From Niveibacterium sp. SC-1 (GTDB lineage Bacteria; Pseudomonadota; Gammaproteobacteria; Burkholderiales; Rhodocyclaceae), in NCBI RefSeq assembly GCF_038235435.1, contig NZ_CP151275.1:4526001-4590000 (forward strand): DNA of 64,000 nucleotides, read 5' to 3'. Positions 1 through 64,000 of the stretch are shown here, in pieces. The notes beneath the pieces were generated by a model. The model worked only from the letters and a program-made list of their open reading frames with translations, had not been told where the DNA came from and did not search any database. A program made the translations under genes and the position numbers. The number at the start of each line of letters is the position of its first letter. The first letter of the stretch is position 1.

Positions 1-585
1 GACGGCGAGGCCTGGCGCTTCGAGGAGTGCCTCAGCCGCGCGGCCTTTCCGGTGCTGATCTTCGGTGGTGGCCATGTGGGCACGGCGCTCGTAGACACGC
101 TGTTGCCGGTGGGCGCGCAGATCACCTGGGTGGACACCCGCGACGCGCAGATGCCCGAGCGCGCCGGGGTGAGCAAGGTGATTACCGACACGCCCGAATC
201 GGAGGTGGACGACGCGCCGCCGGGCAGTTACTTCCTCATCCTCACCCACAGTCACGCGCTCGACCTCGAGCTGGTGGCGCGGGTCTTCCGTCGCAGCGAC
301 TACGCCTACTTCGGCCTCATCGGCTCGCGCACCAAGCGCAAGCTCTTCGAGCCCCGGCTCGCGGCGCGCGGCGTGCCGGCCGAGCGCCTGGCCGAGCTCA
401 CCTGTCCAATCGGAATCCCCGGCATCCGCGGCAAGGAGCCCGCCGTGATCGCCATCGCGGTGGTGGCACAGCTCTTGCAGATCCGTGAGGCACGCGGGGT
501 CTTGCAGCGGGCAGCGAAGCCTGCGGCGCTCGCAGGCCCGGTCGACGGACGGTCCCGACGCCCCGCGGCCCCAGGACGGGAGTGA
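1..585 (+). CDS. xdhC: XdhC, xanthine dehydrogenase maturation factor (C-terminal part)
   Basis: The reading frame is open from the first base, so the N-terminus lies outside the window; 194 residues remain. The visible part is the XdhC Rossmann-like domain: the nucleotide-binding motif LIFGGGHVG (about residues 19-27 here), then LTHSHALDLE, then the family hallmark FGLIGSRTKR and the GIPGIRGKEPAVIAIAVVAQLL segment near the end. XdhC binds molybdenum cofactor and helps insert the sulfurated cofactor into xanthine dehydrogenase in the cytoplasm. The structural genes xdhA and xdhB are usually directly upstream, which would be left of the window (inference). Its stop lies just before the next start, and a purine-type ABC transporter follows, consistent with a purine-catabolism operon. 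Confidence 0.93.
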   Translation, partial: DGEAWRFEECLSRAAFPVLIFGGGHVGTALVDTLLPVGAQITWVDTRDAQMPERAGVSKVITDTPESEVDDAPPGSYFLILTHSHALDLELVARVFRRSDYAYFGLIGSRTKRKLFEPRLAARGVPAERLAELTCPIGIPGIRGKEPAVIAIAVVAQLLQIREARGVLQRAAKPAALAGPVDGRSRRPAAPGRE

Positions 586-590
586 GCATC

Positions 591-1091
591 ATGCGTCTGC
601 GCTGCTGGAATTCGGTTTGGCTCGATGGCGAGTTCTCGCCCGAGCGCGGTCAGGTACGGCAGAAGCTGGTCGCCCGGCCGCGCCACACGAATCGTCCGCT
701 GGTGGGTTGGTATGCGGTAGAGAAGACACGCAACGGCGAACGCGTGCCGCTGGCCCTGTACGGTGACCGCGACACGATCTACTTCCAGGCGGGCAAGCAA
801 CGTTGGCCCCTGCAGCAACCCGGCCTCAGCCTCGAGTACGAGCGCCTGCCCGACCAGCGACATTCGCGCTTCGTGGTGCGCGAGAACGGCCGCGAAAGCT
901 GGGAGATCGTGTACGCCCATAACGTGCGCGCCTTCCTCTCGGTTGCCGACCCCGCCTACGATCCGCAGGAATTCGAGAACGATCACTTTCTCTTCTTCAT
1001 CGCCACCCATGCCGTGAAGGCCGACTGGCAGGCCGCCGCGCTGGCGCGCTGGACCATCCCCGCAGAGACCCGAAGATCAGCCACCGGCTGA
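591..1091 (+). CDS. Conserved hypothetical protein in the purine operon
   Basis: I do not recognise this 166-residue protein. It has no signal peptide or membrane segment. It starts MRLRCWNSVWLDG and is rich in Arg, Trp and Tyr. The ATG at 591 has a GGGAG ribosome site eight bases upstream. A GTG at 582, overlapping the xdhC stop, is an alternative start. The gene sits six bases after xdhC and eight bases before the ABC ATPase, all on one strand, so co-transcription is likely. That placement suggests an accessory role in purine uptake or xanthine dehydrogenase maturation, but nothing in the sequence proves it. Confidence 0.72.
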   Translation: MRLRCWNSVWLDGEFSPERGQVRQKLVARPRHTNRPLVGWYAVEKTRNGERVPLALYGDRDTIYFQAGKQRWPLQQPGLSLEYERLPDQRHSRFVVRENGRESWEIVYAHNVRAFLSVADPAYDPQEFENDHFLFFIATHAVKADWQAAALARWTIPAETRRSATG

Positions 1092-1098
1092 AGACAAG

Positions 1099-2658
1099 AT
1101 GACCACGCCACCGCAGCCCGACAACACCAGCAGCGAGCCGCGACTCCAGCTGCTCAACATCACCAAGCGCTATCCCAGCGTGGTGGCCAACGACAGCGTC
1201 AGCCTCACCGTGCAGCCCGGCAGCATCCATGCAGTGCTGGGCGAGAACGGCGCGGGCAAGAGCACGCTGATGAAGATCATCTACGGCTCGGTCGAGGCCG
1301 ACGCCGGCGAGATCATGTGGAACGGCCGCCAGGTGAGCATCGCCAGTCCGGCCGCGGCGCGTGCGCTGGGCATCGGCATGGTGTTCCAGCACTTCTCGCT
1401 GTTCGAGACGCTCAGCGTGGTGGAGAACATCGCGCTCGCCCTCGGTGGCGACTTTGATCTCGCGGCCTTGGGCGAACGGGTACGCAGCGTGTCCGAACGC
1501 TATGGGCTGCCGCTGGATCCGCAGCGCCTGGTGCACAGCCTCTCGGTGGGCGAACGCCAGCGCGTGGAGATCGTGCGCTGCCTGCTGCAGAACCCGCAGC
1601 TCCTGATCCTCGATGAGCCGACCTCGGTGCTCACGCCGCAGGCGGTGAAGAAGCTTTTCGAAACCTTGCGCCAGCTCGCCTCCGAAGGCGTGAGCATCCT
1701 CTATATCAGCCACAAGCTCGACGAGATCCGGGCGCTCTGCGACACCGCCACGGTGATGCGCGGAGGCCGTGTCACCGGCGAGACCGATCCGCGCGGCGAA
1801 ACCTCGGCAAGCCTCGCCCGCATGATGATCGGCCGCGAGCTGCCGGTCTGCCATGCGCCGGCCTATCACGGCGACACCCAGCCGGTGCTCTCGCTCAGGA
1901 ACCTGAGCCTGGAGGCGGAGGACGCTTTCGGCACGCGGCTCTCCGAGATCTCGCTCACCGTGCACAGCGGCGAGGTCGTCGGCATCGCAGGCATCTCGGG
2001 CAACGGCCAGGCGGAGTTGCTCGCCGCCCTCTCGGGCGAGCGTGCCAGCAGCAAGGAGGCGGTCTTGCTGGGCAATGCGCCGGTGGGGCATCTGGACGCC
2101 GGCAAGCGGCGCGACCTCGGGCTCGTCTTCGTCCCGGAAGAACGCCTGGGCCGCGGCGCGGTGCCGGCCATGTCGCTCACCGACAATGCGCTGCTCACCG
2201 CGCATCGCGAAGGCCTGGTGAAGAAGGGCCTGCGCCGCTTCGACGCCGCACGCGACTTCGCGCGCCGCTGCATCGAACGCTTCGACGTGCGCTGCGGTGG
2301 CGAGGGCGCGGCCGCGCGCAGCCTCTCCGGCGGCAATCTGCAGAAATTCATCGTCGGGCGCGAGATCATGCTCTCGCCCAAGGTCATGGTCGTGGCGCAA
2401 CCCACCTGGGGCGTGGACGTCGGGGCGTCGGCCTTCCTGCGCCAGACCCTGCTCGACCTGTCGCGTAGCGGGGTAGGTGTGCTGGTGATTTCCGAGGAGC
2501 TGGAAGAGTTGTTCGAGATCTGCGACCGCATCGCGGTGCTCGCCGGCGGACGCCTCTCCGAGGCCGTGCCGCGCCACACCACCGACGCCGAGGCGATCGG
2601 GCTCAAGATGGCCGGCCTCTTCGGCGACTCGACCCCGACGGAGGTGGCCCATGCTTGA
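1099..2658 (+). CDS. Nucleoside/nucleobase (BMP-type) ABC transporter, double ATPase subunit
   Basis: This 519-residue protein has two tandem ABC domains, as in NupA/YufO-type importers that work with BMP-family binding proteins. Domain 1 is complete: Walker [10 protein letters not shown] near residue 50, signature LSVGERQRVE near 153, Walker B LLILDEPT near 173. Domain 2 is degenerate, as is normal for the family: its P-loop region reads GISGNGQ, the signature is LSGGNLQK, and the Walker B region reads VVAQPTWGVD, with Gln in place of the usual acidic residue. It overlaps the following permease by eight bases. With xdhC upstream and a purine deaminase downstream, the substrate is probably a purine base or nucleoside (inference). 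Confidence 0.9.
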   Translation: MTTPPQPDNTSSEPRLQLLNITKRYPSVVANDSVSLTVQPGSIHAVLGENGAGKSTLMKIIYGSVEADAGEIMWNGRQVSIASPAAARALGIGMVFQHFSLFETLSVVENIALALGGDFDLAALGERVRSVSERYGLPLDPQRLVHSLSVGERQRVEIVRCLLQNPQLLILDEPTSVLTPQAVKKLFETLRQLASEGVSILYISHKLDEIRALCDTATVMRGGRVTGETDPRGETSASLARMMIGRELPVCHAPAYHGDTQPVLSLRNLSLEAEDAFGTRLSEISLTVHSGEVVGIAGISGNGQAELLAALSGERASSKEAVLLGNAPVGHLDAGKRRDLGLVFVPEERLGRGAVPAMSLTDNALLTAHREGLVKKGLRRFDAARDFARRCIERFDVRCGGEGAAARSLSGGNLQKFIVGREIMLSPKVMVVAQPTWGVDVGASAFLRQTLLDLSRSGVGVLVISEELEELFEICDRIAVLAGGRLSEAVPRHTTDAEAIGLKMAGLFGDSTPTEVAHA

Positions 2659-3829
2659 GCCGCGTCCCAATCCCTCGCGCAAGATGCAGCTGGCTTCGCC
2701 GCTGATCGCGATCGCGCTCACGCTGTTCGTCGGCGGCAATCTTTTCATCGCGCTCCACAAGTCGCCGCTGGATGCCTTCCGCGTTTTCTTCATCGAACCG
2801 CTGTCCACCGCCAACGGCTGGAGCGAACTCGCGATCAAGGCCGGACCGCTGATTCTCATCGCGCAAGGCCTGGCGATCGGCTTTCGCGCGCGCATCTTCA
2901 ACATCGGCGCCGAAGGCCAGCTCATCATGGGCGCGATCTGCGGCGGTGGCATCGCGATCTGGCTCGATGGCGTGGACAGCGCCTGGGTGCTGCCCCTGAT
3001 GGTGCTCGCCGGGGCGGTCGGCGGGGGCCTCTGGGGCGCGCTGCCGGCCTGGCTCAAGACGCACTTCAACGCCGAGGAGACGCTCACGACGCTCATGCTC
3101 AGCTACGTCGCGAGCTTCCTGCTCTCCTGGCTGGTGAGCTCGCCCTGGCGCGATCCGGGCGGCATGAACTTTCCGCAGTCGGTAATGTTCGGCGACCCGG
3201 CGCTCTTCTCCATGCTCTTCGAGGGCATGCGGGTGAACACCTCGATCTTCATCGTGATCGCCGCGGTGCTGGTGTTCTGGGTCTTCGTCACCAAGAGCTT
3301 CCTCGCCTACCAGCTCACCGTGGGTGGCCAGGCCCCGCAGGCCGCGCGCTACGCCGGCTTCTCCTCGCGTCGCACGGTGTGGGTGAGCCTGGTGGTCTCG
3401 GGCGTCACCGCGGGACTCGCGGGCGTCGGCGAAGTCGCCGGCCCGATCGGCCAGCTCAACCTCAACATCTCGCCCGGCTACGGCTATGCCGCCATCATCG
3501 TCGCCTGGATAGGCCGTCTGCATCCGGTCGGCATCGTGCTCTCGGGCCTCCTGATGGCGCTGATCTACCTCGGTGGCGAGGCGGCGCAGGTAACGCTGCA
3601 ACTGCCCGCCGCGATCACCGGCCTCTTCCAGGGCCTGCTGCTCTTTTTCCTCCTGGGCTGCGACGTCTTCATCGACTATCGCCTGCGCCGCCACAAACGC
3701 AAGAAGCGCATCGCCCCGACCCCTGCGGTGCGCGGACCGGAAACACCGGACGCGCCCGAGACCGCGATGGTCCCCGAACCCACCGCAGCCCCGCTGCGCA
3801 CCGCCAGCATCCAGGGAGAGCGGGCATGA
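2651..3829 (+). CDS. ABC transporter permease, nucleoside/purine type (first subunit)
   Basis: This 392-residue inner-membrane permease has about eight to ten hydrophobic helices, beginning LIAIALTLFVGG near residue 18. It carries the conserved BMP-importer segment GFRARIFNIGAEGQLIMGA, which packs against the ATPase. The larger permease of YufP/NupB type is normally paired with a shorter one, which follows here. The C-terminus is a basic, then Pro/Ala-rich tail after residue 345 and looks non-conserved. The start codon lies inside the end of the ATPase gene and the stop overlaps the next start as ATGA, which indicates translational coupling. Confidence 0.9.
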   Translation: MLEPRPNPSRKMQLASPLIAIALTLFVGGNLFIALHKSPLDAFRVFFIEPLSTANGWSELAIKAGPLILIAQGLAIGFRARIFNIGAEGQLIMGAICGGGIAIWLDGVDSAWVLPLMVLAGAVGGGLWGALPAWLKTHFNAEETLTTLMLSYVASFLLSWLVSSPWRDPGGMNFPQSVMFGDPALFSMLFEGMRVNTSIFIVIAAVLVFWVFVTKSFLAYQLTVGGQAPQAARYAGFSSRRTVWVSLVVSGVTAGLAGVGEVAGPIGQLNLNISPGYGYAAIIVAWIGRLHPVGIVLSGLLMALIYLGGEAAQVTLQLPAAITGLFQGLLLFFLLGCDVFIDYRLRRHKRKKRIAPTPAVRGPETPDAPETAMVPEPTAAPLRTASIQGERA

Positions 3830-4752
3830 TCGAACACCTCATCCCCATCCTCATCGGCACCCTGGGTGCGGCCACGCCGCTGGTGCTCGCGGGCCTTGGC
3901 GAGCTCGTCACCGAGAAGAGCGGCGTCCTCAACCTGGGCGTGGAAGGCATGATGCTGATCGGCGCGGTCGCCGGCTTCGCCTGTGCGGTGGAGACCGGTG
4001 GCGGCGCGGGCGCGGGGCTTGTCGCGGGTGCGATCGCCGGCATGGGTGCAGCGCTTCTCTTCGCGGTAATCGTGCTTTCGCTCGCGGCCAACCAGGCGGC
4101 GGCGGGGCTCGCGCTCACCATCTTCGGCATCGGGCTCTCGGCCTTCATCGGCCAGAGCTATGTGAGCTACAGCCTGCCCGGCCTCAAGCCCTGGGCGATC
4201 CCCGGTCTGTCGTCCATCCCGGTGGTCGGACCCATCTTCTTCCGCCAGGACTTCGTGGTGTATCTGTCCTTCGCGCTCTTCGGCCTGGTCTGGTGGGTGC
4301 TCGCCCGCACCCGCCTCGGGCTGCTGCTGCGCGCGGTCGGCGAGTCGCCCGAATCGGCCCATGCGATCGGCTTCCCGGTGATCGCGATCCGCTACGGCGC
4401 CGTGCTCTTCGGCGGCGCGATGGCGGGGATGGCAGGCGCTTACCTCTCCTGCGTCTACACCCCGTTGTGGGTGCAAAACATGACGGCCGGCCGCGGCTGG
4501 ATCGCCGTAGCCTTGGTGGTCTTCGCAACCTGGAAACCGCTGCGCCTGCTGCTGGGCGCCTGGCTCTTCGGCGGCGTGACCATCCTGCAGCTGCATGCGC
4601 AGGGCCTGGGCATCGCCGTGCCTTCGCAATTGCTCTCCGCCCTGCCCTATGTGGCCACGGTGCTGGTGCTGGTGCTGATCTCGCGCGACCGCAAGCTCCT
4701 GCAGCTCAACCTGCCGGCTTCGCTGGGCAAACCCTTCCTGCCCGGCTCCTGA
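3826..4752 (+). CDS. ABC transporter permease, nucleoside/purine type (second subunit)
   Basis: This 308-residue membrane protein starts MIEHLIPILIGTLG at the ATG that overlaps the previous stop; longer readings to the left are antiparallel noise from the first permease frame. It has the diagnostic pattern of the short BMP-importer permease: ATPLVLAGLGELVTEKSGVLNLGVEGMM at residues 12-40, followed by repeated hydrophobic helices. It completes the ATPase-permease-permease set. No binding protein gene is adjacent; the best candidate in the window is the BMP-family gene at 45339-46415. Confidence 0.9.
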   Translation: MIEHLIPILIGTLGAATPLVLAGLGELVTEKSGVLNLGVEGMMLIGAVAGFACAVETGGGAGAGLVAGAIAGMGAALLFAVIVLSLAANQAAAGLALTIFGIGLSAFIGQSYVSYSLPGLKPWAIPGLSSIPVVGPIFFRQDFVVYLSFALFGLVWWVLARTRLGLLLRAVGESPESAHAIGFPVIAIRYGAVLFGGAMAGMAGAYLSCVYTPLWVQNMTAGRGWIAVALVVFATWKPLRLLLGAWLFGGVTILQLHAQGLGIAVPSQLLSALPYVATVLVLVLISRDRKLLQLNLPASLGKPFLPGS

Positions 4753-4774
4753 TCCTGCATCCTTTGCGTTCCCC

Positions 4775-4796
4775 GACAGCACCTGCGGGTGCTGTC
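4775..4796 (+). terminator. Hairpin after the purine ABC operon
   Basis: GACAGCACC and GGTGCTGTC form a perfect 9-bp stem with a TGCG tetraloop, 23 bases after the permease stop and 44 bases before the deaminase start. Only a weak T-rich tail follows (GTGCTTTG), so it may attenuate rather than stop transcription into the deaminase gene. Confidence 0.55.
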
Positions 4797-4839
4797 GTGC
4801 TTTGTGGGGCGTACCCCTTCGTTCATCCGGACCTCCGCC

Positions 4840-6195
4840 ATGCCGACCCTTTTGCTCAAGAACGCCCAGACTCTCGTCACCATGGATGCGCAGCGGCGCG
4901 AGATTGCCGGCGGCGGCGTCTTCATCCGCGATGGGGTGATCGAGGCGGTGGGTGCCGATACCGATCTGCCGACGCAGGCCGACGAAGTGATCGACCTCGC
5001 CGGCCATGTGCTGACGCCCGGCCTGGTTAACACGCACCACCACATGTACCAGAGCCTCACCCGGGCGATTCCCGCGGCCCAGGATGCCGAGCTCTTCGAC
5101 TGGCTCAAGACGCTCTACCCGATCTGGGCGCGTCTCACGCCGGAGGCGATCCGCGTCTCTACGCTCACCGCGATGGCCGAGCTGATCCTCTCCGGCTGCA
5201 CCACTTCTTCGGACCATCTCTACATCTATCCGAACGGCAGCCGGCTCGACGACGCGATCGCCTCCGCGGTGGAGATCGGCATGCGCTTTACCGCCAGCCG
5301 CGGCAGCATGAGTGTCGGCGAATCCAAGGGCGGCCTGCCGCCGGACAGCGTGGTGGAAGACGAGGGCGCGATCCTCACCGACACCCGGCGCCTGATCGAG
5401 ACCTATCACGACGCCCGCCGCCACGCGATGGTGCAGGTGGCGGTGGCACCCTGCTCGCCCTTCTCGGTGAGTCGCGAGCTGATGCGCGAATCGGCCACGC
5501 TCGCACGCGCCTACGGCGTGCGCCTGCACACCCACCTCGCCGAGAACGACAAGGACATCAGCTACAGCCGCGAAGTCTTCGGCATGACGCCCGCCGAGTA
5601 CGCCGAGTCGCTCGGCTGGACCGGGCACGACGTCTGGCATGCGCACTGCGTGAAGCTGGACGAACCCGGCATCGCACTCTTCGGCCGCAGCGGCACCGGC
5701 GTCGCGCATTGCCCCTGTTCAAACATGCGGCTCGCCTCGGGCATCGCACCGATTCCCGCGATGCGCGCGGCCGGCGTGCCGGTGGGCCTGGGCGTGGACG
5801 GCTCGGCGTCCAACGACGGCGCGCACATGCTGGGCGAGGCACGCCAGGCCATGCTGCTCGCCCGCGTCGGCCACGGCCCCGCCGCCATGAGCGCGCGCCA
5901 GGCACTGGAGCTGGCGACGCTGGGCGGTGCACGGGTACTCGGCCGCGACGACATCGGCGCGCTCGCACCGGGCATGAGCGCCGACTGCGTCGCCTTCAAA
6001 CTCACCGGCCCTGGCTTCGCCGGCGGCGCGGTGCACGACGCGGTAGCGGCCCTGCTCTTCTGCACGCCGCCGCAGGTGAACTGGTCGGTGATCAACGGCC
6101 GGGTCGTCGTGCGCGAAGGCGCGCTCACCAGCATCGACCTGCCGGTGGTGCTGGAACGACACGATGCGATCGCCCGCGCGATGTGCGCGGGCTAA
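4840..6195 (+). CDS. 8-oxoguanine / guanine deaminase, amidohydrolase family
   Basis: This 451-residue protein has the metal-dependent amidohydrolase layout. It shows the N-terminal HxH metal pair in NTHHHMYQ near residue 63, HTHLAEND near 230, HAHCVKL near 265 and the catalytic Asp in LGVDGSASND near 315. The sequence matches the group annotated as 8-oxoguanine deaminase and related guanine deaminases, which convert the purine amine to urate or xanthine. I chose the ATG giving MPTLLLKNAQTLVTMD because the preceding 17 codons are non-conserved and overlap the intergenic hairpin region. It follows a purine importer, so deamination of imported purine is a coherent role. Discriminating guanine from 8-oxoguanine is not possible by eye. 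Confidence 0.88.
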   Translation: MPTLLLKNAQTLVTMDAQRREIAGGGVFIRDGVIEAVGADTDLPTQADEVIDLAGHVLTPGLVNTHHHMYQSLTRAIPAAQDAELFDWLKTLYPIWARLTPEAIRVSTLTAMAELILSGCTTSSDHLYIYPNGSRLDDAIASAVEIGMRFTASRGSMSVGESKGGLPPDSVVEDEGAILTDTRRLIETYHDARRHAMVQVAVAPCSPFSVSRELMRESATLARAYGVRLHTHLAENDKDISYSREVFGMTPAEYAESLGWTGHDVWHAHCVKLDEPGIALFGRSGTGVAHCPCSNMRLASGIAPIPAMRAAGVPVGLGVDGSASNDGAHMLGEARQAMLLARVGHGPAAMSARQALELATLGGARVLGRDDIGALAPGMSADCVAFKLTGPGFAGGAVHDAVAALLFCTPPQVNWSVINGRVVVREGALTSIDLPVVLERHDAIARAMCAG

Positions 6196-6198
6196 GAC

Positions 6199-6564
6199 TC
6201 AGTTTTTCAGTGGATCGCCGTGCTCGCGGTTGAGTGCGGCGCCGCGACTCACCAGGGCCTCCACGGTCTTCGCATCGAGCCGGTCGGCAGCAGTGAGCTT
6301 CAGGGTGGCCATCTGGAAGCTGCCGCCCGGTTCCAGCCGAGTGTCGAGCTCGCGCATCTGCTGACCGCGCCAGAAACCGAAACTCAGGTGCGCCTTGTGC
6401 GCCTTGAGCAGACAGACCGGCCCCTCGGCGCTGGAATAGATGGGCTGACCCCATTTGAAGTCTTCCGCCAGCCCGGCCGCCAGGCATCGCTGCCGCAGCT
6501 CCCTCGCGAGCGAAGCCTGCCAGCCGCTGAGGCGGGCGAGATAGTCATCCACCTTCGGGTTCAT
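6199..6564 (-). CDS. DUF1801 family protein
   Basis: This 121-residue cytoplasmic protein starts MNPKVDDYLARLSGW and contains the DUF1801 pattern FKWGQPIYSS followed by the aromatic core LSFGFWRGQQM. The family adopts a small alpha/beta fold and its function is unsettled. The start codon overlaps the stop of the upstream DoxX-like gene (ATGA), so the pair is translationally coupled. It ends three bases from the convergent deaminase gene. It is the last gene of a small leftward cluster with DoxX, AHSA1 and ArsR genes, a combination often seen in proteobacteria and actinobacteria. Confidence 0.85.
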   Translation of the reverse strand: MNPKVDDYLARLSGWQASLARELRQRCLAAGLAEDFKWGQPIYSSAEGPVCLLKAHKAHLSFGFWRGQQMRELDTRLEPGGSFQMATLKLTAADRLDAKTVEALVSRGAALNREHGDPLKN

Positions 6565-6971
6565 GCGTCCCTCCTCCAGGGCATCAGCGTCCGCAGGCGC
6601 TCGTCGCGCAACCACACGCCAGCCCACAGGAAGAGCCCCAGGTAGACGCCGAACAGGGTGTGGGAGAAAAGCGGATCGTCGACCCGCGCATGGCTCGCGA
6701 TCGCCCCGCCCATGACCGCGGTCAGGAGCACGGCCCCCAGCATGGCGGTGCGCGGCCAGAGGTAGAGGGCGAGGCTTGCGAGCTCGATCACGCCGACCAC
6801 GCGGCCGAAGCCGGGCGAATAGCCCAGCTGCGCCATCGCGTCGACCACAGGCTGGATCAGCAAGAGCTTGATGACGATGTCGAAGCCGAGGAAGACAACG
6901 ACGAGGCCGAAGAGGACGCGCCCCGCCCATGTGAGCGGGGATGCGCCACGGCGCGGAATGACGGTGGACAT
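6561..6971 (-). CDS. DoxX-like membrane protein
   Basis: This 136-residue protein has four predicted membrane helices, near residues 15-35, 54-72, 78-95 and 103-122, and the DoxX-type sequence LGYSPGFGRVVGVIELASLALYLWPRTA. DoxX-like proteins are small inner-membrane proteins loosely linked to redox stress; a precise activity is not known. It is coupled to the DUF1801 gene and lies 18 bases downstream of the AHSA1-domain gene, so the cluster is very likely one transcription unit under the ArsR-type repressor upstream. Confidence 0.85.
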   Translation of the reverse strand: MSTVIPRRGASPLTWAGRVLFGLVVVFLGFDIVIKLLLIQPVVDAMAQLGYSPGFGRVVGVIELASLALYLWPRTAMLGAVLLTAVMGGAIASHARVDDPLFSHTLFGVYLGLFLWAGVWLRDERLRTLMPWRRDA

Positions 6972-6989
6972 GGTGATCCCTCCGGGACT

Positions 6990-7481
6990 TCAGGACGGCT
7001 GCTGCAGGCGCTGCAGGCAGGCGGACAGGCGCTCGACGCCCTGGCTGACGATGAGGCCGTAGCCCTGGGCGGCGGCGCGATCGCGTTCGGCGACGCTCTC
7101 GAAACGCGCAACCAGGGTCCAGCGCGTGCCGCCCGGAACGCTATCGAGCGTCACTTCATTGGTCACATTGGGCGGACCGCCGCGCGCCGCGGAATCCTCC
7201 GTGCCTTTCCAGACCAGGCGCGCGGGCTCGACGACTTCGACGAACACGCTATTGACGGGAAACTCCTGCCCGCCGGGCGCGCGCATCACGTGATGCCAGA
7301 GTCCACCCGGCCGCACGTCCATGCGGCACACCGGATTGCTGAAGCCCTCGCCGCCAAACCACTCGGCAACATGCTCGGGCGTCGTAAGCGCGGCCCACAC
7401 CAGCTCGCGCGGGGCTTCGAAGACGCGCGTCATGATGAGCACGGGCTGGTCGGGGGGCAGATGGGTCTCGATGGCACTCAT
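6990..7481 (-). CDS. SRPBCC (AHSA1/START-like) domain protein
   Basis: This 163-residue soluble protein shows the AHSA1 signature early: RVFEAPRELVWAALTTPEHVAEWFG at about residues 19-43, then DVRPGGLWHHVMRAPGG and a terminal amphipathic helix. The fold is a hydrophobic ligand-binding cavity; the ligand is unknown. Pairs of an ArsR regulator with an AHSA1 protein, often with a DoxX-like partner, form a recurrent conserved module. Here the gene follows the ArsR gene by 40 bases on the same strand. Confidence 0.88.
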   Translation of the reverse strand: MSAIETHLPPDQPVLIMTRVFEAPRELVWAALTTPEHVAEWFGGEGFSNPVCRMDVRPGGLWHHVMRAPGGQEFPVNSVFVEVVEPARLVWKGTEDSAARGGPPNVTNEVTLDSVPGGTRWTLVARFESVAERDRAAAQGYGLIVSQGVERLSACLQRLQQPS

Positions 7482-7521
7482 GGCAACTCCTGGCGGGGGA
7501 AGGACGACGCCCGGGCGGGCG

Positions 7522-7854
7522 TCAATGGCTGCGCTTCTGCAACTGCTTCAGGTAGGCGGCCAGCTTGTCCGTGCTGGCCTCCCAGAACTGGCGGTAGGAC
7601 TCGATCCAGTCCGACACTTCCTGCAGCGGGGCGGCCTCCAGTCGGCAGGGGCGCCACTGCGCTTCACGGCCGCGGGTGATGAGCCCCGCCTTCTCCAGCA
7701 CCTTCAGGTGTTTTGAGACGGCCGCAAGGCTGATCGCGAAAGGTTCGGCCAGCTCATTGACCGTGGCTTCGCCCTGCGAGAGCCGCGCGAGGAGGCCGCG
7801 TCGGGTCGGGTCGGCCAGGGCGTGCAAGGTGCTGCTGAGGCGATCGGTGGGCAT
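7522..7854 (-). CDS. ArsR/SmtB-type winged-helix repressor
   Basis: This 110-residue DNA-binding protein starts MPTDRLSSTLHALADPTRRGLL and has the ArsR winged helix: ATVNELAEPFAISLAAVSKHLKVLEKAGLI forms the helix-turn-helix and recognition helix (about residues 31-60). It lacks the metal-binding cysteine motif of ArsR and SmtB, so it is likely of the non-metal SdpR-like subgroup. A frame extension to a TTG at 7881 exists, but that TTG sits inside a strong palindrome that looks like the operator, so I use the ATG at 7854. It probably represses its own operon with the AHSA1, DoxX and DUF1801 genes. Confidence 0.87.
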   Translation of the reverse strand: MPTDRLSSTLHALADPTRRGLLARLSQGEATVNELAEPFAISLAAVSKHLKVLEKAGLITRGREAQWRPCRLEAAPLQEVSDWIESYRQFWEASTDKLAAYLKQLQKRSH

Positions 7855-7874
7855 GCGGTCCAAGTGCCTTTTCG

Positions 7875-7896
7875 TATTCAACCACTCGGTAGAATA
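7875..7896 (-). promoter_or_regulatory. Candidate ArsR operator
   Basis: TATTCAACC and GGTAGAATA are near-perfect inverted arms (8 of 9 positions) around a 4-bp spacer, 21 bases upstream of the ArsR start codon. The shape, with ATTCAACC facing GGTTGAAT-like arms, resembles sites I know for ArsR regulators linked to AHSA1 proteins. Autorepression is an inference. Confidence 0.6.
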
Positions 7897-7994
7897 GAAC
7901 GCAGCCCATCACTGTCAAGGAAGAATCAGAAACCGGATCGAGCGTGCGAGGTGCGAGCCCCTCCTGCGGGAACAGAGGCGGGCCTTCCTGTGAT

Positions 7995-8672
7995 TCAGGC
8001 GCCCGCGCTCAGGTCTTCGGCGGGCTCGGGCAGCGGGAAGCTCGCCAGGAAGCGCTTGAGCAGCGCCTTGTCGCCTTCCACCTTGAGGGCGCCGGCCTGC
8101 ACCGCCTCGTTGAGCTTGCGTCCGCTATACGCGAGCGCGGCCAGCGTGTCGGGCGAGGCCTCCAGCACCGCGTCGGGAGCCGCCGCGCTGCCGCGATCGA
8201 TCTGCAAATGGCCGTCCTCCAGCCGCGCGAGGAAACGGTCGTCGCCCATGCGGATCTCGATCTCTCCGGAGAGGTCGCCCGCCCGCGCGCTGCTGAACAT
8301 CGTGCGCCAGGAGAGGATCAGCCCGTCGCGGCTCAGCGGATGCCCTTGCGCCAGAGCGGGCGAGCGCGCGCCCCAGCGGCCGAGGGCCATGATCACGGTC
8401 TCCAGCTCGCGCCCCCAGGGCGTGAGCTCATAGACCCAGGTGGCGGCCGGGGGCGGCAGCTTGCGCCGCACGACCACGGAGACCGCCTCCAGCTCGTCGA
8501 GCCGCTGGGTCAGCACATTGGGACTGATCGCCGGCAAGCCGGCGCGCAGATCGGTGAAACGTTTGGGGCCGAGGATCAGCTCGCGCGCCACCAGCAGCGC
8601 CCAGCGCTCTCCGATCAGATCCATCGCATGCGCGGTTGCGCAACCGTCCTGGTAACTGCGTTTGGTTTGCAT
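7995..8672 (-). CDS. HxlR-family transcriptional regulator with C-terminal SCP2-like domain
   Basis: This 225-residue protein starts MQTKRSYQDGCATAHAMDLIG, the typical HxlR N-terminus with one Cys, then a winged helix with RFTDLRAGLPAISPNVLTQRLDELE (about residues 38-62) and ELTPWGRELETVI. From about residue 125 it adds a domain resembling SCP2-type sterol-carrier folds, ending with an L-rich segment, which could bind a hydrophobic ligand. HxlR regulators often sense reactive electrophiles through the N-terminal Cys. It is divergent from a VOC-family gene and shares a 126-bp promoter region with it, so it may control that gene (inference). Confidence 0.85.
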   Translation of the reverse strand: MQTKRSYQDGCATAHAMDLIGERWALLVARELILGPKRFTDLRAGLPAISPNVLTQRLDELEAVSVVVRRKLPPPAATWVYELTPWGRELETVIMALGRWGARSPALAQGHPLSRDGLILSWRTMFSSARAGDLSGEIEIRMGDDRFLARLEDGHLQIDRGSAAAPDAVLEASPDTLAALAYSGRKLNEAVQAGALKVEGDKALLKRFLASFPLPEPAEDLSAGA

Positions 8673-8676
8673 GGCA

Positions 8677-8689
8677 GGAGTTTAACTCC
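8677..8689 (-). promoter_or_regulatory. Palindrome at the HxlR start, candidate operator
   Basis: GGAGTT-T-AACTCC is a perfect inverted repeat four bases upstream of the HxlR start codon. On the minus strand its GGAG would also serve as the only visible ribosome-site-like sequence. Binding here could block translation or transcription of the regulator. Confidence 0.4.
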
Positions 8690-8712
8690 AGTACTAGTTT
8701 CTTTCTTTGTAG

Positions 8713-8745
8713 TTGCTTTTCAGGATTTCGTATTCCTATACTGCA
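8713..8745 (+). promoter_or_regulatory. Candidate promoter of the first VOC gene
   Basis: TTGCTT at 8713-8718 and TATACT at 8737-8742, 18 bases apart, fit a sigma-70 promoter. The 13-mer TTCCTATACTGCA at 8733-8745 recurs upstream of the second VOC gene at 9823-9835. Confidence 0.5.
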
Positions 8746-8798
8746 ACCACTGTACGAAGCGCATGGCCCCTCCCCTCCCACAGACAAGGACGTACGAC

Positions 8799-9212
8799 AT
8801 GGCTCAGCTCAGCACCTATCTGTTTTTCGACGGCAACTGCGAGGAAGCGATGCGCTTCTACGCCGAAGCGCTCGGCGGCACGGTCAACATGATGATGAAG
8901 CACGACGAACTCCCGCCCGGCGAGACCGTCCCGCCCGGCTCCGAGAACAAGGTCATGCACGCCAACATCACCATCCCCGGCGGCGTGCTGATGGCTTCGG
9001 ACGCCGTCATGGGCGACTACCAGAAGATGCAGGGCTTCTACGTCGCGCTGAACTTCGACACCGTGGAGGAGACGCAGCGCGCCTACACGGCGCTGACGCC
9101 TGGCGCCACGATCGGGATGCCCCTGGGCAAGACCTTCTGGTCCGCCGCCTTCAGCATGTTCACCGACCGTTTCGGCACGCGCTGGATGGTGGGCTGTACG
9201 CAGCCCGGCTGA
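8799..9212 (+). CDS. VOC-family (glyoxalase/bleomycin-resistance fold) protein, PhnB-like
   Basis: This 137-residue protein starts [21 protein letters not shown], the PhnB/YjdN-like VOC opening, with an AAGGA ribosome site eight bases upstream. It carries two beta-alpha-beta modules, with VMHANITIPGGVLMASD in the middle and FTDRFGTRWMVGC at the end. VOC proteins bind metal and act on small electrophiles or sequester drugs; this subgroup is functionally undefined. It is about half identical to the protein of the same length at 9878-10291, so the two are paralogues. It lies 126 bp from a divergent HxlR regulator. Confidence 0.88.
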   Translation: MAQLSTYLFFDGNCEEAMRFYAEALGGTVNMMMKHDELPPGETVPPGSENKVMHANITIPGGVLMASDAVMGDYQKMQGFYVALNFDTVEETQRAYTALTPGATIGMPLGKTFWSAAFSMFTDRFGTRWMVGCTQPG

Positions 9213-9230
9213 ACGCGGGGAGAACGCCCC

Positions 9231-9770
9231 ATGTTGAAGACGGTCCTGCTCTCCCTGCTCGGCCTCCTCGTCCTGCTCATCGGCGTCGCCCTGCTGATCG
9301 CCGCGATGCGGCCTGACCATTTCGCGGTGGAACGCTCGATCCGGATCGCTGCCCCCGCGGCGAAGATCTACCCGATGATCGAGGACCTGCGCCGCTGGAC
9401 CGAGTGGTCGCCCTACGAGCACCGCGATCCGGCGATGCAACGTAGCTACGGTGCAAGCACGCGCGGGGTCGGCGCCACCTACGCCTGGAAGGGCAACAGT
9501 GATGTCGGTGAGGGCAGCATGCGCATCACCCGCGCCGACGAACCCCAGCGCGTGGCGATGGACCTGGAGTTCATCAAGCCGCTCGCCGGCCACAACGAGG
9601 TGAACTTCCTGCTCGCACCGCAGGACGGCGGTACCCGCGTCACCTGGAAGATGGAGGGCGCCTGCCCGCTCCTCTCCCGCGTGATCGGTCTGTTCTTCAA
9701 CATGGACGAGATGATCGGCAAGGACTTCGAGGCCGGTCTGAGCCACCTCAAACAGCTCAGCGAAGCTTGA
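9231..9770 (+). CDS. Membrane-anchored SRPBCC (polyketide cyclase-like) protein
   Basis: This 179-residue protein begins with one hydrophobic helix (MLKTVLLSLLGLLVLLIGVA, residues 1-25) and continues into an SRPBCC fold: VERSIRIAAPAAKIYPMIEDLRRWTEWSPYE at about 32-62 and a C-terminal helix FEAGLSHLKQL. It is therefore probably anchored to the inner membrane with a ligand-binding domain; the ligand is unknown. It lies 18 bases after the first VOC gene and just before the second, so the three may be co-expressed. Confidence 0.85.
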   Translation: MLKTVLLSLLGLLVLLIGVALLIAAMRPDHFAVERSIRIAAPAAKIYPMIEDLRRWTEWSPYEHRDPAMQRSYGASTRGVGATYAWKGNSDVGEGSMRITRADEPQRVAMDLEFIKPLAGHNEVNFLLAPQDGGTRVTWKMEGACPLLSRVIGLFFNMDEMIGKDFEAGLSHLKQLSEA

Positions 9771-9822
9771 GCAAACGGCAGGCTCCGGCGCCGATCCCCG
9801 GCGGCGGAGCCTCCGCAACGGT

Positions 9823-9835
9823 TTCCTATACTGCA
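9823..9835 (+). promoter_or_regulatory. Candidate -10 element of the second VOC gene
   Basis: TTCCTATACTGCA contains TATACT at 9827-9832 and is identical to the element before the first VOC gene. No convincing -35 hexamer is visible, so an activator or a duplicated promoter remnant is possible. Confidence 0.4.
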
Positions 9836-9877
9836 GGGCAGATGCGGCGCGCGGCCGCGCCCCACGGAGACCGACCC

Positions 9878-10291
9878 ATGACCGCCTTCAACGCCTACCT
9901 CTTCTTCGACGGCAACTGCGGCGAAGCGATGCGCTTCTACGAACGCGCCCTGGGCGCGAAGATCGAAGCCCTGATGACCGATGCGGAAGTCCCTGCCGAC
10001 AGCAGCGTTCCGCCTGGCAAGGGCCACCTCGTCATGCATGCACGCCTCTCCCTGGGCGGCAACATCCTGATGGCCTCCGACGACCGGCCCGGCGACTACC
10101 AGGGCATGAAGGGCTTCAACCTGTCCCTGAGCTACGCCACGCCCGACGAGGCGCGCAAGGCCTTCGACGCGCTCGCGCAGGGCGGCAGGGTAAAGATGGC
10201 GATGGAGGCAACGTTCTGGTCGCCCGCCTTCGGCATGGTGGAGGACCAGTTCGGCGTGCCCTGGATGGTGGGCTGCGAACCGAAGACCTGA
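9878..10291 (+). CDS. VOC-family protein, paralogue of the gene at 8799
   Basis: This 137-residue protein starts [27 protein letters not shown] rejected an upstream in-frame start at 9767 because its 37 extra residues are non-conserved and span the promoter-like element. The protein has the same length and layout as its neighbour paralogue, sharing FFDGNC, EAMRFY, VPPG, VMHA, LMASD, GDY, FWS and WMVGC. A tandem duplication with the SRPBCC gene between them is the simplest history. The activity is unknown. Confidence 0.88.
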
Positions 10292-10421
10292 AGGGCTGGC
10301 ATGGCCCCCAAGTGCGCGCCTGGCTGATCGATGCGCGGATTCGCACGAAGCTGCCACCTCGGGAGTCAATCTGTCTGACCGCACCCAAACCCTTCATCGC
10401 AGCGCATCAGGAGTCACATCG

Positions 10422-10772
10422 ATGCCAGCACACCGAATCTTCTCGACACCTTTCGCGAAGGTGTATCCGCTGTATGTGGCGAAGGCAAAACGTAAAGGGC
10501 GTACGCAAGAAGAAGTCGACCAGGTTATCTGCTGGCTCACGGGCTACGACGATAGAGGCCTCCAGCATCAGCTAGCGCGCGAGGTCGACTTCGCGACCTT
10601 CTTCTCCCAGGCACCTGCAATGCATCCGAACGGCGACCTCATCAAGGGTGTGGTCTGCGGCGTTCGCGTGGAGGAGGTGGAGGATCCCCTGATGAAGAAA
10701 ATCCGGCAGCTGGACAAGCTGGTCGACGAGCTCGCCAAGGGCAAGGCCATGGAAAAGGTTCTGCGGCAATGA
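10422..10772 (+). CDS. DUF2200 family protein
   Basis: This 116-residue protein matches the DUF2200 family end to end: [25 protein letters not shown] at the start, [14 protein letters not shown] near 30-43, and the central [18 protein letters not shown]. It is cytoplasmic, basic and has no membrane segment. The function is unknown; in other genomes the family often lies near VOC and SRPBCC stress genes as here. A GGAG ribosome site lies upstream. It is separated by 130 bases from the VOC gene. Confidence 0.87.
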
Positions 10773-10895
10773 CGGCGCGTCCATCGCAATCGGGGGCAAG
10801 GCCACCCCAATGAGGCCTGCTCCTTCCATCGAGAGGCCGTCACCTGGCAAGCCGGGTGCTGTCTCTCATGTCAAACGTCGGGCGTCGCCGCACAC

Positions 10896-11390
10896 ATGAC
10901 CGCGACCGTCCAGATCAGCATGGCTCGCCCGGGCGATGCGGTCGAAATCGCGGACATGTCGCGCCGACTGATCGAGCATGGACTGCCCTGGTCGTGGCGG
11001 CCCGAGCGCGTCGCGCGTTCGATCGCGGCGCGCAATACCAATGTTGCCGTGGTACGCGAGCAAGGCGTGCTGGTGGGTTTCGGCATCATGGAATACTGGG
11101 ATGAAGACGCCCACCTCGTCCTGTTCGCGGTGCGTCGTGAAAGCCGGCGACGGGGCATCGGCACTGCGATCCTTCACTGGCTGGAGGCGTCGGCGCGGGT
11201 CGCCGGCTCGGAGCGCATCCGCGTCGAGTGCCGTCGAGCGAACGCCGCGGCCCGATGCTTCTACAACGAGCACGGCTACCATGAGCTGTCCATCCGGCAG
11301 CGCATGTACGGCGGCGCGGATGCCGGCATCTATCTCGAGAAACGGCTGCGCGGCCTCGTGACGCCTGGCCCGAGCGGGGGCGATAGCTGA
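10896..11390 (+). CDS. GNAT-family N-acetyltransferase
   Basis: This 164-residue protein has the GNAT fold. The acetyl-CoA binding loop is the R-R-x-G-x-G type, seen as SRRRGIGTAILHWLE at about residues 85-99, preceded by the beta-4 strand HLVLFAVRRE and followed by RANAAARCFYNEHGYHE, motif B. The acceptor substrate cannot be read from sequence; RimI-like or amine acetylation is possible. The gene has no obvious partner, with 123 bases separating it from DUF2200. Between it and the next gene lies 209 bp with only a weak 7-bp hairpin (CCGGACT and AGTCCGG, 11523-11543). Confidence 0.85.
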   Translation: MTATVQISMARPGDAVEIADMSRRLIEHGLPWSWRPERVARSIAARNTNVAVVREQGVLVGFGIMEYWDEDAHLVLFAVRRESRRRGIGTAILHWLEASARVAGSERIRVECRRANAAARCFYNEHGYHELSIRQRMYGGADAGIYLEKRLRGLVTPGPSGGDS

Positions 11391-11599
11391 TGGGCATCGC
11401 GCCGCATGTGCGGCGGGGCGGTGCCCCAAGCCTGATTGGCTGCGCGGCCCACATGTTGGCGGCAGCTGGCTCTTCAACAGAGAACGCGGCATTCGGGCGA
11501 GCGGCCTGAGCCGTAGAGACGTCCGGACTCCCTCGCAGTCCGGTCACCACCCAGGCGCCGAGCCTGAGCCAACACGCGGCCCCGTGGAGCCGCGCCGCT

Positions 11600-12319
11600 T
11601 CAGCTCTTGGTGGTCAGTGGCAGCAGGCGCGCCCGCGAGGCTTCCAGCAGGCAGCCCATGGCTTCGGCCGCGGCCTCGGGCTTGCGCGCGACGATCGCGC
11701 GCCGCACCTCGTTGTAGAGCGCGAGGTCTTCGCCCGGATGCGAGGCATGCCGGTGCAGCATCTCGGCACTCACTCGCAGCGCGGCCTTGATGGCGCCACC
11801 CAGGGTGATGAACATGCCGTTCTGCGAGACGTTGATGATGATGAGGTGGAACTCCAGATCCGCCTGCGCCACGGCCCGCACGTCGCTGCCGGCAGCCGCG
11901 GCGGCCAGGTCCTCGTAGCGCCGCTCGATGCGCAGCAGGTCCTCGTCCAGTCCGTGCAGGGCGGCGAGGTAGCTTGCGCGTGGCTCGAAGCACAGGCGCA
12001 TCTCGAAGAGGTCTTCGACGATCTTGGAGTCGAACTGCGCATTCAGGCGCCAGGCGAGGACCTCGCGATCGAGCAGGTTCCAGTCGGTGAACGGCATCAC
12101 CCGCGTGCCGATCTTGGGTGACACCTCGATCAGCCGCTTGCCCGCCAGATGCTTGATCGCCTCGCGAATCGTGGTGCGGCTCACCCCGAAGGCTGCGCAG
12201 AGCTCGCCTTCGATGGGCAGCGCATCCCCGGGGCGGAACTCGCCGCTCACGATGCGGGTGCCGAGGATCTTCGCCACTTGTGCACTCATGGTGCCAACCA
12301 GGGGCTCACGTTCGAACAC
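11600..12319 (-). CDS. GntR/FadR-type regulator of the arabinose island
   Basis: This 239-residue protein has an N-terminal GntR winged helix (FRPGDALPIEGELCAAFGVSRTTIREAIKHLAGKRLI, about residues 28-64) and a C-terminal FCD ligand-binding helical domain containing FHLIIIN near 157 and the long helices to residue 235. FCD regulators usually sense sugar acids or related carboxylates. It lies 92 bases downstream of the arabinofuranosidase gene on the same strand and is likely co-transcribed. A role in arabinoside use is an inference from location; the real effector may be a related sugar acid. Confidence 0.88.
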   Translation of the reverse strand: MFEREPLVGTMSAQVAKILGTRIVSGEFRPGDALPIEGELCAAFGVSRTTIREAIKHLAGKRLIEVSPKIGTRVMPFTDWNLLDREVLAWRLNAQFDSKIVEDLFEMRLCFEPRASYLAALHGLDEDLLRIERRYEDLAAAAAGSDVRAVAQADLEFHLIIINVSQNGMFITLGGAIKAALRVSAEMLHRHASHPGEDLALYNEVRRAIVARKPEAAAEAMGCLLEASRARLLPLTTKS

Positions 12320-12411
12320 TCGAAGGTCTCCAGGAAGGCGCGGGCCACGCGGCGGCCGGGCAATGCCGCCGCGCTGGCTTCATGCGCCTGACTCGGTCTT
12401 GGGGCGTGGCC

Positions 12412-13929
12412 TTAGCGATCGCTCGCTTTGGTCACGATGACATTCCAGGAACCGGGCTTGAGCTTGGCCACCACCGATTCGCCTTCCACCTTGACGTTGG
12501 CGTTCTTCGCCGGCGCGACGGTGTTGGGCGCGTCCTTGGTGTTGGTCGCCTTCATGTTGGTGTGGTGCAGCTCGATCGCCTCGACCAGGCTGCGATCCTT
12601 GCCCAGGCTGCGCAGCTCGATCTTGAGCTCCATGTCCTCGGACAGATGGCGGTTGAGCGCGAAGATCACGGTCTGGCCGCTGGCTTCGTCGTCCACCACG
12701 CTGGCGCAGAGGTAGGGGATCTCGGGGAAGGTCTTGGCTTCGTAGCTGGGCGAATCGATCACCGGACGCAACACCTTGCCGTGGGCAAAACGCGTGGCGT
12801 GGGCGAAGGGGTAGAAGATGGTCTGGCGCCAGGCCGGGCCACCCGGCTCGGTCATGATCGGGCCGATCACGTTCACCAGCTGTGCAAGGCAGGCGGTCTT
12901 CACGCGGTCGGCGTTGTTCATCATGGTGATGAGCGCCCCGCCGTTCACCAGCGCGTCCTCGTGGTTGTAGACCTCTTCGATCAGGCGCGGCGCTTCGGGC
13001 CAGCCGGGCTTGCGCAGGTCGTCGATCGAGCGGGCCTTGTACCAGACGTTCCATTCGTCGAAGGACAGCATGATCCGCTTCTGCGAATGCTTGCGCGCAG
13101 CCACGCTGTCGGCCACGGCGACGATCTCCTTGATGAAGAGATCCATCACGTCGATGTTGCCGAAGAACTCTTCGGTGGAGTCGTGCTTGTTCTCGAAGTA
13201 GGTGTGCAGCGAGATGAAGTCGACCTGGTCGAAGCAGTGCTCGAGCACGGTGTCTTCCCACTCGCCGTAGGTCGGCATGTCGTGGGTGGAGGAACCGCAG
13301 GCGGCGAGCGTGATGGTCGGGTCGACCATGCGCATCACCTTCGCGGTTTCCAGCGCGGTGCGGCCGTATTCCTCCGCCGTCTTGCGGCAGATCTGCCAGG
13401 GGCCGTCCATCTCGTTGCCGAGACACCAGAACTTGATGTCGTGCGGCTTCGCGAAGCCATGCTCGCCGCGCAGCTCGGAGAGCGCAGTGCCGTACGGGTG
13501 GTTGCAATACTCGACGAAGTGACGGGCCTCGTCCGGGCCGCGGGTGCCGAGATTCACGCCGAACATGGGTTCGACGCCGACTTCCTGCGCCCACTGCATG
13601 AATTCATTGGTGCCGAACTGGTTGGTCTCGGTGGAGTACCACGCCAGATCCAGGCGACGGGGACGCTTGTCCTTGGGGCCGACGCCGTCTTCCCAGTTGT
13701 AGCCCGAAAGGAAGTTGCCCCCCGGGTAGCGCACGATGGTGGGGCCCAGTTCGCGGGTGAGCTCCATCACGTCGCGGCGGAAGCCGCGCTCGTCGGCGGT
13801 GGGGTGGCCGGGTTCGTAGATACCGGTGTAGACGCAGCGCCCCATGTGTTCGACGAAGGTGCCGAAGACGCGGCGGTCCAGTTCGGAGATGACGAAATCG
13901 CGATCGACGATGAGGCGCGAGGAGATCAT
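12412..13929 (-). CDS. abfA: Intracellular alpha-L-arabinofuranosidase, GH51
   Basis: This 505-residue protein has the length and layout of GH51 arabinofuranosidases: a TIM barrel followed by a C-terminal beta domain from about residue 390. The acid/base glutamate is in CLGNEMDGPW near residue 171 and the nucleophile in SFDEWNVWY near residue 290. It opens VDRDFVISELDRRVFGTFVEHMGRCVYTGIYEPGH, typical of the family. There is no signal peptide, so it acts on imported arabino-oligosaccharides and releases L-arabinose in the furanose form. It lies downstream of a CUT1 importer operon but is separated from it by a strong terminator, so it probably has its own promoter or some read-through. Confidence 0.95.
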   Translation of the reverse strand: MISSRLIVDRDFVISELDRRVFGTFVEHMGRCVYTGIYEPGHPTADERGFRRDVMELTRELGPTIVRYPGGNFLSGYNWEDGVGPKDKRPRRLDLAWYSTETNQFGTNEFMQWAQEVGVEPMFGVNLGTRGPDEARHFVEYCNHPYGTALSELRGEHGFAKPHDIKFWCLGNEMDGPWQICRKTAEEYGRTALETAKVMRMVDPTITLAACGSSTHDMPTYGEWEDTVLEHCFDQVDFISLHTYFENKHDSTEEFFGNIDVMDLFIKEIVAVADSVAARKHSQKRIMLSFDEWNVWYKARSIDDLRKPGWPEAPRLIEEVYNHEDALVNGGALITMMNNADRVKTACLAQLVNVIGPIMTEPGGPAWRQTIFYPFAHATRFAHGKVLRPVIDSPSYEAKTFPEIPYLCASVVDDEASGQTVIFALNRHLSEDMELKIELRSLGKDRSLVEAIELHHTNMKATNTKDAPNTVAPAKNANVKVEGESVVAKLKPGSWNVIVTKASDR

Positions 13930-14002
13930 GGTGTCTGTTTCCTGAAAGCGATCTGACGGGTTTGACGCAATCGCGCGGGGCTAGTCCCACGCGGATTCGT
14001 GG

Positions 14003-14054
14003 AAAAAAAGGGTCGGAGAGGCCCGGGGACCTGGCGGAACCAGGCCCCTCCGAC
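14003..14054 (-). terminator. Rho-independent terminator of the CUT1 importer operon
   Basis: On the minus strand GTCGGAG pairs with CTCCGAC at the base of a long GC-rich, imperfect hairpin containing CCTGG and CCAGG inner arms, followed by CCC and a run of seven or more T. It lies 28 bases past the binding-protein stop and before abfA. Confidence 0.85.
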
Positions 14055-14081
14055 GGAGGAGACGTACGAGAGCGGTGGCGC

Positions 14082-15416
14082 TTACTTCGCGCCGGCGAGC
14101 ATCTTGTTGATGCGTTCCTCGGCGCCCTTGATCGTCTCGTCGACCGGCTTGCCGGAGAGCACGATGTTGGAGAGCGCTTCACCCAGCATTTCCTGGATGC
14201 GGAACTGACGCGGCACGGTCGGCGCCAGCGAGATACCGGTGGTGGCGATCGCGCCGATCGAATTGCGGAACGGCAGGCCGTTGAACTGATCGCTCTTGAT
14301 CACCGAGGTGCGCGTCGGCAGGTGGCCGGTGCGAGCCCACTGGTAGTCGTTGTCGTAGAGGAACTTGAGGAAGGCGAAGGCTGCCTTCTTGGTCTTCTCG
14401 TCCTTGGTGCCGCCCTTGAGCATGATCCAGGAGTGACCGTCGGCCCAGGTCGCCTTCTTGCTGTACAGGTTGGCGAAAGGAACCGTGGCGTAGCCCTTCT
14501 CAAGTGCCGCGCCGGACTTTTCCGACTGGGCCACGAAATCGCCGATCAGCCAGGTGCCGTTCACCATGATGCCGCCTTCGCCATTCATGAAGGCCTGGTT
14601 GGCTGCGCCGTAGTCGGTGTTCGGGACGATGTCGCCTTCGGCGTAGAGCTTGCGCATCAGATCGATGGCCTTCTTCGCTTCGGGCGAGTGCAGGTTGATC
14701 TCACGCTCGTTCTTGGGGAACGGGTTGCCGCCTTGCTGGTACAGCAGGGTCAGGAAGGTACGGGTGTAGGCCGCGGTTTCGTTGGCCACGCACCAGATGA
14801 AGTAGGGCTTGCCGGTCGCGGCCTTGAACTTCTTGGCCTGGGCGAGCAGCTCGTCCGGATTCTTCGGGATCACCGGCGAACCGTCGGCGTTGGTCAGGCC
14901 CGCCTTCTTCAGCAGGTTGGTGTTGGCGTGCCACAGCCAGGAGTGCGTGTCGAAGGGCAGCGCGTAGGTCTTGCCACCGAAGGTCGTGCCACGCTTGCCG
15001 TGTGCGGTGAAGTCATTGACGTCGACGCCGGCGTCCTTGAAGCCCGCATCCAGCGGCTCGACCAGGCCACGCTTGACGAAATCGCCGAGCACCGCCTCGT
15101 GCATCACTGCGATCGCCGGGATGTCCTTGGCGACGATACGTGCGCCGAGCTGGTCGTAGTACGGACCCCACTCGATCACCTGGGTCTTCACTTCGGCGTT
15201 GAGCTTGTTCTCGGCGTTGAACTTGTTGGTGAGCGCCGTGATGATGCCGCACTCGCCCACGGCCTTATCGACGTCCGTGGTCTTGCCATAGTCAGCCTCG
15301 CAGGCGCCAAAGAAGCGCGCGAAGGTCACGACCGTCTTGTCCGCCGCGTGAGCCGCGCCGCCCAGGGCGGTGCTGACTGCGAGGGCAACCACTCCCAACT
15401 TGAGCTGCTTGATCAT
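14082..15416 (-). CDS. Sugar ABC transporter solute-binding protein (CUT1)
   Basis: This 444-residue protein has a signal peptide, LGVVALAVSTALGGAAHA, with cleavage near residue 25, and a mature family-1 extracellular solute-binding domain. Readable features are FGGKTYALPFDTHSWLWHANTNLLKKAG near residues 140-168 and the open/close segment MVNGTWLIGDF near 300. It has two cysteines in EADYGK context (GACEADY and VGECGI) that could form a disulfide. Its genomic position with GH51 suggests arabino-oligosaccharides. The start giving MIKQLKLGV was chosen because it yields the signal peptide. Confidence 0.9.
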   Translation of the reverse strand: MIKQLKLGVVALAVSTALGGAAHAADKTVVTFARFFGACEADYGKTTDVDKAVGECGIITALTNKFNAENKLNAEVKTQVIEWGPYYDQLGARIVAKDIPAIAVMHEAVLGDFVKRGLVEPLDAGFKDAGVDVNDFTAHGKRGTTFGGKTYALPFDTHSWLWHANTNLLKKAGLTNADGSPVIPKNPDELLAQAKKFKAATGKPYFIWCVANETAAYTRTFLTLLYQQGGNPFPKNEREINLHSPEAKKAIDLMRKLYAEGDIVPNTDYGAANQAFMNGEGGIMVNGTWLIGDFVAQSEKSGAALEKGYATVPFANLYSKKATWADGHSWIMLKGGTKDEKTKKAAFAFLKFLYDNDYQWARTGHLPTRTSVIKSDQFNGLPFRNSIGAIATTGISLAPTVPRQFRIQEMLGEALSNIVLSGKPVDETIKGAEERINKMLAGAK

Positions 15417-15511
15417 TCTTTTGTCTCCATTTGGTATGCGCCGCGAAGGCGCGTTCTTGCTCTCATCCCGGTGGGCGAAGCGCCCCCGATTTCCCCAGCC
15501 CCCGGCGCGAC

Positions 15512-16348
15512 TCAGCGCACCGTGGTCCCAGCGACCGCTTGAACGATGTACTTCTGGAAGAACAGGTACAGCACGAAGATCGGCAGGCCGGCGAACACCG
15601 CCTGTGACATCAGGTAGCCCAGGCCTTCGGACTGCGCGAAGTTGGTCTGCGTCGCGGCAAGGCCCAGCGTGAGGGTGTACATGTCGGACTGCGAAGCCGA
15701 GATCAGCGGCCACAGGTAGTCGTTCCAAGCACCCAGGAAGGTGAAGATGCCCAGCGTCGCCTGTGCCGGGATCGACAGCGGCAGCACCACGCGCAGGAAG
15801 ATCTTCCAGCGCGGCGTGTTGTCGAGCAGCGCCGCTTCCTCGATGTCCTTGGGGATCGCCTTGAAGTACTGCGTCATCAGGTACACACCGAAGGGCGCGG
15901 CCAGCTTGGGCAGGATCAGCGCACGGTAGGTGTTGTGCATGTCCCATTCGGCGAACATGCGGTGCAGCGGGATCACGATGGCCTGTTCAGGCACGGCGAG
16001 TCCGCAGAGCACGATGAAGAACACGTACTTCTTGCCCGGGAACTCGGTGCGCGCAAAGCCGTAGCCGGCGAGCGAGGCGAGTACGAGCGTGAAGAAGGTC
16101 GTGCCCACCGAGACCACGATGCTGTTCCAGATCCAGCCGAACACCGAGGACGTGCCGATGATGTCGCGGTAGTTCTTCAGCGTGAAGGGGCCGGAGAACA
16201 GCACGTCCGTGTGCTGCATCAGGAAGGCGTTCGGCTTGAAAGACAGCATGAACACCCAGACCAGCGGCGCCATCCAGACCAGTGCCAGGAGAATCGCGGC
16301 GCCGAGGACGACGCGATCTCCGAATTGTTTGCCTGCAATCTTGCTCAT
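15512..16348 (-). CDS. Sugar ABC transporter permease, MalG type
   Basis: This 278-residue inner-membrane protein starts MSKIAGKQFGDRVV and has six helices. The ATPase-contact EAA loop reads EEAALLDNTPRWKIFLRVVLPLSIPA near residues 188-213. It belongs with the MalF-type permease 10 bases upstream and the binding protein 95 bases downstream. The substrate is inferred to be an arabinoside. Confidence 0.92.
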   Translation of the reverse strand: MSKIAGKQFGDRVVLGAAILLALVWMAPLVWVFMLSFKPNAFLMQHTDVLFSGPFTLKNYRDIIGTSSVFGWIWNSIVVSVGTTFFTLVLASLAGYGFARTEFPGKKYVFFIVLCGLAVPEQAIVIPLHRMFAEWDMHNTYRALILPKLAAPFGVYLMTQYFKAIPKDIEEAALLDNTPRWKIFLRVVLPLSIPAQATLGIFTFLGAWNDYLWPLISASQSDMYTLTLGLAATQTNFAQSEGLGYLMSQAVFAGLPIFVLYLFFQKYIVQAVAGTTVR

Positions 16349-16358
16349 CTCGGTTCCC

Positions 16359-17282
16359 TCAGTCGGCTTCGCGGCGGCGGGCGATCCACACCTGGATGGC
16401 CACACCGATCAGCATCAGGGCGAAGAGCACCTGAGCGGCGGCGGCGGAATAACCCAGCGCCCATTGACGGAAGCCGGCCTCGTAGATGAACTGCACGATC
16501 GGACGCGAGGAGTTGTTCGGTCCGCCGCCGGTCATCAACTGCACCTGGCCGAAGATCTGGAACTGCATGATCACTTCGATGATCGCCACCAGGGCCACCG
16601 TGCGCTTGATGGACGGCAGCGTGATCGACCAGAAGGTGCGCCAGCGGGTAGCGTTGTCCATCGCCGCGGCCTCATAGACCTCCTGCGGGATCTGCTGGAG
16701 CGCGGCGAGGAAGAGCATCATCGGCAGGCCGATGATCCACCACACGGTGACGAAGGCCACCGCGGGCAACGCCATCGCCTCTGATGAGAGCGGCGCGATC
16801 GTGTGCATGCCCAGCCCGCTCATGATGTTGGCGAGCATGCCCTTGTCGGGCATCAGTACGAGGCGCCAGACCAGCGTCACGATCGTCACCGACAACACCG
16901 AGGAGCCGAAGAAGATCGCCCGCAGCGCGGCCCCGGTGCGGCCCGGGCGATTGAGCGCGAGAGCCAGCAGGAGACCGAGGGTCACGAAGGCCGGCACCGA
17001 CAGCAGCACGAAGTAGAAGGTGTTGCCGACTGCGCCGCGGAAGAACTCATCGGCCCAGAGATTGGCGAAGTTGGCCAGCGCCACGTACTCCGCGTCACCC
17101 GAGAGCAGGTCGATCTCGTGCAGGCTCAACCAGAAGCCGCGGATCACCGGGACGATCAGCAGCATCACGTAGACCGCCACGAAAGGCAGCACGAACAGCG
17201 CGTTGCCCCAGTGACTGAAGGCGGTGCCGCCGCGCGCCTTGCGCGGCCGTTCGAGGGCCGCACCGGAAATTGCTGTGGACAT
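16359..17282 (-). CDS. Sugar ABC transporter permease, MalF type
   Basis: This 307-residue inner-membrane protein has six to seven helices starting at LFVLPFVAVYVMLLIVPV near residue 29. The EAA loop is seen as EVYEAAAMDNATRWRTFWSITLPSIK near residues 198-223. It is 11 bases downstream of the ATPase gene and 10 bases upstream of the MalG-type gene, so the set is one operon. Confidence 0.92.
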   Translation of the reverse strand: MSTAISGAALERPRKARGGTAFSHWGNALFVLPFVAVYVMLLIVPVIRGFWLSLHEIDLLSGDAEYVALANFANLWADEFFRGAVGNTFYFVLLSVPAFVTLGLLLALALNRPGRTGAALRAIFFGSSVLSVTIVTLVWRLVLMPDKGMLANIMSGLGMHTIAPLSSEAMALPAVAFVTVWWIIGLPMMLFLAALQQIPQEVYEAAAMDNATRWRTFWSITLPSIKRTVALVAIIEVIMQFQIFGQVQLMTGGGPNNSSRPIVQFIYEAGFRQWALGYSAAAAQVLFALMLIGVAIQVWIARRREAD

Positions 17283-17293
17283 GGCGCCTCCGC

Positions 17294-18376
17294 TCAGATC
17301 GCGTGGTAGGCCTTGCCGGCCTCGTCGAACAGGTGCACATGGCTCGCGTCGTAGCGCAGCGAGACGTTGTCGCCCGCATTCACCTCGCTGTCGCGCTGCG
17401 CCTCGGCCACCACCACTGCGCCATCGGCGAGCGTGACGTAAGCGAGCGTGCGCTCACCCAGGCGCTCGACCACGTCGGCACGACCGCGCACGCTGCCCGC
17501 GGGATCGATCAACAGCGATTCGGCGCGCACGCCGGCAGTGAGCCCCGTCGCACCGTTGAGCGTACGGCTGGAGACACCGGTCACCAGTTGCGTGCCATCG
17601 CCCAGGCGGATCGCCACGCGATCATCGTCGGAGGCCACCCGTTCGGCCGGCAGGAAGTTCATCGCCGGCGAACCGATGAAGCCGGCCACGAAGCGCGTCG
17701 CCGGGCGACGGTACACCTCGATCGGCGACCCCACCTGTTCGATGCGACCCTGGTTCATCACCACGATGCGGGTGGCCAGCGTCATCGCCTCCACCTGGTC
17801 GTGGGTGACGAAGACCATTGTCGCCTTCAGGCGCTGGTGCAGGCGCGCGAGCTCGACGCGGGTGCGGGTACGCAGCGCAGCGTCAAGGTTGGAGAGCGGC
17901 TCGTCGAAGAGGAAGGCCCCCGGCTCCTTCACCACCGCGCGGCCGATCGCCACCCGCTGGCGTTGCCCGCCGGAGAGCTGCACCGGCTTGCGGGCGAGCA
18001 GCTTGTCGAGCTCCAGCATGCGCGCCGCTTCATTGATGCGTCGATCGATCTCCGCATCCTTGATGCCGATGTTGCGCAGGCCGAAGGCCATGTTGTCGCG
18101 CACCGTCATGTGGGGATAGAGCGCGTAGTGCTGGAACACCATCGCGATGTTGCGGGACCCCGGCGGCAGGTTCACCACCGAGCGGTTGCCGATCTGGATG
18201 TCGCCGCCGGTCGTAGGTTCCAGCCCCGCGATCATCCGCAGGAGGGTGGACTTGCCGCAGCCCGACGGGCCGAGGAAGACAATGAATTCGCCCGGCTCGA
18301 TCTCGAGCGACAGGTCGGGAATGACTTCGACAGCGCCGTAGCGCTTCATCACGCCATTGAGTTTGATGCCAGCCAC
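17294..18376 (-). CDS. Sugar ABC transporter ATPase, UgpC/MsmX type
   Basis: This 360-residue protein is a CUT1 ATPase: Walker A GPSGCGKST near residue 37, Q-loop VFQHYALYPHM near 80, signature LSGGQRQRVAIGRA near 134, Walker B AFLFDEPLSNLDA near 154, switch VTHDQVEAM near 190, and a C-terminal TOBE/OB regulatory domain from about 235. It is the first gene of the CUT1 operon, an order that differs from many operons where the binding protein comes first. Upstream is a 383-bp region holding a candidate AraC site. Confidence 0.93.
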   Translation of the reverse strand: MAGIKLNGVMKRYGAVEVIPDLSLEIEPGEFIVFLGPSGCGKSTLLRMIAGLEPTTGGDIQIGNRSVVNLPPGSRNIAMVFQHYALYPHMTVRDNMAFGLRNIGIKDAEIDRRINEAARMLELDKLLARKPVQLSGGQRQRVAIGRAVVKEPGAFLFDEPLSNLDAALRTRTRVELARLHQRLKATMVFVTHDQVEAMTLATRIVVMNQGRIEQVGSPIEVYRRPATRFVAGFIGSPAMNFLPAERVASDDDRVAIRLGDGTQLVTGVSSRTLNGATGLTAGVRAESLLIDPAGSVRGRADVVERLGERTLAYVTLADGAVVVAEAQRDSEVNAGDNVSLRYDASHVHLFDEAGKAYHAI

Positions 18377-18759
18377 TGATGTCTCCTCCTCAGATGAGGC
18401 TTGAGGTGCTTTGGTATTATGAAAGCCATGCTAAGCGCAGGCCGTCGTATGACGACTGGGGTGTTCCTGCTCGAAATGTGGACGTTCCTGCCGAGCTTTG
18501 ATTTGCATCAGGCGATGCTGCCGCGCAGCATGTCGTCGCCCTTCCGGCAACGCTTCAGGTCGTGTTCAAGGCTCGTCCGACGACAGACCTTTTGAGGCCA
18601 CCGCATCGCGGCACGATGCAGTTCGGCGAGGCGGCGCCGGAATGAAACACGCGCCGTCCGGACACAGCCGGCGCGGCGCGCAAAGGTCTCTCCCGGCGCG
18701 CTCGTAGCGCGCCTTGCAAACACCGCGGGACAGACCAGGCGCCCCGCGGCAGTGCGCTT
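18377..18759. other. Intergenic region between the CUT1 operon and araC
   Basis: No convincing gene lies in this 383-bp stretch. Short frames in it are non-conserved and overlap each other. The left end holds the promoter of the CUT1 operon with a candidate AraC half-site; the rest shows no clear repeat or terminator. Confidence 0.6.
18416..18433 (-). promoter_or_regulatory. Candidate AraC half-site and -10 of the CUT1 operon
   Basis: On the minus strand the sequence TAGCATGGCTTTCATAA (18433-18417) shares TAGCAT with the E. coli AraC half-site and keeps a CATA end with one base less between them. CATAAT at 18421-18416 could be the -10 element, about 40 bases before the ATPase start. There is no good -35 hexamer, as expected for an activated promoter. 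Confidence 0.4.
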
Positions 18760-19707
18760 TCACCGCCGGGCGTCCTCGCCCGCGACCATCGCCTGGATAT
18801 GCTCGCCTTGCGAGTGCAGATGCAGCTCGCCATAGGGATGGCGCGCCTCTTCGCTGGCCTTGCGGAATCCACTCGGACTCACCCCCACGCGCTTGCGGAA
18901 GACCCGCGAGAAGTAGAGCTGGTCGTCATAGCCCACCTTGCCGGCGACGGTGGACACCGGCGTGCGGGTCGACAGCAGCAGTTGCTTGGCGAGCGTGATG
19001 CGCTGATCTTCGCGCCAGCGCAGGATGTTCATGCCCATCTGCTCGCGGAAGAGGTGCGCAAGGCGCGAGGGTGACAGGCATACATGGCGCGCGATGTCAT
19101 CCAGGCTCACGTCCTCGGCAAGGTTCTTGGCGATGAACTGGCAGGTCGCCTGGATGCGCGGATCCAGCGGCGTCGGAAGGTTTTCCGGCGTCTCCTCGAA
19201 GGCGCGGATGAGCAGGCGTTCGAGCAGGTTGATCGCCAATTCCTCGGAGGTCCGGCGCGCGCCGCGATGCGTGCGGTCGATCTGCTGGAAGAGCTCGTCG
19301 AACTCGGTGACCAGGGTCGGGTCCGGCAGGCGCAGGCGTCCGACGCCACGCGTCTGGTTGGGCCACTTGAGCCAGTTCGCCCAGTAGCCGCGCGGCCGGA
19401 AGTACACCCAGCGGTGATACCAGTCAGGGCTGCCGGGCGCGCGTCCGTAGTAGTGCGGGGTGTCGGGCGAGAAGAGCAGGATGTCGCCCGGCTTGCAGTC
19501 GAAGGCATCCGTGCCGTCGAAGATGCGCCCCTCTCCGCGCACCGTCATATTGATGATGTAGCCCTTCATCCCGTGCGGACGATCGATGGTGAAGTCGAGC
19601 GGCCCGTTCTCGATGATCGGCGTGGTGCCCGCCACCAGATACAGGTTGAAGGAATAACCGGGCAGCAGGGGATTGAGCTGCTGCTTGCTCTCTTCGCTGT
19701 GGAACAC
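18760..19707 (-). CDS. araC: AraC, arabinose-responsive regulator
   Basis: This 315-residue protein aligns by eye with E. coli AraC along its whole length. The cupin arm and ligand domain read NPLLPGYSFNLYLVAGTTPI, then DRPHGMKGYIINMTVRGEG, CKPGDILLFSPDTPHYYGR and WYHRWVYFRPRGYW. The two helix-turn-helix units follow (VCLSPSRLAHLFREQMG near 230 and VGYDDQLYFSRVFRKRVGVSPSGFR near 275). I place the start at a GTG (VFHSEESKQ) because an AGGAG ribosome site lies nine bases upstream and the longer reading is antisense to the permease gene. It lies 74 bases after the gguB stop on the same strand, so importer and regulator may be co-transcribed. Confidence 0.93.
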   Translation of the reverse strand: MFHSEESKQQLNPLLPGYSFNLYLVAGTTPIIENGPLDFTIDRPHGMKGYIINMTVRGEGRIFDGTDAFDCKPGDILLFSPDTPHYYGRAPGSPDWYHRWVYFRPRGYWANWLKWPNQTRGVGRLRLPDPTLVTEFDELFQQIDRTHRGARRTSEELAINLLERLLIRAFEETPENLPTPLDPRIQATCQFIAKNLAEDVSLDDIARHVCLSPSRLAHLFREQMGMNILRWREDQRITLAKQLLLSTRTPVSTVAGKVGYDDQLYFSRVFRKRVGVSPSGFRKASEEARHPYGELHLHSQGEHIQAMVAGEDARR

Positions 19708-19751
19708 CTGATGAAACTCCTGTGTTCTACGACTTTTGGGGTAGACGCCAG

Positions 19752-19771
19752 CCGGGCGCTCGCGCGCCCGG
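19752..19771 (-). terminator. Hairpin between gguB and araC
   Basis: CCGGGCGC and GCGCCCGG form a perfect 8-bp stem with a 4-base loop, reading GCGA on the minus strand. No T-run follows, so it more likely attenuates or protects mRNA ends than terminates. Confidence 0.4.
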
Positions 19772-19781
19772 ACCGGCACGC

Positions 19782-20984
19782 TTACTTGTTCTTGTTGTAC
19801 AGATCCACGAACACCGCGGCGATCAGCACGAGGCCCTTGATCACCTGCTGGTAGTCGATGCCGATGCCCAGGATGGACATGCCGTTGTTCATCACGCCCA
19901 TCACGAAGGCGCCGATCACCGCCCCCATGACCTTGCCTACACCGCCGGAAGCCGAAGCGCCACCGATGAAGCAGGCCGCGATCACATCCAGCTCGAAGCC
20001 CAGACCCGCCTTGGGCGTCGCCGTATTCAGGCGTGCGGCGAACACCAGGCCGGCGAGCGCAGCCAGCGCGCCCATGTTGGCGAAGGTATAGAAGGACAGC
20101 CACTGGGTCTTGATACCCGACAGGCGCGCCGCCTTCTCGTTGCCGCCCATCGCGTAGATGCGCCGGCCCAGGGTCGTGCGGTTGGTGATGAAGTCAAAGG
20201 CGAGCATCAGCGCGAACATGATGACCAGCACGTTCGGCAGACCCTTGTAGGTCGACAGCAGGTAGCTGAAGTACAGGATCATCCCGGCGAACACCACGCT
20301 CTTGCCGATGAAGAAGCTGAAGGGTTCGGTGTGGGCGCCGTAGCGGTTGCGGTTGGCGCGCTCGCGCACGCCGGCGTAGAAGAGCCCGAAGGCCACGATT
20401 GCGCCGAGCAGCAGCGAGGTCGCGCGCAGACCGTCACCGCCCGACAGCGGGTCCGGGATGAAGCCCGAGCTCAGGAGCTGGAACTGCGGCGGGAAGGGGC
20501 CGACCGATTGCCCCGCCAGCAGCGCGAGTGCCAGGCCCTTGAAGACCAGCATGCCGCCTAGGGTCACGATGAAGGCGGGAATCTTGTGGAAGGCGATCAG
20601 GTAGCCCTGCGCGCCGCCGATGATTGCGCCGACCACCAGGCAGACGATCGTCGCCGGTACGAAGTGCCAGTGGTATTCCACCATCAGCACCGCCGCCAGT
20701 GCGCCGACGAAGCCTGCGACCGAACCCACCGAAAGATCGATGTGCCCCGCCACGATCACCAGCAGCATGCCCAGCGCCATGATGACGATGTAGCTGTTCT
20801 GCAGCACGAGGTTGGTGACGTTGAGCGGCTGCAACAGCGTGCCGTCGGTCATGTACTGGAAGAACAGCATGATGGCCGCGAGCGAGAGCAGCATGCCGTA
20901 GTCGCGCAGGTGCTTGCGCAGGAACGCGAAGCTGCCGGCTTTCTTTTCTGCCGCGGTGGCGGCGGTCTCTACGATTGTGTTCAT
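19782..20984 (-). CDS. gguB: GguB-type sugar ABC transporter permease (CUT2)
   Basis: This 400-residue permease has about ten helices and the CUT2 hallmark HIDLSVGSVAGFVGA near residue 80, followed by FHKIPAFIVTLGGMLVFKGLA and RRIYAMGGNEKAARLSGI. It closely resembles GguB of Agrobacterium and XylH. The ATG at 20984 gives MNTIVETAATAAEKK. It follows the ATPase gene by one base and precedes araC. It forms the membrane channel for the ChvE-bound aldose. Confidence 0.93.
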   Translation of the reverse strand: MNTIVETAATAAEKKAGSFAFLRKHLRDYGMLLSLAAIMLFFQYMTDGTLLQPLNVTNLVLQNSYIVIMALGMLLVIVAGHIDLSVGSVAGFVGALAAVLMVEYHWHFVPATIVCLVVGAIIGGAQGYLIAFHKIPAFIVTLGGMLVFKGLALALLAGQSVGPFPPQFQLLSSGFIPDPLSGGDGLRATSLLLGAIVAFGLFYAGVRERANRNRYGAHTEPFSFFIGKSVVFAGMILYFSYLLSTYKGLPNVLVIMFALMLAFDFITNRTTLGRRIYAMGGNEKAARLSGIKTQWLSFYTFANMGALAALAGLVFAARLNTATPKAGLGFELDVIAACFIGGASASGGVGKVMGAVIGAFVMGVMNNGMSILGIGIDYQQVIKGLVLIAAVFVDLYNKNK

Positions 20985-20985
20985 G

Positions 20986-22515
20986 TCATTCTTTCCCGGC
21001 CTTAACGATCGCGCGCATGATCTTTTCCTGGCTCGCGTCGGCTGCATTCATCTCGGCCACGAAGGCGCCCTCGTTCATCACATAGATGCGATCGCTCATG
21101 CCCAGCAGTTCGGGCATTTCGGAGGAGATGAGGATGATGGATTTGCCCTCGGCCGCGAGTTGCGCCATCAGGCTGTAGATCTCGTACTTGGCGCCGACGT
21201 CGATGCCACGGGTGGGTTCGTCGAGGATCAGGATGTCCGGTCCGGCGAAGAGCCACTTCGACAGCACGACCTTCTGCTGGTTACCGCCCGACAGATTCAC
21301 CACATGCTGGAAGACGTCCGCACAGCGGATGTTCATCTTGCGCTTGTACTCGCTGGCGACCTGGAACTCGCGCCCCTCGTCGATCACCCCGCGCTCGGAG
21401 ACGCCGGACAGATTCGAGAGCGAGATGTTGTGCTTGATCTCGTTCTCCAGCACCAGGCCGTAGCCCTTGCGGTCCTCCGTGACGTAGGCGATGCCGTGCG
21501 ACACCGCCTTGCCGATGGTGCCGACGTCGATTTCCGCGCCGCGCAGGAAGGCGCTGCCGCTGATACGCCGGCCGTAGGACTTGCCGAAGATGCTCATCGC
21601 AAGTTCGGTGCGACCCGCGCCCATCAGGCCTGCGATGCCGAGGATCTCGCCGCGGCGCAGATTGAGGTTCACGCCCTTGATCATCTTGCGATCGGCGTGC
21701 AGCTCGTGGAACACCGTCCAGTCGCGCACCTCGAAGAGCACATCGCCGATGTCCGGCGTGCGCGGCGGATAGCGGTCGGCCATGTCGCGGCCCACCATGT
21801 AGCGAATGATCTGGTCTTCGCTCGCATGCGCGTCGCGACAATCCATGGTCGCCACGGCGGCACCGTCGCGCAGCACGGTGATCGAATCGGCGACGCGCGC
21901 GATCTCGTTGAGCTTGTGCGAGATCAGGATGCAGGTGATGCCCTGCGCCTTGAATTCGAGCAAGAGGTCGAGCAGCGCCGCGCTGTCCGTCTCGTTGAGA
22001 CTCGCGGTCGGCTCGTCGAGGATCAGGAGCTTGACCTTCTTGGAGAGCGCCTTGGCGATCTCCACCAGTTGCTGCTTGCCCACGCCGATGTTGGTCACCA
22101 GCGTGTCGGGTGATTCCTTGAGGCCGACCTTGCCGAGCAACTCCACCGTCTTGGTGTAGGTGTGCTCCGCGTTGATCACGCCGCGGCTGGCCTGTTCGTT
22201 GCCGAGGAAGATGTTCTCGGCGATCGACAGCAGCGGCACCAGGGCCAGTTCCTGGTGAATGATGATGACGCCCACCTCTTCGCTGTCCGCGATTTCGGCG
22301 AAGCGTTGTTCCTTTCCTTCGTAGTGGATTTCGCCTTCGTAGCTGCCGTGCGGGTACACGCCGCTCAGCACCTTCATCAGCGTCGACTTGCCGGCGCCGT
22401 TCTCCCCGCAGATTGCGTGGATCTCGCCCGCCTGGACCACCAGATTCACATCCTTCAGGGCAACGACGCCCGGAAAGCGCTTGGTGATCCCTTTCATTTC
22501 CAGAATGGGGCCCAC
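20986..22515 (-). CDS. gguA: GguA-type sugar ABC transporter double ATPase (CUT2)
   Basis: This 509-residue protein has two ABC domains. Domain 1 shows [16 protein letters not shown] near residue 38, [16 protein letters not shown] near 144 and [11 protein letters not shown] near 165. Domain 2 shows [28 protein letters not shown] and [17 protein letters not shown] start at the GTG giving [16 protein letters not shown] because a GGAG ribosome site lies just upstream; longer frames have no support. It powers the ChvE-GguB importer. Confidence 0.93.
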
Positions 22516-22534
22516 CTTTTCTCCTCCGCGAATA

Positions 22535-22593
22535 CCGGGCGCCATGAGGCGCCCGGCCGCAACAGCTGGCGGCGGCATCAATGTGCCGCCGCC
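22535..22593 (-). terminator. Two strong hairpins between chvE and gguA
   Basis: Reading on the minus strand after the chvE stop, GGCGGCGGCA pairs with TGCCGCCGCC (22568-22593, 10 bp, 6-base loop), then CCGGGCGCC pairs with GGCGCCCGG (22535-22556, 9 bp, 4-base loop). Neither has a long T-run. Such hairpins behind a binding-protein gene usually stabilise its upstream mRNA and reduce downstream expression. Confidence 0.6.
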
Positions 22594-22600
22594 CCGTTTC

Positions 22601-23671
22601 TTATTTGAACTGCTCTTCCTTGTAGTAGCCGCTGCCGATCAGAACTTGCTTCCAGTTGTTCTTGTCGACCAGGACCGGCTTGAGCAGATAGGAAGGCACG
22701 ACCTTCACGCCGTTGTTGTAGGTCTTGGTGTCGTTGATCGTCGGCTGCTTGCCCTTGAGCACAGCGTCGATCAGGTCGGCCGTGACCTTGGCGAGTTCGC
22801 GGGTGTCCTTGAAGATCGTGGAGTATTGCTCGCCACGCAGCATGGACTTCACCGAGGGCACTTCCGCGTCCTGGCCGCTCACGAACGGGCAAGGTTGTTG
22901 CGCGGTGCAGTAGCCGACGCCCTTGAGCGAGGACAGGATGCCGATCGACAGGCCGTCATACGGGGACAGCACGGCGTTGACCTTGTCCTTGCCGTAGAAG
23001 GCGGAGAGCAGGTTGTCCATGCGGGCCTGGGCGACAGCACCGTCCCAGCGCAGCGTGCCAACCTTGTCCATGCCCATCTGCTTCGAACGCACCACGAGCT
23101 TGCCGCTCTTGATGTACGGGTCGAGCACCGACATCGCGCCGTTGTAGAAGAAGAAGGCGTTGTTGTCGTCCGGCGAGCCGCCGAAGAGTTCGATGTTGAA
23201 CGGGCCCTTGCCATCCTTGAGCTTGAGCGCGTCCGTCAGCGAGGTGGCTTGCAGCACGCCGACCTGGAAGTTGTCGAAGGTGGTGTAGTAGTCGACGTTG
23301 CCCGAGTTACGGATCAGGCGGTCGTAGGCGATGATCTTCACGCCCTTGTCATGCGCCTTCTGCAGCACGTCGGTCAGCGTGGTGCCGTCGATCGAGGCGA
23401 TCACGAGAACCTTCACCCCCTTGGTCACCATGTTCTCGATCTGCGCGAGCTGGTTGGGGATGTCGTCGTCGGCGTATTGCAGGTCGGTCTTGTAGCCGCG
23501 TTGCTGCAGCACCTTGACCATGTTGTTGCCGTCGTCGATCCAGCGGGCCGAAGACTTGGTCGGCATCGAGATCCCGACCGAGCCCTGGTCGGCGGCGCCG
23601 GCGAACGGCATGTAAGCCGCCAGGCCGAGCGTCAGAGCGGTGGCAATCGCAGTCCTTCTTTTCATTCTCAT
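22601..23671 (-). CDS. chvE: ChvE-type periplasmic aldose-binding protein
   Basis: This 356-residue protein has a signal peptide ending at PFAGAA near residue 27 and is strikingly close to Agrobacterium ChvE. Shared blocks include [86 protein letters not shown] and [19 protein letters not shown]. ChvE binds L-arabinose, D-xylose, D-galactose and D-glucose. It is the first gene of the leftward chvE-gguA-gguB(-araC) unit and is divergent from araB. MKRRT at 23665 is an alternative start. Confidence 0.95.
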
Positions 23672-23858
23672 GTCTCCTCGTAAGCCTCTTTGTCGTGGGC
23701 CTTACCCGGACTCCTCCCGGTAGAGCCCCTGGTTTCGATGCCCGGCCAGGTCGGGCAATCCGAAAACGTCTTTGCAGCAGCTTTGTCCAGCGCTACGGTC
23801 CGCGATGGTAGAAAGCCCTTACATAGCCAACCAATTCCAGTTTTGCCGTCATCCATAC

Positions 23859-23881
23859 GCGTTTTGATATGTATAAAACGC
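23859..23881. promoter_or_regulatory. Perfect inverted repeat, candidate operator
   Basis: GCGTTTT and AAAACGC are perfect arms around a 9-bp AT-rich spacer, 188 bases upstream of chvE. TCCATA lies immediately to the left (23852-23857). The symmetry suits a dimeric regulator other than AraC, which binds direct repeats. Confidence 0.45.
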
Positions 23882-24119
23882 CTGGATTGCTGCTGCGTAA
23901 CCGTATTCGTTCATTCTCTGCGGCCTGGGCAGCGCTTGGGCACTTCTTTCCGGCCTGCGACAAAGCTTGAGGAACAGCGTCGTTTTCTGCTTTCCCGTCA
24001 ATCACTTGCCGACTCTTCCCGGGAAAACCCCGTGACCACCCTGGCGCAGAGATGCGGGGCGGATCATAAGGCGCAGAAATGAGGCGATAAACAGGGGTAG
24101 AGGGGTTTACCCCACGGCT

Positions 24120-24136
24120 TGACATGTTTATCCATA
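24120..24136 (+). promoter_or_regulatory. AraC half-site upstream of araB
   Basis: TGACATGTTTATCCATA matches the E. coli araI1 half-site TAGCATTTTTATCCATA at 14 of 17 positions and has the same orientation toward the kinase gene. A weaker match, TGGGTGGTTTGTCCATT (10 of 17), lies 31 bp downstream at 24151-24167. Confidence 0.65.
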
Positions 24137-24202
24137 TCTACGACAGGAAATGGGTGGTTTGTCCATTTTTGCGCCGCACAACAGCGTTTGGCAGCCAGAA
24201 CG

Positions 24203-24208
24203 TACATA
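24203..24208 (+). promoter_or_regulatory. Candidate -10 of the araBDA operon
   Basis: TACATA lies 36 bases downstream of the second AraC-like half-site and about 100 bases upstream of araB. No good -35 hexamer is present at the expected distance, which fits an AraC-dependent promoter. Confidence 0.35.
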
Positions 24209-24304
24209 TATGCAGCACAGCCCTCCTGACCCCGCCCTGCCGCAATTCCCTATCGTCCGCCAGCAAACAGGCATCAACCCGGATGCCAAGCTGGAGATCG
24301 ATTC

Positions 24305-25990
24305 GTGTCACAACAAACAAGCCGCGCCATTGCCCTGGGTCTGGATTTCGGCAGCGATTCCGTCCGGGCGCTCGCGGTGCGCTGCGCCGACGGCGCCGAG
24401 TTGGCCACCCATGTCGCGTACTACCCGCGGTGGAAAGAAGGCCGCTACTGCGACCCGCTGCGTAACCAGTTTCGCCACCATCCGCTCGACTACATCGAGT
24501 CGATGGAATCGTCCATCAAGGCGGTGGTCGCCGAGCTCTCGCCCGAAGACCGCGCCGCCATCATCGGTATCGGCGTGGACTCCACCGGTTCGACGCCGGC
24601 CCCGATCGACGAGTCAGGCAACGTGCTCGCGCTGCATCGCGACTTCGCCGACAACCCGAACGCGATGTTCGTGCTGTGGAAGGACCACACTTCGATCGAG
24701 GAAGCCGAGGCGATCAACGCACTGGCGCGCGGCGGCGAATTTCGCGACTACACCCGCTATATCGGCGGTGTGTATTCCTCCGAATGGTTCTGGGCCAAGA
24801 TCCTTCATGTCACCGCCGCGGACGACACCGTGCGCGCCGCTGCGAAGAGCTGGATCGAACTGGCCGACTGGGTGCCGGCGCTTCTCTCCGGCACTACCCG
24901 CCCGCAAGACATCCGCCGCGGCCGCTGCGCCGCCGGCCACAAGAGCCTGTGGCATCCGGAATGGGGCGGCCTGCCCGAGCGCGGCTTCATCGAGGCGCTG
25001 GATCCGAAGCTCTTCGAAACCCTGCAGTACCCGATGTTTGCCGACACCTGGACGGCTGACGTCCCGGTCGGAAAGATCACTGCCGAATGGGCCGAGCGCC
25101 TGGGCATCCCCGCGACCGTGACGATCTCCGGCGGCGCCTTCGACTGCCACATGGGCGCGGTCGGTGGCGGTGCCAAGCCCTACACCCTGGTGAAGGTGAT
25201 CGGCACCTCGACCTGCGACATCCTGCTCGCTGACGACGAGGTGATCGGCAACCGCGCCATCGAGGGCATCTGCGGCCAGGTCGATGGCAGCGTGACGCCG
25301 GGCAAGATCGGCCTCGAAGCCGGCCAGTCCGCCTTCGGTGACATGTATGCCTGGTATGGCCGCCTGCTCGGCTGGCCGCTGCAGCTCGCGGCCCGCCAGT
25401 TCCCGCAGATGGCGGCCGAACTCGCTTCCGTGCAGGAACGTCTGCTGCCCGCGCTGACCGAAGAATGGGCGAAGAGCCAGGACATCGAACACCTGCCGGT
25501 GGTGCTGGACTGGTTCAACGGCCGCCGCACGCCCTTCGCCAACCAGCGTCTCAAGGGCGTGGTGACGGACCTGAACCTCGGCACCGATGCGCCCACCCTC
25601 TTCGGTGGCTTCATCGCCGCCACCGCCTTCGGTGCCCGCGCGATCATGGAATGCTTCATCGAGCAGAAGGTGCCGGTGGAGAACGTGCTCACCATGGGCG
25701 GTATCGCGCGCAAGTCGCCGACCATCATGCAGGTCTGCGCCGATGTGATGAACCGTCCGATCGAAGTCGTGGCCTCGGACCAGTGCTGCGCCCTGGGTGC
25801 GGCGATCTTCGCGGCCGTGGCGGCCGGCGAGTTCGCCAGCGTCGAAGCGGCACAAGAGAAGATGGCCAGCCCGATCGAGCACACGTACACGCCCGATCCC
25901 GAGCGCGCCGCGCAGTTCGAGCAGGTCTATCAGCGCTACCTCGCCTGGACCCGCGTCGCCGAGCCGCTCTTCGCCGGCAAGGAGCACTGA
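24305..25990 (+). CDS. araB: L-ribulokinase
   Basis: This 561-residue FGGY-family kinase begins with the phosphate-1 motif [17 protein letters not shown] and has [13 protein letters not shown] near residue 80, the substrate segment [10 protein letters not shown], the nucleotide-binding [11 protein letters not shown] near 300 and [23 protein letters not shown] near 465. It phosphorylates L-ribulose to L-ribulose 5-phosphate. The start is a GTG with a GGAG ribosome site eight bases upstream. It is the first gene of araB-araD-araA. Confidence 0.96.
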
Positions 25991-25992
25991 GC

Positions 25993-26694
25993 ATGAGCCT
26001 CGCCCAACTGCGCGAAGCGGTGCTGGAGGCCAACCTCGCCCTGCCCCGGCATGGCCTGGTGACCTTCACCTGGGGCAATGTCAGTGGCGTCGATCGCGAG
26101 CGCGGCCTGGTGGGCATCAAGCCCTCGGGCGTGTCCTACGAGAAGATGCGCGCCGAGGACATCGTCATCGTGACGCTGGACGGCGAGCGGGTCGAAGGCA
26201 CGCTGCGCCCGTCTTCGGACACGCCCACGCACCTCGCCCTGTATCGCCGCTATGCGGAGATCGGCGGCATCGTGCACACGCATTCCACGCATGCCACGGC
26301 CTGGGCCCAGGCACGGCGACCGATTCCGGCGCTGGGTACCACGCATGCGGACTACTTCTTCGGAGAGATTCCCTGCTCGCGTCCCCTCACGCGGGCGGAA
26401 GTCGAAGGTGCCTACGAGCTCAATACCGGCGCGGTGATCATCGAGACCCTCGGCGATCGCAAGCCGCTGGAGATGCCCGGGATGCTGATCTCCGAACACG
26501 CCCCTTTCGCCTGGGGCGAGAACCCGGACAAGGCGGTGCACAACGCGGTCGTGCTGGAGGAAGTGGCACGCATGGCGCTCTTCACCATGATGCTCTCGCC
26601 GGGACAAGACGCGATCGCCGACCACCTGCTCGACAAGCATTACCAGCGCAAACACGGCAAGAACGCCTACTACGGCCAGGGCGGCAAGCACTGA
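25993..26694 (+). CDS. araD: L-ribulose-5-phosphate 4-epimerase
   Basis: This 233-residue class II aldolase-like enzyme converts L-ribulose 5-phosphate to D-xylulose 5-phosphate. The substrate loop GNVSG, the acidic residue in RPSSDTPTH near residue 76, the zinc histidines in [12 protein letters not shown] near 95-97, the third histidine in SEHAPFAWG near 171 and the catalytic tyrosine in NAYYGQG near 229 are all present. It starts two bases after araB, so the two are coupled. Confidence 0.95.
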
Positions 26695-26764
26695 GGCAGG
26701 GCACAGACCCGAACCCACCGGCCGCATTCGCAGAACTCACTATCAGATCGCAAGGACTACCCAC

Positions 26765-28273
26765 GTGAACACTTTCTCCCAACTCGAAGTCTGGTTCGTT
26801 GTCGGCAGCCAGCACCTCTACGGTCCCAAGACCCTGGAACAAGTCGCGGAGAATTCGCGCAAGATCGTCGCCGGCCTCAACCAGGAAGCCAACCTGCCGG
26901 TGAAGCTGGTCCTCAAGCCCACGGTCAAGACCGCCGAGGAAATCCTCGCCGTCTGCCGCGAAGCCAACAACGCCGAGAACTGCGTTGGCGTGGTGACCTG
27001 GATGCACACCTTCTCGCCGGCCAAGATGTGGATCGCCGGCCTGTCCGCACTGTCCAAGCCCTTCCTTCAGTTCCACACGCAGTTCAATTCCGCGGTCCCC
27101 TGGGACACGATGGACATGAACTTCATGAACCTGAACCAGACCGCCCACGGCGGCCGGGAATACGGCTTCATCGGCGCCCGCCTGCGCAAGCAGTACTCGG
27201 TGGTCGTCGGCCACTGGCAAGACCCGCAATCGCACGCCGAACTCGGCCGCTGGATCCGCGTGGCCGCCGCCCGCCATGACAGCCAGCAACTGAAGATCGC
27301 GCGCTTTGGCGACAACATGCGCGAAGTCGCGGTCACCGAAGGCGACAAGGTCGAAGCGCAGATCCGCTTCGGCTACGCCGTGCATGCCTACGGCCTGGGC
27401 GACCTGGTGCAGGTGGTCGACGCGGTGAGCGATGCCGAGGTCAACCAGCTGGTGCAGGAGTACGAAGCCACCTACACCCTGACCGACGCGGTCAAGCAAG
27501 GCGGCGAAAAGCGCGAGGGCCTGCTCGACGCCGCACGCATCGAACTCGGGATGCAGAAGTTCCTCGATGACGGCGGCTTCAAGGCCTTCACCACCTGCTT
27601 CGAGAACCTCTACGGCCTGAAGCAGCTCCCGGGCCTCGCCGTGCAGCGACTGATGCAGAAAGGCTACGGCTTCGGCGCCGAAGGCGACTGGAAGACCTCC
27701 GCGCTGCTGCGCTCGGTCAAGGTGATGAGCCAGGGCCTGCAAGGCGCGGGCGCCTCCTTCATGGAGGACTACACCTACGACTTCGCCCCCGGCAACGAAC
27801 TCGTGATCGGCGCCCACATGCTGGAGGTCTGCCCCTCCATCGCGGTGGAAGCCAAGCCCACGCTGGACGTGCAGCGCCTGACCATCGGCAAGAAGGAAGA
27901 CCCGGCCCGCCTGCTCTTCGAAACCCGCCCGGGCCAGGCTTTCAACTCCAGCCTGATCGACATGGGCAACCGCTTCCGCCTGATCGTCAACGAAGTCGAC
28001 GTGGTCAAGCAGCCGCAAGCCCTGCCCAAGCTGCCGACCGCACGCGCCGTGTGGAAGGCCCTGCCCAACCTGAAGGTCGCGGCCGAGGCCTGGATCCTCG
28101 CCGGCGCCGCGCACCACTCGGTGTTCAGCCAGGGCATCGATTCGGAATACCTGCGCACCTTCGCCGAGATGTTCGGCATCGAGTTCCTGCTGATCGATGG
28201 CAAGACCGAGATCCCGGCCCTCAAGAACGAACTGAACTGGAACGAGGCCTACTTCGGCCTGTTCAAGCGCTAA
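26765..28273 (+). CDS. araA: L-arabinose isomerase
   Basis: This 502-residue protein matches E. coli AraA throughout. It has [19 protein letters not shown] at the start, [35 protein letters not shown] at 103-137, and the four metal/catalytic residues Glu306 (AEGDWK), Glu334 (FMEDYTY), His351 ([11 protein letters not shown]) and His451 (AGAAHHSVF). It isomerises L-arabinose to L-ribulose with Mn2+. The start is a GTG with an AAGGA ribosome site. A 70-bp gap separates it from araD. Confidence 0.96.
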
Positions 28274-28304
28274 GACCGGAGTCCGCTACAACGAAAAGAA
28301 CAAG

Positions 28305-28345
28305 AACGCGTCCGGCGTGTATGCCATGTGGCACGCCGACGCGTT
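28305..28345 (+). terminator. Hairpin after the araBDA operon
   Basis: AACGCGTC-C-GGCGTG pairs with CACGCCGACGCGTT, a 14-bp stem with one bulged base and a 12-base loop, 31 bases past araA. There is no T-run. Further inverted repeats follow (GACCGCCCA and TGGGCGGTC at 28361-28396; CCCGCC and GGCGGG at 28467-28482), so the 272 bp before ytfQ is highly structured. Confidence 0.5.
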
Positions 28346-28545
28346 GAGCCCTACAGAGACGACCGCCCACGCCACCAGAAAATCCCTTGGGCGGTCAGCA
28401 GACATGACGACGTCGGACCGGCACAGATGCAAAAGGCACAGCCGTGGCTGACGCTGCTCAGGGAGGCCCGCCATCCGGCGGGTCCGGACGCGTCGTCCCG
28501 CGCAAAAACGGGACACGCAATAACGTAGTTGGAGGAGACACTCAC

Positions 28546-29508
28546 ATGAGCTTTACCCGTCGCGTAATGGTTGCAACGCTGGCTACGGCCGGCTTGGCAC
28601 TATCGTCTTTCGGCGCGCTCGCCGCAGACAAGAAAATCACCCTGGGTTTCGCCCAGGTCGGTGCGGAAAGTGAATGGCGCACTGCCAACACCAAGTCCAT
28701 CAAGGAGACGATGGAGAAGGAAGGCATCAACCTGAAGTTCTCCGATGCGCAACAGAAGCAGGAGAACCAGATCAAGGCGATCCGCTCCTACATCGCCCAG
28801 AAGGTCGACGTGATCGCCTTCGCCCCGGTGGTGCAGACGGGCTGGGATCCGGTGCTCAAGGAGGCCAAGGCAGCCAAGATCCCGGTGATCCTGACCGACC
28901 GCAACATCGAGACCTCCGATCCCTCGCTCTACGTCACCATGATCGGCTCGGACTTCACCGAGGAAGGCCGCAAGGCTGGCCGCTGGCTGCTCGAGAACTA
29001 CAAGGGCGACGGCGATGTGCGTATCGTCGAACTGCAAGGCACCGTGGGTTCGGCACCGGCGATCGAGCGCAAGAAGGGCTTTGATGAAGTGATCAAGGCA
29101 CAACCGCGCTTCAAGGTCGTCCGCTCGCAGACCGGTGACTTCACCCGCGCCAAGGGCAAGGAAGTCATGGAAGCCTTCCTCAAGGCCGAGAACAACAAGA
29201 TCAATGTTCTCTACGCCCACAACGATGACATGGCGATCGGTGCGATCCAGGCCATCGAAGAAGCGGGCCTGAAGCCGGGCAAGGACATCATCGTCATCGG
29301 CGTCGATGCGGTGAAGGGTGCCTTCGAAGCCATGGCTGCCGGCAAGATGAACGTGACCGTCGAGTGCAACCCGCTGCTGGGCCCGCAACTGGCGCAAGCC
29401 GCGCGTGACGTCCTGGCTGGCAAGCAACTGCCGAAGTGGACCCCGACCAAGGAATCGATGTACACCGCGGACCAGGCTGCCAAGGAACTGCCGAACCGCA
29501 AGTACTGA
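28546..29508 (+). CDS. ytfQ: YtfQ/GafA-type furanose-binding periplasmic protein
   Basis: This 320-residue protein has a signal peptide cut near residue 27 (LSSFGALA-ADKK) and a periplasmic binding protein domain similar to YtfQ: LGFAQVGAESEWRTANTKS, KQENQIKAIRSYIAQKVDVIAFAPVV, GWDPVLKEAK, LTDRNIE and YAHNDDMAIGAIQAIEEAG. E. coli YtfQ binds galactofuranose and a Shewanella homologue set (GafABCD) has been described as L-arabinofuranose-specific. Next to araBDA and a GH51 enzyme, arabinofuranose is the likely ligand (inference). A GGAGGAG ribosome site precedes the ATG. Confidence 0.9.
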   Translation: MSFTRRVMVATLATAGLALSSFGALAADKKITLGFAQVGAESEWRTANTKSIKETMEKEGINLKFSDAQQKQENQIKAIRSYIAQKVDVIAFAPVVQTGWDPVLKEAKAAKIPVILTDRNIETSDPSLYVTMIGSDFTEEGRKAGRWLLENYKGDGDVRIVELQGTVGSAPAIERKKGFDEVIKAQPRFKVVRSQTGDFTRAKGKEVMEAFLKAENNKINVLYAHNDDMAIGAIQAIEEAGLKPGKDIIVIGVDAVKGAFEAMAAGKMNVTVECNPLLGPQLAQAARDVLAGKQLPKWTPTKESMYTADQAAKELPNRKY

Positions 29509-29846
29509 CCTGTCCTGGTCCCGTACGAGCCTCGCGCTGCCCTCGCAGTGCGGTGCTCGTACGGCGGCGCGTCGTCACGGGTGGCAGGAAGCGCGCGCGG
29601 ACAGCTTCGCGTGAGTATTCCTGTGCCCGCCACCCTGCCATCGCGAGCTGCACACTCGCCCTGCGCAATGGGTGTCGCCGCGCCGTATCCGCATCGTCCT
29701 AACTGTGTCTTGCATCTGTGTCTCTACGACGGATCGGTTCCACCACCGATCTCTTGTCGCCGTGTCATCTGCGGCGCATAGTCGTTTTGCCGGCGCGGCC
29801 CGCCGCGCGCGCCGGCACTTCTCCCACGCATCGGGAAGCTCCAGCC
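29509..29846. other. Structured gap between ytfQ and ytfR
   Basis: This 338-bp gap contains no supported gene. Its left part is dominated by a long hairpin at 29521-29564; the rest shows no clear motif. Frames that extend the ATPase gene leftward into it are not conserved. Confidence 0.6.
29521..29564 (+). terminator. Long hairpin after ytfQ
   Basis: CCGTACGAGC and GCTCGTACGG are perfect 10-bp outer arms; CGCGCTGC and GCAGTGCG extend the stem inside with one G-T pair. No T-run follows. The position just after the binding-protein stop suggests mRNA stabilisation or attenuation before the ATPase gene. Confidence 0.6.
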
Positions 29847-31514
29847 ATGACTTCTGAAATCCGTCCCTCACAGCCGCGCGCAGTGCCGCAGGCTGCTGCG
29901 GAGGGCGTACCCATTCTCACGCTCCAGGGCATCGACAAGCGCTTCCCTGGGGTGCATGCCTTGAAAGACGCGCACTTGCGTCTGTTCCCGGGCGAAGTGC
30001 ATACCATCATGGGCCAGAACGGCGCGGGCAAATCCACGCTGATCAAGGTGCTCACCGGGGTCTATACCTGCGACACGGGCGAGATCCGATTGGGCGGTGA
30101 AGCGATCCGCCCGGGCTCCACGCTCGAAGCGCAGGCGCTGGGGATCTCCACGGTGTACCAGGAGATCAACCTGTGTCCGAACCTGTCGGTGGCCGAGAAC
30201 ATCTTCATCGGCCGCTTCCCGATGGCGAAAGGCCGCATCGACTGGAAGCGCGCGCAGAAGGAAGCCGCGGCGGCCCTGGCCGCGCTGCACATCGAGATCG
30301 ACGTCACCAAGACGCTCGCCGACTACCCGGTGGCGATCCAGCAGATGGTGGCGATCGCCCGCGCCATGCTCACCGATGCACGCATCCTCATCCTCGATGA
30401 ACCGACCTCCAGCCTCGATGAGCAGGAGGTGGCCCAGCTCTTCGCGGCGATGCGAAGCCTCAAAGAGAAGGGTGTAGCGATCCTCTTCGTCACCCACTTC
30501 CTCGACCAGACCTACGCGATGAGTGATCGGATCACGGTCATGCGCAATGGCGAGGTCGAGGGCGAATACCTGCCGCGCGACCTGCCGCGTCTCGCACTCG
30601 TGAGCAAGATGGTCGGGCGCGAACTCTCGGAAGCGGACTTCGCCCGCAAGACGGTCGCCACGGCGGAAGCCGGCGCCCGCCGTCCGCTCTTCGAAGCGCA
30701 AGGCCTGGGCCGGCGTGGCCAGGTCCAGCCGATGGACATCGGTGTGGCCGCCGGCGAAGTGCTGGGACTGGGCGGCTTGCTCGGTTCGGGCCGCACCGAG
30801 ACCGCACGCTTGATGTTCGGCGCCGAGCGCGCCGACTCGGGTGAAATCCGCATCGACGGGAAGAGTGCCAACCTGCGCTCGCCGCGCGATGCGATCGCAG
30901 CGGGCCTCGCCTTCCTGCCCGAGGACCGCAAGACCGAGGGCATCGTCGCCGAGCTCTCGGTGCGCGAGAACATCGTGCTGGCACTCCAGGCGCGCCAGGG
31001 GATCTTCCGCTTCATCCCCAAACGGCGTCAGCGCGAGATCGCCGATCGTTACATCCAGGCCCTCGGGATCAAGACGCCGGATGCGGAAAAGCCGATCGGG
31101 CAGCTCTCCGGCGGCAACCAGCAAAAGGCGCTGCTCGCGCGCTGGCTCGCCACCGACCCCAAGATGCTCATCCTCGATGAGCCCACCCGCGGCATCGATG
31201 TCGCGGCCAAGCTCGACATCATGGATGAGGTCTTGAAGCTCTGCGGCCGCGGCATGGGCATTGTCTTCATCTCCTCGGAGATGGAGGAAGTCATGCGCGT
31301 CTCACACCGCATCGCGGTGCTGCGTGACCGCAAGAAGATCCAGGAACTGGATGCGAGCGAAGTCGATGAGCGCGGCGTGTTTCGCGCGATCGCCGGCGAG
31401 AGCAGTGCCGCCCCCGCGGCGATCAACGCCGCGGCAGAACAGAGCGCCGGTGCCGGTACAGGTAAAAGCACCGGCGCCAGCGCAGGACAGAATGCAGGAG
31501 ACAGCGCGTCATGA
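29847..31514 (+). CDS. ytfR: YtfR-type sugar ABC transporter double ATPase
   Basis: This 555-residue protein has two CUT2 ABC domains. Domain 1 shows [33 protein letters not shown] and LILDEPTSSLDEQE. Domain 2 shows [36 protein letters not shown] and [15 protein letters not shown]. The ATG at 29847 gives MTSEIRPSQPR, with a low-complexity Pro/Ala leader of about 25 residues; the C-terminus has an Ala/Gly/Ser-rich tail of about 45 residues that looks non-conserved. The stop overlaps the next start as ATGA. Confidence 0.92.
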   Translation: MTSEIRPSQPRAVPQAAAEGVPILTLQGIDKRFPGVHALKDAHLRLFPGEVHTIMGQNGAGKSTLIKVLTGVYTCDTGEIRLGGEAIRPGSTLEAQALGISTVYQEINLCPNLSVAENIFIGRFPMAKGRIDWKRAQKEAAAALAALHIEIDVTKTLADYPVAIQQMVAIARAMLTDARILILDEPTSSLDEQEVAQLFAAMRSLKEKGVAILFVTHFLDQTYAMSDRITVMRNGEVEGEYLPRDLPRLALVSKMVGRELSEADFARKTVATAEAGARRPLFEAQGLGRRGQVQPMDIGVAAGEVLGLGGLLGSGRTETARLMFGAERADSGEIRIDGKSANLRSPRDAIAAGLAFLPEDRKTEGIVAELSVRENIVLALQARQGIFRFIPKRRQREIADRYIQALGIKTPDAEKPIGQLSGGNQQKALLARWLATDPKMLILDEPTRGIDVAAKLDIMDEVLKLCGRGMGIVFISSEMEEVMRVSHRIAVLRDRKKIQELDASEVDERGVFRAIAGESSAAPAAINAAAEQSAGAGTGKSTGASAGQNAGDSAS

Positions 31515-32584
31515 ATGAACACAATCCGCTGCGCCGGCTCACCGAGCATGCGCTGTTCTGGCCTGCCGTCGTGCTCGTGCTGCTGCTGGCCTTGAACCTG
31601 GTGGTGAACCCCGGGTTCTTCCGCGTCGAGGTGCGCGATGGGCGCCTGTACGGCAGTCTCATCGACATCCTCAACCGGGCATCCCCCTTGATCATCGTGT
31701 CGCTCGGGATGTGCGTGGTGATCGCCACCCGCGGGGTGGATATCTCGGTGGGGGCGGTGGTGGCGATCTCGGCCGCTGTCGCGGCCTATCTGGTGAGCGG
31801 GGAGAGCACCTTCGTGAATGGGCAGTCGGTCTATGTCCCCAAGGTGCCACTGCTGGTCGCGTTCGCGGTCGCGATCGCGATCTCGGTGCTGTGCGGGCTG
31901 TGGAACGGGGTGCTGGTGGCCGGTGTGGGCATGCAGCCCATCATCGCGACGCTGATCCTGATGGTGGCCGGGCGCGGGATCGCGCAGCTCATTACCAACG
32001 GCCAGATCATCACGGTCTACTACAAGCCCTTCCACTTCATCGGCAACGGCTACATCGCAGGGCTGCCCTTCGCGCTGTATCTCGCCGCCGCCCTCTTCAT
32101 CGTGATGGCGGCGCTCAAGACGCGCACGGCCCTGGGCCTCTTCATCCAGGCGGGCGGCATCAACCCGGCCGCGGCACGCCTCTCGGGCATCAACGCGCGC
32201 GGCATCCTCATCGCGGTGTACGGCTTCTGCGGGGCGACCGCGGGGCTCGCGGGGCTCATCATCAGTTCGAACGTGAAGAGCGCGGATGCGAACAACGCGG
32301 GGCTGATGCTCGAACTCGATGCGATCCTCGCCGTGGTGCTGGGCGGCACGTCTCTGGCCGGTGGGCGTTTCTCCTTGCGCGGCACGGTGATCGGCGCACT
32401 CATCATCCAGACGCTCACCACCACCATCTACTCGATGGGCGTACCGCCGGAGATCAACCTGGTGGTCAAAGCGCTCGTGGTGTTCGCGGTGTGCGTGATC
32501 CAGTCCGACTTCAGCCACCAGCTCGCGCAGAGCGCGCTGGGACGACTATTGAGCCGGAACACCGGCCGGAGGGCGACGACGTGA
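31511..32584 (+). CDS. ytfT: YtfT-type sugar ABC transporter permease
   Basis: This 357-residue inner-membrane permease has the CUT2 motif TRGVDISVGAVVAISAAV near residue 75 and about nine helices. The central segment LFIQAGGINPAAARLSGINARGILIAVYGFCG and LDAILAVVLGGTSLAGGRFSLRGTVIGA agree with YtfT. Its start overlaps the ATPase stop and its stop overlaps the start of the second permease as GTGA, so translation of the three is coupled. Confidence 0.93.
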   Translation: MNEHNPLRRLTEHALFWPAVVLVLLLALNLVVNPGFFRVEVRDGRLYGSLIDILNRASPLIIVSLGMCVVIATRGVDISVGAVVAISAAVAAYLVSGESTFVNGQSVYVPKVPLLVAFAVAIAISVLCGLWNGVLVAGVGMQPIIATLILMVAGRGIAQLITNGQIITVYYKPFHFIGNGYIAGLPFALYLAAALFIVMAALKTRTALGLFIQAGGINPAAARLSGINARGILIAVYGFCGATAGLAGLIISSNVKSADANNAGLMLELDAILAVVLGGTSLAGGRFSLRGTVIGALIIQTLTTTIYSMGVPPEINLVVKALVVFAVCVIQSDFSHQLAQSALGRLLSRNTGRRATT

Positions 32585-33651
32585 AGAAACCTTTCTCGCT
32601 CAATGCGCAGAACCTGCCGCTGGCCGTGACCATCGCGCTCTTCGCGCTCATGTATGGCTTCGGTTCCGTGATGTACGACGGCTACTTCTCCTGGCAGGTC
32701 TTCCTCAACCTCTTCGTGGACAACGCGTTCCTGTGCATTGTCGCGATCGGCATGACCTTCGTGATCCTCTCGGGAGGCATCGACCTGTCGGTGGGCTCGG
32801 TGGTGGCACTGGCGACCATGATCGCGGCGAGCCTCCTGGAGTTCCGCCACTGGAACCCCTGGGCGGTGATCGCGCTGGTGCTGGTCTTAGGCGCGCTCTT
32901 TGGCACGGTGATGGGGCTCCTGGTGCACTTCTTCCGCATCCCCGCCTTCATCGTGACACTCGGCGGCATGTTCCTCGCCCGCGGCCTCTGTTACCTCATC
33001 AGCATCGACTCGATCTCGATCACCGAGCCCACCTTCACCGCGCTCTCGCAGGCGCGCATCAATGTGGGCGTGGGCGAGATCAGCCCCAGCGTGATCGTGG
33101 CGCTGGTGTTTCTCGCCGTGGCGATGTTCCTCGCGCACTACACGAACTTCGGCCGCACGGTGTACGCGATCGGCGGCAACGAGCGCTCGGCCGAACTCAT
33201 GGGGCTGCCCGTGGCGCGCACCAAGGTGTTGATCTACACGCTCTCCTCCTTCTGTGCGGCCGCTGGCGGGCTCGTATTCGCCTTCTACATGCTCTCGGGC
33301 TACGGCCTGCACGCCCAGGGGCTGGAGCTCGACGCGATCGCCGCCACGGTGATCGGGGGGACGCTGCTCACCGGGGGCGTGGGCTATGTCTTCGGCACGC
33401 TCTTCGGGGTGCTCATCCTCGGGCAGATCCAGACGCTGATCATGTTCGATGGCTCGCTCTCCTCCTGGTGGACCAAGATCGCCATCGGGGCACTCCTCTG
33501 CTTGTTCTGCCTGATGCAGCGCGGCTTGGAGAGCATTCGGGAACGCCGGAAGGGTACGGGTTCGCCGCGGGGGCGCAAGCACCGGAAGACGATGCCTGCA
33601 CCGGCCACCGAAGTGGGGGTGGCGAGCACCATGCAGAAGAAGGTGGCCTGA
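32581..33651 (+). CDS. yjfF: YjfF-type sugar ABC transporter permease
   Basis: This 356-residue permease uses a GTG start overlapping the ytfT stop. It has the CUT2 motif SGGIDLSVGSVVALATM near residue 62, RIPAFIVTLGGMFLARGLCYLISIDSIS, and YAIGGNERSAELMGLPV. E. coli YjfF has the same position in the ytfQRT-yjfF set. The last 40 residues are basic and non-conserved. It is the final gene of the arabinose island and is followed by a strong terminator. Confidence 0.93.
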   Translation: MKKPFSLNAQNLPLAVTIALFALMYGFGSVMYDGYFSWQVFLNLFVDNAFLCIVAIGMTFVILSGGIDLSVGSVVALATMIAASLLEFRHWNPWAVIALVLVLGALFGTVMGLLVHFFRIPAFIVTLGGMFLARGLCYLISIDSISITEPTFTALSQARINVGVGEISPSVIVALVFLAVAMFLAHYTNFGRTVYAIGGNERSAELMGLPVARTKVLIYTLSSFCAAAGGLVFAFYMLSGYGLHAQGLELDAIAATVIGGTLLTGGVGYVFGTLFGVLILGQIQTLIMFDGSLSSWWTKIAIGALLCLFCLMQRGLESIRERRKGTGSPRGRKHRKTMPAPATEVGVASTMQKKVA

Positions 33652-33699
33652 AGGCCGACAGGTCTTCTCGCTTGGCCGAAGGGCCGACTGGCCAATCGA

Positions 33700-33737
33700 A
33701 CGGCTCCGGAGATTTCTCCGGGGCCGTTTTTGTTTTG
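33700..33737 (+). terminator. Rho-independent terminator after yjfF
   Basis: ACGGCTCCGGAG and CTCCGGGGCCGT make a 12-bp stem with one G-T pair and an ATTT loop, followed by TTTTTGTTTT. It ends the importer operon 49 bases after the stop. Confidence 0.93.
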
Positions 33738-33759
33738 TGGTGGTGTTCGGGATGCGCGC

Positions 33760-34110
33760 TGAACCGTGCGTTGGCCGGGGTCCCGCCCCCGGCGGGCGGG
33801 TTACTTTCCTTGTGCGGCCAAGGAAAGTAACCAAAGGAAGCCGCCCCGCTGTGTCGCCGCGCTGCGCGCGGTCCCCTGTGCTACTCGTCTGGCCGGGTGG
33901 CTGCGCAACTCGCCCTTTTGGCGCTACGCGCCAACGGAGCTCGAACAGTGCTCGCCACCGCGCTTCGCGCGGAGCCCGGCCAGACTGCGTTGCTCGGCGA
34001 CACAGAGGGGAATGAACGGCGTCTCGGCTCGACGGCTGAGAACGCAGACAACACAACTCGCAGCTCGGGTTTTCGTAGGGCGCCATGAGCGCAGCGAATC
34101 GCGCCGCAAT
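33760..34110 (+). repeat. Composite dispersed-type repeat, copy 1
   Basis: This copy starts GTGCGTTGGCCGGGG, carries a perfect 14-bp hairpin (GGTTACTTTCCTTG and CAAGGAAAGTAACC, 33799-33832, 6-base loop), the block GCTGCGCAACTCGCCCTTTT, then ACGGAGCTCGAACAGTGCTCGC, and ends with a GTAGGGCG-type element (34075-34105). The same blocks occur inverted in copy 2. Similar elements are, to my knowledge, scattered in beta- and gammaproteobacterial genomes. Confidence 0.75.
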
Positions 34111-34140
34111 GGGTTTGCTCCATTGCACCGTCTCCATCGT

Positions 34141-34505
34141 CCGGCGCAATGCGCTGCGCTTATTGCGCCCTACAGACTGCGGACTGGGCGATTCGCCATC
34201 CCGAACGCTCGGCGGTTCCGCGGCGACGCTTTTGACCTGTCTCCCCTCTGACCGCGCCGAGCAGCACAGGAAGCCAGAGGTACCGGGCGAAGCCCGGCGC
34301 GAGCACTGTCCGAGCTCCGTTCGTTCGCGGTTTCATCGCGAACGAAAAGGGCGAGTTGCGCAGCGCTCTGGCTTCCGAGCAGCGCAGGGCACCACGCGCA
34401 GCGTGGCGCGGGCAGCGGGGTCGCCTTTCTTTGCTTACTTTCTTTGGCGAAGCAAAGAAAGTAAGACGCCCGCCGGGGCGGGACCCGGCCAACGCACAGT
34501 CGGGA
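34141..34505 (-). repeat. Composite dispersed-type repeat, copy 2 (inverted)
   Basis: Read on the minus strand this copy has the same block order as copy 1: GTGCGTTGGCCGGG, a 13-bp hairpin (CTTACTTTCTTTG and CAAAGAAAGTAAG, 34434-34465), GCTGCGCAACTCGCCCTTTT, ACGGAGCTCGGACAGTGCTCGC and GTAGGGCGCAATAAGCGCAG at 34173-34154. The two copies face each other with their GTAGGGCG ends about 35-60 bp apart. Confidence 0.75.
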
Positions 34506-34668
34506 CCCAGCATCCGCGGAGTTCCAAGGAGTGCCGGCATGCTGCAAGGGGCCCGCTCCTACCCCTTGCGACACAGACGCGCTCACCACCGCGTCAAGCG
34601 CGACGCCCCCCAGCACTATGCCCCCACCCATATCCCCACTATCACCACCACCGCGACCCAGCGGTTTT

Positions 34669-34674
34669 TATAAT
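34669..34674 (+). promoter_or_regulatory. Candidate -10 of the puuE operon
   Basis: A consensus TATAAT lies 46 bases upstream of the puuE start, within TTTATAATCCGCC. No -35 hexamer is evident at 16-18 bp. Confidence 0.5.
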
Positions 34675-34720
34675 CCGCCATGGGCGCACCCCGCGCCCCC
34701 ATCCCGCGGACGCCGACACC

Positions 34721-35647
34721 ATGAGCCAGTCCCCCTACCCCCGTGACCTCATCGGCTACGGCCGCAATCCGCCGCATGCGAATTGGCCCGGCCGCGCGAG
34801 GATCGCGGTGCAGTTCGTGCTGAACTACGAGGAGGGCGGCGAGAACTCGGTGCTGCATGGCGACGCGGGCTCGGAGCAGTTCCTCTCGGAGATGTTCAAC
34901 CCGCCGGCGTTCCCGGACCGTCATATGTCCATGGAAGGCATCTACGAGTACGGCTCACGGGCGGGCGTGTGGCGGCTCCTGCGCGAGTTCGAGCGGCGCG
35001 GGCTGCCGCTCACGGTCTTCGGGGTGTCGATGGCGCTCGAACGGCATCCGGAGCTGACTGCGGCCTTCAAGGAGCTGGGCCATGAGATCGCCTGCCACGG
35101 CTGGCGCTGGATCCACTACCAGGGCCTGGATGAAGCGACCGAGCGCGAGCACATGCGCATCGGCATGGAGATCATCGAGCGGCTCACCGGCGAGCGCGCG
35201 CTGGGCTGGTACACCGGGCGCGATTCGCCCAACACGCATCGCCTGGTCGCCGACTACGGCGGCTTCCTCTACGACAGCGACTACTACGGCGACGACCTGC
35301 CCTTCTGGATGCCGGTGCAGAAGACGGACGGCAGCACGGCGCAGCAGTTGATCGTGCCCTACACGCTCGACACCAATGACATGCGCTTCTCGCTGCCCCA
35401 GGGTTTCTCGCAGGGCGAGGATTTCTTCACCTACCTGCGCGACGCCTTCGACGTGCTCTACTCGGAGGGCGAAGAGGCGCCGAAGATGCTCTCGATCGGC
35501 ATGCATTGCCGCCTGCTCGGACGTCCGGGGCGGATGAAGTCGTTGCAGAGGTTCCTCGACCACATCGAGGCGCATGAGCGCGTCTGGGTCTGTCGCCGGG
35601 TGGACATCGCGCGGCACTGGCGCGCGCACTTCCCGGCGCCGCTCTGA
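34721..35647 (+). CDS. puuE: Allantoinase PuuE (polysaccharide-deacetylase fold)
   Basis: This 308-residue protein matches PuuE, the cofactor-light allantoinase that hydrolyses allantoin to allantoate. It opens YPRDLIGYGRNPPHANWPG and has VQFVLNYEEGGENSVLHGD, GSRAGVWRLLREF, HEIACHGWRWIHYQ near residue 125, WYTGRDSPNTHRLV near 165 and HCRLLGRPGRMKSL near 265. I chose the ATG at 34721 because the longer frame runs through the repeat region. It starts the allantoin operon puuE-alc-allA. Confidence 0.95.
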   Translation: MSQSPYPRDLIGYGRNPPHANWPGRARIAVQFVLNYEEGGENSVLHGDAGSEQFLSEMFNPPAFPDRHMSMEGIYEYGSRAGVWRLLREFERRGLPLTVFGVSMALERHPELTAAFKELGHEIACHGWRWIHYQGLDEATEREHMRIGMEIIERLTGERALGWYTGRDSPNTHRLVADYGGFLYDSDYYGDDLPFWMPVQKTDGSTAQQLIVPYTLDTNDMRFSLPQGFSQGEDFFTYLRDAFDVLYSEGEEAPKMLSIGMHCRLLGRPGRMKSLQRFLDHIEAHERVWVCRRVDIARHWRAHFPAPL

Positions 35648-35751
35648 AGGGGGAAGCGCGGGCTCATCTGCGCCCCGCAATGAGCCTCATTGCGCCACCT
35701 CGCGGACGATGGCGCTATGCTTGATGCGATACCCCCTCCAGGATGCCCATC

Positions 35752-36756
35752 ATGGCTGTCGTCGCCCTCGATCCCAACGCGCCCGCCTTCACCCGCCGCT
35801 ATGTGAACCTCGCCGACCCGCGCCTGGGGGCCGAGGCCATCGCCGCCAGCGACGAGTTCTTCGCCGGCAAGGAGCGGATGCTTTCGCCCGAAGAGCCGAT
35901 CTTCGTGCCGGGCAAGTACGACAACAACGGCAAGTGGATGGACGGTTGGGAGTCGCGCCGCAAGCGCGGCGCGGGACACGACTGGTGCGTGGTGCGCCTG
36001 GCGCGCCCCGGGCGCATCGTGGGCCTCGATGTCGACACCCGCCACTTCACCGGCAACTACCCTCCCGGCGCCTCGCTCGAGGCCTGCCACTGCAGCAGCG
36101 GCGACCCGAAGGAAGACGCCAAGTGGACGCCCATCCTGGCCTCGGTTGCCCTGCAGGGGAACAGTCACCACTACTTCGACGTGACCAGCGCCGAGACCTG
36201 GACCCATGTGCGCCTGAACATCTACCCGGACGGCGGCATCGCGCGCCTGCGGGTCTACGGGCGCCCGGCCCTGGACTGGGGCGCCGAGGACGCGGTGCAT
36301 GATTTCGCCGCGGCGGCCAACGGCGCCTATGTGGTGGCCACCAACAATGAACACTTCGGTCTCGCCGCGAGCCTGCTCTTGCCCGGCCGCGGGGCGAACA
36401 TGGGCGACGGCTGGGAAACCCGTCGCCGCCGCGAGCCGGGCAACGACTGGTGCATCCTCGCCCTGGCCGCGCCGGCGATCATCGAACGCGTGGTGGTCGA
36501 CACCGCCCACTTCAAGGGCAACTATCCGGACGCCTGCTCGCTGCAGGCCGCGCGCATCCCCGGCGGCTCGGACCAGTCGCTGATCACCCAGAGCATGTTC
36601 TGGCCGGAACTGCTGGCGCCGCAGAAGCTGCAGATGGACAGCGAACACAGCTTCGCGAAGCTCGCCGACCTCGGCCCCGTGACCTATGTGCGCTTCAACA
36701 TCTTCCCCGACGGTGGCGTCTCGCGCCTGCGGCTCTTCGGGCGCGTCGCCAAGTGA
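35752..36756 (+). CDS. alc: Allantoicase
   Basis: This protein (334 residues from the ATG at 35752; an ATG three codons earlier is possible) has the two homologous jelly-roll repeats of allantoicase. Repeat 1 contains [28 protein letters not shown] and [15 protein letters not shown]. Repeat 2 contains [22 protein letters not shown] and [15 protein letters not shown]. Each repeat ends in a V-R-hydrophobic-N-I-P-D-G-G element. It hydrolyses allantoate to urea and ureidoglycolate. The stop overlaps the allA start. Confidence 0.95.
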
Positions 36757-37277
36757 AACTGCTGGCGGTGGAGCCGCTCAACCGCGAAGCCTTCGCGCCC
36801 TTCGGCGACGTGATCGAGACCGAAGGGGCGCGGCATTTCGCCATCAACGGCGGCAACACCGAGCGCTTCCACGATCTCGCCCGGCTGGACCCGGGCGCGG
36901 ACGGCCGCATCATCGCCAGCATCTTCCGCGGCCAGCCACGCGCCCTGCCCTTCGCCGTGGCGATGGTCGAGCGTCATCCGCGCGGTTCGCAGGCTTTCTA
37001 TCCCCTGAGCGGCCGCGCCTACCTCGTGGTGGTGGCGAACCGGGTGGAAACACCGGGCCCCGAGGACCTGCGCTGCTTCCTCGCCCGCGGCGACCAGGGC
37101 GTGAACTATGCAGCCGGCACCTGGCATCACCCGCTGCTGGCCCTGGATGAAGTCTGCGACTTCATGGTGCTGGACCGCAGCGGCGAGGGGCCCAACTGCG
37201 ACGAAGTCCATTTCGCCGAGGCCGCGGCGATCGCGCCCGAGCCCGTCGCCCTGCTGCGTGGCACGCCAGGCGTGTAG
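36753..37277 (+). CDS. allA: Ureidoglycolate lyase
   Basis: This 174-residue cupin-fold enzyme splits ureidoglycolate into glyoxylate and urea. Visible features are [11 protein letters not shown] near residue 14, [29 protein letters not shown] near 64-92 and [24 protein letters not shown] near 118-141. The start is a GTG overlapping the allantoicase TGA. It is the last gene of the allantoin operon; a terminator-like hairpin follows. Confidence 0.93.
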
Positions 37278-37291
37278 CCGCGGCACGTGCT

Positions 37292-37315
37292 TTCGTGCTG
37301 CGACCGCAGCACGAA
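37292..37315 (+). terminator. Hairpin after the allantoin operon
   Basis: TTCGTGCTGC and GCAGCACGAA form a perfect 10-bp stem with a GACC loop, 14 bases past the allA stop, followed by the T-rich CTTATTGTTATTT. Confidence 0.75.
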
Positions 37316-37417
37316 CTTATTGTTATTTCACATCAGTTGCTCCGCGTCCCGCCGTTAGGCGGTGGACGAAAGACCTCTTTCGTCCATACGAAAACAAGAA
37401 CTCCGCGGAGACAGACC

Positions 37418-38542
37418 ATGCAGTTATTGCGACTGCTGGCGGAACATGTGCAGCTCGAAAAGCCCCTGCCCTGGAACGTCTATGACGCGGGCGGGACACT
37501 GCTGCTGAGCAAGGGTTACCTGCTCACGGCCTCGCAGCAACTCGACGCGTTGTTTGCCCGCGGCATGTATGCCGACGCCGAGGCGCTCAAGGCCCACTGG
37601 CGCGGCAGCAACAGCCCGGCGCGGCCGCAGGCCTTCGATCCCTTCTCCGCCTGGAGCGAGGTGCAGACGCGACTCTCGCTCCTGCTGCGCGAACACCGGC
37701 AGACGGCGGACTTCACCGAGAAATTCTCGCAGCTTGCGCAGGCCGCCCGCCGCAGCTGCGAGAAGGATCCGGATGTCGGCATTTTCATGATGATGCAGCT
37801 GGACCTGACCCGCTACGCCGTCGCGCACTCGGTGCATTGCGGCATCGTCTGCGAACTCATCGCCAGCAAGCTGGGCTGGAGTGAGTCCGAGCGCGAGGTG
37901 CTGGCCAAGGCCGCGCTTTCCATGAACATCGGCATGGTGGAACTGCAGGCCACGCTCGCCGCGCAGAGCGGCCCGCCGAACGAGCGTCAGCGCGGCGAGA
38001 TCCGCGAACATCCGGAACGCGGCCGCATCATGCTCGCCACGGCGGGCGTCAGCGATTCCGATTGGCTCACCGCGGTGGCCGAGCATCACGAGACGCCCGA
38101 CGGTCACGGCTACCCCTGCGGCAAGCAGAGCGTGGGGCAACTCTCGGAGCTGATCCGCGTGGCCGACGTCTTCGGCGCCAAGGTGAGCGCGCGCGCCGGG
38201 CGCTGCGCGCTGCAGCCCGACCAGGCGGCACGCGCGCTCTTCCTCTCGATGGGTGGCAACACCAATCCGCTGGCCGCGATGCTGATCAAGGAAGTCGGCA
38301 TCTACCCGCCCGGCAGCTTCGTGCGCCTGGCCAACGGCGAAACGGCGATCGTGGTGCGCCGGGGCGAGCGGGCCAACACACCCAGCGTGGCCGCCTTCGC
38401 CAATCCCAGCGGTGTGGCCTATGGCGAACCCTTGAGGCGCGACACCGCGAAGGCCGAGTTCGCCGTCAGCGGTTGCGTGCCGCGCGAGAAGGTGATGGTG
38501 CGGGTCAACCCCGCCCGCCTCTACGGCTACGAGCGGGGCTGA
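37418..38542 (+). CDS. HD-GYP-related protein with altered HD motif
   Basis: This 374-residue soluble protein resembles c-di-GMP phosphodiesterases of the HD-GYP class. The N-terminal segment LPWNVYDAGGTLLLSKGYLL is typical of these proteins. The HD-GYP-like domain spans about residues 100-300: AHSVHCGIVCELIASKLGWSESE, then AALSMNIGMVEL where the metal-binding His-Asp is replaced by Met-Asn (169-170), then the retained HHETPDGHGYP block (223-233). Losing HD should impair metal binding, so it may be a c-di-GMP receptor or inactive relative; related proteins carrying this SMNIGM variant appear to exist in other betaproteobacteria. Confidence 0.85.
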   Translation: MQLLRLLAEHVQLEKPLPWNVYDAGGTLLLSKGYLLTASQQLDALFARGMYADAEALKAHWRGSNSPARPQAFDPFSAWSEVQTRLSLLLREHRQTADFTEKFSQLAQAARRSCEKDPDVGIFMMMQLDLTRYAVAHSVHCGIVCELIASKLGWSESEREVLAKAALSMNIGMVELQATLAAQSGPPNERQRGEIREHPERGRIMLATAGVSDSDWLTAVAEHHETPDGHGYPCGKQSVGQLSELIRVADVFGAKVSARAGRCALQPDQAARALFLSMGGNTNPLAAMLIKEVGIYPPGSFVRLANGETAIVVRRGERANTPSVAAFANPSGVAYGEPLRRDTAKAEFAVSGCVPREKVMVRVNPARLYGYERG

Positions 38543-38557
38543 GCGGACGCCGGGGGC

Positions 38558-40693
38558 TCAGCGCCCGAGCAACAGCACCGTACTGCGCGCCTTGGCGAGG
38601 TACTGGCAGGGCGGGTCCAGCACGACTTCCTCGCCCGGCGCCAAGATGTCGTCGCCAGCCGGGCGGCTGGTGTCCAGCACCCTGCGCCAGCTCAGGCCCT
38701 CGCCGGCGGTAGGCAGGGTGATCGGCTGGTCGCGGTAGTCCGCGTTGAGGACGATGAAGAGCGAGTAGCTGCCCAGCTTCGACTTCACCTCGGCCCCGTC
38801 GAGCCGATAGCACAGCGTGCGCGCCTCACCGTCGTCCCAGCGCGGCAGGTTGCCATCGGGGCCGTACCAGCTCACGTCGGCGAGGCCGTTGCCATCGTTG
38901 TCGATACCCTGCAGGAACTTGCGCCGCTGCAGCACCGTGAAGCGTCGGGTGAGCGCGATCAGGCGACGGCAGAACTCGGTGAAGTCGCCGTGCTTCGCGG
39001 CGGCGTCCCAGTCGAACCAGCTGATCTCGTTGTCCTGGCAATAGGCGTTGTTGTTGCCGCCCTGGCTGCGCAGGAATTCGTCGCCGCCCAAGAGCATCGG
39101 CGTGCCCATGGAGAGCATCAGCAGGCACAGGTGGTTCTTGGCGATCTGGCTGCGCAGCTGCAGCACCGCGGGGTCGTCGGTGTCGCCCTCTACGCCGCAG
39201 TTCCAGGACTGGTTGTCGTTGTTGCCGTCGTTGTTGCCTTCGAGATTGGCGTCGTTGTGCTTGCCGTTGTAGGCGGTGAGGTCGTGCAGGGTGAAGCCGT
39301 CGTGGCAGGTGATGAAGTTCACGCTGTTGTAGGCCTTGCGCCCGTCGTCGCCATAGAGGTCGGCCGAGCCGGTGAGGCGCCAGCCCAGATCCTTGAGCTG
39401 GCCGCCGTCACCTTTGACGAACTTGCGCACGGTGTCGCGAAAGCGCCCGTTCCACTCGGACCAGTCGACCGGGAAGTTGCCCACCTCGTAGGCGCCGATG
39501 TCCCAGGGCTCGGCGATCAGCTTCACCCGGCTGAGTACCGGATCCTGCGCAATCGCGTCGAAGAAGGAGGCCGAGCTCTGGAACTTGCCCGCCTCGCGCC
39601 CGAGCACCGCGGCCAGGTCGAAGCGGAAGCCATCCACGTGCATCACCTCGACCCAGTAGCGCAGCGAGTCCATCACGAAGCGGATGACGTGCGTGTTGGA
39701 AAGATCGAGGCTGTTGCCGGTGCCGGTGTAGTTGGCGTAATAGCGGCCCGGCTGGGTACCCGGCCCGGTGAGGCTGTAGTAGCTCGGATTGTCGATGCCG
39801 CGGAAGCAGACCGTGGGCCCCAGTTCGCTGCCTTCGGCGCTGTGGTTGTAGACGACATCCAGGATCACCTCGATGCCGGCGCGGTGCAGTTCGCGCACCA
39901 GGGTCTTGAACTCGTGTGCGGGACAGGCGGGCGTGCTGCCGGTGGAAAAGGAACTCTCCGGCGCGAAGAATCCGATCGTGTTGTAGCCCCAGTAGTTGGT
40001 CAGCCCCTTGGCGACGATGAAATCCTCGGCGTAGCACTCATGGATCGGCAGGAGCTCCACCGCGTTGACGCCCAGGGCCTTGAGGTGGGGAATCTTCTCG
40101 ATGAAGCCAAGGTAGGTACCCGGATGCTTCACCTTCGAGGAGGGATGGGCGGTGAAACCCTTCAGATGCACCTCGTAGATGACGAGTCGCTCGAGCCGGT
40201 TCTCGGGCCGCACGTCCTCGCCCCAGTCGAAGGCGTCGTCCACCACCACGGACTTGGGCACCAGCGCGCTGTTGTCGCGCGTATCCATCACCAGGTCGCG
40301 GTCCGCCGCGCCCGAGTCATAGCCGAGCAGGAGGTTGTCCTGGTTGCGGAACTTGCCCGAGAGCGCGCGCGCGTAGGGGTCGACCAGCAGCTTGTACGGG
40401 TTGAAACGGAAACCGTAGGCCGGCGCATAGTCGCCCAGCATCTTGTAGCCGTAGAGCTGGCCCGGCTTCACGCCCTCCACGAACACATGCCAGGTGTGGC
40501 GAGTGTTGGCCTCCATCCGGATCACGTCAGTGGGCGGCCCGCCGGCGGCGTCGAAGAGCAGGAGGAAGGCGCCGGTGGCGTGGCGCGAATACAGCGCGAA
40601 ATTGACCCCGCCGGGCTGCACGCTCGCCCCCTGGGGATAGGATCGACCTTCGCGGGTCACGCGACGGGTGCTGGTCTGCAGGACATCGGCCAT
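38558..40693 (-). CDS. glgX: Glycogen debranching enzyme GlgX
   Basis: This 711-residue GH13 protein has an N-terminal CBM48 region (YPQGASVQPGGVNFALYSRHATGAFLLLFD) and the isoamylase-type barrel: DVVYNHSAEGSELGPT near 300, GFRFDLAAVLGRE with the nucleophile Asp near 370, KLIAEPWDIGAYEVGNFP with the acid/base Glu near 405 and NFITCHDGFTLHDL near 470. It hydrolyses alpha-1,6 branches of phosphorylase-limit glycogen in the cytoplasm. The start MADVLQTSTRR has a GAGGGAG ribosome site; longer readings are non-conserved. No other glycogen genes are adjacent. Confidence 0.94.
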   Translation of the reverse strand: MADVLQTSTRRVTREGRSYPQGASVQPGGVNFALYSRHATGAFLLLFDAAGGPPTDVIRMEANTRHTWHVFVEGVKPGQLYGYKMLGDYAPAYGFRFNPYKLLVDPYARALSGKFRNQDNLLLGYDSGAADRDLVMDTRDNSALVPKSVVVDDAFDWGEDVRPENRLERLVIYEVHLKGFTAHPSSKVKHPGTYLGFIEKIPHLKALGVNAVELLPIHECYAEDFIVAKGLTNYWGYNTIGFFAPESSFSTGSTPACPAHEFKTLVRELHRAGIEVILDVVYNHSAEGSELGPTVCFRGIDNPSYYSLTGPGTQPGRYYANYTGTGNSLDLSNTHVIRFVMDSLRYWVEVMHVDGFRFDLAAVLGREAGKFQSSASFFDAIAQDPVLSRVKLIAEPWDIGAYEVGNFPVDWSEWNGRFRDTVRKFVKGDGGQLKDLGWRLTGSADLYGDDGRKAYNSVNFITCHDGFTLHDLTAYNGKHNDANLEGNNDGNNDNQSWNCGVEGDTDDPAVLQLRSQIAKNHLCLLMLSMGTPMLLGGDEFLRSQGGNNNAYCQDNEISWFDWDAAAKHGDFTEFCRRLIALTRRFTVLQRRKFLQGIDNDGNGLADVSWYGPDGNLPRWDDGEARTLCYRLDGAEVKSKLGSYSLFIVLNADYRDQPITLPTAGEGLSWRRVLDTSRPAGDDILAPGEEVVLDPPCQYLAKARSTVLLLGR

Positions 40694-40898
40694 GACGACT
40701 CTCCCTCGCATTGGAAGATTCATCCTAGTTGAGGGCTGCGCAGGCCGTGTGACAGATCCGCGTTGTCCGGGCCGGGGCGAGACATCCGCCGCAGCGCACA
40801 TGCTGAGCGCGGAACTTGCGCCGCGCCCGGCGCTCTCGTCTGACGGACCGGCGTCCGCAGGACGGGCCCGGACGGCTCCCTGACTCCTTCCACCACGC

Positions 40899-41489
40899 AT
40901 GCAGACCTTCCTGATCCTGAGCCTCGCCACCGCCGCCCTGGTCTTCGCCCTGCTCTGGTGGCGCGAACGCGTGCGCAACCAGCGTCTCGCACGCGACGCG
41001 GACGCCTGGACCTACCTCGAATACAGCCCCGAAGCGCTGGCCGCGCTGCTCGCCGCGGAACCCGGCGAGCCGATCAACAGCGCGGCGCGACACGCCCAGG
41101 TAGCACAGCAACGGGTGCGCGCACGCCTGAGCCGCAGCCGCCACACCTTCGACCCCGCCTCGGTGCGCGAGACCCGGCTGCTCTCCCTCTCCCGCAACGG
41201 CGCGCACTACCTCTTGGACAACCTGTGCCTGGGACGCCTGGACCTCGAGGCCCTGCAGGCCGCCGGCCGTCTTCTGGACGTGGGCCCGCTGGGCGGACCG
41301 CCGCAGTTCGCGGCCCTGGTCGCGCGCGACAGCCTGCGCAACTTCCTGCTTCCCGAAACGCACGCCTGGGCCTTGCCTACCGCGCGCTGGCTCTCGCGCC
41401 TGCCGGGCGAGGCGGACATGGTGCTGGTCCATCTGCTCTACGAAACCAGCGCGCCGGCCCTGCACGTGGTGAGTGCCGACGAGACCTGA
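40899..41489 (+). CDS. Membrane-anchored hypothetical protein
   Basis: This 196-residue protein is not recognised. It has one N-terminal hydrophobic helix (FLILSLATAALVFALLWW, residues 3-20) followed by a basic Arg-rich soluble domain with short helices, so it is probably anchored in the inner membrane with the domain in the cytoplasm. It has no Cys-rich or enzymatic motif. It is divergent from glgX with a 205-bp shared region that holds no obvious operator. Confidence 0.7.
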   Translation: MQTFLILSLATAALVFALLWWRERVRNQRLARDADAWTYLEYSPEALAALLAAEPGEPINSAARHAQVAQQRVRARLSRSRHTFDPASVRETRLLSLSRNGAHYLLDNLCLGRLDLEALQAAGRLLDVGPLGGPPQFAALVARDSLRNFLLPETHAWALPTARWLSRLPGEADMVLVHLLYETSAPALHVVSADET

Positions 41490-41505
41490 GCCGACCGGCG
41501 CCGCA

Positions 41506-41606
41506 TACGGTTTTGCATTCGAAGTGAGAACGAGGCGGGAGCCGCAGACAGTGCTGTAGCACGGCGAGGCGACCAACGAAGTTATCGCTTCGAAGGCGAA
41601 GCCGTA
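41506..41606. repeat. Inverted repeat element next to the NUDIX gene
   Basis: TACGGTTTTGCATTCGAAG (41506-41524) and CTTCGAAGGCGAAGCCGTA (41588-41606) are inverted arms with 16 of 19 matches, enclosing GAGGCGGGAG and GCACGGCGAGG segments. The right arm ends immediately at the NUDIX stop codon, so it may act as a shared terminator. The form resembles dispersed repeats I have seen in Rhodocyclales genomes. Confidence 0.6.
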
Positions 41607-42053
41607 TCAGATCCAGCCGTGGTCCGAGAAGCGGCGCCCGGCCAGCGAAAGCTCGATGCCCTGGCGGACGTAGTCGATCATCGATGCGGGCAGGTGGTCC
41701 GGCTCGCACCAGCGCAGTTCGTCGTGCTTGCGCGGTTCGGCCAGGAAGGCCTCGCCCCACCAGCGACGGGCCAGGAAGAAGGCGCCCAGCCAGGCCTTGC
41801 CGCCGCGTCCCTCACGACAGTGCATGAAGTGCGCGAGCTCGAGCTCCTCGGCGCTGGCCTGCAAGCCGGTTTCCTCGCGCAACTCGCGCGCAGCGGCCTG
41901 GGCGAGAGTCTCGCCCCGCTCCAGACGGCCCGCGGGCACGCTGTGGCAGCCATCCTTCCAACCGGTGTGGGCGCGGCGCAGCAAGAGGATCTCGCTGCCG
42001 CGGCGGACGATGACGAAAACGCTGAGTGGCAGCGGCAGACGGGACACTTCCAT
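41607..42053 (-). CDS. NUDIX hydrolase
   Basis: This 148-residue protein carries a complete Nudix box, G-x5-E-x7-R-E-L-x-E-E-x-G, read as GRLERGETLAQAAARELREETGL at about residues 42-64. The N-terminal strand is SVFVIVRRGSEILLLRRA. NUDIX enzymes hydrolyse nucleoside diphosphates linked to other moieties; the substrate cannot be read. A GGAGG ribosome site lies five bases before the ATG. The TGA abuts the inverted repeat at 41506-41606. Confidence 0.9.
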   Translation of the reverse strand: MEVSRLPLPLSVFVIVRRGSEILLLRRAHTGWKDGCHSVPAGRLERGETLAQAAARELREETGLQASAEELELAHFMHCREGRGGKAWLGAFFLARRWWGEAFLAEPRKHDELRWCEPDHLPASMIDYVRQGIELSLAGRRFSDHGWI

Positions 42054-42124
42054 GGCGGCCTCCGGATACGGAAGACCGTCATGCTCGGCCAGGCCAGGCT
42101 CAGGAGACGCGCCTGCCGGCGCCC

Positions 42125-42469
42125 TCAGCGCAGGTGCTGCGCGAGGATCAGCGCCACGATCGCCAGCGCGCTCGCGGCCATCGCCCAGAGGCGCGTCAGC
42201 CGTAGCTGCGATTCGAGCCGCACGAGCCGCTGCTCGGCCGTGCGGGCGCCCTCATCGAGGGCGCGCACCGTGGTCTCCAACTGCTCGGCCAGGGTGCGCA
42301 GCGCGGCGGCGTTCTGCGTCACCGCGCCCTGCAATTCGGCGATCTCGGCCGTGTGGGCTTCAAGCGAGCGTGCATGCTCCTTGTTGCCCGAGAAGGCGGG
42401 GATGGCCTTGCCGGCGACTTCGGCCAGCGTGGGCAGCACGGCCTTGGCGATCGGGATCCACGAGGACAT
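42125..42469 (-). CDS. Coiled-coil protein with C-terminal membrane anchor
   Basis: This 114-residue protein is not recognised. Residues 32-92 form a heptad-rich, Ala/Leu/Glu-rich coiled coil (ARSLEAHTAEIAELQGAV and LRTLAEQLETTVRALDEGAR), and residues 93-110 (LWAMAASALAIVALILAQ) form one C-terminal membrane helix. It therefore looks like a tail-anchored small protein. It lies between the MATE and NUDIX genes on the same strand. Confidence 0.7.
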   Translation of the reverse strand: MSSWIPIAKAVLPTLAEVAGKAIPAFSGNKEHARSLEAHTAEIAELQGAVTQNAAALRTLAEQLETTVRALDEGARTAEQRLVRLESQLRLTRLWAMAASALAIVALILAQHLR

Positions 42470-42553
42470 CGGCAGGTCTCCTGAAGTCTTGCGAAGACAT
42501 ACCTTAGCGCGAAGCGCGGGCGCGCGTCGGCGGGCGCTCTCGCGGCGCCGGGT

Positions 42554-43936
42554 TCAGCTCGCCTTGAGCCGCACTTTGCGGCGGGTACGTCGCGCATGCG
42601 GCACCCAGCCGCGCAGCTGCCAGCGGGCGAACATCGCAATCGCGCGCGTCCATTCGTCCGCCGCGTAGCCCAGCCATACGCCTACCAGGCCCATGCCCAG
42701 GTGCACGCCGAGGAACCAGGAGAGTCCGACGCCGACGAAGAACATCGAGAAGACGCCGAAGCCCACCGGGAAGCGCGCATCACCTGTTGCTCTCAGACCA
42801 TTTATCACCACCATGTTGAAGGTGCGGCCCGGCTCGAGCAGGAGGTTGAACCAGATCAGATGCGCACCCAGCGCGATGATCGCGGCGTCCTTGGTGAAGA
42901 GGCCCAGCAGGTGCGGCCCCGCGAGAGCCGCGCAGAGCGTCACCAGCAGACTCACCGCGACGCCGGCGATCAGCCCTCCCTTCACCTGCCGGTGCGCACT
43001 CTGCAGGTCGCCGGCGCCGACGCGGTGGCCGACCACGATCTCGGTGCCGAAGCCGACCGAGAGGCCGAAGAGCAGGAGGAACTGGACGATCTGGATCGTG
43101 TAGGTATGGGTGGCCAGCGCCGTGGGACCCATGCTCGCGACCATCGCGAGGATCATCATGTAGCAGCTGCGGTAGGCGACATTCTCGCCCGCACCGGGCA
43201 GGCCGATGTGCAGCATCTCGCGCACGCGGCCCCAGTGGATGCGCCAGAAGTCGGTCACGCTCGGATAGATGCCCAGGCGGCTGCGCCACAGGCGCACATG
43301 CAGCCAGAGCGAGAAGGCGCGCGAGGCGATCGCACCGACGGCGAGCCCCTCCATGCCCATACCCGGCAGCGGCCCGACGCCGTACATCAGCGGCAGGCCC
43401 AGGGCCATCTGCAGCACATACATGACGATGATCAGGCGCAGGGTGTCGCGGGTGAAGGTGTTGGCCCGCAGCACCGCGCCGAGCGAGAAGTTGATCGCAT
43501 CGAAGAGCAGCATCACGCCCACCAGCATCAGGTAGGGCTTGGCCGTGCTCATGAGCTCGGGCGGCAGGTGCATCGCGCCGAGCATCTGCTCCGCGCCGAG
43601 CGCGATCAGCACGCAGGAGATCACGCCCATCCAGGCATTGGCGCCGATCGCGGCGCGCGAGACGTCGGCCGCGCCGGCATGGTCGTTCGCGCCCAGGTAC
43701 TGGGTGACCACCACGCTCGCGCCAAGGCTGACGAAGCGGAAGGTGATCATGAAGGCGAGGTTGATCTGGTTGGCCAGCGCGAAGGCCGCGGCGGCACCGT
43801 CGGACAGGCGGCTGACCAGCCAGACGCCGATCACGCCCAGGATCATGTGCAGCAGCTGTTCGGCGAAAATGGGCCAGGTGATCGCGACCAGTTTGGGGCG
43901 CGGGAGCGGAGCTTTTGGAGGCAGAGCGGCGGACAT
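42554..43936 (-). CDS. MATE-family multidrug efflux transporter
   Basis: This 460-residue integral membrane protein has twelve helices in two symmetric halves, typical of MATE antiporters. Helix 1 region reads ITWPIFAEQLLHMILGVIGVWLVSRL and the second half starts near IGLPGAGENVAYRSCYMMILAM (residue 255). The ATG at 43936 gives MSAALPPKAPLPRPKL. It exports cationic compounds driven by Na+ or H+; the substrate cannot be predicted. Confidence 0.9.
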   Translation of the reverse strand: MSAALPPKAPLPRPKLVAITWPIFAEQLLHMILGVIGVWLVSRLSDGAAAAFALANQINLAFMITFRFVSLGASVVVTQYLGANDHAGAADVSRAAIGANAWMGVISCVLIALGAEQMLGAMHLPPELMSTAKPYLMLVGVMLLFDAINFSLGAVLRANTFTRDTLRLIIVMYVLQMALGLPLMYGVGPLPGMGMEGLAVGAIASRAFSLWLHVRLWRSRLGIYPSVTDFWRIHWGRVREMLHIGLPGAGENVAYRSCYMMILAMVASMGPTALATHTYTIQIVQFLLLFGLSVGFGTEIVVGHRVGAGDLQSAHRQVKGGLIAGVAVSLLVTLCAALAGPHLLGLFTKDAAIIALGAHLIWFNLLLEPGRTFNMVVINGLRATGDARFPVGFGVFSMFFVGVGLSWFLGVHLGMGLVGVWLGYAADEWTRAIAMFARWQLRGWVPHARRTRRKVRLKAS

Positions 43937-44138
43937 GGCGTGTGTGGAAGGCAGTGTAGTCCAGCCCTGCCCGGTCGCCGCCGGTGGCAACGCGTTCGGC
44001 AAGATCGGACAGATGCTCCGTCCCCTAACGGCAGATCGCGCGCAAAGATGACCCTCGCGACGCGCGAATCTGCGCCGCGTCAGCTATCCAGCCGAATCCT
44101 CCATCGCCGCGTTGCGACCTCCGGCGCTCAGGCTCCGC

Positions 44139-44603
44139 TCAGGTTCCAAAAGGCCACTGCGCCAGCACGACCGCCGCTTCCTCTTCCAGCAAGGGGCCTT
44201 CTACCCGCGGCGCGGGATTCGCGCCGACATACACCTGCGCGGTCTGGATCGGCAGCGAGGGGCCCCCGATCAGGCGCGTGATGGTGCTGGTGCGCGCGGC
44301 GAAGACGATGCGCGCGACTCCCGCCCAGAACAGGGCGCCGGAGCACATCGCGCAGGGTTCGCCGCTGGCATAGACCGTGGCGCCACGCAGGCTGTCCGCC
44401 CCCAGCGCAGCTTCGGCCTCTCGCACCAACTGCACCTCCGCATGCGCGAGGCCGTCGCGTCCGCTGAATTGCGTATTGCGCGCGACGTAGAGCACCTTGC
44501 CCTCGCGGTCGGCCAGCACTGCGCCGAACGGTCGGTCGCCTGCGGCGAGTGCGTCGCGGGAGGCCTGGATCGCCAGGCGCATCAGGGTTTCTTCGGAAGG
44601 CAT
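44139..44603 (-). CDS. Nucleoside/nucleobase deaminase, CDA fold (guanine deaminase-like)
   Basis: This 154-residue protein has the zinc deaminase motifs HAEVQ near residue 74 and PCAMCSGALFWAG near 106-118, and the N-terminal RPFGAVLADREGKVLYVARN. Length and layout resemble GuaD of Bacillus (guanine deaminase) and other TadA/CMP deaminase-fold enzymes. It lies upstream of nothing on its strand but downstream of a flavin reductase-like gene and a BMP-type binding protein gene, supporting a purine substrate. Guanine or another nucleobase is an inference. Confidence 0.82.
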   Translation of the reverse strand: MPSEETLMRLAIQASRDALAAGDRPFGAVLADREGKVLYVARNTQFSGRDGLAHAEVQLVREAEAALGADSLRGATVYASGEPCAMCSGALFWAGVARIVFAARTSTITRLIGGPSLPIQTAQVYVGANPAPRVEGPLLEEEAAVVLAQWPFGT

Positions 44604-44606
44604 GGC

Positions 44607-45239
44607 TCAGATCTCGTCGATGTTGGTGGAATGCGCCTCATGCCCTTCGCCGCCGATGGCGAAGCGCTCGCGCGTGCGGACGTAGAAGCTCGCGCCGAAG
44701 CGGCCGACCGGGTGGTAGTCCTGCAGGCGTACGCGCCAGCGCTCGGTGTCGATCAGGCCTTCGCGCGCATGCAGGTGCAGCACGCGGCCGATGAAGATGT
44801 AGCGGCTCTCGGTTTCCAGTTTCTCGTGCAGCACGCACTCGAAGGCCACCGGCGCCTCGACGATGCGCGGCGGTTTGACTGCGGACGAAGGCGCGGAGGT
44901 AAGCCCGGTGATGGACAGCTCGCTCACATGCGAGGGCACGCTGGCGCCGCAGTGATGCATGGCCTCGGCGATCGCCTCGTCGGCGAGATGCACCACGAAC
45001 TCGCCGTTGGCGAGGATGTTGGCGGCCGTGTCCTTGAGCCGCCCGTCCTTGAGCCGGTTGATGCTCACCATGACGATGGGCGGATCCTCGCCCAGCATGT
45101 TGAACATGGAGAAGGGCGCCGCGTTGACCACGCCCTCGGCGTTCACCGTGGTGATCAGCGCGATCGGCCGCGGCACGATCAGGCTGGCCATCAGCTTGTA
45201 GCGCTGATATTCGGTGAGGGTGGAGAAATCGATGTCCAT
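44607..45239 (-). CDS. Flavin reductase-like FMN-binding protein
   Basis: This 210-residue protein matches the flavin reductase/DIM6-NTAB fold: LIVPRPIALITTVNAEGVVNAAPFSMFNMLGEDPPIVMVS at about residues 21-60 is the FMN-binding core, followed by DTAANILANGEFVVHLAD. Proteins of this group bind FMN and either reduce flavin or act as split-barrel reductases. It is three bases from the deaminase gene and on the same strand, suggesting co-transcription. Confidence 0.85.
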   Translation of the reverse strand: MDIDFSTLTEYQRYKLMASLIVPRPIALITTVNAEGVVNAAPFSMFNMLGEDPPIVMVSINRLKDGRLKDTAANILANGEFVVHLADEAIAEAMHHCGASVPSHVSELSITGLTSAPSSAVKPPRIVEAPVAFECVLHEKLETESRYIFIGRVLHLHAREGLIDTERWRVRLQDYHPVGRFGASFYVRTRERFAIGGEGHEAHSTNIDEI

Positions 45240-45338
45240 GGCGGACTCCGGTTCAGGTCGCGCGGGCCACAGCCCGCGCGGGAAGTTGGAGGCGCGTACG
45301 GCCGACCGCCGGACTCACCATGGGGCTCACCGAGAGAC

Positions 45339-46415
45339 TCACTGAGGCAGCTTGCTCGCCACGCCGTCGACGAACCACTTGAGCGTCCACAGCTCCTCTT
45401 CGGAGAGCGTCTTGCCAGCGGCCACGACGAGCTTGCCCTCGTTGGTCTTGATCGGACCGGTGAAGGGCTGGAACTGGCCGGAGACGATCGCGGCCTTCTT
45501 CTCTTCGACCAGCTTCACCACGTCGGCGGGAATGGCCGGGTTGAGCGGCGCGAGCTCGATCATCCCCTCCTTCATGCCCCATTTGGTGTCTTCCGGCTTC
45601 CACTTGCCTTCGAGCTGCTCGCGCACCTTGGCGACGTAGTAGACGCCCCAATTCACCGTATTGGCCGAAAGCTGCGCCTTGGGGCCGTACTTGGACATGT
45701 CCGAATCCTGGCCGAAGGCGAAGAGCCCACGCTCCTGCGCCACCTGTATCGCAGCCGGCGAGTCCGTGCCCTGGTAGAGGATGTCCGAGCCCTGCGCCAC
45801 CAGCGCCTCGGCGGCCTGCCGTTCCTTGCCCGGGTCGTACCAGCTATTGACCCAGATGACCTTCACGGTCGCCTTGGGATTCACGCTGCGGGCACCCAGG
45901 GTGTAGGCGTTGATGTTGCGCAGGACTTCCGGGATCGGGATCGAGCCGATGAAGCCCAGCGTATTGGTCTTGGTCATCTTGCCGGCGATCACGCCCAGCA
46001 GGTACGCGCCCTCGTAGAAGCGCGACTGGTAGATGCCCATGTTCTTCGCGGTCTTGTAGCCGGTGGCATGGTCGAAACTCACCTTGGGAAACTGCTTGGC
46101 CACCTTGAGCGTGGGCTCCATGAAACCGAAGGAGGTGGTGAAGACCATGGCATTGCCGCCGCCCACCAGCTGGCGGATCACCCGGTCGGCGTCGGCCGTT
46201 TCAGGCACGTTCTCGACGAAGACGGTCTTCACCTTGTCGCCGAAGGTCTTCTCGACCAGGCGGCGGCCCAGTTCGTGCTGGTAGGTCCAGCCCACATCCC
46301 CGATCGGGTTGGAATAGACGAAACCGATCTTCAAGGGCTCGTTGGCAGCAAGGCTGCTGGCGCTGGCACAGACGAATGCGCTGGCGGCCAGGAAGGAAAG
46401 GAAAGTGCGACGCAT
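45339..46415 (-). CDS. BMP-family substrate-binding protein (purine/nucleoside ABC transporter)
   Basis: This 358-residue protein has a signal peptide (FLSFLAASAFVCASASSLA, cleavage near residue 24) and the BMP binding-protein core: IGFVYSNPIGDVGWTYQHELGR near residue 30, TTSFGFMEPTLKVAKQFPKVSFDHATG near 95 and YLLGVIAGKMTKTNTLGFIGSIPIPEVLRNINAY near 135. BMP proteins bind nucleosides or purines. No ABC subunits adjoin it, while the transporter at 1099-4752 lacks a binding protein, so these probably work together across 41 kb (inference). Confidence 0.92.
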   Translation of the reverse strand: MRRTFLSFLAASAFVCASASSLAANEPLKIGFVYSNPIGDVGWTYQHELGRRLVEKTFGDKVKTVFVENVPETADADRVIRQLVGGGNAMVFTTSFGFMEPTLKVAKQFPKVSFDHATGYKTAKNMGIYQSRFYEGAYLLGVIAGKMTKTNTLGFIGSIPIPEVLRNINAYTLGARSVNPKATVKVIWVNSWYDPGKERQAAEALVAQGSDILYQGTDSPAAIQVAQERGLFAFGQDSDMSKYGPKAQLSANTVNWGVYYVAKVREQLEGKWKPEDTKWGMKEGMIELAPLNPAIPADVVKLVEEKKAAIVSGQFQPFTGPIKTNEGKLVVAAGKTLSEEELWTLKWFVDGVASKLPQ

Positions 46416-46462
46416 GGTGAAGGCTCCCGGATGGCAATAGGGGGAAGCGCGGGGACCTCACT

Positions 46463-46495
46463 TTGTATCCACTTCGCGCTTGTATTTGCATCCAA
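46463..46495 (-). promoter_or_regulatory. Two candidate GntR sites before the BMP gene
   Basis: TTGTATCCAC (46463-46472) and TTGTATTTGCATCCAA (46480-46495) repeat the TTGTAT...CCAA theme, 48-80 bases upstream of the BMP start. Confidence 0.45.
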
Positions 46496-46708
46496 AGCAT
46501 CCGTTGTGCCACTTTGAAACCGAGCACGTCGAATCCTCGCATCAAATGACGCGCAAACCATTCACTGGCGGGGCTTGACGCCCGAATCCCCGATCACTCC
46601 GCGAGGCGTTTCTGATGTCCGCACGGCGTGCGGAAACCCGTGAGCACGGGCTTCCATGCACCGAAAAGGCTTCATGGCGGCCCGCATTCGGTGCAAACAC
46701 ACACAATA

Positions 46709-46718
46709 TTGTATACAA
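46709..46718. promoter_or_regulatory. Candidate GntR operator TTGTATACAA
   Basis: A perfect 10-bp palindrome directly behind the GntR stop codon and 294 bases upstream of the BMP start. FCD-type GntR regulators often bind such TTGTATACAA-like sites. Confidence 0.55.
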
Positions 46719-47423
46719 CTAGATTCCCAGCATGTCCCCGAGGTCCGGCTCTGCGGTGTCGGGCGCAAAGCGGATCCGCTTCTCCAGCGCCAGCAGATGG
46801 GTATCCATGAGGGCGGCGGCTTCGGCGCCCTGGCCGGCGGCAATCAGGTCGACCAGGCGGGCGTGTTCCTCGTGCTCGCACTGAGAGTCGCCGGGCGCCT
46901 GGTACAGGGCGACGATCAGCGAACAGCGCGTCATCAGTTCGCTGAGGAAGCCCGCCAGCACCCGGTTGCCGGAAAGCTCGGCGAGCGCGAGGTGGAAGGC
47001 GCCGGCGCTTTGCGCCCATTCCGCATGCTCGCCGCGATGCAGGGCATCGTGTTCCGTCGCCAGCATGGTGCGCAGGCGCGCGATGTCGGTGACCGAAGCC
47101 TGCGCCGTGGCCAAGGGCACGATCGCGCCTTCCACGGCGCGGCGCGCGGTGAAGACGTCACGCGTCTCCTCGGGCGTGGGCGAGGCCACCACCGCACCCT
47201 TGTTCGGGCGCAATTCGACCACATGCTCGTGCGCCAGCCGCTGCAGCGCCCGCCGCACGAGCGTGCGACTGACCCCGAAGAGCTCGCACAAGCGCGCCTC
47301 GGGCAGGCGCGTGCCCGGCTTGAGGCGCTGGGTCATCACGGCGCGGTAGATCGAGTCGTAGATCGGACCGTCCAGGGGCTTTTCTCCGCGCTTGGGACGG
47401 GGCGAGGCGGTCGTCTGGACCAT
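46719..47423 (-). CDS. GntR/FadR-type regulator, probably of purine uptake
   Basis: This 234-residue protein has a GntR winged helix (LKPGTRLPEARLCELFGVSRTLVRRALQRLAHEHVV, about residues 34-70) and an FCD domain (ARRAVEGAIVPLA, FHLALAELSGN, EEHARLVDLIAAG). Its N-terminal leader is basic and Pro-rich. It lies upstream of the BMP binding protein gene on the same strand. Three TTGTAT-type sites occur around both genes, so control of purine uptake is plausible but unproven. Confidence 0.88.
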   Translation of the reverse strand: MVQTTASPRPKRGEKPLDGPIYDSIYRAVMTQRLKPGTRLPEARLCELFGVSRTLVRRALQRLAHEHVVELRPNKGAVVASPTPEETRDVFTARRAVEGAIVPLATAQASVTDIARLRTMLATEHDALHRGEHAEWAQSAGAFHLALAELSGNRVLAGFLSELMTRCSLIVALYQAPGDSQCEHEEHARLVDLIAAGQGAEAAALMDTHLLALEKRIRFAPDTAEPDLGDMLGI

Positions 47424-47500
47424 GAGGGTGGCGTCAAGGATGGCAGGAACAAGCAGTATTCCACCCTTTCACAATCGATGTCGGCAAAGCGGGCGGATAG

Positions 47501-47510
47501 TTGTATCCAA
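47501..47510. promoter_or_regulatory. Candidate autoregulatory GntR site
   Basis: TTGTATCCAA differs from TTGTATACAA at one position and lies 78 bases upstream of the GntR start. It is also about 108 bases upstream of the small gene at 47618. Confidence 0.45.
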
Positions 47511-47617
47511 TCTGCGCGCGGCGACATGCGTCGTCGCCTCCGCCTTCGATTTTCGTTGTTGCGACTCATTTGCATTTGCATTACGATGCATTCCCGGCTT
47601 CGAGGTGGGAAATCGTC

Positions 47618-47860
47618 ATGGCGGCAAGCACCGAGGATTTCGCGCAGCGCCTGACGTTCGGCGCGCTCTACGCAATCACCCGCTTCATCGAGCATCCGAG
47701 CCCGGAGCGCGCAGCGATGGTGGCCCGCCACCTGGAATGCGTCGCGGAGCAGGCAGGCGAGGACAAGGCCCTGCAGGACCTGTGCAGCCTCCTGGCGATG
47801 CGCTGGCGCGGCTGGATTCCCGCCCGGCTGGCGGCGCGGACGGCGGCAACCCGGCATTGA
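47618..47860 (+). CDS. Small hypothetical protein, paralogue set member 1
   Basis: This 80-residue protein has no membrane segment. The core is FGALYAITRFIEHPSPERA then ARHLECVAEQ and CSLLAMRWRGW. It shares the pattern hydrophobic-x-M/I-x-R-Y/F-x5-P, HLxxxAxx, CxxLAxxW with the proteins at 47875 and 48820. The function is unknown. It is 14 bases upstream of member 2 and may form an operon with it, rpsD2 and member 3. The start has a GAGGTGGGA ribosome region. Confidence 0.7.
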   Translation: MAASTEDFAQRLTFGALYAITRFIEHPSPERAAMVARHLECVAEQAGEDKALQDLCSLLAMRWRGWIPARLAARTAATRH

Positions 47861-47874
47861 ACAAAGGAATTTCC

Positions 47875-48144
47875 ATGAGTACCCGAGACGTTCCCGAGCA
47901 GGATGCCGAGGCCAGTCCGAGCATGATGGCGGCTGCAACACTTTTCATGATGAGCCGTTACGCGGAGAATCCGTCTGCGGATTCCGCCGAGTCGGTCATA
48001 CTGCACCTAGAGTGCGTGGCGGAGGACGAGCGTTGCGACCCACTGATGCGTGAGGTCTGCGCGGCGCTCGCACAGCGATGGCAGATCCATGCTGCACAGC
48101 CCTGCCTCGCGCACGGCGCCCCCGGCGCTTCGCTTCAGCACTGA
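47875..48144 (+). CDS. Small hypothetical protein, paralogue set member 2
   Basis: This 89-residue protein reads MMAAATLFMMSRYAENPSAD, then LHLECVAEDERCD and CAALAQRWQIHAA. It is clearly related to member 1 (identical LECVAE and closely similar flanking pattern) and, more weakly, to member 3. An AAGGA ribosome site lies six bases before the ATG. It precedes rpsD2 by 23 bases. I do not know its role. Confidence 0.72.
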   Translation: MSTRDVPEQDAEASPSMMAAATLFMMSRYAENPSADSAESVILHLECVAEDERCDPLMREVCAALAQRWQIHAAQPCLAHGAPGASLQH

Positions 48145-48167
48145 TTTCTTACGGAGTAATTCAAGCA

Positions 48168-48782
48168 ATGGCTCGTTATATCGGCCCGCGCGTGCGCATT
48201 CTGCGTGCCCTGGGCACCCCCCTCCCCGGCCTGACCCGCAAGGAAGTCGGCAACCGCACGGAACGCCCCGGCCAGCACGGCGCCAAGCCGAACACCCGCA
48301 AGTCGGGCTTCGGCCTGCAGCTGATCGAGAAGCAGAAGCTGCGCTACCACTACGGCGTGAACGAAACCCAGCTGCGCAACCTGGTGAAGGAAGCCAAGGG
48401 CGGCAAGCAGCCGACCGGCGAGAAGCTCGTCGAGCTGCTCGAGCGTCGCATCGACAATATGGTGTTCCGCGCCGGTTTCGCCCCGAGCATCCCCTGCGCG
48501 CGCCAGCTGATCCGCCATGGCCACATCCAGCTCAACGGCCGCCGCGTGACCATCCCTTCGCAGCGTCTGCGCGTGGGCGACACGCTGAGCCTGGGCCCCA
48601 AGGCGCAGAAGGTGCCGGCCGTGGTCGAGTCGCTGCAGCAGCCTGCGCTGGAGCGTCCGGAATGGATCGCCTTCGACGAAACGGCCAAGGCCGCTCGCCT
48701 CTCGCACCTTCCGGGCGTGGATGCGCAGCCCTTCCCGCTCGACACGCAGAAGATCGTCGAGTACTACGCGCAGCGCGTGTAA
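48168..48782 (+). CDS. rpsD: Ribosomal protein S4 paralogue, cyanobacterial/plastid-like
   Basis: This 204-residue protein is an S4 homologue: MARYIGPRVRILRALGTPLPGLTRK, RPGQHGAK, LIEKQKLRYHYGV and the RNA-binding S4 domain LLERRIDNMVFRAGFAPSIPCARQLIRHGHIQLNGRRVTIPS, ending KIVEYYAQRV. The opening and the VEYY ending resemble cyanobacterial and plastid S4 more than the usual betaproteobacterial S4 with its KSARR block. No zinc-finger cysteines are present. It is outside any ribosomal operon, so it is very probably a second, specialised copy. The main rpsD should lie in the alpha operon elsewhere. Confidence 0.9.
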   Translation: MARYIGPRVRILRALGTPLPGLTRKEVGNRTERPGQHGAKPNTRKSGFGLQLIEKQKLRYHYGVNETQLRNLVKEAKGGKQPTGEKLVELLERRIDNMVFRAGFAPSIPCARQLIRHGHIQLNGRRVTIPSQRLRVGDTLSLGPKAQKVPAVVESLQQPALERPEWIAFDETAKAARLSHLPGVDAQPFPLDTQKIVEYYAQRV

Positions 48783-48819
48783 GTACGGGGTAAGCAGACG
48801 GCCGGCGCGAAGCTCAACC

Positions 48820-49092
48820 ATGATCGAAGCGCCGCCGTCCGAACTTTCCGCAGACGCGAGCATGGCGCGTCTGCTCTGCCTGATGCATCTGTACTTCGGT
48901 GGGCCCCATTGCGAGGCCTGCGAACGCAAGCTGCGCATGGCGATCCACCACCACCTGCTGCATCTCGCCAATCAGGACGCCTGCGGACCGAACACCGCGG
49001 AAGCCTGTCGCGAACTTGCACGGCACTGGCGCGCGCATTCGGCGGATGAGCTCTCCCCCGCGGCCGCGCGTGGCCACGGCTGCGTGCACTGA
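48820..49092 (+). CDS. Small hypothetical protein, paralogue set member 3
   Basis: This 90-residue protein reads LLCLMHLYFGGPHCEACERKLR, then HHHLLHLANQDACGP and CRELARHWRAHS. It shares with members 1 and 2 the pattern L-x2-M-x2-Y-x3-P, HL-x2-A and C-x2-LA-x2-W. It additionally has a CEAC pair and several His, so metal binding is conceivable. It starts 37 bases after the S4 gene and probably belongs to the same operon. Confidence 0.7.
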   Translation: MIEAPPSELSADASMARLLCLMHLYFGGPHCEACERKLRMAIHHHLLHLANQDACGPNTAEACRELARHWRAHSADELSPAAARGHGCVH

Positions 49093-49242
49093 TCCCGCGC
49101 CTGATTTGCACGACGCGCCCTCGAAAATGACCGAGGCCGCGACTTCCCTGAGGAAATAGCGGCCCCGAGTTGCGCCCGCACGCGTGTGGGCGCCTGCAGC
49201 GCAACGAGCTGGGTGAGCCGTGTGGCTCCCGGATGTGCAGTG

Positions 49243-49689
49243 CTATTGCACGCTCAGGTTGTTGTTCACATCTTTCACGCCGTCCACCGAGCGGGCCACC
49301 AGGGTCGCGCGATCCTTGGCGTCGGCGGACTTGGCCTTGCCGTCCAGTGTGACCACGCCTTCCTTGGTGTCGACCTTCACGTCCATGTTGGAGAGATCCG
49401 GCTCGGCCACGATCTTGGCGCGTACGGAAGCCGTGATCGCAGTGTCGTCGAGCACCTTGCCGGCGGCGTTGGCCTGCTCCTTCATCTTGTCCGATGCTTC
49501 GGACGCTTCCTGCTTCATCTTGTCGCCCGCGGCCTCGGCCTTCTGCTGGGCCTCGGCCATCTTGTCCTTGGACTCCTGGACGGACTGGTCCACCTGCTGA
49601 CCGAGCGTCTTGTCCGAGTTGTCCTTGTTGCAGGCCGTGAGGGACGCACCAACGACAGCGAGGCTGAGAATGAGTGCAGCATGCTTCAT
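49243..49689 (-). CDS. BON-domain lipoprotein
   Basis: This 148-residue protein has a lipoprotein signal peptide with lipobox LTAC (Cys20), a Lys/Ala/Glu-rich coiled region (residues 30-80) and a C-terminal BON domain (ITASVRAKIVAEPDLSNMDVKVDTKEGVVTLDGKAK, about 85-120). BON proteins such as OsmY bind membranes in the periplasm under osmotic or envelope stress. It lies 39 bases downstream of the DUF1328 gene. Confidence 0.88.
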   Translation of the reverse strand: MKHAALILSLAVVGASLTACNKDNSDKTLGQQVDQSVQESKDKMAEAQQKAEAAGDKMKQEASEASDKMKEQANAAGKVLDDTAITASVRAKIVAEPDLSNMDVKVDTKEGVVTLDGKAKSADAKDRATLVARSVDGVKDVNNNLSVQ

Positions 49690-49728
49690 GGCAAGCTCCT
49701 TTCCTGAGTCGATTCAGAGTCCTCGGGG

Positions 49729-49902
49729 CTACTTGACCGCCTTGTAGATCGTCATGCCCAGCACCAGGAAGATCACGAACAGGGCCACGGCGACGAAGAA
49801 CAGGATCTTGGCGATGGACGCGGCGCCAGCCGCGATCCCGGTGAAGCCGAGGAGGCCAGCGACCACCGAGACGATGAAGAAGATCAGGGCCCACTTGAGC
49901 AT
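49729..49902 (-). CDS. DUF1328 small membrane protein
   Basis: This 57-residue protein reads [20 protein letters not shown], then [20 protein letters not shown], then a third hydrophobic run ending GMTIYKAVK. It matches the DUF1328/YtjA family of two-helix inner-membrane proteins of unknown function. It is on the same strand as the BON lipoprotein gene, a pairing common in envelope-stress genes. Confidence 0.85.
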
Positions 49903-50121
49903 GGCGTCGTGCCTCCACGTTTTGTCCAGATTGCGGGTGCTGCCCGGCTCGGGCCGCGTTTTGCCAACAATGCCAACTGCGTTGCTGACACTCTAGGTGG
50001 CGCCCCGCGAGGCGGCTGTCGGTTCGCGGCGCGCAGTGATGTAGGACGTGACTGGCGCCGCCGCTATGTCGGCGTCAAACCGCTGGCGCAGCAGCCAGCG
50101 CGCGGGTCCCGTCGATACGCC

Positions 50122-50712
50122 TCATTCCAGGAAGCGCTTCTTCGCCGCATCGATACAGGCCGCGCGGGCATCGCCCGCCAGCGCCTCGCATTTCTGCTTG
50201 GCCACCTTGTAGTCGGATTCGCGCCGCACGCGATCGGCCTCGTCACTCGCCGCAACAGTCTTGCGGCCGGCATCGACATCGGCGAGCGCCTTGTCGCGGC
50301 GGGCCTTGGCGTCCACGTCGCAGACCGCACGGTTGTTGCCGCCGAGCTCGTCGCAGACCTCTTTGTCCACCTCGTAGGTCGCCTTGGCACGGGTGCGCGA
50401 GGCGTTGGTGCGCGCCTCCTCGGTATTGCGATAGCCCGCTTCCAGTTCAGCCAGGCCGATCTCACGGTCCGCGCGCGCCTTGGCCACGCAGACATCGCGC
50501 GCGTTGCCCGCGAGGCTCTTGCATCCGGTATTCGCCTGCTCGAAGCGACTGCCGATCGCCTCCTTCTGCTGCAGGTAGTCCTGCTCAAGCTGGTCGGCGA
50601 AGGCCGGCGCGCAGCTCAGGGCGATGGTCAGCATGCCCAGGTACAGCGGTCCGCCACAGGGGCGCGCAGGCATTCGTGCGCGTGGCGTTCGCCCGGTTCG
50701 AGTTCCGTTCAT
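50122..50712 (-). CDS. Secreted repeat protein with three CxLxGNAR-type Cys pairs
   Basis: This 196-residue protein has a signal peptide (LYLGMLTIALSCAPAFA, cleavage near residue 39), so it is probably periplasmic. The mature part has three helical repeats, each with a Cys-x10-Cys pair: CKSLAGNARDVC, CDELGGNNRAVC and CEALAGDARAAC. Between pairs are Lys/Ala/Glu/Arg-rich helices. The start ATG has a GGGGAG ribosome site seven bases upstream. Similar proteins with CxALxGNAKDxC repeats occur in other betaproteobacteria with no known role. Confidence 0.78.
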   Translation of the reverse strand: MNGTRTGRTPRARMPARPCGGPLYLGMLTIALSCAPAFADQLEQDYLQQKEAIGSRFEQANTGCKSLAGNARDVCVAKARADREIGLAELEAGYRNTEEARTNASRTRAKATYEVDKEVCDELGGNNRAVCDVDAKARRDKALADVDAGRKTVAASDEADRVRRESDYKVAKQKCEALAGDARAACIDAAKKRFLE

Positions 50713-51002
50713 GATCGTTCTCCCCGAATCTCGCGGTTTGTCATGCGCCCAGCCTAGGCCCGCACCCGACCGACGTCCGTCGGCCCGGTGCGCCAAATAC
50801 CGCAGGACGGGAACAGCCGCCCGGGTCGGACCACGCCTACACGCCTGTCGCAAGTGCGCGAGCGACCGGGCACGCACCAAACTGGAACGAGAAAACCCCC
50901 AGGAACGCAATAAACCCCCTGCCGTGGCCGATTTCACGCCGGGAACGGTCTTTGCATACAAAACCCGCATCCGCATCAAAAGCCTTTGCTGGGAGAAACA
51001 CG

Positions 51003-51965
51003 ATGGCTGCCTCATGTTCCTGGGACTCGATGGACGTGCATCTGCTGCGCGTCCTCTTCACGCTGCTGACTGAATGCTCGGTCTCCAACGCAGCCCGGCG
51101 ACTCAACCAGTCCCAGCCCGCCGTCAGCACCGCGTTGCGCCGTCTGCGCGAGATCACCGGGGACCAGCTGCTGGTGCGCTCACGCTCCGGCATGACGCCC
51201 ACCGAGCGCGGCGCGGCCCTGCTCGAACCGGTCAAGAACGCGCTGGCCCAGATCGAGGCGATCGCCGTGCGCCAGGTGCGCTTCGAGGCGGCCAAGTCGC
51301 GCCGGGTATTCAATATCGCCACGCCCGACTACCTCAACGCCGACATGCTCGGCCGCATCGTCGGCCGCCTGCGCACGGCCGCGCCCCAGTCCCAGGTGGT
51401 CTTCCACTCCCTCGGGCCGGACAGCGACTTCACCGCCGCGCTGGAGTCGGGCGAGCTGGACGTGGTGATCGGCAACTGGCCGCAGCCGCCGGAACATCTG
51501 CGCATCACCCCGCTCTTCGAGGACGAGGTGATCTGTCTGATGCGCCGCGAGCATCCGCTCGCCGGGCGCCCGCTCTCGGTGGACAGCTACCTCGCCGCGG
51601 AACACCTGGTGCCCACGCCCTATTCGGTGGGCCGGCGCGGCGTGATCGACCTGCATCTGGCGCGCGAACGGCTCAAGCGCAACGTGGTGGCCTCGGTGCC
51701 CTACTTCCACCTGGTGCCGCAGATGCTGCTGCAGACGGACATGATCTTCACCGGCCCGCGCGCCTTCGCCGAGCAGTGCATGCGCACCTCGCCGCTGGTG
51801 ACGGTCGATGTACCGCTCGCTTTCCCACCGATGAGCTTCTATCTTTTGTGGCATGACCGCAGCCACTACGCCGACGAATGCCGCTGGTTCCGCGAGCAGA
51901 TCGTCAGTGTTGCCCGCAACAGCGAGGCCGGCCGGAACAGGACGTCCACCCGCTTCGCGGCTTGA
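51003..51965 (+). CDS. LysR-type transcriptional regulator
   Basis: This 320-residue protein has the LTTR helix-turn-helix (SVSNAARRLNQSQPAVSTALRRLREITGDQLLVR, about residues 25-60) and a C-terminal effector domain with RVFNIATPDYLNADMLGRIV and DVVIGNWP. It resembles regulators of aromatic or nitrogen metabolism such as the NodD/LeuO-like group (SRSGMTPTERG). The ATG at 51003 has a GGGAG ribosome site; MDVHLLR at 51030 is an alternative start. No clear target lies beside it: the next gene downstream is the PUD-GGDEF gene on the same strand. Confidence 0.88.
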   Translation: MAASCSWDSMDVHLLRVLFTLLTECSVSNAARRLNQSQPAVSTALRRLREITGDQLLVRSRSGMTPTERGAALLEPVKNALAQIEAIAVRQVRFEAAKSRRVFNIATPDYLNADMLGRIVGRLRTAAPQSQVVFHSLGPDSDFTAALESGELDVVIGNWPQPPEHLRITPLFEDEVICLMRREHPLAGRPLSVDSYLAAEHLVPTPYSVGRRGVIDLHLARERLKRNVVASVPYFHLVPQMLLQTDMIFTGPRAFAEQCMRTSPLVTVDVPLAFPPMSFYLLWHDRSHYADECRWFREQIVSVARNSEAGRNRTSTRFAA

Positions 51966-51980
51966 GATCACCCGCTGCAA

Positions 51981-52013
51981 CTGCCTGGGCTGTTACGACA
52001 GACGCCCAGGCAG
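51981..52013 (+). terminator. Hairpin after the LysR gene
   Basis: CTGCCTGGGC and GCCCAGGCAG form a perfect 10-bp stem with a 13-base loop, 16 bases after the LysR stop. There is no T-run. It separates the LysR gene from the GGDEF gene. Confidence 0.55.
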
Positions 52014-52096
52014 TCAATTGCCAAAGAAGGTGACAGGGTTCAAGTTGCTGGGGCGAACGCCGAAGAAATGCCATTGAGCGCTTCACACGGCACACC

Positions 52097-53998
52097 ATGC
52101 ATTTGCACCCCGAGAACGGTCAGTCCTCGATCCTGCGCGCGTTCTGGCTCGTCCTGATCGCGCTGAGCCTGTTTGGCTTCGCCGCGCAGGCGAATGCCGA
52201 AGCCCCGGCGGACACCGTACGGCTGCACTTTCACCGCGACAACAACGACTACACCGGCTGGGGCCTGCACATTTGGGGGACCAATCTCGCCCTCAAGCGC
52301 GACGTCACCTGGGAGCATCCGCTCGAACCCGCCGGGGTCGACCCCTACGGCGTCTATTTCGACGTACCGATCAAGCCCGAGACGCGCAGTTTCGGCTTCA
52401 TCCTGCATCGCGGCGAAAACAAGAGCACCGCGCAGGACCTCGAGATCGACATCGGCAAGCACGGCCGCGAGGTCTGGCTGCTCGAAAACAGCACCACGGT
52501 CTTCACCGCGCCCCCGCCCACCAGCCAGGACTTCCAGGTCGGGCTGGAGGCGGCCCGCACCGAACAGGCGAGCATGCGCCTGCGCTGGCTCGGCGTCGCC
52601 GGCGGCGCACTCCTGCTGATCGTCGCCTGGGCAGTGTCGCAGCGACGCCTGGTCAGCACCCGCCAGCAGCTGGCGACGCAGGTTTCGCTGCTGATGCAGA
52701 CCCAGCAGGCGCTGAGCGAACAGGGTGACCGCATCCAGCCCGGCGCCGACGACGAGCTCACCGGCCTGCCGACGCGCGGCGGCATGCAGAAGGCGCTCGA
52801 CCTCGCGCTGGCCCGCGCGCGCCGTCAGCAGAGCAAGGTCGCGGTGATGTTCGTGGACCTCGATGGCTTCAAGGCCGTGAATGACACCGCCGGCCACGAT
52901 GCGGGTGACGCGGTGCTGCGCACCCTGGCCCAGCGCTTTCGCACCTGCCTGCGCGAAAGCGACACCGTGGCGCGGGTGGGCGGCGACGAGTTCATCGTCG
53001 TGCTGGAAAACCTGCGTGATCCCCTCGACGCCCTGACGATCGCCCGCAACCTGCTCGAAGCGGCGCGCACGCCAGTGGACTCCGCCAGCGGCCCCTGCCA
53101 GGTCGGCGCGAGCATCGGCATCACCGTCTATCCGGGTGACGGCGAGGACGGCCCTGCGCTACTCAAGAAGGCCGACTCCGCGATGTATCAGGCCAAGCGC
53201 GCGGGCAAGAACGACTGTTTCTTTGCCGACCCCGCACTGCAGGCGCTGGCCGAAGCCCGCATCAGGCTGGAGCGGGAGCTGCGGCAGGCGCTGCAGAACG
53301 GCAGCCTGCGCTTTGACTTTGCCCCCGTGCTCGCCTTGCCCGACGGATCGATGCTGGGCGCCGAACTGCTGCCGCGCTGGAACGGCGAGCCGGGCGGCAG
53401 CGCCGTGCCCATCGGGGAAGACGAACGCAATGACTTCGCCTCTGCCCTGAACCGGGCAGCCCTCAGCCACGCGCTCAACCAGACCCTGAGCGAAGCGCAG
53501 GCCCGCCGCGGGCGCGAGACGCAGCTGCGCTTTGCCGTGCGCCTGAACGGCGACGCCGGTGCGGCCCTGGCCCTGGCCAAGGAGCTGCTGGCCGGCCACG
53601 CCGGCGCGCGCATGATCCGCCTGGAGTTGCCGATCTCGGCCCTGGAGCCGCGGCGCCAGCTCGCCGACGCCATCGCGGTGCTACGTGGCTACGGCGTCAC
53701 GATCGGCGTCGGTCGCCTCGGCCTGCAGGAGATCGGCCTCACGCAGCTGGTGGCCACGCCCTTCGACGATCTGGTGCTGGATATCCCGGCACTCGCGGCG
53801 GCGCCCGGGAGCACGGCCCAATCGCTGGCCCAGTGTCTGGTCACGCTGGGTCGCACGCGCGGCTTCCGGGTCGTGGCCAGCGGGGTCGACACGCCCGCGC
53901 TGCGCGACTGGGCCGCCCGTGTCGGTTGCGACTCCGCCCAGGGCGAAGCCATGCACGCGGCGGTGAGCGCCGACAACCTGGCAAAGCTGCCGGCCTGA
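52097..53998 (+). CDS. Diguanylate cyclase with periplasmic PUD (CBM41-like) sensor and degenerate EAL domain
   Basis: This 633-residue protein has a signal/anchor segment (residues 15-34) and a periplasmic domain (40-138) resembling pullulanase-associated PUD/CBM41 modules: VRLHFHRDNNDYTGWGLHIWG, DPYGVYFDVPI, FGFILHRGENK and REVWLLENSTTVFT. A second membrane helix (163-180) and a linker lead to a GGDEF domain (218-385) with GGDEF at 295-299 and an I-site RESD at 286-289. The C-terminal EAL-like domain (390-630) lacks the key metal residues: AELLPRW replaces EALLRW and VGRLGLQEIGL replaces the DDFGTGYSSL block. It probably makes c-di-GMP in response to an alpha-glucan or related saccharide (inference). 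Confidence 0.88.
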   Translation: MHLHPENGQSSILRAFWLVLIALSLFGFAAQANAEAPADTVRLHFHRDNNDYTGWGLHIWGTNLALKRDVTWEHPLEPAGVDPYGVYFDVPIKPETRSFGFILHRGENKSTAQDLEIDIGKHGREVWLLENSTTVFTAPPPTSQDFQVGLEAARTEQASMRLRWLGVAGGALLLIVAWAVSQRRLVSTRQQLATQVSLLMQTQQALSEQGDRIQPGADDELTGLPTRGGMQKALDLALARARRQQSKVAVMFVDLDGFKAVNDTAGHDAGDAVLRTLAQRFRTCLRESDTVARVGGDEFIVVLENLRDPLDALTIARNLLEAARTPVDSASGPCQVGASIGITVYPGDGEDGPALLKKADSAMYQAKRAGKNDCFFADPALQALAEARIRLERELRQALQNGSLRFDFAPVLALPDGSMLGAELLPRWNGEPGGSAVPIGEDERNDFASALNRAALSHALNQTLSEAQARRGRETQLRFAVRLNGDAGAALALAKELLAGHAGARMIRLELPISALEPRRQLADAIAVLRGYGVTIGVGRLGLQEIGLTQLVATPFDDLVLDIPALAAAPGSTAQSLAQCLVTLGRTRGFRVVASGVDTPALRDWAARVGCDSAQGEAMHAAVSADNLAKLPA

Positions 53999-54043
53999 GC
54001 GGCCGGCCCCAATCGCGGCCGCGAGCCACCAGACCCCGGCCGC

Positions 54044-54565
54044 TCAGGGCGCGACGCGATTCTCCAGGCGCAGCGCTGCGATCCGTTCGATCTGCCGCAG
54101 CGCCTCGGCGACTTCGGCCTCCACGCTATTGCCCAGGCGCGCCTCCAGCGCCGCCAGGATCGCGGCGCGATCACGCCCGCGCACCGCCACCACGAAGGGA
54201 ATGCCAAAGCGCGCGCGATAGGCCGCATTGAGTTCCTGCAGGCGCGCAAATTCCGCCGGCGTGCAGCTGTCGAGTCCCGCGCCGCGCTGCTCGCTGGTGG
54301 ACTCCGCCGTCAGCTCGCCACGCACCGCCGCCTTGCCCGCCAGCTCGGGATGCGCCGCAATCAGCGCGTGCTGCTCCGCCGCCGTCGCCGCCCACATCTC
54401 CGCCACCAGTGCCGCCAGCAAGCCGGCCCGGTCGGCATATGGCCGCTGTGCCCAGGCTCGCCGGGCAATCCAGGGCGAATGCTCGAAGATGCCCTCCAGT
54501 GCAGCCACGAATGCGGCCTGGTCCATGGCCGAGAGCTGGGCGACATCAAACTGGGATTCGCTCAT
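54044..54565 (-). CDS. uraD: OHCU decarboxylase UraD
   Basis: This 173-residue protein decarboxylates 2-oxo-4-hydroxy-4-carboxy-5-ureidoimidazoline to allantoin. Family blocks are LEGIFEHSPWIARRAW near residue 23, HPELAGKAAVRGELTAES near 65, SEQRGAGLDSC near 84 and RFGIPFVVAVRGRDR near 113. The ATG at 54565 gives MSESQFDVAQ. It is divergent from uraH. Confidence 0.93.
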   Translation of the reverse strand: MSESQFDVAQLSAMDQAAFVAALEGIFEHSPWIARRAWAQRPYADRAGLLAALVAEMWAATAAEQHALIAAHPELAGKAAVRGELTAESTSEQRGAGLDSCTPAEFARLQELNAAYRARFGIPFVVAVRGRDRAAILAALEARLGNSVEAEVAEALRQIERIAALRLENRVAP

Positions 54566-54789
54566 GGGTCGCGTCGTAGAAAGTGATGCATAAAGCCTAT
54601 GCAGGCCTTGGAAGCGGCACAAGCACGGCGCCGTGATACAGAAATTCGCGCGCACCTTATGAGCGCGGCATTTACCTCGCGCGGGCCTCGCTGCAGCGGG
54701 TTCCGCGCGGTGCCGGCCCACGTCACCGCGGAGGGCCTTATTCGGGCGCCAGCATGCGGCCTATCCACCGGGCCGGGGCGGGGCCTTCC

Positions 54790-54795
54790 TATAAT
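54790..54795 (+). promoter_or_regulatory. Candidate -10 of uraH-puuD
   Basis: A consensus TATAAT within TTCCTATAATCGG lies 44 bases before the uraH start. The -35 region is weak. Confidence 0.45.
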
Positions 54796-54839
54796 CGGCC
54801 GATCTGCACGCCCGCCGTGCGCCTCGGGATCCGCCTGCC

Positions 54840-55181
54840 ATGGGACGCCTCACCACACATGTTCTCGACACCGCGCGCGGCTGCCCCGCGGCCGGGCTCG
54901 CCTTCGAGCTGCGCCGCGACGGCGTCGTGCTCAAGAGCGGCCACACCAACGCTGACGGCCGTGTCGACACACCCTTGCTCGAAGGCGCGGCGCTCCAGCC
55001 CGGCGTCTATGAGCTCGATTTCGCCTGTGCCGACTACTTCCGCAACGCCGGCCTCGCGCTGAGCGAACCACCCTTCCTGGATGTCGTCACCCTGCGCTTC
55101 GGCGTGGCCGACGCGAGCGCGCACTACCACGTGCCGCTACTCGTCTCGCCCTGGAGCTACTCCACCTACCGGGGCAGTTGA
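54840..55181 (+). CDS. uraH: 5-hydroxyisourate hydrolase
   Basis: This 113-residue transthyretin-like enzyme hydrolyses 5-hydroxyisourate. It has the N-terminal LTTHVLDTARGCPAAGL, the substrate-binding Arg/His residues and the diagnostic C-terminus YSTYRGS. The end overlaps the puuD start as TGATG, which suggests translational coupling. Confidence 0.95.
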   Translation: MGRLTTHVLDTARGCPAAGLAFELRRDGVVLKSGHTNADGRVDTPLLEGAALQPGVYELDFACADYFRNAGLALSEPPFLDVVTLRFGVADASAHYHVPLLVSPWSYSTYRGS

Positions 55182-56386
55182 TGGACGCCGCCTACCTGCT
55201 CGAAGTCTTCACCCTGCTGCTGCGCTGGGCGCATGTGATCGTGGCGATCGCCTGGATCGGCGCCTCCTTCTACTTCGTCTGGCTCGACAACAGCCTGCGT
55301 CCGCCTGCCGATCCCGCCCTGAAGGAAAAAGGCGTCTCCGGTGAGCTCTGGGCGGTGCACGGCGGCGGCTTCTACAACCCGCAGAAATACATGGTCGCGC
55401 CCTCGCACCTGCCGGCCGATCTGCACTGGTTCAAGTGGGAGTCCTACACCACCTGGATCACCGGCTTCCTGCTCATCAGCTCGCTCTACTACCTGCAGGC
55501 CGGCAGCTACATGGTCGACGCCAGCAAGATGGCGCTGCAGCCGCGCCAGGCCGTGGGCGTGGGCATCACCGCGCTGGTCCTGGGCTGGCTGGTCTATGAC
55601 GGCCTCTGCCGCCTGCTGATCAAGCGCAGCCAGGTCCAGCTCGGCGTCATCTACTACTTCTTCGTGCTCGCCATGGCCTACGCGCTGACCCAGATGATCT
55701 CGGGCCGCGCCGCCTTCCTGCACATCGGCGCGATGATCGCCACCACCATGAGCGCGAATGTCTTCTTCTGGATCATCCCCGGCCAGAAGCGCGTGGTCGC
55801 CGCCATGCAGCGCGGCGCAGCACCGGACCCCATGGACGGCCTGCGCGCCAAGCAACGCAGCGTGCACAACAACTACCTCACCCTGCCGGTCGTGTTCTGC
55901 ATGATCAGCAACCACTTCGGCTTCACCTACCAGCATCCGCACGCCTGGGCGATCCTCGGCCTGATCCTGCTCGGCGCAGTGCTCATCCGCCACTGGTTCA
56001 ACCTGCGCCACAAAGGCCATGCGCCCCTGGTGTGGCCAGTGCTCGGCTGCCTGCTGCTCATCGCCGCCTTCATCTGGACCGCACCCAGCCGCCCCGACAC
56101 GCCGGCGCCCGGCAGCGCCGCGGCGGCCACCCCGACGGTCACGGTCGCCGACATCCGCCCCATCATCGACGCCCGCTGCGCCGCCTGCCACGGCGCCCAT
56201 CCCACCCTGATGCCAACACCGGCCGGCGGTCTCGTGTTCGACAGCGACGAACACCTGCGCCAACTCGCCCCGCGCATCCACCAGCAAGCCGTGGTGCAGA
56301 AGGCCATGCCGTTGGGGAACATTACGAAGATCACGGACGCGGAACGGGCGAAGCTGGCGGCGTGGTTCGACGGTGGGGCTCAGTGA
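55181..56386 (+). CDS. puuD: Membrane urate oxidase PuuD with cytochrome c domain
   Basis: This 401-residue protein has eight or nine membrane helices in the N-terminal part (DUF989-type, starting LLRWAHVIVAIAWIGASFYFVWLDN) and a C-terminal cytochrome c domain with heme site CAACHG near residue 335 and a distal Met in KAMPLGN. PuuD oxidises urate to 5-hydroxyisourate and passes electrons to the respiratory chain. It is coupled to uraH. A TTG three bases upstream could also start it. Confidence 0.94.
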   Translation: MDAAYLLEVFTLLLRWAHVIVAIAWIGASFYFVWLDNSLRPPADPALKEKGVSGELWAVHGGGFYNPQKYMVAPSHLPADLHWFKWESYTTWITGFLLISSLYYLQAGSYMVDASKMALQPRQAVGVGITALVLGWLVYDGLCRLLIKRSQVQLGVIYYFFVLAMAYALTQMISGRAAFLHIGAMIATTMSANVFFWIIPGQKRVVAAMQRGAAPDPMDGLRAKQRSVHNNYLTLPVVFCMISNHFGFTYQHPHAWAILGLILLGAVLIRHWFNLRHKGHAPLVWPVLGCLLLIAAFIWTAPSRPDTPAPGSAAAATPTVTVADIRPIIDARCAACHGAHPTLMPTPAGGLVFDSDEHLRQLAPRIHQQAVVQKAMPLGNITKITDAERAKLAAWFDGGAQ

Positions 56387-56601
56387 GTCGCGTCGGGCGG
56401 TGTGCGCCCTCAAAGGCTCGCGCGTTGAATCTCAGCGCTTGATGGACGCGTGGTGGTTCGCACGGACGTCGACTCGCGCCCGCCCATTGTTCCCGTCACG
56501 GGAATTCTGATCTCCTGAGTGCTTCATTCCCTCTCGCTTTCAGGTTCAACAGAATCAGGCCCCACGATCCATTCTGGATTGCAGTGACGAAAGGAATCGG
56601 C

Positions 56602-57189
56602 ATGCACACCCCTACGCTCATCCTCGCAGGCGCTCTCGGGCTGGTTGGCGGCGGCTTGTCCCAAGGCGCCGGCGCGGCACTTCCCGAATCGATCGCAAAC
56701 GATCTCGCGCGCCGCGATGCGGACATTCACTGGCCTGCAAGCCATACGCCGGACACGGCGGTGATCTTTGCCCACAACGAGATCGCGATCGCGGCCTCCT
56801 GCGCGCAGGTCTGGTCGCATCTGGTCGATGCGGCGAGTTGGCCGGCCTGGTATGCGAATGCCAGCGATATCCACATCGAAGGCGCGCGCGACGGTCTGCT
56901 GGCGGCCCAGGCGGTGTTGCGCTGGACGACCTTCGATCTCGCGGTGGAAAGCCGCATCCATGAGTTCGAGCCGAATGCCCGTCTGGGCTGGTTCGGTAAG
57001 GCGGAGGGGGTCGACGCCTATCACACCTGGCTGCTGCGTCCGCAGGGCACGCAATGCGTGGTGGTCACGGAGGAAGTGCTGCGCGGCGAGGTAGCGCAGT
57101 CCCTGCTGGGCAGCCAGCCGGGCGCGCTGCATGACGCGCACGAGCAGTGGCTGCTGGGGCTCAAACGCCGCAGCGAGAGCGCGGGCTAG
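56602..57189 (+). CDS. Exported SRPBCC-fold protein
   Basis: This 195-residue protein has a signal peptide (LILAGALGLVGGGLSQGAGA) and an SRPBCC domain with HNEIAIAASCAQVWSHLVDAASWPAWYANAS and WLLRPQGTQCVVVTEEVLRGE. It is likely periplasmic with an unknown hydrophobic ligand. The ATG at 56602 has an AAAGGA ribosome site; a GTG at 56584 is a weaker start. It is not clearly linked to puuD, which ends 215 bases upstream. Confidence 0.78.
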   Translation: MHTPTLILAGALGLVGGGLSQGAGAALPESIANDLARRDADIHWPASHTPDTAVIFAHNEIAIAASCAQVWSHLVDAASWPAWYANASDIHIEGARDGLLAAQAVLRWTTFDLAVESRIHEFEPNARLGWFGKAEGVDAYHTWLLRPQGTQCVVVTEEVLRGEVAQSLLGSQPGALHDAHEQWLLGLKRRSESAG

Positions 57190-57252
57190 TGTGAGGACCA
57201 AGGTGCGGACTGGAGTTCGGACCTCGGGGCGCGGACTGTAGCGCGGGCGACT

Positions 57253-58140
57253 TCAGGCGAAGGCAGCGAGCAGCGCGTCGTAGGTGATGCGCACGCGCAG
57301 CGGCACCGGATCGCGGCGGACGCGGAAGAGCGTGAGTGGCCAGACGCGGGAGACGGTGCCGGGCAGCAGTTCCACGAGGCGTCCGCCGCGCAGGTGCTCG
57401 GCCGCCACCACCGAGGAAAGCTGGCCGACCCCGAGCCCGGCCACCACCGCCTCGCATTCGGCGAGCGGGTCGTCACTGGCGAAGACGGTGCGGGCCGGCA
57501 CGAAGCGCAGGCCGTTGCGGAACTCCCAGGGCCAGGGCCGGCCGGTCGCGCGTTCGATCAACTGGGTGGTCGGCACCGCGTCGAGATCGCGCACGCTGCG
57601 CAAGCGGCCGAGTTGCGCGATCAACTCCGGCGCGGCGCAGACATGCTGGCTCACGCGCGCCACGGTGCGCGCAACGAAACGGTTGTCGAGCAGGCTGCCA
57701 CCATGCAGGCCGATGTCGGCCCGCAACTGCACCGCATCCACGGGTTCGTCGGAGAGTCGGAGGTCGAAGCTCAGGCCCGGATGCGACTTGCCCAGTTGCA
57801 GCAGCACCGGCAGCAGGAAGCGTCGGCCGTGCATGGTTGGCGCGACGATGCGCACCAGACCTTCGGGCCGTTCGCGCGCGGCTCTGCGCGGTGTGTCGAA
57901 AAGTCGGTCGAACTGCGCGAGTGCCACCTCCGCCTCGGCGGCAAAGCGCTGACCGAATTCACTCAACACGCTGCGGCGGGTACTGCGGTGGAAGAGGACT
58001 TCGCCCAGCTCGTTTTCCAGCGCCTGCACGGCGCGCGTGACGACCTGCGGAGAGAGTTCGAGCGCCGCGGCGGCGCTGCGGAAACTGGTCGCCTGCGCGG
58101 CGGCGAGGAAGATGCGCAGCAAGGTCTGCTTGTCCTGCAT
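57253..58140 (-). CDS. LysR-type transcriptional regulator
   Basis: This 295-residue protein has the LTTR helix-turn-helix (SFRSAAAALELSPQVVTRAVQALENELGEVLFHRST, about residues 18-53) and an effector domain (GLVRIVAPTMHGRRFLLPVLLQL, LRADIGLHGGS). The ATG at 58140 gives MQDKQTLLRIFLAAA. It is divergent from the GH26 gene, 354 bp apart, and could regulate it (inference). Confidence 0.87.
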   Translation of the reverse strand: MQDKQTLLRIFLAAAQATSFRSAAAALELSPQVVTRAVQALENELGEVLFHRSTRRSVLSEFGQRFAAEAEVALAQFDRLFDTPRRAARERPEGLVRIVAPTMHGRRFLLPVLLQLGKSHPGLSFDLRLSDEPVDAVQLRADIGLHGGSLLDNRFVARTVARVSQHVCAAPELIAQLGRLRSVRDLDAVPTTQLIERATGRPWPWEFRNGLRFVPARTVFASDDPLAECEAVVAGLGVGQLSSVVAAEHLRGGRLVELLPGTVSRVWPLTLFRVRRDPVPLRVRITYDALLAAFA

Positions 58141-58494
58141 GGAATTCACCCACGCCACAAGGAGGCGCGAGCATGCCACGTCGCTGTCAGCGCGCGCCGA
58201 AGGATGTGGCGCCACGCGCATTGGCCGGGCAGCCCGCCGACGAGCCTGTACGACAAAGGCCGGCGGGCGGGGCCAGGGTTCCCGGCACGGGTACTTGGCT
58301 GCACGCGCTCGTGAGGGTGTTGTCGACGCCCACGACTCCGCTGACGCCGTGGTGATCCTTCAGTTCGACGCGGGTGCCCATCGGGTTGGCGAGCGCATCA
58401 ATGCCCCGACAGCCCATCCGGGCCGATCAGAATCGCAAGCCGCGCACGGTGCTCCGCAATTCATGGCACGACGTCGCGCCGCGCAAGGCCTACG
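58141..58494. other. Gap between LysR and GH26 genes
   Basis: This 354-bp divergent gap has no gene I can support. A 76-codon frame on the minus strand is not recognised and is probably noise. No strong operator is obvious. Confidence 0.5.
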
Positions 58495-59613
58495 ATGATC
58501 CGCCACACTCCCGCTCTTCCGGCCATCCAGCCGTTTTCCTTGTCCACACCTGTGATGTTCAAACCTGCGATGTCCACGCCTGCGATGTTCAAACCCGCGC
58601 TGCTGCTTGCCCTGCTGACCTGCCTGAGCCTGCCGCTCCAGGCTGCCGAATCGTCCGCCGAACGCCTGGATGCCGCACTCGCACAACCGGTGCGCGAGGA
58701 CGCCGCAGCCGCCCGGAAAGATGGCGTCTTCTTCGGCATCTTCCGCGCCGGGGATCTCACGGACCTCGCCGAGGACGCGCCGGCCGACCTGCGCTTCAAG
58801 CCGGCGTCGGTCATGTGGTTCACCCGCTTCGGCGGCGGCAACTTCCCGGAATCGGAAATCGCCTTCCTCTGGTCCAAGGGCTATGTGGCCCAGGTGACCT
58901 GGGAGCCGATGGACTGGAAGGGCGAGGGCGTTTCGCTGCAGGCCGTGATCGACGGCAAGTGGGACGAGTATCTCGACACCTACGCCAAGGCAGCCGCCAA
59001 ACAGAACATCCCCTTCATGCTGCGCTGGGGTCATGAGTTCAACGGCGACTGGTACCCCTGGTCGATCACCAAGAACGGCAACAACGCCAAGCTCTACGCC
59101 GCCGCCTTCCGCCATGTGGTGGATCGTTTCCGCAAGGCTGGTGCGCACAAGGTGCAGTTCGTCTGGTGCTACAACAACGAGGGCGTGCCCAAGAGCATCG
59201 ATCCCTTCGACGCCTGGCCGGGCGACGAGTATGTCGACTGGATCGGCATCGACGGCTACAACTGGGGCCGCTCGCAGTCCTGGAGCAAGTGGGCGAGCTT
59301 CGAAGAGACCTTCGGCCCCGCCTATGCGCTGGCGGCCAAGTACGCGCCCGGCAAGCCCATCGTGATCGGCGAGATGGCCTCCAGTGAAGTCGGTGGCGAC
59401 AAGGCCGCCTGGCTCAAGGACATGTTCGCCGTGCTGCCGCGCTACCCCGCGATCCGCGCGCTCACCTGGTTCGACCTGAACAAGGAAACCAACTGGTCGC
59501 TCAGCTCCAGCGACGAGGTCTACCTCGCCTTCATCAAGGGCCTGGAACAGCCTTACTGGCGTGGCAATGCCGAGGCGCTGATCGCGGTGGCCGCGAAGCC
59601 CCCGAAGCCCTGA
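58495..59613 (+). CDS. Secreted GH26-like glycoside hydrolase
   Basis: This 372-residue protein matches glycoside hydrolase family 26. The acid/base region is RWGHEFNGDWYPW near residue 178 and the nucleophile is in VIGEMASSEVGG near 292; WIGIDGYNWG lies between. GH26 enzymes are mannanases, xylanases or beta-1,3-xylanases; the exact substrate is unknown. The N-terminus is unusual: MFKPAMSTPAMFKPA is a duplicated segment before the hydrophobic LLLALLTCLSLPLQA signal peptide. The ATG at 58495 has an AAGG ribosome site; ATGs at 58555, 58570 and 58585 also exist. Confidence 0.87.
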   Translation: MIRHTPALPAIQPFSLSTPVMFKPAMSTPAMFKPALLLALLTCLSLPLQAAESSAERLDAALAQPVREDAAAARKDGVFFGIFRAGDLTDLAEDAPADLRFKPASVMWFTRFGGGNFPESEIAFLWSKGYVAQVTWEPMDWKGEGVSLQAVIDGKWDEYLDTYAKAAAKQNIPFMLRWGHEFNGDWYPWSITKNGNNAKLYAAAFRHVVDRFRKAGAHKVQFVWCYNNEGVPKSIDPFDAWPGDEYVDWIGIDGYNWGRSQSWSKWASFEETFGPAYALAAKYAPGKPIVIGEMASSEVGGDKAAWLKDMFAVLPRYPAIRALTWFDLNKETNWSLSSSDEVYLAFIKGLEQPYWRGNAEALIAVAAKPPKP

Positions 59614-59677
59614 TCCGCTAAAAACCGCTGGAGCGCGGCCCACGCCGTGCTCCAGCAGCTGCTCCGAGGCACACCCC

Positions 59678-60523
59678 TCAGGCAGCGCCAAAGTCGCCGT
59701 CGGTGGACACCGAAAGGTTGCGCCAGGCATCCAGTTCCGCCTGCAGACTTGCGAGCTTCTGCGCAATCATGCCGACAGCATCCGTCCCGGCACAGAAGCG
59801 CAGTGGCTTTGCGGGTGCTTCGGAAAGCTGCAGCAAGGCGCTCGCGAGTTTCACCGGGTCGCCCGCCTGGCGATGGCTATGGCTCTTGTAGTACTGCTCC
59901 AGCTCGGTGGAGCGCTGGGCGTAGTCGGCGATCCGCCGCGTGCCGTAGCGCAGGGAACGCTCGTCGAGGAAATCAGTGCGGAAGTACCCCGGCTCGACGA
60001 GGGTGATGCCGATGCCGAAATCGGCCAGCTCCGCAGCGAGTGACTCCGAAAAGCCCTCGACCGCAAACTTGGACGCGCAATACAGGCTCCCCGCCGGCGC
60101 GCCGAGCAATCCGCCGATCGAGGTGATGTTGAAGAGATGGCCCCCGCGCTGGCGGCGCATCACGGGCAGTACGGCCCGCGTCAGCGCCATGAGGCCGAAG
60201 ACGTTGGTGTCGAACTGCTGGCGGACCTCTTCCGCGCTGCACTCCTCGAAGAGACCCAGTTGGCCGTAGCCCGCGTTATTCACCAGTACATCGATGCGGC
60301 CAAAGCGGGAGACCGCCATCTCCACCGCCGCCGCAATCTGGTCGCCACGCGTCACATCCAGCGCCACAGTCAGCAGCGCTCCTTGCTCTCCGCTCAGGGC
60401 GGCCTCCACCGCCTCCGCCCGGCGCCCTGTCGCCACCACCGAATGCCCCGCCCTCAGCGCGGCGCGTGCCATCTCCAGCCCGATGCCGCGACTGGCCCCA
60501 CTGATCATCCAGACCTTGCTCAT
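59678..60523 (-). CDS. Short-chain dehydrogenase/reductase
   Basis: This 281-residue protein has the SDR cofactor motif WMISGASRGIGLEMARAA at the start and the catalytic Ser-Tyr-Lys seen in SIGGLLGAPAGSLYCASKFAVEGF near residue 138-161. The Arg in TGRRAEAVE after beta-2 suggests NADPH preference. The substrate is unknown. The ATG at 60523 gives MSKVWMIS. It is divergent from an AraC-type regulator gene, which may control it. Confidence 0.88.
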   Translation of the reverse strand: MSKVWMISGASRGIGLEMARAALRAGHSVVATGRRAEAVEAALSGEQGALLTVALDVTRGDQIAAAVEMAVSRFGRIDVLVNNAGYGQLGLFEECSAEEVRQQFDTNVFGLMALTRAVLPVMRRQRGGHLFNITSIGGLLGAPAGSLYCASKFAVEGFSESLAAELADFGIGITLVEPGYFRTDFLDERSLRYGTRRIADYAQRSTELEQYYKSHSHRQAGDPVKLASALLQLSEAPAKPLRFCAGTDAVGMIAQKLASLQAELDAWRNLSVSTDGDFGAA

Positions 60524-60666
60524 CTTGCGCTCCTTGAAGCGTCGTTTCAGGAGCCGCCACTCTGTTCGCGATGGTCGTCTGGCCGCTTGCCCTAAGCTCG
60601 CCCGTGATTGCACGATCCTGCTCCGCCGCGCCCGGGCGCTTGCCCGCAGGCCGCACGCCACCCACC

Positions 60667-61581
60667 ATGGAAGCCTCGCCAGAACTGGAACCGCAGATGG
60701 ACGCGATGGACGAACTCAGAAGCCTGATTGCCCGTCACTGCCGGGGGCTGCTCATGGAGAGTGCCGTGCCGGGTCTGCATCTGCTCCACGCCGATGCCCC
60801 CTGCCAACCGGTCAACGTGATCTACGAACCCAAGTTCTGCGTGATCGCCAGCGGCCGCAAGGACGTGCAGGTGGGCGAGCAGATGTTCAGCTACACCGCG
60901 GGCCAGTACCTGCTCGTGTCGGTCGACCTGCCGGTAAGCGGATGGGTACGCGAGGCGAGTACCCAGGCGCCCTACCTCGCACTGAGCGTGCGGCTGGACC
61001 CGCGGCTGCTCGCGGAACTGGTGCTGGCTCGCCCGCCACGCGGCAAGACGGCCGAAGACGGTCCCGCGATCGCGATTTCCGATCTCAACGCAGGCCTGCT
61101 CGACCCGCTCCTGCGCCTGGTGCGCCTGCTCGATACGCCCGGCGACATCGCCGCGCTCGCGCCGCTCTACGAACGCGAACTCGCTTACCGCCTGCTGCAG
61201 GGCGACCAGGCAGACATGCTGCGCCAGATCGCCACGCAACAAGGACGCATGGCGCAGATCGCCCGGGCGATCCGCTGGATCCGCTCGCACTATGCCGAGC
61301 CGCTGGAAATCGAAGCGCTCGCCGGCCTCGCCAACCTCTCCGTGTCGGCCTTCCACCGTCACTTCAAGCAGGTGACCACGCTGAGCCCGCTGCAGTACCA
61401 GAAGAACATCCGTCTGCAGGAAGCGCGGCACCGGCTCTTCAGCGCACAAGCCGACGCGGCCTCAGTGGGCTTCGCCGTCGGCTACGAAAGCCCCTCGCAG
61501 TTCAGCCGCGAATACCGACGCATGTTCGGTGCGCCGCCACTACAGGATGCACGGGCGGCGCGTCAGGTCCAGGCCGCGTGA
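60667..61581 (+). CDS. AraC-family regulator with AraC_N cupin-like domain
   Basis: This 304-residue protein has an N-terminal AraC_N domain (PVNVIYEPKFCVIASGRKDVQVGEQMFSYTAGQYLLVSVDLPVSGWV) and the C-terminal two-HTH region ending SVGFAVGYESPSQFSREYRRMFGAPP. It matches the group near SDR and oxidoreductase genes in many proteobacteria. Start ATG at 60667 gives MEASPELEPQ; MDAMDEL at 60697 is also possible. It is divergent from the SDR gene, its likely target. Confidence 0.87.
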   Translation: MEASPELEPQMDAMDELRSLIARHCRGLLMESAVPGLHLLHADAPCQPVNVIYEPKFCVIASGRKDVQVGEQMFSYTAGQYLLVSVDLPVSGWVREASTQAPYLALSVRLDPRLLAELVLARPPRGKTAEDGPAIAISDLNAGLLDPLLRLVRLLDTPGDIAALAPLYERELAYRLLQGDQADMLRQIATQQGRMAQIARAIRWIRSHYAEPLEIEALAGLANLSVSAFHRHFKQVTTLSPLQYQKNIRLQEARHRLFSAQADAASVGFAVGYESPSQFSREYRRMFGAPPLQDARAARQVQAA

Positions 61582-61655
61582 AAACCCGCGCGGTGACGCT
61601 GGACTTCCCGGTCGAAGCACCGGCCCGTCCATCGCCGCAACGCCCCTGAGTCCGT

Positions 61656-62210
61656 TCAGCCGCCGACCGCGCGCGGCACTGCGTCGGCGCGGAGCAGATA
61701 GCGTCCGCCGGCGAGCTCCTCGCGGAGACGGACAAGCACGGCCTGCGGCGCGAGCTCCGTCGTCTCAAGCACATGGGGCTCCCACGGGCCCAGCGATTCG
61801 AACTGCGGATGCATGGCGCTCACCACCTCGTCCAGTGCGGCACCGGCGCGTTGTCGCACGCGGCTCAGGGCGGCCTCCACCGTGGTCCTGAGCACTACGT
61901 AGCGCAGGTCCAAGTGCGCGTCGGCGAGCTCGCCACAGATCACCGGCAGGAACCAGGGACCGAAGATCCCTTCCAGCACCACGTCGTAACCGCTCGCACA
62001 CAAGGATCGTGCGGCCTGTGTCGCCGAGGCGATCGCGGCGCGGTTCTGGGAGGTCGCGGTGGGCAAGTGCGGCGCGATCGGGTGGCTGAAGAAGGTGTAG
62101 AAGATGTCCGATTCAATATGCGTGCCGCGTTCGAACGAAGCCGCCAGCAGCTTGGCCACCGTGGTCTTCCCGCTGCCTAGCGAGCCGGACAGGATGATGA
62201 GTTTCGGCAT
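61656..62210 (-). CDS. AAA-type kinase (P-loop phosphotransferase)
   Basis: This 184-residue protein has a P-loop GSLGSGKTT at residues 9-17 and a Walker B-like VVLEGIFGPWF near 78. It resembles small AAA_33-type kinases that phosphorylate small molecules or nucleosides. The substrate is unknown. It is on its own with no operon partner on that strand except the SRPBCC gene 63 bases upstream. Confidence 0.8.
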   Translation of the reverse strand: MPKLIILSGSLGSGKTTVAKLLAASFERGTHIESDIFYTFFSHPIAPHLPTATSQNRAAIASATQAARSLCASGYDVVLEGIFGPWFLPVICGELADAHLDLRYVVLRTTVEAALSRVRQRAGAALDEVVSAMHPQFESLGPWEPHVLETTELAPQAVLVRLREELAGGRYLLRADAVPRAVGG

Positions 62211-62273
62211 GAACGTTTCAGGAAAGTCCGGAAGCTCAGGAACGGCGGGGCTAGCTGGAGCGCGAGGGCCCGG

Positions 62274-62699
62274 TCACGCGCCCGTCGCGAGCTCCCGCGC
62301 CAGGCGGTCAAGGTTCTGCTCGTTGGCCGGCTCGACGATGTGGCGGATGCCCTCTGCCACCCTTGGATCCGCAAAGTCCTGCTTCCACGAAAGCAGCGTG
62401 CCCTCCCTGCTCGCGGCCAGCCCGATACTCAGCACGAAATGCGGCTGCGACACATGGCGGATGCGCACCAGGGCGTCCGCCACGATCTCCTCGAACACCG
62501 ACTCATTGGGATAGTCCGTACCGTCGGGCCCGTGCATCACGAACACCCAGCGCCCGCCGGGCTGGAATTCGAAGACCTCGAAACTGTTCGTGAAGCCTTG
62601 CGGTCCCCACCAGCGCGCCAACCGCGCCGGATCACGGATCGCCGCAAACACTTCCGCGGGGCTCTCCGCAAAGCGGCGAGCCGTGTGGATGATCGTCAT
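62274..62699 (-). CDS. SRPBCC (AHSA1-like) protein
   Basis: This 141-residue protein has the AHSA1 signature HTARRFAESPAEVFAAIRDPARLARWWGPQGFTNSFEVFEFQPGGRWVFVMHGPDG (residues 5-60) and a C-terminal helix. The ATG at 62699 gives MTIIHTARRF. The longer reading to the right is non-conserved. It probably forms an operon with the kinase and cupin genes on the same strand. Confidence 0.85.
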   Translation of the reverse strand: MTIIHTARRFAESPAEVFAAIRDPARLARWWGPQGFTNSFEVFEFQPGGRWVFVMHGPDGTDYPNESVFEEIVADALVRIRHVSQPHFVLSIGLAASREGTLLSWKQDFADPRVAEGIRHIVEPANEQNLDRLARELATGA

Positions 62700-62746
62700 A
62701 TCGGCCTCGATCAGAAAGCCCGTTCTGGCCCAGCGCCTGTGACCCG

Positions 62747-63079
62747 CTAGCCACCCTCGCCTGCAGCGGATTCCGGATGCAGATGCACCGCCAGCCAGAG
62801 CGCACCATCGGAAACCTGCCTCACCGTATGCGGCACCCCGGCCGGCAGGAAAAGATAGTCCCCCGCCACCAGCGTCTTCGCTTGCCCCTGTACCTCCAGC
62901 ACCGCACTCCCGCGCACGAGCAATACCCACTCATCCTGCGCCTGCACGAACTCCGTGGGAACCGTATCGGCGGAACTCAGGATGCGCTCCACTATCAGGT
63001 CGCGATGTTGCAGAAGGGTTTCGAATCGCTCGCCTTGGGTGGGTGGGTCGGAGGCTTCGAATAGGTTGCCAGGGTTCAT
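62747..63079 (-). CDS. Cupin-domain protein
   Basis: This 110-residue protein has a single cupin with motif 1 QDEWVLLVRGSAVLEVQGQ near residues 48-66 and motif 2 DYLFLPAGVPHTVRQ near 73-87. The metal-binding His set is incomplete: motif 1 begins QDEW rather than HxH. Its function is unknown; it may be a small sugar- or metabolite-binding cupin. It is 47 bases upstream of the SRPBCC gene on the same strand. Confidence 0.85.
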   Translation of the reverse strand: MNPGNLFEASDPPTQGERFETLLQHRDLIVERILSSADTVPTEFVQAQDEWVLLVRGSAVLEVQGQAKTLVAGDYLFLPAGVPHTVRQVSDGALWLAVHLHPESAAGEGG

Positions 63080-63347
63080 GGATGGCTCGGGATACAGTGC
63101 TGGTCAGCAATGCCGCCGGCAGAAACATCTTGCGAACGGATCGCAACACGCGATGGCGAAATGCAGGAGTGGCTTCCGATCGCGAAGGCAGAGCAAGTTT
63201 AGTTGGCAAATCAGGGCTTCTGCTACCGGGATGCCGCCCAACCCGTCAATCAACGGAACCTCGCAAGCCAGGCCATGCCGGATATCTCCGACGTCGGGCA
63301 GACTCGCAACACTCATCAGGAACCCGAAACTCAGGAGGGCGCGTCAG

Positions 63348-64000
63348 ATGAACGATGAAAAGCGAACGAGCTTCGAATATTCAGTTGGCGAACAACGCTA
63401 CGCAGGTGCGCTCTACAACGGGCCGACTGCCGCGCCTACCGCAGCAGTCGCGCTTCTGCCGGACTGGCGAGGCCAGAGCGCCCTTGCAGGTGATCATGCC
63501 AACTACCTGGTGGGGATTGGCTGCACCGTGGCGGTTGCCGACTTGTACGGTGATGGCTTCAATCCGGACAGTCCCGAGCAAGTCGGCCCGATGGTGAAGC
63601 GCCTGCTGGCTAACAGGGCTCATGGCGTTGAGGCGCTCGCCGCATGCGTGGCGCAACTTCGGCGCGAGGTCGCACCAGGAACACCCGTGATCTGCCTTGG
63701 GTATAGCGCGGGAGGAATGATCGCGCTGGACTACGCCCGCAGTGGCGCGAGCATCGCGGGTGTCGTTTTGTGTTCCGCGCTGCTGCAGACCGCTGCGCCA
63801 GGAATGGGAACCCGAATCAGCGCTCCGGTTTTGATCCTCCAAGGGACGCAGGACCAAGTCTCGCCGATGGAAACGATAAGTTCAGTTATCGCTGAAATGG
63901 ATGCAGCCGGGAATGACGTGCGTTTTGAGCTCTACAGCCAGACGCACCACGCCTTTGACAACCCGGAAGCCGGCAACGACCCCACCGCGCGTCTGGTCTA
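63348..64000 (+). CDS. Dienelactone hydrolase family protein (truncated by window end)
   Basis: The frame is open to the last base; 217 codons are visible. It has an alpha/beta hydrolase layout: ALLPDWRGQSALAGDHANYL near residue 38, the nucleophile motif GYSAGG near 133, LILQGTQDQVSP near 170 and a catalytic-type His in QTHHAFDN near 203. The nucleophile is Ser, while classical dienelactone hydrolases use Cys, so it may be an esterase. An AGGAGG ribosome site lies before the ATG. The codon use looks a little less GC-rich than the neighbours. Confidence 0.85.
   Translation, partial: MNDEKRTSFEYSVGEQRYAGALYNGPTAAPTAAVALLPDWRGQSALAGDHANYLVGIGCTVAVADLYGDGFNPDSPEQVGPMVKRLLANRAHGVEALAACVAQLRREVAPGTPVICLGYSAGGMIALDYARSGASIAGVVLCSALLQTAAPGMGTRISAPVLILQGTQDQVSPMETISSVIAEMDAAGNDVRFELYSQTHHAFDNPEAGNDPTARLV

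Follow-up and report, generated by a model that had tools for sequence, protein, structure and literature searches.

Within a 64,000-nucleotide stretch of the genome of Niveibacterium sp. SC-1 (contig NZ_CP151275.1, positions 4,526,001 to 4,590,000; hereafter, the window), we found a gene for a protein that joins a PUD/CBM41 module, otherwise typical of pullulanases, to a GGDEF diguanylate cyclase domain and a degenerate EAL domain. This architecture, the residue set of the PUD, the intact cyclase motifs and the loss of EAL residues can be read directly in the sequence. We predict that the protein sits in the inner membrane as a diguanylate cyclase with the PUD/CBM41 module as its input domain, and that periplasmic malto-oligosaccharides gate it, a function that we consider evenly balanced between right and wrong. 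If true, it would couple the breakdown of extracellular starch to the decision between sessile and motile life, and starch sugars in the periplasm may thus sway the cell's choice to settle or to swim. It would also offer a modular alpha-glucan-to-c-di-GMP sensor.

Domain layout and predicted topology

A sequence-only reading of the gene had placed a PUD/CBM41 module at residues 40–138. The Pfam profile matched at nearly the same residues (Table 1), covering positions 1–97 of its 97 with a score of 85.6 bits, far over the cut-off of 25. At E values up to 10, Pfam matched neither a GH13 catalytic domain nor a DISM domain in the window protein. The GGDEF domain was intact and equipped with an I-site, as had also been read from the sequence: the motif RVGGDEF is present, the RxxD of the I-site (R286, D289) lies five residues upstream, and the metal- and nucleotide-binding residues D254, K259, N262 and D263 are all in place.

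Table 1. Features of the PUD-GGDEF-EAL gene, in window positions
Feature	Position	Strand	Basis
PUD-GGDEF-EAL protein, whole coding sequence including stop	52097..53998	+	633 aa ORF
Predicted signal peptide, residues 1-34	52097..52198	+	Hydropathy and comparison of relatives
PUD/CBM41 domain, residues 40-137	52214..52507	+	Pfam PF03714, E=4.6e-24; solved CBM41 chains
Membrane helix, ~residues 162-182	52580..52642	+	Hydropathy
Stalk joining membrane helix to GGDEF, residues 183-216	52643..52744	+	Sequence, alignment; helical coil inferred
GGDEF diguanylate cyclase domain, residues 219-372	52751..53212	+	Pfam PF00990, E=1.3e-48
I-site RESD and GGDEF motif, residues 286-299	52952..52993	+	Motif position, alignment
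Degenerate EAL domain, residues 393-618	53273..53950	+	Pfam PF00563, E=6.1e-27; 3/8 catalytic positions left

By hydropathy, the protein has two hydrophobic stretches, picked up by 19-residue windows whose first residues are 10–16 and 162–164. The first runs into the sequence ...AQANAEAP right ahead of the PUD, with an A-N-A end, and in 23 aligned relatives the hydrophobic run likewise stops shortly ahead of the PUD, mostly at an A-x-A-like end (as judged by eye). Such ends make a signal peptide followed by one membrane helix likelier than two helices. The first stretch is thus more likely a cleaved signal peptide, which would leave a single membrane helix at about residues 162–182, and the earlier reading, with a membrane helix on either side of the PUD, is probably wrong. 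We infer that the PUD faces the periplasm and that its ligand is therefore likelier to be a periplasmic malto-oligosaccharide than the whole external polymer.

A LysR-type regulator (window 50952–51965, + strand) ends 131 bases upstream of the receptor gene on the same strand; its best NCBIfam model was BsrA, with a score far under the cut-off of that model. Further upstream, a gene for 30S ribosomal protein S4 (48078–48782, + strand; NF003717, E=2e-62) sits among unrelated genes. Directly downstream are purine breakdown genes (54044–56386), encoding an OHCU decarboxylase and a membrane-type urate oxidase, and a secreted GH26-like protein with a weak match (E=2.3e-11) is encoded at 58495–59613 (+ strand).

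Conservation and descent of the family

When the PUD part was searched by sequence against solved structures, 10 distinct chains came up at E≤1; nine carry names of pullulanase-type enzymes, and 2j43 is named SPYDX. A family-profile search returned the identical ten chains, and the fold is one assigned by sequence profiles. The matches include the Thermotoga CBM41 module 2j71–2j73 (2j71 at 2.1e-6) and the tandem modules 2j43/2j44, with 2j44 as the best match (1.6e-11). In the alignment with 2j71, W60, K109 and D114 of the window protein fall on W, K and D, and H58 stands where 2j71 has its second stacked Trp. We take CBM41 positions of the W60/K109/D114 type to be ligand contacts, some of which may be structural. 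Residue-level ligand contacts of CBM41 modules were not found in the open literature, including the accessible parts of PMC2582482 and PMC6243121.

Across 26 sequences of the PUD-GGDEF-EAL family, H44, R47, W55, W60, W72, H104, K109, D114 and W127 are invariant; at position 58, 23 sequences have H and three have Y. All 26 thus retain the conserved tryptophans (W55, W60, W72 and W127) that the sequence-only reading had expected for glucan stacking. Profile searches supplied 18 pullulanase-type PUD rows for comparison: H occupies position 58 in 12 of them and Y in six, and the residues found at the other positions are W at 55 (17/18), W at 60 (17/18), K at 109 (15/18) and D at 114 (11/18). In the receptor PUDs the residue set is kept no less strictly than in these 18 rows, which are labelled pullulanase-type by frame length and absence of a GGDEF motif, not by Pfam row by row. 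The 18 rows are the fairer control because the scan pattern GWGL[HY][VI]WG introduced some bias into the alternative set, 48 pullulanase-type rows thinned from 192.

The synthetic half of the output is similarly well kept: the I-site residues R286/D289 together with D297, E298 and F299 are invariant in all 26 sequences, and the GG pair is retained in 25. The window protein has kept three of the eight EAL catalytic positions, in line with the loss noted beforehand, and the family ranges from 8/8 in P0013 and P0021 (2/26) to 0–6 in the other 23, counts that come from aligning each sequence with the intact P0013 in a divergent region where the alignment is uncertain. Mean pairwise identity (253 pairs of 23 sequences) amounts to 52% for the PUD, 56% for the GGDEF domain and 26% each for the EAL domain and for the linker with the membrane helix; for the stalk it is 34% (231 pairs). 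Similar identities of PUD and GGDEF, far above that of EAL, would be expected if selection keeps input and synthesis. P0013 is the mirror image, with SADEF and an intact EAL, and in P0021 both domains are intact, a state that is probably ancestral. Judging from these two, related receptors may differ in output, with opposite or double activities.

The family is small. A protein search with residues 1–200 yielded 12 relatives besides the query, all 12 with PUD, GGDEF and EAL. With P0013 as query we recovered P0013 itself and P0005 with this layout, one PUD-only protein and two amylase/pullulanase proteins; with L033, 14 proteins were retrieved, four of them PUD-GGDEF-EAL (P0017, P0021 and P0024 as new members, and P0009 again) and ten pullulanase-/glycosidase-type. 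In a scan of genome contigs, the best 80 of 127 confirmed loci comprised six with GGDEF, 71 with loose GH13 motif matches and three with neither, namely a PUD-coil-helix stub and two frames broken by contig ends. The stub (L036:771–1538, + strand), in a MAG labelled Janthinobacterium lividum, consists of a PUD, a coil and a C-terminal membrane helix and has no GGDEF.

Carriers include Albitalea terrae, Niveibacterium sp. 24ML and MAGs labelled Uliginosibacterium, Corallincola, Gammaproteobacteria and Spirochaetales. The architecture occurs in 5 of 395 genomes of the window's taxonomic family, all belonging to the window's genus (five of its seven genomes), and, besides the window genome, in two of 399 genomes at the order level. 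The genus-mate G005 gave no match to the receptor at E≤1e-10, and G004 retains, between argJ and rpe, a decayed PUD-GGDEF remnant (L117) with frameshifts and a large part missing.

Phylogenetic analysis of the GGDEF domain placed 22 of 23 members in one clade (support 96/96), with P0013 outside on a long branch. In the PUD tree the four genus-mates stand apart from the rest, and a single clade is not rejected (p-AU 0.458; among the 26 rows tested are the stub L036, L091 as a cut fragment and the remnant from G004). A second, independent PUD-GGDEF fusion in the genus-mates, at which the PUD tree hints, is unsupported given this p-AU value and the GGDEF clade, and one old PUD-GGDEF-EAL fusion appears to be the simplest reading. 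In both trees the window copy clusters with P0002 and Albitalea-type proteins, apart from the genus-mates, and its identity is 82% to P0002 and 30–32% to the genus-mates. The receptor gene lies between argJ and rpe in G001, G002, G003 and G006; in the window genome these two genes are close together, with no receptor-type gene between them. Given this grouping and the empty site, the window copy is probably either a separate acquisition or a different paralogue.

Starch genes and the signal that the module may sense

The window genome encodes two pullulanases with tandem PUDs, Pullulanase_N2, CBM48 and Pullul_strch_C, one of them adjoining a putative type II secretion set (secretin by Pfam, the rest by eye), and has four LamB matches. 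It also encodes a stand-alone PUD protein of 150 aa and secreted type (L172:6787–7236, − strand), which adjoins lamB and has an alpha-amylase nearby. Its relative in G001 (L189:10741–11193, + strand; 66% identity) lies in the gene order edd-eda-lamB-malK-malE-malF-malG-PUD-alpha-amylase. Eight of the 14 genomes searched for LamB have such a protein. According to the coordinates, it follows a lamB gene at a distance of up to about 7 kb, downstream and on the same strand, in G000, G001, G002, G003, G006, G102 and G503; in G004 the protein is present and LamB was not found. Similar stand-alone PUD proteins occur in several further genomes of the order, and they may possibly be soluble periplasmic accessories that bind maltodextrin. 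Since the stand-alone PUD lies near lamB, a predicted periplasmic PUD accompanies maltodextrin uptake in these bacteria, a matter separate from the receptor's own ligand.

Pullulanases also accompany the receptor. The domain Pullul_strch_C scored above the cut-off in ten of 11 carriers (G000, G001, G002, G003, G006, G460, G503, G781, G782 and G783) and just below it in G784 (28.6 versus 29.7 bits), against a background of 8/395 genomes in the taxonomic family (5 carriers) and 32/399 in the order (3 carriers). Fisher tests of carrier status versus this domain gave p=4.7e-4 for the genomes of the order and 0.011 for its genera (E≤0.001), both values being generous owing to shared ancestry; a family-level p of 7e-10 was set aside because its five carriers are a single genus. 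The reverse link is loose, with 29 of the 32 order genomes that have Pullul_strch_C lacking the receptor, and G004 has kept the pullulanase domain and the receptor only as its remnant. LamB was found in nine of the 11 carriers and not found in G460 and G783, and no PUD other than that of the receptor was found in G783 and G784; absences in the latter two genomes weigh little because they are MAGs (2.2 and 2.6 Mb). Glucan sensing thus finds partial, indirect support in the pullulanase domain of 10/11 carriers and in the stand-alone PUD of the maltodextrin cluster.

These observations suggest the following scheme. Malto-oligosaccharides freed outside the cell by its own pullulanases and amylases would be admitted to the periplasm by LamB-type porins and bound by the PUD module. 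Binding would alter how two receptor chains pair or twist, acting via the single membrane helix and the stalk, and the two GGDEF domains would then make c-di-GMP, with the I-site acting as a product brake. The EAL domain would no longer cleave c-di-GMP and might serve at most as a scaffold. That the ligand raises c-di-GMP and does not lower it is roughly a coin toss. More broadly, we suggest, with slightly less than even confidence, that a module of starch enzymes was turned into a transmembrane receptor that converts malto-oligosaccharides released by the bacterium's own secreted pullulanases into a c-di-GMP signal. The family would have started from a PUD-GGDEF-EAL protein and for the most part have lost its phosphodiesterase, leaving a signal of synthesis only, and longer chains could bridge two receptors and activate the cyclase, which would make the protein a reader of chain length.

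The PUD might instead sense another periplasmic glycan or a protein partner and not free alpha-glucan, the cyclase output being unchanged; candidates are a peptidoglycan fragment, the cell's own exopolysaccharide, the stand-alone PUD protein or MalE. Such a ligand, which we judge unlikely though a serious contender, would agree with the location of the receptor gene outside any starch locus: no starch genes were found among the Pfam-scanned neighbours (seven for L037, four for L032, four for L033, five for L035 and ten in the window; L166, L167 and L038 have neighbours in common with L037 by protein similarity, and the scan leaves out L168 of G460 and L169 of G503). It would also agree with the several carriers without LamB or without a pullulanase domain above the cut-off. 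However, the residues at the CBM41 positions are the pullulanase PUD set, without variation across the 26 sequences, and the pullulanase domain is strongly enriched among carriers. That the PUD is only a piece for dimerisation or adhesion, for example an envelope-glucan tether, on a constitutive, ungated cyclase seems improbable to us. Carbohydrate-binding modules elsewhere are mostly anchors, and the stub L036 couples a PUD to a membrane helix without any GGDEF; yet the PUD is joined to an intact GGDEF in 25/26 sequences, both domains being similarly conserved, and if the topology is right it would lie below the outer membrane, where it could not anchor the cell to outside polymer.

The flow of information might also be reversed, with the EAL domain binding c-di-GMP and signalling outward to the PUD as in LapD. 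The NCBIfam LapD model does cover residues 183–542, at 68 bits, a small fraction of its 1020-bit cut-off, and 14 of the 26 sequences have Glu at the EAL position. But the EAL domain is poorly conserved and barely recognisable in the genus-mates, whereas GGDEF and I-site are intact in 25/26, and we consider this arrangement very improbable. We retain a cyclase gated by periplasmic malto-oligosaccharides as the working model. For most diguanylate cyclases, to our knowledge, it is not known what signal they respond to; here the ligand class of the PUD is known from its enzyme relatives, and one specific cue is therefore directly testable.

Comparison with known systems

The sequence-only reading knew of no characterised protein with this layout and allowed for uncharacterised relatives. 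A search by title and abstract, with subscription papers outside its coverage, found no published account of a PUD/CBM41-GGDEF architecture, and an uncharacterised family does exist. Automatic PUD+GGDEF+EAL domain calls are already present in the protein database, and the architecture is therefore unstudied rather than unseen. Transmembrane sensory cyclases are a known kind of protein; it is the PUD as an input domain that lacks a described precedent in signalling in the searched literature.

The closest precedents involve other sensors. NicD of Pseudomonas aeruginosa (7TMR-DISMED2 / 7TM / GGDEF) also unites, in one chain, a periplasmic domain tied to direct carbohydrate binding and an active diguanylate cyclase, and carbohydrate binding is reported to accompany increased cyclase activity (PMC8544897). 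It differs in having DISMED2, an unrelated sensor family, instead of PUD, in its seven membrane helices versus one, and in lacking both an EAL domain and a link to alpha-glucan. A second such protein, RgsP of Sinorhizobium meliloti (7TMR-DISMED2 / 7TM / PAS / GGDEF / EAL), has a periplasmic domain of a predicted carbohydrate-binding class fused to GGDEF and EAL (PMC6107284). Its output is reversed, with an active phosphodiesterase and a degenerate GGDQF, and its sensor, 7TM region and PAS also set it apart (PMC6107284). Unlike the 7TMR-DISM receptors with their seven helices, the window protein has only two hydrophobic stretches.

The input domain itself is known from enzymes. The PUD/CBM41 pullulanases (2j71–2j73, 2j43, 2j44, 2wan, 2fgz) have the PUD domain and its conserved residues in common with the receptor; theirs are on a secreted hydrolase, whereas the receptor has no GH13 and carries a membrane helix and GGDEF-EAL. 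A GH126-GGDEF protein of Bacillus velezensis (QHK13041.1) likewise combines, in one chain, a putative amylolytic-family domain with GGDEF (PMC7479077). There, however, the domain is of catalytic type and not a binding module, and the GGDEF motif is degenerate (SAERF; same source), whereas the PUD receptor described here pairs a binding module with an intact cyclase motif.
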